In this document: positions 1 to 21,576 of the stretch, piece by piece
How positions within the stretch are numbered: the first letter of the stretch is position 1
Layout: every line of letters starts with the position of its first letter
Virus record (IMG/VR): IMGVR_UViG_3300033156_000233
Span: 1-21,576 of that record
DNA: 21,576 nucleotides
Reading direction: 5' to 3' (one strand)
Origin: a virus
The notes under the pieces: model-generated
What the model was told of the DNA's origin: nothing
Database searches by the model: none
What the model saw: only the letters and a program-made list of their open reading frames with translations
Translations under genes and position numbers: made by a program

Positions 1-23
1 GTATTGTAAGTTGGTGTATTCAC
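1..23 (-). CDS. 5' end of next tail-region gene (partial)
   Basis: Only the first seven codons lie in the window, starting with GTG at 23 and reading MNTPTYN. The start is supported by a strong Shine-Dalgarno site, AGGAGGTG at 38-31, seven bases upstream. The preceding gene ends at 75, leaving a short spacer. Its place after the neck and tail-completion genes would fit a tail tube, tail sheath or major tail protein, but that is inferred from position alone. Confidence 0.55.
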
Positions 24-74
24 TAATTCTCACCTCCTCAATTAATTTTTTCTCTTATTAACTCAGCATTCTTC

Positions 75-311
75 TCACAAAAACTTCTCCAATTCGAACA
101 CGACAGGTCCGCTCGGCTTCATCGACTTCGCCATAACTTCATTAACCTTACCACACTTGCGACATAAGCATTTTATCAACGAAGCTCCCTTTATGACGTT
201 TACATAAAAGTATAAATCCTTATACTTAATACGCAAGATGTCCGTCCCATCCAAGTAGCCTAAGACGGCTCCACAGCTTGAGCATTCCCAAACTTTAGAT
301 CGGTCGTTCAA
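75..311 (-). CDS. small zinc-ribbon protein, Com-like
   Basis: This 78-residue protein has two CxxC knuckles, CSSC near the N-terminus and CRKC about 40 residues later (the latter inside KCLCRKCGKVNE). The spacing fits a treble-clef or zinc-ribbon fold. The layout recalls the Com proteins of Mu-like phages, small zinc fingers that control translation of a neighbouring mRNA, but similarity beyond the cysteines is slight. I chose the TTG start at 311 because GAGGTG lies seven bases upstream at 324-319; an earlier TTG at 332 has no such site. The first 17 bases overlap the end of the preceding tail gene, so translation is probably coupled. Zinc binding is likely; the function is not known. Confidence 0.6.
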   Translation of the reverse strand: MNDRSKVWECSSCGAVLGYLDGTDILRIKYKDLYFYVNVIKGASLIKCLCRKCGKVNEVMAKSMKPSGPVVFELEKFL

Positions 312-726
312 TGCCTTGCACCTCAAACTCAAATGTTATCGTGTTAACGTTTTCTTCCTTTAAGGAAGACCGAGAAACTCTCTTAACGTCTCCGGTATAA
401 TAAGTATGAGCAGTAATGTTCCTTTGATTTAACAGTTTTTGTAACTCACTACTCAGGTTACGAATAAGACTTGTGGTAACTTCTTCGCCCGACTCTACAG
501 AAAGATCTAAAAGCAATCTACCCGAACATCGAAAAAAAGCCTCTATAGATTGATCGGAAGTGTCTTCCACCTTTAAAAACGTTGAAGGAGTGACTCTCTC
601 TTCAGGGAGTGTAGAAACTAAAACAGGGGCTCTTATTAACCCAATGCTATAAGTCTGATCCAAACCTGTTAAAACGTCTTCAATCTTACTACTCAAATCT
701 AATTGAACTTCGTGGAGGTAAATCAT
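295..726 (-). CDS. putative tail terminator / tail-completion protein
   Basis: The product is 143 residues. It starts at ATG 726, preceded by GGAG inside the last codons of the upstream gene, and one base separates the two genes. No decisive motif is visible. The N-terminal part (IEDVLTGLDQTYSIGLI) and the predominantly alpha/beta pattern ending in an extended strand (TITFEFEVQG) are compatible with tail terminator proteins of the lambda gpU / HK97 type. The order connector, head closure, gp10-like, this gene, then a likely tail gene is the usual neck-to-tail order in siphophages. The assignment rests mainly on that order and size; it could also be an unrelated neck protein. Confidence 0.45.
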   Translation of the reverse strand: MIYLHEVQLDLSSKIEDVLTGLDQTYSIGLIRAPVLVSTLPEERVTPSTFLKVEDTSDQSIEAFFRCSGRLLLDLSVESGEEVTTSLIRNLSSELQKLLNQRNITAHTYYTGDVKRVSRSSLKEENVNTITFEFEVQGIERPI

Positions 727-727
727 T

Positions 728-1108
728 TTACTTACTCCAAATCTTCTTTAACTCAGGTAATGCGTTTTTCAAGGCAGCTTTAACAAAATCCCGAGGAATC
801 ATCCTCTTTGTACCTTTTACAACATACTCAAGATACGGGGCGTCTCTACTCTCAAAAACTACCCCATCGTCCGTTTTCCGCATAGATCCTTTTAAGCGCC
901 CTGTTCGCACATGAACTAATGGGGTTAATATAGCAGGATTCTTTCTTGAATAAGGATGTTTCAACTCACGCAATTTCTTGTTAGAGAGTGACTCACCGCT
1001 CGTGAGCTTTTGAAGCTCGTTGAAAATAACATCAACGGATCTTTTCTTCCTTTCTCTAAGATCTTTAGTAAACTTTGCCGCAGAAGGTAAACGAATTGTG
1101 AGTTTCAT
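728..1108 (-). CDS. HK97 gp10-like tail-completion / neck protein
   Basis: The 126-residue protein shows the family pattern in order: a basic helical N-terminus, then VRTGRLKGSM (the TGrLrxS motif), then APYLEYVVKGTKRMIPRDFVKAAL (Y-x-Y/VxxGT-x(n)-P-x-x-F-x-x-A). Known members (Pfam HK97-gp10_like) act where the tail joins the head. The start ATG at 1108 overlaps the TGA of the preceding gene as ATGA, and AGGGA lies just upstream, so it is translationally coupled. Its length is typical of the family. Nothing looks broken. Confidence 0.8.
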   Translation of the reverse strand: MKLTIRLPSAAKFTKDLRERKKRSVDVIFNELQKLTSGESLSNKKLRELKHPYSRKNPAILTPLVHVRTGRLKGSMRKTDDGVVFESRDAPYLEYVVKGTKRMIPRDFVKAALKNALPELKKIWSK

Positions 1109-1686
1109 CTTTCCCTAACTTGAACTACGTCAAGTTCCCAATGATGAAGTCTCCCTTTTCTGTCGAAAGCTTGCTGCGCCTTTATAACAGAAAAGTGTTC
1201 GTTGGATTCCTGATCTATTAAAACATCACCGGAGAAAATATCAACACCAGGTAAACATACCAAGACGCTCGTAGAAACTAACGTTATTCGACCAAACTCG
1301 TCCGTTCCAATAGCACGTTTATCCGTATAAATTGCCCCTGTAACTTGGCCTAAATCAAAACCGACTTCTTCATTTGCATAAATCGAAAGTGCACTATCAC
1401 GGTTACATATAACAGTATCCAACCTAGAAAACCTATTTGACGTATAAACCGCACTAAATCCGGTCAGGGTCAACGTTTCTGATGTCGATCCTCCAGTAAG
1501 AGTACAAATAACGCTTGAGGAGCCTTCCAGCAGCGCTACGCGCAAAGGAGCCTCAGGCTGAATCAGTGTTATTCCAATAGAAACTAACTCGTCCTTCCTA
1601 CACGATACAGCGGATTTAAGGCACGCCGCGTACCTTCGTACCGTATAAATCCGCTGTCGATAATGAAGCCCTACCAAGTTCGTCAT
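1105..1686 (-). CDS. putative head-closure / head-tail adaptor protein
   Basis: The protein is 193 residues. Its C-terminal 45 residues contain GDVLIDQESNEHFSV, then KAQQAFDRKGRLHHWELDVV. This is the gDrI-x(n)-Y/FxV-x(n)-d-x-x-g-x-x-H-h-x-E pattern of small beta-barrel head-closure proteins (SPP1 gp16 and lambda FII class). The N-terminal half is longer than in the minimal family and rich in Ser/Thr beta strands. Both ends overlap neighbours by ATGA, placing it in one translational chain between the glycosyltransferase and the gp10-like gene. It probably seals the connector after DNA packaging. Confidence 0.6.
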   Translation of the reverse strand: MTNLVGLHYRQRIYTVRRYAACLKSAVSCRKDELVSIGITLIQPEAPLRVALLEGSSSVICTLTGGSTSETLTLTGFSAVYTSNRFSRLDTVICNRDSALSIYANEEVGFDLGQVTGAIYTDKRAIGTDEFGRITLVSTSVLVCLPGVDIFSGDVLIDQESNEHFSVIKAQQAFDRKGRLHHWELDVVQVRER

Positions 1687-3581
1687 TTTACAATGTACCT
1701 TTCAGTATACTCTTTCAAGGGGCCGTACACTTTTCTAATGGCGTTCAGCATTGGATGGTTAGGAGGAACATATTCTAGTGTTCTCTCAATTGCCTCAAGA
1801 GCTTTTTGACAGTATACTCTCGAAACTTCATACTGAGCAAGGGCAAAGCTGGGATGGAGCGAGATAGTTTGTAATAAAAGCTTTAATGCGAGGTCAAGAT
1901 TCTCCGGGTGTTCCTCATACTCATTCAAAAGGTCGAGAGCCAGGTTAAAGTACGGCATAGGATTTTCAGGTTCCTCTTTTATTTGCATCGAGATTAATTC
2001 ACGGTAAAGCGAGAGCTTTTCCTTCATGTTGGGAGAAAGAAACCCAAAGTGATAGATGACAATATTATCAACACGGGATACTCTGCGATTTTCTTCAGAA
2101 GCACACCTCTCAACAGTTTCATGAACTCTGTTCGAGTAGTACCAGGTTCGTGGGTGCTTGATCAATCGAATTGCGTCTTGATAAATAATCACGCCATCTT
2201 GGGGCGTCAGATTGTGAACTTGTAATTGAATTGCTTCTGTATCCTCAGGTGCTTCCATCATAATGGAGTAAATTTGCTTATAATCAACAACTTCGTCGAG
2301 GTCCTGTTGGAACAACCACAGGCCATTCGCCACCTTTAAATACAAATTCCTTATCTTAGAGAAGTCTTTATTAAGCGTTGCTTTTATAACCTCAGCCCCA
2401 AAGAACTCCGCGAAATCAGGTGACTCATCCTCTGAGCCGGTATCAACCAGAACAACCTGTTGAGCAAAGGGGATCGCAGCGCTTAAGTAAGTTGGCAAGT
2501 TTTTCATCTCGTTCTTCATCATAGACGCAATAGTTAGAGTAGGAGTTCTAATCTCTGCGACTGTACTATTAGAAGGAAGATCAGAAACTTTCTTAACTAT
2601 TGAAACATTGACAGGACGAGTCCCTTCATAAGGTAATTGTTGACTATAATAAGGGTTAATAAGAATTCGCGACGCAATCTTCTCAAAAGAGGCAAACGCT
2701 CGAACCTCCCATGTAACCTGATCCTTTATAAACCACCCGTCCTTCCAAGACCTCAAAATAGGAAACTGGTATGCAAAGACAAATGGATCTGGATTATTAC
2801 AAAGCTTTGCTAAATGTTCTTTAGTAAAGTTCTCCGTAAAATCTTCCCCCTCCTTAAGAACAAAAATCAGCTTCCCGGGTTTAATTTCAGGAATATTTAA
2901 GACGTCACACGTTATGACATCTTCAAACAAAGACTTGGCGTTGACAGGGACCTCAGGAGAACGTGTATACCGGTATATCAATACGGGTTCAAGCTTATTC
3001 GAAACAAATCGAGAATCAAGCTTCCGACTACTTGTATCCTCGACGTCTAGGACATATGAAGGCAGAACATAACCAAATCGACCCAACTTCATTAATTCAA
3101 AACTCGCGAGTTGAACAATTCTTTCATCCTGTAACTTCAGAATTAGCTTTTCAAACAAAGAAATTGCTTCCTTCGTTTTAAATACAAAGCAATGAGGGGA
3201 AACACGCACAAGAGTCCCCTTTTCCTTTCTCTTATAACTTTGAGGCCCTGCTGCACGTGGAAGAGCAGGAACGACCAGACCTACTTCCGGAATAGATAAA
3301 ATTTCAACAGCCTCCCTAAGAAAGTTGAGGTCAGAAAGAACGACCCCCGCCTGAAAAAATACAAAGTATTCCGTTTCAACTTTTCTCAACCCTGCAAGAA
3401 GTCTCCTTCCAAAAGTTTTACCCCCCTCATAAATACGACAATTCAATGCGCGTGAAAGCTCACGTTGATCTTGTCCAACAACAACGACGGGAATACCTCC
3501 GGCCTTAAGTGGGAGAACTGTATCCAGAAACGAAACGGTATCCTCAGACGTAGGGACTATAGCAGTAATAAGCTTATCCAT
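1683..3581 (-). CDS. two-domain family 2 glycosyltransferase with TPR tail
   Basis: The 632-residue product starts at ATG 3581 behind AAGGAGG. Residues 1-200 form a GT-A-like N-terminal half (AIVPTSEDTVSFLD, later FFQAGVVLSD), which may be inactive because no clear DxD is seen. From residue 346 a second, clearer GT2 domain follows: SMMKNEMKNLPTYL, VVLVDTGSEDES, FSKIRNLYL, and a DLDE acidic site at residues 427-430 in the place of the usual DADE. Residues 530-630 carry helical repeats of the TPR type (PYFNLALDLL, ALAQYEVSRVY). This is the layout of SunS-like and TPR-containing GT2 enzymes that move a sugar from a nucleotide donor to a protein or glycan. It sits between the connector and head-closure genes and overlaps the latter by four bases, so it is transcribed with virion proteins. 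Modification of a capsid, neck or tail protein is my inference. Confidence 0.8.
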   Translation of the reverse strand: MDKLITAIVPTSEDTVSFLDTVLPLKAGGIPVVVVGQDQRELSRALNCRIYEGGKTFGRRLLAGLRKVETEYFVFFQAGVVLSDLNFLREAVEILSIPEVGLVVPALPRAAGPQSYKRKEKGTLVRVSPHCFVFKTKEAISLFEKLILKLQDERIVQLASFELMKLGRFGYVLPSYVLDVEDTSSRKLDSRFVSNKLEPVLIYRYTRSPEVPVNAKSLFEDVITCDVLNIPEIKPGKLIFVLKEGEDFTENFTKEHLAKLCNNPDPFVFAYQFPILRSWKDGWFIKDQVTWEVRAFASFEKIASRILINPYYSQQLPYEGTRPVNVSIVKKVSDLPSNSTVAEIRTPTLTIASMMKNEMKNLPTYLSAAIPFAQQVVLVDTGSEDESPDFAEFFGAEVIKATLNKDFSKIRNLYLKVANGLWLFQQDLDEVVDYKQIYSIMMEAPEDTEAIQLQVHNLTPQDGVIIYQDAIRLIKHPRTWYYSNRVHETVERCASEENRRVSRVDNIVIYHFGFLSPNMKEKLSLYRELISMQIKEEPENPMPYFNLALDLLNEYEEHPENLDLALKLLLQTISLHPSFALAQYEVSRVYCQKALEAIERTLEYVPPNHPMLNAIRKVYGPLKEYTERYIVK

Positions 3582-3591
3582 AATAACCTCC

Positions 3592-4407
3592 TTAAATCAA
3601 TTTTCGCTTGTAAGGAGCTAACAAACTCCTTATCTCAAACATTACGTCCATCTTTTCATCACGTAAATAATTCTCAACGTTACTCAATAAACGCCGACTT
3701 GAAAAGCCTTCGGATTCGCGAAGATTGTAAAGCGCCGAAATAAGCTTAAGGCAAGCAAGTCTTACTGGTGAGGGAATCTGGGAAAGGCCAAAAGTATAAG
3801 TACACTCAAAAAATCCTGACTGAGCGGAAAAAAACTTTATAAGCCCCGTTGATAAATCAACAAAATAATCCTCATCCGCAACTAAATCTACCTCATCAAG
3901 CGTAATCTCTGTAATACTCGAGATTGGAAAGTACCTAAGCTCGTACTGCACGGCCTCCTTTAACACCCATCGTTCAGTCTCGCTATGTTGTCCAAGCTTT
4001 AACTGGGTGTATTTCAAAATCGCGGCGGAGGCCGCCTGAAGAAGGGCTCTCACAAAAGAATCCTCAGAAAAATCATCCAAGCGAAGATACTCTTTTGCTT
4101 CTTCCAACGTTACGAGCTCGGTTGCAAGAGCATTAACAACATCAAATCTTTCCTGAGAATTTGAAAGAACGTCTTCAAATCCGTACTTTCCTCTTCCTAC
4201 AGCAAAGTAGGACCCCAGTGTGGCAAAAGGAGTAGTCCAATAAGTTATGTAATGCCCTCCAGTGAAAACAAGATTTACTGTCCCAACCTTAGTTCCGTAA
4301 GGGTCAAAAATATCTGCCTTGGGCTGAGATACAGCTACAGTTTGACCTCCCACAACAAAGTCAAACTGTAACTTAATATCACTTCCCGCGTAAACTTGCT
4401 TAAACAT
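3592..4407 (-). CDS. head-tail connector (gp6-like) with N-terminal beta domain
   Basis: The start is ATG at 4407, preceded by GGGAG; it overlaps the end of the upstream gene by eight bases and gives 271 residues. From about residue 98 the sequence reads VTLEEAKEYLRLDD, then DSFVRALLQAASAAILKYT, the signature of the HK97 gp6 / SPP1 gp15 connector family whose rings dock onto the portal. The final helices (PVRLACLKLISALYNLRES) fit as well. The first 95 residues are an added all-beta segment (GSDIKLQFDFVVGGQ, DPYGTKVGTVNLVF, GSYFAVGRGK), probably an Ig-like domain; free-standing gp6 proteins are about 100-180 residues. The gene lies directly upstream of the glycosyltransferase. Confidence 0.75.
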   Translation of the reverse strand: MFKQVYAGSDIKLQFDFVVGGQTVAVSQPKADIFDPYGTKVGTVNLVFTGGHYITYWTTPFATLGSYFAVGRGKYGFEDVLSNSQERFDVVNALATELVTLEEAKEYLRLDDFSEDSFVRALLQAASAAILKYTQLKLGQHSETERWVLKEAVQYELRYFPISSITEITLDEVDLVADEDYFVDLSTGLIKFFSAQSGFFECTYTFGLSQIPSPVRLACLKLISALYNLRESEGFSSRRLLSNVENYLRDEKMDVMFEIRSLLAPYKRKLI

Positions 4408-4777
4408 TTTTTTCTCCCGAATCAATGTAGTCTTTATAAGTTTCAAGAATTTTCTCAACCTTTTTCTTACTTATACGAAGCGTCTTTGAGATCATTGAAA
4501 CAGAAGCGTTCCCATTCTTGTACATCTCAACCACTTTCCGTTCTTTCCCTGTCTCAGGTGGTAATACAGGAGGCGAGTCAATGGAAACTTCAACTTTTTG
4601 GGCGGGAGTATTATTTCCATTACTCGACACGCGTACAAACCCGTGCATCTCCAGAGTTTGGGCAGTATCCTCATATTTAACCTCGCACTTGCCATTTCTT
4701 ACCCTAACAATCTCTCCGTAAGTGGGAATTTCCCAATATTCACCCTCATAAGGACCTTTATACTCTAACTTTATCAC
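4400..4777 (-). CDS. small protein with C-terminal helix-turn-helix
   Basis: This 125-residue protein starts with GTG at 4777 behind AGGAGG. Residues 1-50 form a short beta-rich segment (MIKLEYKGPYEGEYWEIP, GEIVRVRNGKCEVK). A Pro-rich linker follows. Residues 79-118 look like a helix-turn-helix (ERKVVEMYKNGNASVSMISK, then TLRISKKKVEKILE), with the phase of sigma-region-4 or resolvase HTH units. It lies just after the capsid-gene terminator, a position often taken by small head or head-tail proteins. Whether it is a DNA-binding regulator of the late operon or a structural part using an HTH-like fold cannot be decided from the sequence. Confidence 0.6.
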   Translation of the reverse strand: MIKLEYKGPYEGEYWEIPTYGEIVRVRNGKCEVKYEDTAQTLEMHGFVRVSSNGNNTPAQKVEVSIDSPPVLPPETGKERKVVEMYKNGNASVSMISKTLRISKKKVEKILETYKDYIDSGEKNV

Positions 4778-4866
4778 GACAACCTCCTCTCTCTTCGTTT
4801 TTCTAAATAGTTTTAACTAACCCCTCTCGAAAAAAGCAAGGATTTTTTTACCTCCCAAGAAGCAAT

Positions 4867-4902
4867 AAAAAACCCCCAACGCGGCACACGCTGGGGGTTT
4901 TT
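4867..4902 (-). terminator. rho-independent terminator after the capsid gene
   Basis: A CCCCCA/TGGGGG stem (4873-4878 with 4892-4897) is extended by a further C-G/G-C pair after one mismatch. A-tracts and T-tracts lie on both sides, so it can work on either strand. On the minus strand it lies 24 bases past the capsid stop codon and ends in a run of Ts. It probably separates abundant capsid transcript from the lower-level neck and tail transcript. Confidence 0.8.
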
Positions 4903-4925
4903 CTGTTACCTCTTGGAAAAAAGTA

Positions 4926-5876
4926 TTACTTGATACCGATGATACAAGAGATCGCCAGAGGATCTCGTGCGACGAGGACTTCATCAGCGAAAATATCAAA
5001 CTTATCATACTGGCTACTTTCTTTCGCTAGCGGCTGCACATTAAGCGGGGTAAGCTCGGAGATATAGACCTTCTCCGAATCAACAACGAACAGAGTACTC
5101 AAGCTCCCACCGGTTAACGACGTAATAGTAGCGCAAGTTGCACTTACCTGTTGTGTATCAGGAATCTGGTTACTAACCAGGATGGGCACCTCGTTATAGC
5201 TCAAAACCTCAAAACCACCCCTAACCTTTACTGTGTTGATAAACCTTTGCTGGGTTTGCATAAGGGCCCTTATTCTCCTTCGGGTTCTCTTAGAACATAC
5301 GATCATACCGGGCATACCGCGAATAGCATCAAGAGCTTGATCTAAGAGAGCCAAGGTCAAATCTCCGCCTGAAGAGTTCGAACCAGCAGGGATGATATTC
5401 GAGGCGTCACACAATTTATACAAGCCGTCAAACTCCTTGGAATCCGCATCGGAGTCGCCCCAGCAAATTGCGTACTCCTCTTTGTCTCTAAAATCCTCCG
5501 CTTTGGCCTCCATCTCAGCAGTCAAAAGGTCGACGTACTTAGCTCCAATTGCACGGGCCTTACGAGTAACCTTCCCTTGCGTACCGATGGTCTTATACAA
5601 AAATGCAACCTGCGCATAGGTACCGGTCTCCTCGTCAAAAGAATCAGTATCAGAATAAAACGCAGCCTTAGTAGCACCAGGAGTTCGCCTATTAATATAA
5701 ACGCCAGCACCTGAGCCGGGCTTCCTGGGAAGGTTCTGCCTTAGGGGGTTTAGATGCTCGACCATCTGGGTAATGATCTTGTCAACCTCCTTTGGGAGAA
5801 TATCGGCAATCCCCTCATAACCTCCGCCAGTATTCTCTGCAAGTGCCCTTCGAAGTTCCGAAATAGGATTCAACAT
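4926..5876 (-). CDS. major capsid protein, HK97 fold
   Basis: The 316-residue protein starts at ATG 5876, sharing the A of the protease stop (TAATG), with AAGGAGGTG eight bases upstream. The sequence has the features of HK97-type capsid proteins: a helical N-terminus (ELRRALAENTGGGYEG), an E-loop-like region rich in basic and aromatic residues (GATKAAFYSDTDSFDEE, TGTYAQVAFLYKTIGTQGKV), a long spine helix (AKYVDLLTAEMEAKAEDF), and a C-terminal P/A domain ending in ADEVLVARDPLAISCIIG. Length matches the family. The upstream prohead protease-scaffold gene and the downstream terminator are standard context. No long N-terminal delta domain is present; the scaffold function sits in the upstream gene. 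Confidence 0.85.
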   Translation of the reverse strand: MLNPISELRRALAENTGGGYEGIADILPKEVDKIITQMVEHLNPLRQNLPRKPGSGAGVYINRRTPGATKAAFYSDTDSFDEETGTYAQVAFLYKTIGTQGKVTRKARAIGAKYVDLLTAEMEAKAEDFRDKEEYAICWGDSDADSKEFDGLYKLCDASNIIPAGSNSSGGDLTLALLDQALDAIRGMPGMIVCSKRTRRRIRALMQTQQRFINTVKVRGGFEVLSYNEVPILVSNQIPDTQQVSATCATITSLTGGSLSTLFVVDSEKVYISELTPLNVQPLAKESSQYDKFDIFADEVLVARDPLAISCIIGIK

Positions 5877-6454
5877 TACCGCTCACCTCCTTTCTGTTTT
5901 TCCATAAAATTCCACAGAAGCCGCATCTTCTCAGAAGGTTCGGCGTTCTGGTACTCGTCCGACTCAATAAACCGTCGAACTACATCATCTGGTGTCTCTT
6001 CCGTCTTCTCGCCTCGGACCACTACAGTCTCCTTTAACTCCTTAATCTCTTCCGCAAGAGCGCGGACACTCTCTAGAACCTCACTTGTAGGCTTCTCCTG
6101 TGCAGAAGCGGTCTCCTCTTCACCGCCTTCTTCTGCCGATCCCTCTTCAGCAGACTTTTTTGCGGGGTAAGGATAGGGATAAGGATATTTCTCCAGTTTA
6201 TCCCAAATCTTTTCAAGCATTGCCATCACATCGTCGAGCTTCTTCATTATAGCATCCAAGTTCGCCGCTTTGAGCAACTCATCCGTTCGCTCAACAAGGG
6301 AGGAAACACGTTCATCAAGGTCAAGCAGAAGTTCGAGCTGACTAGACTCAACGGCTTCCATCAGCTCCTCAGTACCCTCCTCTTCCGGAGTCAGATCTTC
6401 CTCTTTGACCTCTTTCTCCTGTGTCTCCAGCTCTTCTGTTTTCTTGTCACCCAT
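5876..6454 (-). CDS. nested scaffold protein from an internal in-frame start
   Basis: An in-frame ATG at 6454 inside the protease-scaffold gene is preceded by a perfect Shine-Dalgarno, AAGGAGGT, with a six-base spacer. This is as strong as the start of the full-length gene. The product would be 192 residues beginning MGDKKTEELETQEKEV. It is very acidic, with heptad-like helices (ELLLDLDERVSSLVERTD, IMKKLDDVMAMLEKIWDKLE) and a conserved-looking C-terminal helix (EPSEKMRLLWNFMEKQK) that could bind the capsid protein. The arrangement matches lambda C/Nu3 and similar protease-scaffold pairs, where free scaffold is made in excess. Confidence 0.7.
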   Translation of the reverse strand: MGDKKTEELETQEKEVKEEDLTPEEEGTEELMEAVESSQLELLLDLDERVSSLVERTDELLKAANLDAIMKKLDDVMAMLEKIWDKLEKYPYPYPYPAKKSAEEGSAEEGGEEETASAQEKPTSEVLESVRALAEEIKELKETVVVRGEKTEETPDDVVRRFIESDEYQNAEPSEKMRLLWNFMEKQKGGER

Positions 6455-7021
6455 ACTATCACCTCCTTGTTCTAAAGTTACGTCCCTCTGTAAAGAGGTA
6501 AATGCATCGTCATTCGCACTCCGTTGAACATACCAGGACTGGATTTCTGCTTCATCAACTGCAGGAACGGAAACAACGGATACTTCGAGTAGCTTCAAAT
6601 CATCTATAACCGAAGTTGCCTTGTTCGAATTCTCGTCCCACTCTTCATGAGAAGAAAGAATCCGCCCACGGATCGAAAACTTGTTTAGGGTCCCTGACCT
6701 TATCTTATCTTGAATCTTTTCCTCGGATCGATCAATAACTGCAGTTACAAATAAACCCTTATCATCTAGTTTAGCCTCGTGGATCCGTCCAATAGGGAGA
6801 TCCTGATTGTGGTTAAAAAGAACAGTTTTTCTCTTCTTAAGATCCTGAGAAGCATTGGTCAGTGCCTTTCTAGAAATTATAGCATTATCCAACCCCTTAT
6901 CATAAGTGGTAGCGTAACCGGCTATAACAAGTTCACCTGGCCGAGCAATCTTCTGGGTTACATCTTCGGGAGCACGAATAAAATCAGGGTTTATCTGGAA
7001 CAATCCGTTATCAAACCTCAT
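5876..7021 (-). CDS. prohead protease (S78-like) fused to scaffold
   Basis: I chose ATG 7021 because AAGGAGGT lies just upstream at 7034-7027; the product is 381 residues. Residues 1-175 form the HK97-type prohead protease: GELVIAGYATTYDK, VLFNHNQDLPIGRI (catalytic His region), LNKFSIRGRI (catalytic Ser region), and LLEVSVVSVPA (acidic site). From about residue 190 the protein becomes an acidic, coiled-coil scaffold with a run of YP repeats near residues 279-286. After assembly the protease removes the scaffold and itself. An internal start at 6454 probably makes the scaffold alone. The stop codon overlaps the capsid start. Confidence 0.85.
   Translation of the reverse strand: MRFDNGLFQINPDFIRAPEDVTQKIARPGELVIAGYATTYDKGLDNAIISRKALTNASQDLKKRKTVLFNHNQDLPIGRIHEAKLDDKGLFVTAVIDRSEEKIQDKIRSGTLNKFSIRGRILSSHEEWDENSNKATSVIDDLKLLEVSVVSVPAVDEAEIQSWYVQRSANDDAFTSLQRDVTLEQGGDSMGDKKTEELETQEKEVKEEDLTPEEEGTEELMEAVESSQLELLLDLDERVSSLVERTDELLKAANLDAIMKKLDDVMAMLEKIWDKLEKYPYPYPYPAKKSAEEGSAEEGGEEETASAQEKPTSEVLESVRALAEEIKELKETVVVRGEKTEETPDDVVRRFIESDEYQNAEPSEKMRLLWNFMEKQKGGER
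6165..6188 (-). repeat. four-copy 6-bp repeat encoding YPYPYPYP
   Basis: Four near-identical hexamers (ATATCC, TTATCC, CTATCC, TTACCC on the coding strand) encode four Tyr-Pro units in the scaffold linker. Unit length is a multiple of three, so slippage would change the number of YP units without breaking the frame. Confidence 0.7.
6461..6468 (-). promoter_or_regulatory. internal Shine-Dalgarno for nested scaffold
   Basis: AAGGAGGT is fully complementary to the 3' end of 16S rRNA and lies six bases before the in-frame ATG at 6454. In the protease reading frame the same bases fall in the EQGGDS segment, a linker between the two domains, so they are free to act as a ribosome-binding site. Confidence 0.75.
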
Positions 7022-7098
7022 TTTACACCTCCTTTCTCTCGAGCAACTTTTTTCTCTTAAAGTCACCGAGAAGCTAATTTATGGCAAGGGGTACGCGT

Positions 7099-7983
7099 TC
7101 ACACCCTTAAATTAACCTTTTTCCAACTCCCTTCTTTCAAAAACTTATATTGCTTTTGACTTTTTAACGCCAAAACCAAACTGTCTCTAACCTTTAGACG
7201 TTTTGCCTTTGACTCGATATTCCAATACTGAAAAACTCTAGGAATTCTCGCCTTTAATTCCACTGGAAGCCCGCTGGCATGCACAGGTGGAATAAATCGC
7301 TTTTTTACAGCACGTAAAGAAAGAATGTAGGGAGTCTGATCCTTTGCTTTAATCCACAGAAATCCACTAATCTCCTTACCTTCTTCTAGCTTCTGTGTTG
7401 TTCCAACAATAGTAGGTTGAGCACCGGCAGTAAAAAATGTAAAATCCTTACCAAAGGGACGGAGAATGTATCTCCCTCTAAACGCTTTTCCCTCCGTAAA
7501 ATAAAACTCAAATTCATCTAACTTCCGTGTCAAATGCTCCACTTTACCTCTATCTACGACAGTCATGTAAGACCACCACTTCCGTAGCGCCCTTGCTCCA
7601 ACCGTACCTGGCGGGGAAATGTACTTTTTAACTTTCATCCAAGCTTTAGATTCCGGAAGTTTTACAGTAGCCGCCAAGCTTCGCTGGCCTTGTATTTCTC
7701 CAGTTTTAAAATCCAATTTAAAATTTTTAGGGTTCTTTATAACTTTCAGAAACTCAGACCAACCCTCTAGTCCATTAGGTCGATGTTTAACAGCCCCTGA
7801 TTTATAAATAAAGAGGGTAACGCCGATCATGCTACGAGGATCACCACAATATCCCATACGTAAATCTCCGTGTAACACACTTGCCCAGTGCACGTGAAGT
7901 ACATAATCAAACTTCCCCTCGCACCAAACTAAAAAAGGGGCCACATACCTCTTAAAGTCTTTTGATGTAATATTTTCTCCCAT
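7099..7983 (-). CDS. LigD 3'-phosphoesterase-like protein
   Basis: The 294-residue protein contains HWASVLHGDLR at residues 32-42. The spacing H-x5-H-x-D-x-R, with the A-S-x-L context, is the signature of the phosphoesterase domain of bacterial LigD (HHASRLHYDFR, H42/H48/D50/R52 in Pseudomonas LigD). The second family block follows at about residues 112-170: ISPPGTVGA, VVDRGKVEHL, FEFYFTEGKAFRGRYIL, matching IPEGxYGAG, WDRGxWE and LxGxxLxGxxxL. The third active-site His (H84 in LigD) has no clear counterpart. Known members trim 3' ends (ribonucleotide, 3'-phosphate) in end joining. The gene lies between the terminase and prohead protease genes. The start at 7983 has only a weak AGG. The C-terminal 100 residues are basic and unrecognised. 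Confidence 0.65.
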   Translation of the reverse strand: MGENITSKDFKRYVAPFLVWCEGKFDYVLHVHWASVLHGDLRMGYCGDPRSMIGVTLFIYKSGAVKHRPNGLEGWSEFLKVIKNPKNFKLDFKTGEIQGQRSLAATVKLPESKAWMKVKKYISPPGTVGARALRKWWSYMTVVDRGKVEHLTRKLDEFEFYFTEGKAFRGRYILRPFGKDFTFFTAGAQPTIVGTTQKLEEGKEISGFLWIKAKDQTPYILSLRAVKKRFIPPVHASGLPVELKARIPRVFQYWNIESKAKRLKVRDSLVLALKSQKQYKFLKEGSWKKVNLRV

Positions 7984-8022
7984 AACCTAATTAAAGCCGC
8001 CTACTAAACTCTAGGCAAGATG

Positions 8023-9468
8023 TTAGAGCTCGACAACAACATACCCACTCCCCGCTCTCTTCTTTTCTAGAAATAATCGAATGGCCTCACGACTAAACCA
8101 CCATGCGAAAACCGTGTCATCCTTCTTACTATAGGGATATGCTAGAACTTCTCTTTTCCACTGACACCAGGCACATTCACACTCAAGAGGGTGATTCCAA
8201 GAAGGTATCGCCCACATATTATTGTCGAGCTCGACCCTCAAAGAGGGAATACCAACAGAAATGAGATGCTTCTGAACCCCAGTGTAATAAGGTTTCAATG
8301 GTAACTTACTAACTTCCGCAATCCAGTCTTGCATCATTGACTGAGTTGCGTTTGACTCAATCATAATAACTTCGGGCTGGTAATGTCTATACATACGAAT
8401 AAGCTTGCGCGTAACGTCAGGGGACGATTGTTTTAATCTAACTATATCTACGGGCCAACGAAGAAGTGTCTCAACATTAACACGTGTTACGAAGATAACC
8501 GAGTAATCCTCCGACTTACCTGCGGAGATATCAACCCCAAAGTAACATTTCAATATTGAAGGATCGGTGTTACTGAACTCAGGTGGATTAGATCCAGGAG
8601 AAAGAGGCCAATCAGCTCGCTGCTTAAAACAATCAGGAGGGAAGAGCGCATTATCAACACGTGTTGGACGGTGACGAAAGCCCTTATCAAAAGCCAGTGG
8701 ATTTTCTTTCCATTTCTTGTAAAGCTTCTCTCGTGTCCAAACCTGTGGCCAAAGAGGATCAAAATTATCATTTATGGACCAAACTTTTCGAAATCCCCAA
8801 TCCTTATTCCGAAGGAGCTCGGAAAGAAGATCATCGTCGTCCCAAATAGTTCCAACTACAACAGCCTGATTTCCTTGAGGCTCAAGGGTATTCATCCAAG
8901 TATCATAAAACGCTTCCTTTACCTTCCTCCGTAATCCCGCTGTTACCGAATTTAAATTATCTACCATATCATCACCGATCACAACATCCGATCTCCCTCC
9001 AGCACCTGTCGATAAGATACTCCTTGCCTCAATTGTAGGATCTCGCAGAACCAACGATCTCTCAACATATAATCGGTCCTTAGTCCAATACCGTGTCTTG
9101 GCAGGTCTAATGTTGGGAAACACAAATTGATATCTCTTGTTAAAGAGAAGTGTACTTGAAACAGCGGATAAAATCTCACGCCCTTTATCAATCGAGTTTG
9201 TTATTATCTTTATCCTTATATTAGGGTTACGCCCAATTAACCAGGTGGAGTACGCGACAGAAACAACAGTCGTCTTTGAGTGCGCCCTAGGAGCGGCAAT
9301 TACTACGCGCGAGTGCGCCATAAGAGCATCGATCCACTCTCTATGCATTTCCGATACAGGGAAACCAAAAACAAAGATCAAATAGTGAAGGAAGCTATGT
9401 TGGCAAAGGATTCGAAGATTCTTAAGAGAAAGATGTAAGTTATTTCGCTTTAAACTTTGAAAAGGCAT
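8023..9468 (-). CDS. terL: terminase large subunit
   Basis: The 481-residue DNA-packaging motor has an ATPase domain with a Walker A variant APRAHSKT (residues 59-66) and Walker B VVIGDDM (162-168). It also has an RNase H-fold nuclease with acidic residues in YFGVDIS (D313), VIMIESN (E371) and KKDDTV (D450/D451). VVVGTIWDDDDL (203-214) is the usual coupling region. A His-Cys cluster (H426, C430, C432, C435) lies in the nuclease domain and could bind zinc. Length is normal for the family. The start at 9468 overlaps the upstream gene by 29 bases and has no strong ribosome-binding site, so translation is probably coupled. It lies downstream of the portal gene, the reverse of the more common order. 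Confidence 0.92.
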   Translation of the reverse strand: MPFQSLKRNNLHLSLKNLRILCQHSFLHYLIFVFGFPVSEMHREWIDALMAHSRVVIAAPRAHSKTTVVSVAYSTWLIGRNPNIRIKIITNSIDKGREILSAVSSTLLFNKRYQFVFPNIRPAKTRYWTKDRLYVERSLVLRDPTIEARSILSTGAGGRSDVVIGDDMVDNLNSVTAGLRRKVKEAFYDTWMNTLEPQGNQAVVVGTIWDDDDLLSELLRNKDWGFRKVWSINDNFDPLWPQVWTREKLYKKWKENPLAFDKGFRHRPTRVDNALFPPDCFKQRADWPLSPGSNPPEFSNTDPSILKCYFGVDISAGKSEDYSVIFVTRVNVETLLRWPVDIVRLKQSSPDVTRKLIRMYRHYQPEVIMIESNATQSMMQDWIAEVSKLPLKPYYTGVQKHLISVGIPSLRVELDNNMWAIPSWNHPLECECAWCQWKREVLAYPYSKKDDTVFAWWFSREAIRLFLEKKRAGSGYVVVEL

Positions 9469-9808
9469 CTACGACTTCTTTAAACTCCTGTAACGCTTGA
9501 TATGCGAGATCTTCCTCACCCTTTTTGCGTTTACCGTGTAATTCGTGTTTGAATTTTAATACTAACTCCAAACCACGGAGAATGTCACCCCAATTTTTAG
9601 GCTTAATGCTCTCATCCTCTCGAAGTACATTAATGATCCGCTGAGCAATGGTATCAATCGCTTCTTGCTCCGGCAAACCGGAACTTTCTTCCTCAAAGTC
9701 CTCAACAGGATCGTCAACGACCTCCGACTTCCCCAAGCCCAGTATTGGAGGTATATCTATATCCTCAATAGAAGGGAGTCCAAAAGCGTCTTTAACTTTC
9801 TTTGACAT
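9440..9808 (-). CDS. small protein in the small-terminase position
   Basis: The 122-residue protein starts at ATG 9808, with AGGAGG (9826-9821) 12 bases upstream. The first half is acidic and probably disordered (DDPVEDFEEESSGLPEQEA). The second half is helical (DTIAQRIINVLREDE, NWGDILRGLELVLKFKHELH, EEFVDAF-like end). Size and position directly before terL would suit a small terminase subunit, but I see no clear N-terminal helix-turn-helix, so this is positional. The gene overlaps both neighbours. Confidence 0.4.
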   Translation of the reverse strand: MSKKVKDAFGLPSIEDIDIPPILGLGKSEVVDDPVEDFEEESSGLPEQEAIDTIAQRIINVLREDESIKPKNWGDILRGLELVLKFKHELHGKRKKGEEDLAYQALQEFKEVVDAFSKFKAK

Positions 9809-10454
9809 CTTTAAACATTTCCTCCTGAGGAATCTCAACTCCCCAACTCGGTACAAGAAAGTACCGAGAAGGCAGTTTCAAATTAATATCAAAGTAATTT
9901 GCCTCAGAGAACTTCAAAGGTACCTCCTTTACACCGCCATCTGTAAAAACAATCCTTGTTAGTTTCTCTTTGACTTGTTGAAACTCTTTATTAAAAGTTC
10001 TGCTATTCGTTCGACATACGACACCTTCGGGCGAATAAAACCAAACCCCTATCGTTATATCTCGCCCTCTCAAACGCTCAAGTACGTAACCTCTATGTAC
10101 CTGTTTAAGAGTGCGATTATGACTCCCCGCGTTTGCAGGAAGTACCACTTTCTTCTGCGCCCTTTCCTTATCAGTAATACAATAAAAATCAGGAGCTAAT
10201 ACAGAACCGAGCTCTTCAGGAGTAAACTTCACCAACCGAACAGTTACTGGGGAATAACTCAAGCGAACTTCTCCTTCAACGAGCTCACTCCCCTCTAACT
10301 GAACGCCTCTCGAGAGAGCCTCTTGAAGAAATCGGTTCTTTGTACTAACAGACATGTTTCCTTCCTTCCACAACCAGGTCCCTACTAATGTACCATCTTT
10401 ATCTACAATATACCCAATCTTAGACTCTATCTCTTTGACAAACTGGTTAGCCAC
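9792..10454 (-). CDS. unrecognised protein of the packaging module
   Basis: The 220-residue protein starts with GTG at 10454 behind AGGAGG (seven-base spacer) and overlaps the end of the portal fusion by 28 bases. I do not recognise a family. It is mixed alpha/beta and basic, with a central segment (VLPANAGSHNRTLKQVHRGY, then GRDITIGVWFYSPEGVVCRT) that looks like a compact folded core. The strong coupling to the portal gene on one side and the terminase pair on the other suggests a role in packaging or head assembly. Confidence 0.7.
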   Translation of the reverse strand: MANQFVKEIESKIGYIVDKDGTLVGTWLWKEGNMSVSTKNRFLQEALSRGVQLEGSELVEGEVRLSYSPVTVRLVKFTPEELGSVLAPDFYCITDKERAQKKVVLPANAGSHNRTLKQVHRGYVLERLRGRDITIGVWFYSPEGVVCRTNSRTFNKEFQQVKEKLTRIVFTDGGVKEVPLKFSEANYFDINLKLPSRYFLVPSWGVEIPQEEMFKDVKES

Positions 10455-13400
10455 TTCGTAGCCTCCTTCCGTGTTTTAAAGGTAGAGAGTTTTTCATAAA
10501 TATCAACCAAATTCGTCCTGCCCTCCGTTACAGCGGAAACTATCTTATCCATCAAGATATCTAAGTCCTCTTTCTTAACTTTTAAAGTCTTCTCAAGAAG
10601 ATCTCGCACGTCTTTAAGAGTAACGAGCGTCTTCCTAGGAGGTGCTGCCTTCGCTTTCTTTGGAACCTCTTTTGGTTTTGGTTCCTTGCTTGGCATCTTC
10701 TCCTTCTCAGGTGCTCTTAAGAATTTATCGATCGCGTCCTTAATGCGTTTGCGAATATCTTCGCCCTCCTTTTTAGCTGCGCCCTCAAACAACCCGACCA
10801 GTTCCTCGATACCAACATCCTCCTTAACATGTGCCCACAATAGCTGTGGAGTTAACCCTTTTACTTGGTCCCTCGTCAAGCCGAGGCGCGTCAAAGCTTC
10901 AAAAACTCTTTGCCACATAGGATGCTTGCTAATAAGAGTTTCAGGTCTAACAACAAGGTCTTGAAGGAGTGACTCCATAAAAAGGAACAACTCAGGGTCA
11001 CTAAAATACAAGATAGAAGGATTACTTATGTATGTAGCAAAAACCTCCGCAAAAGATTCGTCGATACTCTGCAACGAGTACAAGCGCAAGGGAAGGGCCC
11101 AATTTCTTAATGCCGTTTGAAGTTTAGGATAAATAGGCTTAAAGACTTCGTCCCTAAAAATGTCTCTTGATCCCAAAAAAAAGCTGCCTAACGTATTCTT
11201 TTCACTCGCGTCTAACATCTCGCTCATGTACCCCATAAATTTCTGGGCCTCTTTTTCGGTAAGATAGGGCAGAGTCTGTTCATAAAAAGGTATTAAAATC
11301 CTCTCTCTATAAACAAAGGCAAACGCATCTCTCATTGAAGAACGCGCAACAAAATGTCTTTCAAAAACATGATGCCCTAACTCGTGAAGGAACTGAAAAG
11401 TATCTCCTGTAGTCGTTATGGAACCGACAAACGACTTTGAAAAATCCTTATAAGATCCTTCCAAGGAATAAGAGGCGTCATAACGAGAGACATCGGATAA
11501 TTTAATACTCGCCAGGCCGTCCCAAAAGGATGATACTCTTAACGAGGGGTGTGCTTGTAATATATCCATCAGTTTATCACGAAACTCAGAATCAACATGC
11601 GATATTCGCGAAAGAATCTTTTCAGGAGTTTGAGTCGCTCGCCAAGGAGCCGTACGGGCTTTGCGAACCCTATCTATCCACTTTGCATAGGAGGTTGGGG
11701 ACCAGAAATTCGCAGCGAGAAGCTCTCGAAAAGCGGTCATCCCAACGATATCCTCTCTATGCGGGCTAAAAATCGACGCCCGAAACATGTGAATAAAAAA
11801 CTCTCGAGAGTCAAAGTAAGCCTTAGGAGGGAGATCAAAAAGCTTCAAGGACAAATCCTTGAAAGGCTCAAAGTTCCCTTCCAACCACGGATCCTTCAAT
11901 TCAGCAGGCAAAAACTTCTCTAAATAACCATCCCACAACGACTTTCTCGCCCTCTCCATTACAGACATCAACTCGGCAACAAACGGAGAGCTTGGATATT
12001 GAAAATTTTGCCGAAGAAGGATATTTAAAGCCGTCGCATCAACAAAAGCTGCGCGAATCTGATCCTCGGAAAACGATGCCGGAATCTCAAGAACATTTCG
12101 AATTGCGTCGTATCTAGGTTGCGTAAGCGCCTTGTGTAAACGTACCTCCTTAAATAACGAAACGTATGAAGGTTCGCGTAACTGAGGGGTTTTCTTTAAC
12201 GCATCGACTATCTTTTTATCGATACGTTCAACAATATCCGAAAAAGCGAGTGCTACTTCTTTCGCCGGAACGTGAAGATTTTTTAAACTTATTTTCTCCC
12301 CAATCCACTTATTCACAGCTGCCTGAGATATATTTGAAATAGGCTCAAGAACACATCTACAGTTATGCCCGCATCTAACTCCGTATCCGGGCCAAGTCTG
12401 GAGTAACTCTAACATAGAAGGCCTAAAAACTCTCCCCTGAAGTGCTGCACAATCTTCACAGTTACCACTCCAGAGACATTTACCGTTTCTCATAACATAA
12501 AGAGTGTGCCACTTAGGAAGGGTCACATCGTAAACTTTGCCCTTGTAATAAGTACGATGTATTACCGCATCGCTAACAAAGCTTAAGTCACTAGGGACTG
12601 AATCAATCCCTAAAGGAACTTTGTGATAAAAAGAAACCTTTGCATATTTAATTAAATCTTCAGAAAGAGTTCTCCTGAGTCCCTCTCCAACATATACAAA
12701 ACATTGATGGTCGGGGGTTACTAATAGGTCAGTCTGATTACCTTCAAAATGAATCATCTCCCCGTCGTACTCAAATGACTGATAAGCAACCGGTTTCACC
12801 CACTCAACTTGGGACAGGTCTCTAGGATTAATACTCAACATCTTCTCCGATCCATCTAAGTCTTTAAAAAACTTCCAGCCTTTATCCGTTAACACCCGTG
12901 TCTCTTCATCATAACATGTAACATCATCACTAATACCTACCCACCTCAAAAGAACTCCCTGAGTTTCCTCAAAGAGCCTTGAAACAAGAACCAGCGGAAG
13001 ATTTGCAAAGAGTGTAACAAATCCTGCAATGGCGATAACGGAGCGCATGAAATTGTCAAAATCCTTCTTAACCTGCTCCCAACTACCTCTTTTTGCCTCA
13101 TTATGTATAGTATCTAACCGATTCTTCCAATTCCGAATGGCTTCTTCCCGCAGGCGTCGATCGTGTTCTTCAATTTCCTTATTAATCACGTCTTTGTCAA
13201 AAGTGTCTAACCCCCAAAATTGAGCTACTCGCTCATAACCAAGATCTACCGCGTCCTCTTCATATGAGTCAAGTATCCCTTCAACCGATAAAAGAAGCGG
13301 TACGTAAGAAGGGAGGACAGATGCCGTCTGACGTAACATAACCCGCTCTTCAAACGAGGAACGATAATCTAGCAATAACTTCTTTAAATCATCTTGCATC

Positions 13401-14707
13401 GATTTCAAAAGGTTCATTCGTTTCAACACAAACCTGGCCGTTCTTTCATCAGGAAGCAGTGACAAATTCTTCAGTTGCTCGACCTTCTCAAGCGAGAGTG
13501 CTCGGGTAAGATCAAGTTCGTGCTCAGGGGCCGTTAACGGTACAACCGGCTCTTCTTGAGAAGGTTGTTGCGATTTACCCAAAGGTGTCAATCCCTGAGG
13601 TTGCATCACAGAAATCTGATCACCTCCCTTCACTGGAGGGAGGTACATAAACTGTCTTGCTTCGTTAGGCGAAATCAACCCCGATTTTGTCCCTTCAATT
13701 ATTCTCTGGAGAGAATGAGCGGGTGGCACCTTGAACTTAAATGTTACCCCATACGGCTTAAGAAATCTGTTCAAACGATTCTGAATCGCTCGTGCAACAG
13801 TAGGTACAAGTGTTGAGTACATCAAATCTTCATTGGACTCCGCCTGAAGTAAACTACTCCCGGGTGGGACGAATCCAAAAGCACTACGTACTAACCAGTC
13901 AAGTCTATCTAAGAATGTAGACACCATTTGAATATCAAACTGTTTTACTAACTCAATCCACTCGCCTTTTCCCGCACCCCATACAATAGGGATCTTTACT
14001 TTATCACCAGCAACCAGAGAAGTTAAGTCCTCCTGAAACTTGTTAACTACGTCTTCGCTAAGCTCTTCCGGGAATATAAAGGCACCAATTGGTTTTCGGG
14101 AGTCAGGGTCGCTCTTAACTAGATTCTTTAAAAGACTCGCAACTTCATAAGTTAAGGACTCGAGAATAGGAATTCCTTCGCTCGCGTAAGTTTTAGGAAC
14201 AAGTTGTATATATACTAAATCGTCCGGCTGGAAGCGATAAACCTTACCGAGTCCAACTTGTTGAATATACCCGCGCAGGCGCCCATCCCTTTCATAAACA
14301 GGATGAAAAGTCGCTGCATCTCTGGCGGTAAAACCGGTTAAACGACCACCGACAGTCTTCAAAGGAACCAAAACACCCCTGTTCAAAACAAGTATATCTA
14401 CAGTCAAAGCAATCAAAGTATCTCGAAACGTTTCTCCAGTTACAGTCTCGCGAACGAATATGAGATCAACAACTTCTTTCTTCTTTAACCCTAACTGTAC
14501 ATCATACTCCCGTGGCAAATCAGCAACTGCACTGGCAATCTGTTCTACACAACGTCTAACAATACTAGTCTCTCGATAAATTTGGCGTAGCTCAGACGCA
14601 GAAAGAATGGACGTCAAACTCAAGGCCAGGCTAGTCGATATTGAAGCCTCACCTACTGCCTTCTCTCGAACTTTCTGTTCCTTTTTCTCTTCGAGCTGTC
14701 TTTCCAC
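10427..14707 (-). CDS. portal-MuF-zincin fusion protein with intein
   Basis: The 1426-residue product begins with GTG at 14707 behind AGGAGG. Residues 20-400 are a phage portal protein: the AASELRQ-like helix and IVRRCVEQIASAVADLP at the start, FRDTLIALTVDILVLNRG, VYRFQPDDLVYIQLV, and SAFGFVPPGSSL. After a linker, a MuF (SPP1 gp7-like) domain runs from about 500 to 800, split by an intein at 598-749. Its joined motif is WVGISDDVT plus CEDCAALQGRVF, then GHNCRCVLEP. Residues 1080-1230 form a zinc metallopeptidase: HELGH at 1108-1112 and DESFAEVF with the likely third ligand E1221. The C-terminus has a Lys/Pro linker and a helical tail. After splicing the protein would be 1274 residues. Portal and MuF are usually separate genes. 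A promoter-like sequence lies upstream. Confidence 0.85.
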   Translation of the reverse strand: MERQLEEKKEQKVREKAVGEASISTSLALSLTSILSASELRQIYRETSIVRRCVEQIASAVADLPREYDVQLGLKKKEVVDLIFVRETVTGETFRDTLIALTVDILVLNRGVLVPLKTVGGRLTGFTARDAATFHPVYERDGRLRGYIQQVGLGKVYRFQPDDLVYIQLVPKTYASEGIPILESLTYEVASLLKNLVKSDPDSRKPIGAFIFPEELSEDVVNKFQEDLTSLVAGDKVKIPIVWGAGKGEWIELVKQFDIQMVSTFLDRLDWLVRSAFGFVPPGSSLLQAESNEDLMYSTLVPTVARAIQNRLNRFLKPYGVTFKFKVPPAHSLQRIIEGTKSGLISPNEARQFMYLPPVKGGDQISVMQPQGLTPLGKSQQPSQEEPVVPLTAPEHELDLTRALSLEKVEQLKNLSLLPDERTARFVLKRMNLLKSMQDDLKKLLLDYRSSFEERVMLRQTASVLPSYVPLLLSVEGILDSYEEDAVDLGYERVAQFWGLDTFDKDVINKEIEEHDRRLREEAIRNWKNRLDTIHNEAKRGSWEQVKKDFDNFMRSVIAIAGFVTLFANLPLVLVSRLFEETQGVLLRWVGISDDVTCYDEETRVLTDKGWKFFKDLDGSEKMLSINPRDLSQVEWVKPVAYQSFEYDGEMIHFEGNQTDLLVTPDHQCFVYVGEGLRRTLSEDLIKYAKVSFYHKVPLGIDSVPSDLSFVSDAVIHRTYYKGKVYDVTLPKWHTLYVMRNGKCLWSGNCEDCAALQGRVFRPSMLELLQTWPGYGVRCGHNCRCVLEPISNISQAAVNKWIGEKISLKNLHVPAKEVALAFSDIVERIDKKIVDALKKTPQLREPSYVSLFKEVRLHKALTQPRYDAIRNVLEIPASFSEDQIRAAFVDATALNILLRQNFQYPSSPFVAELMSVMERARKSLWDGYLEKFLPAELKDPWLEGNFEPFKDLSLKLFDLPPKAYFDSREFFIHMFRASIFSPHREDIVGMTAFRELLAANFWSPTSYAKWIDRVRKARTAPWRATQTPEKILSRISHVDSEFRDKLMDILQAHPSLRVSSFWDGLASIKLSDVSRYDASYSLEGSYKDFSKSFVGSITTTGDTFQFLHELGHHVFERHFVARSSMRDAFAFVYRERILIPFYEQTLPYLTEKEAQKFMGYMSEMLDASEKNTLGSFFLGSRDIFRDEVFKPIYPKLQTALRNWALPLRLYSLQSIDESFAEVFATYISNPSILYFSDPELFLFMESLLQDLVVRPETLISKHPMWQRVFEALTRLGLTRDQVKGLTPQLLWAHVKEDVGIEELVGLFEGAAKKEGEDIRKRIKDAIDKFLRAPEKEKMPSKEPKPKEVPKKAKAAPPRKTLVTLKDVRDLLEKTLKVKKEDLDILMDKIVSAVTEGRTNLVDIYEKLSTFKTRKEATKWLTSLSKR
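12461..12916 (-). other. mini-intein (Hint domain) inside the MuF motif
   Basis: The segment codes for exactly 152 residues (598-749 of the fusion) and starts with Cys in CYDEETRVLTDKGW (block A). Block B is NQTDLLVTPDHQCFV. Block F is YKGKVYDVTLPKWHTLYVM. It ends LWSGN, followed by Cys as the +1 residue. There is no room for a homing endonuclease. The usual penultimate His is Gly here, as in a subset of phage inteins. Removing it restores T-CEDC, the conserved CxxC of MuF domains. Splicing is expected but not proven. Confidence 0.88.
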
Positions 14708-14728
14708 AAATCTCCCTCCTGCTACGGG

Positions 14729-14757
14729 TTGACTTCAACTTTTTTCATCTTTATACT
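14729..14757 (+). promoter_or_regulatory. sigma70 promoter for the nucleotidyltransferase gene
   Basis: TTGACT at 14729-14734 and TATACT at 14752-14757 are separated by exactly 17 bases, giving five of six matches to each consensus hexamer. Transcription would start near 14764, leaving a leader of about 25 bases with AAGGAG before the ATG at 14789. It is the best promoter match I saw in the window. Confidence 0.7.
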
Positions 14758-14779
14758 AAAAAACACATTAACGAAGCAA
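14750..14779 (-). promoter_or_regulatory. possible divergent promoter for the structural operon
   Basis: On the minus strand TTGCTT (14779-14774) and TATAAA (14755-14750) are 18 bases apart. This is a weaker match than the plus-strand promoter, but it faces the portal gene start at 14707. Its -10 box overlaps the -10 box of the plus-strand promoter, so RNA polymerase could hold only one at a time. Confidence 0.35.
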
Positions 14780-14788
14780 GGAGTAAAA

Positions 14789-15580
14789 ATGAAAATAGCA
14801 CAGCTTTTGGGCGCAAACTTATCAAAAATCTCGACAAAAGATTTAATCTTTAAGCACTCCATCATAATTGCATTGATTAAAAAGGCCCGCAAAACTAAAA
14901 AGGGCGCAGGGGGCTTGTCACTCTCTCAACTCTTAAACCTGGACAAACTTATAGTTAAGGAACTTAATAAAAGGGGTGTCAATGCACATCGAGTTAAAAG
15001 GGGACTCGATAGGATTTTGCCGTTCCAAATCAAAAATCCGTTCATTATTGTCACTGGATCCATCTTCTACGGAACTCCACACGACCTTGACTTTATGATT
15101 TTCACCCCTTTTAAGATCGAAGATGACCCTATCGCCCGACTAGCAAGAGAAAGTCTTAATAAATTCCTACCCCACTATGTACACTGGTCAAATTCATACT
15201 ACGGAACACCATTTTCAACATTTGCATCCGTCTATAACCTCGAAGTAACTCCTAAGATGCTCAGTAGAAAGTATGCCCCCATGTTCCCAAAAGGGAACGC
15301 TAAACCCATTTCCATTGATTTAGGAAAAATTTTGAGCAGTTTACCGGACAAACTGATTCTCATAAAGAACTTTATACATTACGCGCCTGCATACCATCTT
15401 TTTCTCGCTCCCAAGCTTCCTATTTACTATTTTGTCCCTCTCTATATAAGACTACAAAGAATGTTTCCGGTAGAAGAAAGGCCTGAAATAAAAACAATAA
15501 AAGGGCGAGTACACCAGAACTGTATTCCGGTATATAACTTGATTCTTCGAAAGGTCCCTTTTAAGGTCACCGAAATGTAA
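14789..15580 (+). CDS. nucleotidyltransferase-fold protein, lone plus-strand gene
   Basis: The start is ATG 14789, with AAGGAG five bases upstream, giving 263 residues. The key motif is TGSIFYGTPHDLDFMIF, with G90-S91, G95, D99 and D101. This is the GSxxxG-x3-DxD motif of the DNA polymerase beta-like nucleotidyltransferase superfamily; D177 in PISIDLG could be the third metal-binding Asp. The N-terminal 80 residues are basic and helical, and the C-terminal 80 are aromatic-rich. Such folds include tRNA- or protein-modifying enzymes and MNT/AbiEii-type toxins, and I cannot choose between them. It is the only plus-strand gene, has its own promoter, and runs head-on into the minus-strand cluster with no bases between stop codons and no visible terminator. 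Confidence 0.7.
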   Translation: MKIAQLLGANLSKISTKDLIFKHSIIIALIKKARKTKKGAGGLSLSQLLNLDKLIVKELNKRGVNAHRVKRGLDRILPFQIKNPFIIVTGSIFYGTPHDLDFMIFTPFKIEDDPIARLARESLNKFLPHYVHWSNSYYGTPFSTFASVYNLEVTPKMLSRKYAPMFPKGNAKPISIDLGKILSSLPDKLILIKNFIHYAPAYHLFLAPKLPIYYFVPLYIRLQRMFPVEERPEIKTIKGRVHQNCIPVYNLILRKVPFKVTEM

Positions 15581-15865
15581 TTAGCCTCGAAGGAAGTAAC
15601 CTAAGATAAAACTTATCGCGCTTACGGACCCAGCAATTAACAAAACTTTCGTGAGTATCCCTTTTAAGGAGTTCCAAACATCATCAACTCGTAACTTCAC
15701 CTCTTTCACATCAGAAGCACATTTAGACTGAGCCTGGCACGACTCAGCTACTTTCTTCTCTAAAGAAGCAATTCGCTCAATTAACTTCTCATTAGTAGAT
15801 GTATTCCCCTTAACAAGTTCAACTAATAACTCCTCGATTGTAGAAAGCTGTTTTAATTCGGTCAT
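15581..15865 (-). CDS. coiled-coil, single-TM protein, XhlA/holin-like
   Basis: The 94-residue protein has heptad-like helices over residues 5-65 (STIEELLVELVKG, EKLIERIASLEKKVAE, VKEVKLRVDDVWNSLKG). One transmembrane helix follows at about 68-91 (LTKVLLIAGSVSAISFILGY), ending in a short FLRG tail. This layout matches XhlA-type holin-associated proteins of phages, which help membrane disruption at lysis. Its start overlaps the response regulator stop as ATGA, so the two are co-translated, which would also suit a membrane partner of that protein. No endolysin is seen nearby, so the lysis role is tentative. Confidence 0.55.
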   Translation of the reverse strand: MTELKQLSTIEELLVELVKGNTSTNEKLIERIASLEKKVAESCQAQSKCASDVKEVKLRVDDVWNSLKGILTKVLLIAGSVSAISFILGYFLRG

Positions 15866-16770
15866 TGATACGCATGCGTCCCCGTAATCGCGTTTTGAAG
15901 TACTGCTCTGAGAGTAGTATTGTGCTGTAGTCTTAACAAAGCAAGCGCAAGAACCGAAGCGAAACTTTTTACAAACTCAATCTCTTCTCTAGAAAAGGGT
16001 ATCTCTTTCTCATCAAAAACCACCATGAAACCCCATTTCCCAATCTCCTCACCTGCTACAGGAACTGCTAATGCACGGCCTATCTTATTTCCAAACCAAT
16101 TCAAAGGATCATCAAGTTCGTGTTCTACGTAAACAGCAACCTCATCATTTAAAAGTCGTTCGAGCCAACCCGCAGGCAGCTCAAAACCCCCTAGGGGATA
16201 GGATACGTCACTTTTAAAGTAACCAAACAGGGGAAAGCTTACGGTACCATCCTTCTCAAAAGGTGAAACAACGACGTTGGCCTCAAATGCCGCTCCCATA
16301 ATCTCAACACACTTTTGAACTTTTTGTCCGTCAATTAAGTTCCTCGCAAGAATATTAAAGACCTGCGGATAAACATTAATTAGCGCTGTTAGACCTGACC
16401 TTAATTGAGGATCCATCGAGACCTTCAAACGCAACGAGTCCAACATTCCCCCCAAAACTTCATTATCTACTGGTTTAGGCAAAACACCATGAAACCCGCA
16501 AATTTGGGCAACCTTACGTACTCTATCTGAGGCATAACCGGTCACCAAAATAGCTCTAGAAGGATCAAACTGATCCAAAACCGAGAATACTTGCCCATTA
16601 AGTACAACAACATCCAAAATGTAAAAATCGGGTTTTACTTCAACGTTCAGCTTTTTAAACTCCTCAATCGTCTCACAAGTACAACATTCACAATCTTCAA
16701 ATCTACCCTCAAGGAGCGTTTTAAAATAAGTTCTCATCAAGGCATCATCGTCTAAAACCAAAACCTTCAT
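15862..16770 (-). CDS. response regulator with GAF-like C-terminal domain
   Basis: I prefer ATG 16770, with GGAG seven bases away, over the adjacent GTG at 16773; the product is 302 residues. Residues 1-115 are a complete receiver domain: acidic pocket D7-D9 in VLDDDALM, phosphoacceptor D53 in FYILDVV, T77 in LVTGYAS, and K99 in VLPKPVD. Residues 125-290 look like a GAF domain (TALINVYPQVFNILAR, GRALAVPVAGEEIGKWGFMV, FSREEIEFVKSFASVLALAL). There is no DNA-binding or diguanylate cyclase output. A cluster C27-E-C-C-T-C32 is unusual for a receiver. No histidine kinase is in the window, so a host kinase may supply phosphate. Response regulators are rare in phage structural neighbourhoods. Confidence 0.8.
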   Translation of the reverse strand: MKVLVLDDDALMRTYFKTLLEGRFEDCECCTCETIEEFKKLNVEVKPDFYILDVVVLNGQVFSVLDQFDPSRAILVTGYASDRVRKVAQICGFHGVLPKPVDNEVLGGMLDSLRLKVSMDPQLRSGLTALINVYPQVFNILARNLIDGQKVQKCVEIMGAAFEANVVVSPFEKDGTVSFPLFGYFKSDVSYPLGGFELPAGWLERLLNDEVAVYVEHELDDPLNWFGNKIGRALAVPVAGEEIGKWGFMVVFDEKEIPFSREEIEFVKSFASVLALALLRLQHNTTLRAVLQNAITGTHAYQ

Positions 16771-16782
16771 CACATTACTCCG

Positions 16783-17859
16783 TTACCATAAAAAACGAGG
16801 TAAGGTTGTTATTTGCTTCTTTCTTTCAAAGCAAACATCAATTAACGCTCTTAAATCAGACTCTAAATCGATTGTACTATCAGAAAAAAACTCATTCAAG
16901 AGGTTCCGTTCAATTCGAACAAATTGGTTCCAAGTAAATTCAAACAATTTTCGCGAAAAAAACCCAACCCGTAATCGCAACCCAAAGTCCTCAGCAAAAA
17001 TATGTTTTATTTTATAAATAAGATCCTGAAAGCTTACCATTCGATCAAATAAATGCACAACTGGCCTATCAATCTTCTTCGTCAAAAGGTACGAAAAGCC
17101 TTCAACAAACTGTCGAACTGACAAAATTGTGTAAAAACCCTCAAAAGGGACGTTAACAATTCCCTGCCGGACTCCCCTTGCACAAAAGTAATTAATGTAG
17201 GTACCATGAAATCTGTCTACGTGAAGTCGGTGTAAGGGTTCCTCTTCGGGGTATACACCAAAGACGGATCCCACTCGTAAATCAACAACCTTCAGTGCAA
17301 ATTGCCTTCGAATATAAGAGAGTAAAATTTGTACAAAAGCTTCTGTACATTGGTTAAAAGAATCTCCCTTAACAGGGAAAGGAAGAAAATCCTCTAACTC
17401 GTTATGATGAATCATAAGAGGCTTCTCAGGGAGAGGTAAGCGAGAAGGGTAATAAGAGTTCAGGTCAGTTACTACAAATACAGGAACTTGCTGTATAGAA
17501 GACTTATGCAGTGCATATGTTAAAGAAATAACATTATTAAGACTCTCAACACATAGCAACTGACTATGTTGCTGAAACAAGAAGGGACTATATACGCGAG
17601 ACAAATCAACAATTAGATCTGGCTCAAACTTCTCCAAAACGCGTCGAAGTGCTACCGATTCAGAGATGTCTATCTCAACAGCTTGAAGGTCTTTTAAAGA
17701 TCCAAAAGAGTGTGGAATAATAGAATAGGAAGAAGTTTGAGCTACTAACGCTTCCCTTCTTAAATTATCCAAACCTAAAACAGAATGACCCTCTTTTAAG
17801 AGATGATGTGCAAGAGCAAACCCTAAATAACCATCGGCGCCTAAAACAGCAATCCTCAT
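16783..17859 (-). CDS. SQD1-like sugar-nucleotide SDR, probable pseudoenzyme
   Basis: The 358-residue protein is an extended SDR with the NAD-binding GADGYLG motif near the N-terminus and DNLRR after strand 2. Several blocks recall UDP-sulfoquinovose synthase (SQD1): GxDGYxG-x6-HL-x-x-x-GH-x-V-x-x-x-DN, EPDLIVDLS, VVDLRVGSVFGV, LHRLHVDRFHGTYINYFC, and the VRQFVEGF end. However, where SQD1 has SSFYHLSK the sequence reads DSFNQCTE. The catalytic Tyr is N169 and the Lys is E173. The TMGEYG segment is also changed to TDLNSYY. It therefore binds a nucleotide cofactor in all likelihood but may not be an active oxidoreductase. It overlaps the glycosyltransferase stop by ATGA. Confidence 0.75.
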   Translation of the reverse strand: MRIAVLGADGYLGFALAHHLLKEGHSVLGLDNLRREALVAQTSSYSIIPHSFGSLKDLQAVEIDISESVALRRVLEKFEPDLIVDLSRVYSPFLFQQHSQLLCVESLNNVISLTYALHKSSIQQVPVFVVTDLNSYYPSRLPLPEKPLMIHHNELEDFLPFPVKGDSFNQCTEAFVQILLSYIRRQFALKVVDLRVGSVFGVYPEEEPLHRLHVDRFHGTYINYFCARGVRQGIVNVPFEGFYTILSVRQFVEGFSYLLTKKIDRPVVHLFDRMVSFQDLIYKIKHIFAEDFGLRLRVGFFSRKLFEFTWNQFVRIERNLLNEFFSDSTIDLESDLRALIDVCFERKKQITTLPRFLW

Positions 17860-18824
17860 TTTAGCGAAAACCTGTGTAACCCCTTAAATTCCTCTTCAAT
17901 ACCCAACACAGACCTACACATCAAATTGACAAACTGTTTTGCTCGAACCTCAACACTATGAAACTTCCTAACCAAACTATATCCTTGTTTGGTTATCTCT
18001 TCTATCCGATCCTCGTCTTTCAAAATGCTCAGGATTTCTTCCTCAAAGGAAGACATGGACACGGGCAAGTAATGTTTACCAGGAACGTAACCTAATTCAT
18101 CGAGATCTCTAAACGGAGGAGCTACCAATAAAGTAAAGGACGCAGGAATTTCAAAAAATTTCTGTACCGGGTAATTATAGATACTTCCACAGGTAGGGCA
18201 AACCTTTGCCGAATTTAAGAGCTTGGCATAAGAGTCATGAACTATTGCAGTCTTAGAACTAAAGTGTCCGTATCCGGGATGGGGTACATGCATAAAATTA
18301 GGGTAGCTCTTAAAGGTTTCTAAATAAGCAGCACGAAAAGGATAAACATCCTTATGAATGGCCCCGGTAAGCAAGATATCAATAGACTTTTCGCGAGACC
18401 ACTTTCTAAAAACTTTCGTGTCAACTCCTATAGGTAACCAATCGCAAGGAGCAACATCAAGTAAACGGGGAAATACTTTCAACGTCCCTTCCTTATACTT
18501 CACTATAACAAAATCAATCTTATTCTCCTTAACAAACAGGAGACGTTCATGTTGAAAACTATGAACGTCCCAATAGTGAACAACTTTAGGAAGCGTAACT
18601 TCAGCAAGACCCCCCAGTGGAGGAGTAACAGGTGGGGCCTCACCCAACATTAACAAGTCAAAAGACTTCCCCTCATCAGCAAGTTTCTCCAACAACGTTG
18701 GGACGTGGCACGACTCATGATGAAAAGTAACATCAGCAACTTCAGCAAGGGCCTTTTTAAAGGCTAAATGTCCAAGACTAATCCAATTTGTAAAATCCTT
18801 ACAAATGTACAAAATCCTTAACAT
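17856..18824 (-). CDS. CgeB-like glycosyltransferase (GT4/GT-B type)
   Basis: The 322-residue product starts at ATG 18824 behind AAGGAGTGAG. The N-terminal half is Rossmann-like (RILYICKDFTNWISLGH, FDLLMLGEAPPV, KVVHYWDVH). The C-terminal half carries the pattern of the CgeB / Glyco_trans_1_2 group: LPIGVDTKVF, IDILLTGAIHKDVYPFR, YAKLLNSAKVCPT, NYPVQKFFEIPASFTLLVAP, YVPGKHYLPVS, and EEITKQGYSLVRKFHS-x-x-x-RA. It would transfer a sugar from a nucleotide donor. Co-translation with the SQD1-like gene (four-base overlap) suggests one pathway, perhaps together with the GT2/TPR enzyme in the neck region. The acceptor is unknown. Confidence 0.8.
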   Translation of the reverse strand: MLRILYICKDFTNWISLGHLAFKKALAEVADVTFHHESCHVPTLLEKLADEGKSFDLLMLGEAPPVTPPLGGLAEVTLPKVVHYWDVHSFQHERLLFVKENKIDFVIVKYKEGTLKVFPRLLDVAPCDWLPIGVDTKVFRKWSREKSIDILLTGAIHKDVYPFRAAYLETFKSYPNFMHVPHPGYGHFSSKTAIVHDSYAKLLNSAKVCPTCGSIYNYPVQKFFEIPASFTLLVAPPFRDLDELGYVPGKHYLPVSMSSFEEEILSILKDEDRIEEITKQGYSLVRKFHSVEVRAKQFVNLMCRSVLGIEEEFKGLHRFSLK

Positions 18825-18827
18825 GTC

Positions 18828-19058
18828 TCACTCCTTTTTAAATCGAGAAGATAGTTCAAAAATTTTGTCCCCTTTCTGAGAAGGGTCCTTCTCAAGATGA
18901 TAAATATTAAACCTCAAGTACTTATCTGGGATTCCCTTAGGAAACGCCGTACAAGTATAATCCTCACGGAAATGTTTGCAAAAAGGGCACGAAGAAAAGT
19001 GATCCTCTCCCGGGTGTTTCGCGCGGTATTCATTTAACCATTTCTCAAGGTCAAACAT
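18828..19058 (-). CDS. small Cys-motif protein (CPFC...C-AFPKGIP)
   Basis: The 76-residue protein starts at ATG 19058, with GGGAGGAG inside the end of the upstream metallopeptidase gene. It has CPFC, then C-x-AFPKGIP, then YHLEKDPSQKGDKIFEL. The combination C-x-x-C-x(n)-C-x-AFP-x-GIP-x(n)-H-x(n)-GD is a recurring small phage-protein pattern that I associate with MuF and polyvalent-protein neighbourhoods. Three Cys and one His could bind zinc. The role is unknown; coupling to the metallopeptidase suggests they act together. Confidence 0.65.
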   Translation of the reverse strand: MFDLEKWLNEYRAKHPGEDHFSSCPFCKHFREDYTCTAFPKGIPDKYLRFNIYHLEKDPSQKGDKIFELSSRFKKE

Positions 19059-19062
19059 GAAC

Positions 19063-20067
19063 TCATCTCCTCCCTTTCAACCAGAAGTCAAAATAATCGT
19101 ACGCTTCGGGCCATTTTATCCGCAAGATTCGACGCTTCTCAGGGTCGGCGTTCGCATAAAACGCAAATGCTTCGGAAAACCCTTCTTCGGGATCCTGAAG
19201 ACTAGGGAGAGTCAGGACAGGCGTATCGAGTGGATCCCGCATAAGCTCTCTATAAAACCGAAGTCGTACAAAATTACGGTTAACACACGACCGTTCACGC
19301 CCGTAATTCTTAACCGACTGATCAAAAAACCGAGCACCGTCCGGAAGAACTCTACTTATATAAGGAGCATAAACCTTACTCCCAAAATCCACATAGTGAC
19401 CCGGAAAACGGTCAGAGAAGCGACTCTGAATAAAGTGGCCAGCTTCGTGCAAAAAAGTGTGTCCATACTCGGAAATGTGGTGAGTTACGGGATAAACTTG
19501 AATACTTATAGCTCCGGAGCCCTGCGGAAACGCAAGATCGGCGAACTTTACTACTTCAGGGTCAAATCCATAGGTCCTTGGAATCTTTATCCCCAAATAG
19601 GTTCTAATACGCGCTCTATCAACAGCAGAAAACTCTGCATAAAACTCTTTTGTAAGCATCCTCTCCAAACTATTAGACGATCTTAAAATGTTCGCGTCTG
19701 TATAAAATCCATAAGGAGCCGCGGTAGCGGTAGTAGCACGATGAAAGGATAAACTAATCTGTTGAAACTCCTTCTCATAAGGTGTTCCTTTAATAACATT
19801 AAGAAAAGAGTCCATTTGAGCTAAAATCTCCTTACGAACCTTAGGAGGTGGCACCGCCGGAAATTCTAAGAAATGATACGATTCAAACCCTGCGTTACTC
19901 AACGCTTTATTGACAGTTCGGGAATCAACAACCTTTATAGGAGACTTTCTCACGAAGCTAACCATCCAAAGGAAATATTTCCTATATTTCTTCTTTACAA
20001 TAGGGATCTTTCTCCCTCCCTTCGTAATCCACTTCTCTATCCATTCAGATGGAACTTCAAGCTTCAT
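19063..20067 (-). CDS. stand-alone zincin metallopeptidase
   Basis: The 334-residue protein starts at ATG 20067 behind GAGGAG. Its motif FLHEAGHF places HEAGH at residues 207-211, and EEGFSEAFAFY supplies the likely third zinc ligand E299. Both blocks resemble those in the portal-MuF fusion (FLHELGHHVFERHF and DESFAEVFATY), so the two are probably related. The N-terminus is basic (TKGGRKIPIVKKKYRKYF). No signal peptide is visible, so it acts inside the producing cell, in the virion, or after injection. The substrate is unknown; self-processing of a virion protein or cleavage of a host protein are the obvious options. Confidence 0.75.
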   Translation of the reverse strand: MKLEVPSEWIEKWITKGGRKIPIVKKKYRKYFLWMVSFVRKSPIKVVDSRTVNKALSNAGFESYHFLEFPAVPPPKVRKEILAQMDSFLNVIKGTPYEKEFQQISLSFHRATTATAAPYGFYTDANILRSSNSLERMLTKEFYAEFSAVDRARIRTYLGIKIPRTYGFDPEVVKFADLAFPQGSGAISIQVYPVTHHISEYGHTFLHEAGHFIQSRFSDRFPGHYVDFGSKVYAPYISRVLPDGARFFDQSVKNYGRERSCVNRNFVRLRFYRELMRDPLDTPVLTLPSLQDPEEGFSEAFAFYANADPEKRRILRIKWPEAYDYFDFWLKGRR

Positions 20068-20317
20068 ATCGGTCTCCTCGATAAGGATCTAAACTATATT
20101 CAAACCATTTATCCTTATCGTTCAAGGCTTTAACTGCTTTTTTGGCGTCCTCCAAAGACACATACCTCCTTAAAACTACCCAATCCTGAAATGCAAACAA
20201 ACCCCTTCGGTACTTCTCCTTGGGCCGCCAGTAGATAGGAATCTTACGCTTCCTGGTTTTGTGTCTATACTTGGGAACTTCACGATCAAACTTCGATTGA
20301 AAGTCCGTCTCTTGCAA
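20057..20317 (-). CDS. small basic protein, unrecognised
   Basis: The 86-residue product begins with TTG at 20317 behind GGGAGG at nine bases. It overlaps both the preceding hydrolase gene and the following metallopeptidase gene, a pattern that supports a real gene. The N-terminal third is strongly basic (YRHKTRKRKIPIYWRPKEKYRR). The rest, WVVLRRYVSLEDAKKAVKAL followed by an aromatic strand, looks like a small alpha/beta fold of the kind found in many short phage proteins. Function unknown. Confidence 0.6.
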   Translation of the reverse strand: MQETDFQSKFDREVPKYRHKTRKRKIPIYWRPKEKYRRGLFAFQDWVVLRRYVSLEDAKKAVKALNDKDKWFEYSLDPYRGDRYEA

Positions 20318-20987
20318 TAGTCAGATCCTCCCTCTCTAAAATCTCCTTTACTTTTGTATCTCCCTTTAAAACAGGTTGACGCCCAAGATGAGTAAAAATG
20401 ACTTTCTTCCAACCCAACTGGGAAGCGTAACGAAGTTGAGATTTCATAGACGTATGTCCAAAAGGCTCCCCTCCTTTTTCCTTTACTCTTATTATAGGGC
20501 GATTTATGGCGGAGCCGTCACCAATGTAAACCCGAAGATTCCTTAATGTTCCCCATCCAATACGAGGACGAATAATATCTGTAAAGATGCCAACTTCGTC
20601 ATTTATAACAACGCCCCACATAGGACATCGAATCGAATGAAAACACGAAACTGCCTTTAAAGAAACATCACCCCGCTTAAATGGGGGCCGTCGGAACGAC
20701 GTCGGGATAGCCTTCCAGTCACGGATCAACTGGCGGCGTACTAAAGAAGTACATACAAGAATCGTTGGAATTTCCTTGTGTTTTAAACCACTTACATGGT
20801 CGCTATGTGTATGGCTAACATACAAAAAATCTACATCCTTAAGCTTATCAAAAAACGCCTCTTCACCACAATCTATTTGAAAGCGGGTCTTACGGGTCTC
20901 AACAATTATACCAGTTCTTAATTTATGATGAGGAGAGCTCTCTTCAATCATCCCCTTCGAACCTAAAAACGTAATCTTATACTTCAT
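20286..20987 (-). CDS. metallo-beta-lactamase-fold hydrolase
   Basis: The 233-residue protein has the full metal-binding set: HTHSDH (H59, H61, D63, H64), H117 in CFHSIR, D137 in IFTDII, and H200 in IFTHLGR. The N-terminus ITFLGSKG and the absence of extra domains place it near the PhnP / RNase Z-like branch, whose members cleave phosphodiesters, rather than with true beta-lactamases. GDGSAINRP and FGHTSMKSQL are additional conserved-looking segments. It begins directly after the stop codon of the second speD gene. The substrate cannot be told from the sequence. Confidence 0.85.
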   Translation of the reverse strand: MKYKITFLGSKGMIEESSPHHKLRTGIIVETRKTRFQIDCGEEAFFDKLKDVDFLYVSHTHSDHVSGLKHKEIPTILVCTSLVRRQLIRDWKAIPTSFRRPPFKRGDVSLKAVSCFHSIRCPMWGVVINDEVGIFTDIIRPRIGWGTLRNLRVYIGDGSAINRPIIRVKEKGGEPFGHTSMKSQLRYASQLGWKKVIFTHLGRQPVLKGDTKVKEILEREDLTIARDGLSIEV

Positions 20988-21344
20988 TTAATTTCGCCCC
21001 CTCTCAAGAAAGGAGGAATCCATCCTCTTCGCCTTAAAAAAATCCTTCACATATTTCTGAATCTTTAAAGAGTCAAAAGCCTTACAACTAAAAACATCAA
21101 TATAAGCAGCATTGCATACAAAAGCAAAATGACCCGAAACCAGAGAAGTCTCGATTAACTGCACAAGGGTGTACCCTTCAGTCGGACCCCGTCCAAACCA
21201 TTCGATAATAGGATCACCAAATCTCTTAACGTCAAGTATATCACAGAGTCCGATAACAAATTCCCTTAGCTTCCTCTCACTAGTAATAAGAACTCGATCG
21301 CACTCATATAAATCTAATATCAGATGGTACCCCCAACCTTTCAT
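20988..21344 (-). CDS. diverged SpeD-like pyruvoyl decarboxylase
   Basis: I chose ATG 21344 because AGGGGAG lies nine bases upstream; the product is 118 residues, a typical size for class 1b Spe[14 protein letters not shown] opens the fold, and [13 protein letters not shown]-x(n)-YIDVFSC is the active-site block. Aligned without gaps to canonical SpeD, the Ser of ETS falls on the pyruvoyl-forming Ser63 (Thermotoga maritima numbering), and His of SGH and Cys of FSC fall on His68 and Cys83. Ser55 is replaced by Thr, and Glu62 before the cleavage site by Thr. Related SpeD-like proteins are common in phages; some SpeD homologues are known to decarboxylate arginine or ornithine instead. It overlaps the upstream speD by 41 bases. 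Confidence 0.75.
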
Positions 21345-21576
21345 CACGGATTGCTCCCCTCTCAACAGTTGTGACCTTAGAATATCCTCCCTGAAGAAAG
21401 GATAGAATCTCACGCATGGCGAGATCCAAGTTAACAGTTTTTCCGCACGTGAACAAATCTACAGCGGCGTAAGAAGCTTCGGGCCAGGTATGAATAGTGA
21501 AGTGAGACTCTGAAATTATAACAACACAACTTACGCCATGAGGTTCAAAATGATGCGCGTGTGAATGAAGAACTGT
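21304..21576 (-). CDS. speD: S-adenosylmethionine decarboxylase proenzyme (5' end outside)
   Basis: The 90 C-terminal codons are present; the N-terminus lies beyond the right edge. The segment [19 protein letters not shown] followed by [10 protein letters not shown] is the hallmark of bacterial SpeD. The ES/SH site is where self-cleavage forms the pyruvoyl group, and Ser55, His68 and Cys83 equivalents are all present. The enzyme makes decarboxylated AdoMet, the aminopropyl donor for spermidine. The tail continues about 45 residues past the Cys. It overlaps the second speD-like gene, so both subunits are co-translated. Confidence 0.85.

Follow-up and report, generated by a model that had tools for sequence, protein, structure and literature searches.

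The occurrence of a large glycosyltransferase gene among the genes that join a phage head to its tail raises the question of what such an enzyme modifies, and whether the virus particle itself is the substrate. Glycosylation of virions is documented in few phages (mycobacteriophages), as far as the parts of the literature consulted go. Here we examine a virus contig of 21,576 bases (the window), in which the gene is best explained as encoding a soluble, late protein glycosyltransferase that acts on the phage's own neck proteins or on other virion proteins during assembly. We put the probability of this reading at roughly 60%; on it, some part of the virus particle would carry a sugar coat. The original prediction, which proposed glycosylation of capsid, connector or tail proteins, was right in direction and is partly supported, its acceptor step being conjectural; activity, donor, acceptor, linkage and timing are matters that we infer. 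Phage virion glycosylation is already known, and it is the neck-coupled, inherited form that is new. Searches of an open-access literature collection turned up no description of a GT2-TPR enzyme within a phage neck module. If the reading is true, virion glycosylation would be an old assembly trait and not an occasional acquisition, and a concrete acceptor would be named for testing.

The neck genes of the window are arranged as follows.

4926-5876, minus strand: major capsid protein (SU10-like), the independent bait for the survey of relatives
3592-4407, minus strand (ORF listed as 3592-4458, with its ATG at 4407): gp6-like head-tail connector (Ad1), matching Phage_connect_1 and phrog_442
1683-3581, minus strand: glycosyltransferase gene, 632 amino acids, the ORF boundaries first reported being exact
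1105-1686, minus strand: head-closure-type protein orf1105, 193 amino acids; extra N-terminal domain, Ser+Thr 24.1%
728-1108, minus strand: Neck1 or tail completion protein, matching phrog_5 (E 8.6e-4) and similar to the Neck1 of the relative L015 (E 1e-5)

The glycosyltransferase ORF is placed between the connector and the head-closure gene; upstream lie the connector, an HTH-like gene, the capsid gene, a prohead protease and the terminase, and downstream lie orf1105, Neck1 and two small genes. An AAGGAGG ribosome site precedes its ATG. The gene was said to share four bases with the head-closure gene and to follow the connector, and both statements are borne out: the overlap with orf1105 is exactly four bases (ATGA, 1683-1686), and the connector matches Phage_connect_1 (35.7 bits, cut-off 21.2) and the phrog_442 head-tail adaptor (2.6e-25). 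The same four-base overlap, as ATGA or GTGA, recurs in L003, L007 and L008, and hence in all four members of the window clade examined. The gene, its place and its family are confirmed. Assignment of orf1105 as head closure rests on its position and on weak profile matches, PHROGs and Pfam having returned no match for it.

In several clades the neck genes are closely followed downstream by a gene for a small zinc-ribbon protein with two CxxC motifs (window 75-332, minus strand; L068:14851-15225, L098:7808-8098 and L101:6656-7003); the window copy has no Pfam match over the cut-off, and by eye we take these proteins to resemble phage Com-type proteins. The interval from the zinc-ribbon gene to the following tail gene holds different insertions at L003:14940-16025 and L007:15024-15557, and none in L008; these look homing-endonuclease-like by eye, LAGLIDADG-like in L003 and HNH-like in L007.

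The enzyme divides into four parts, with two motifs in the third.

2997-3581, minus strand: segment 1 (aa 1-195), the nucleotide-binding part of a GT-A fold, lacking the conserved DXD
2547-2996, minus strand: segment 2 (aa 196-345), second GT-A-like segment, with a conserved PDP...AY motif
2037-2546, minus strand: segment 3 (aa 346-515), GT2 catalytic domain of SunS/GmaR type
2292-2303, minus strand: DLDE motif (aa 427-430), the acidic motif of the GT2 domain
2118-2126, minus strand: VHE motif (aa 486-488), with VHE in SunS and IHE in GmaR at the equivalent place
1686-2036, minus strand: TPR-like helical C-terminus (aa 516-632), predicted helices

Residues 356-451 of the window protein match PF00535 (Glycos_transf_2) with 32.2 bits against a cut-off of 23.3, which places it in the family, while the distant relatives L066 and L068 score 18.2 bits, under the cut-off. 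It has the conserved acidic DXD-type motif of GT2 enzymes as D427-x-D429-E430. The GT2 part of the proposed GT2-TPR architecture stands. For the TPR part, the Pfam models stay under their cut-off, with E 0.12 at best in the window protein and weak matches in relatives; five C-terminal helices are nevertheless predicted, the structural matches to SunS and ThuS extend to aa 617-629, and this helical end is the most conserved part of the protein between the window and L003 (87%).

An AlphaFold model of the window protein has a low mean confidence (pLDDT 57.1) with a usable C-terminal half, and its best structural matches are SunS (Z 18.1) and ThuS (Z 17.9), both over about 260 residues, followed by the WrtF fucosyltransferase (16.3). 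A second model, of aa 1-346, also has low mean confidence (67.4), and its residues 1-132 match GT-A enzymes with a best Z of 10.2 over 121 residues, moderately above the level reached by unrelated models; this supports the weak N-terminal GT-A half that had been proposed. At the place of the DXD this half carries QAG, HPK, DGR and HPS in four relatives. Residues 196-345 align with the second of three GT2 domains in relatives, sharing the PDP...AY motif, and carry KEGE or REGE in the window clade where other clades have DADE. Since the first half has lost its acidic motif and the second segment has KEGE for DADE, only one of the three GT-A-like units in the window clade seems to be intact, the other two being degenerate. 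The suggested arrangement of one active and one binding domain thus holds in part: the first GT-A half is present without its acidic motif and the GT2 domain is intact, but a second degenerate GT-A-like segment apparently follows the first. Either degenerate segment may bind sugar. When the N-terminal half of the window clade was compared by hhalign with that of the L015 clade, the match was weak, at best 52.6% probability and for segment 2 only.

Among proteins of solved structure the closest in sequence are GmaR (7.9e-13) and SunS (3.3e-8), which modify proteins or peptides, in keeping with the earlier argument that protein-modifying GT2/TPR enzymes exist. GmaR of Listeria, a flagellin O-GlcNAc transferase and antirepressor, resembles the phage enzyme in having a GT2 domain followed by TPR repeats, with IDADE at the place of the phage QDLDE and IHE at that of VHE. 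It differs in that its GT domain is N-terminal and its C-terminus is an antirepressor domain, whereas in the phage enzyme two additional, degenerate GT-A-like segments precede the GT2 domain and nothing follows the helices. In the parts of the source consulted, the GT domain of GmaR adds GlcNAc to flagellin and the TPR is proposed to bind flagellin (PMC9638930). SunS and ThuS, the glycocin S-glycosyltransferases, share the GT2 and helical fold with the phage enzyme over about 260 residues (Z 17-18), and SunS also has the VHE motif. Against the SunS equivalog TIGR04195 the window protein scores 26.8 bits (E 2.1e-6, cut-off 350), as a distant relative and not a member, and, unlike in the glycocin systems, a glycocin precursor was not noticed among the genes near the phage enzyme, no model for one being used. 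FlmG of Caulobacter, as described in the portions consulted, binds flagellin through a TPR part and transfers sugar with a separate part (PMC7591256); its transferase part is GT-B-superfamily-like and its TPR is N-terminal, so that the working principle is the same and the family is another. Mycobacteriophages belong to a different phage group. Their virion proteins (capsid and tail tube) bear glycans (Freeman et al. 2023, via PMC12619734, PMC11256854 and PMC12691614), and the sections of these sources consulted place the putative enzymes of Maravista, a related F1 phage, close to the genome's 3' end; these lie outside the neck genes and the window enzyme lies inside.

Whether the gene belongs where it was found was assessed in relatives, gathered mainly with the major capsid protein as bait. 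Six capsid-related contigs carry the enzyme, with 72, 54 and 48% identity and the same gene order. The L015 clade came first from an enzyme-led scan and was later recovered by capsid-led scans; its enzyme, of about 781-798 amino acids, lies between closure and Neck1, with three Pfam GT2 stretches in both members scanned. More distant capsid relatives came from a capsid-led scan that took its baits from both clades, and the L094 lineage came from an enzyme-led scan. Profiles for connector, closure, Neck1 and enzyme were run against 53 capsid-led loci; 19 loci from 13 contigs showed both connector and Neck1, with the enzyme between them in 13 of the 13 contigs, or eight once near-identical ones are merged (L003-L006, four contigs, and those numbered 3300008050, 3300022227 and 3300025097). 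Some of the surveyed loci went into building the profiles for Neck1, connector and closure, which match their source loci by construction; phrog_5 is independent. Searches of 15 whole records found the enzyme in six and phrog_5 in five, four of which carry the enzyme; the nine records without an enzyme match are mostly fragments. One capsid relative (G018/L100) has Neck1 and no such enzyme.

In the remoter clades the order is closure, enzyme and Neck1 (L098); closure, two small ORFs, enzyme and Neck1 (L101); enzyme then Neck1, with a closure-like sequence ahead of the enzyme (L099); or connector, closure and enzyme, with Neck1 further down (L094). L066 and L068 have the enzyme and no recognised closure gene, and in L057 radical SAM genes come after the connector together with a GT2-cytidylyltransferase, the stretch in view showing neither enzyme nor Neck1. 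In all, seven phage clades that split deeply carry an enzyme of GT2-TPR type in the neck module, and the link to virion genes is much better supported than could be known from the sequence alone. Since the position is kept across clades, chance insertion or stray cargo is rejected. With the window protein as sole query, viral contigs yielded no relative; it was the capsid- and alignment-led scans that found them. A genome scan yielded one contig only, in a metagenome-assembled genome titled 'bacterium isolate AUK014', which does not fix the host. Among 50,697 phage records there was no match covering at least 80% of any of six enzyme queries, two of which had no match at all, and isolate-based work would for this reason have missed the enzyme.

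Across 14 sequences from the seven clades, D427, D429, E430, N412 and V486-H487-E488 are invariant (14 of 14) although some pairs are only 14-17% identical, as expected of a working enzyme. The capsid tree and the enzyme tree agree on the main groups (the window clade; L094 together with the L015 clade; L066/L068/L099/L101), with several deeper branches poorly supported; the capsid proteins of enzyme-bearing clades are about 34-57% identical. In every comparison pN is well below pS, with synonymous sites saturated. The chief result is that a phage lineage inherits the enzyme as a component of its neck module and keeps the catalytic residues strictly.

The neighbouring proteins were compared as candidate acceptors. 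Closure proteins beside the enzyme, in 12 of 12 examined from six clades, are 192-203 amino acids long (that of L101 taken from an internal start) with about 71-83 extra N-terminal residues; Ser+Thr make up 18.5-35.5% of these extra residues and 12.7-23.5% of the remainder, the L099 closure showing no enrichment (18.5%). In L100, which is without the enzyme, the closure protein has 101 amino acids, lacks the extra part, and matches head-tail connector and closure families. The association of closure domain and enzyme, with this single enzyme-less relative as contrast, is suggestive; searches of isolate phages with the L094 and L098 closure proteins gave no match, and the contrast therefore rests on the contigs examined. 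Connectors with an extra N-terminal stretch (271-288 amino acids in all) are confined to the window clade, the other eight measuring 180-205, and the Ig-like connector domain that had been put forward as an acceptor is hence unlikely, and is rejected, as a general one. The extra domain of the closure protein is plausibly the acceptor most favoured by gene order, and fits better than the connector domain.

On the favoured reading, the C-terminal helical repeats would hold the protein acceptor, as proposed for GmaR, and the DLDE/VHE GT2 domain would move a sugar from a nucleotide donor onto Ser, Thr or Cys. The degenerate N-terminal segments may hold the acceptor or the growing glycan, the acceptor would be the extra N-terminal domain of the adjacent head-closure protein, and other phage glycosyltransferases might extend the sugar. 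A more specific version, which we advance tentatively and think rather less probable than its opposite, is that neck glycosylation is an assembly step in which a three-domain GT2-TPR enzyme of ancient inheritance decorates the extra closure domain, which is often rich in Ser and Thr, forming a sugar collar at the head-tail joint, with enzyme and domain gained or lost together.

The fold by itself does not fix the acceptor, because close fold relatives include the glycan-acceptor enzymes WrtF, TarP and TarS. The enzyme might instead modify a host surface glycan (O-antigen, LPS core or S-layer), excluding other phages or protecting progeny, with its place among the neck genes serving late expression only. 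GT2 enzymes of the same fold do include polysaccharide and teichoic acid enzymes, PHROGs annotates the family as 'beta-1,4-glycosyltransferase' in the class morons, and in this phage group the region ahead of the portal gene holds further genes for glycosyltransferases, epimerases and methyltransferases; but the best relatives in sequence and structure act on proteins or peptides, the neck position has been kept through deep divergence, unlike that of a mobile moron, and the adjoining closure protein has an extra domain that accompanies the enzyme. Enzymes of GtrB type, which perform O-antigen conversion, have a GT2 domain anchored by membrane helices. By hydropathy count, the phage enzyme shows no such anchoring, lacking any long hydrophobic stretch (highest 19-residue Kyte-Doolittle mean 1.53, against 2.20 in the comparison orf15581). 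We consider the host-glycan explanation unlikely, at about one chance in several.

It is more doubtful still that the protein is wholly or partly a structural component of the neck, its glycosyltransferase fold binding host sugar in the manner of a lectin and its catalysis secondary or lost. The location among neck genes and, in the window clade, the loss of acidic motifs from two of three GT-A-like segments would fit, yet the invariance of the catalytic residues through such divergence speaks against it. Least probable is glycosylation of hypermodified phage DNA, for which the first domain of the enzyme in the relative L015 comes close to the TAGT family (PF20691; 27.4 bits, cut-off 27.5). 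The window protein has no TAGT match, a thymidylate-synthase-type enzyme was absent from 10 of 10 records searched while nine of 14 control genomes were positive, and a Tet_JBP match was absent from 10 records, although here the controls gave no signal either; the neck position and TPR-like end would also be left unexplained. DNA modification was accordingly rejected as the main reading.

Other sugar genes occur in the window.

17856-18824, minus strand: second glycosyltransferase (Glyco_trans_1_2), by profile match
16783-17859, minus strand: NAD-dependent sugar epimerase/dehydratase, by profile match

The former is a possible partner building a longer glycan, and the latter possibly a donor-sugar enzyme. 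Upstream of the portal gene, the longer relatives G006 and G001 encode methyltransferases as well as a GT2/7C-type enzyme and a DXD sugar-transferase (the GT2/7C-type and DXD enzymes of G006 named by similarity to scanned G001 proteins), and G001 has a GT9 among its tail genes. These genes and those of the window might extend a first sugar or have some other role. Sugar-chemistry loci also lie near the capsid genes of other capsid relatives (L057:8816-12674, L070:12317-14788 and L074:742-2608), with radical SAM/B12 genes, a sugar epimerase-like gene, a GT2-cytidylyltransferase fusion or an RGP-type mutase; sugar chemistry near head genes may be wider than one enzyme.

Several further features of the window were noted. 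The portal ORF (10427-14707, minus strand), a portal fusion, is interrupted by a candidate mini-intein at 12461-12916 (minus strand, aa 598-749), which starts CYDEETRVLT and ends GN before C; it is present in L003, but L007 lacks the equivalent residues (about aa 599-745). By eye, HExxH-type metallopeptidase-like stretches occur as HELGHH in the same portal fusion and as HEAGHF in orf19063 (19063-20067, minus strand), the latter with a weak match to the ATLF family (E 0.012). A lone plus-strand gene (14729-15580) lies between the portal and response-regulator genes, with parts of it in L002, L003 and G006. Finally, 20988-21413 (minus strand) encodes an S-adenosylmethionine decarboxylase (AdoMet_dc, E 4.4e-19), a gene of the polyamine pathway.
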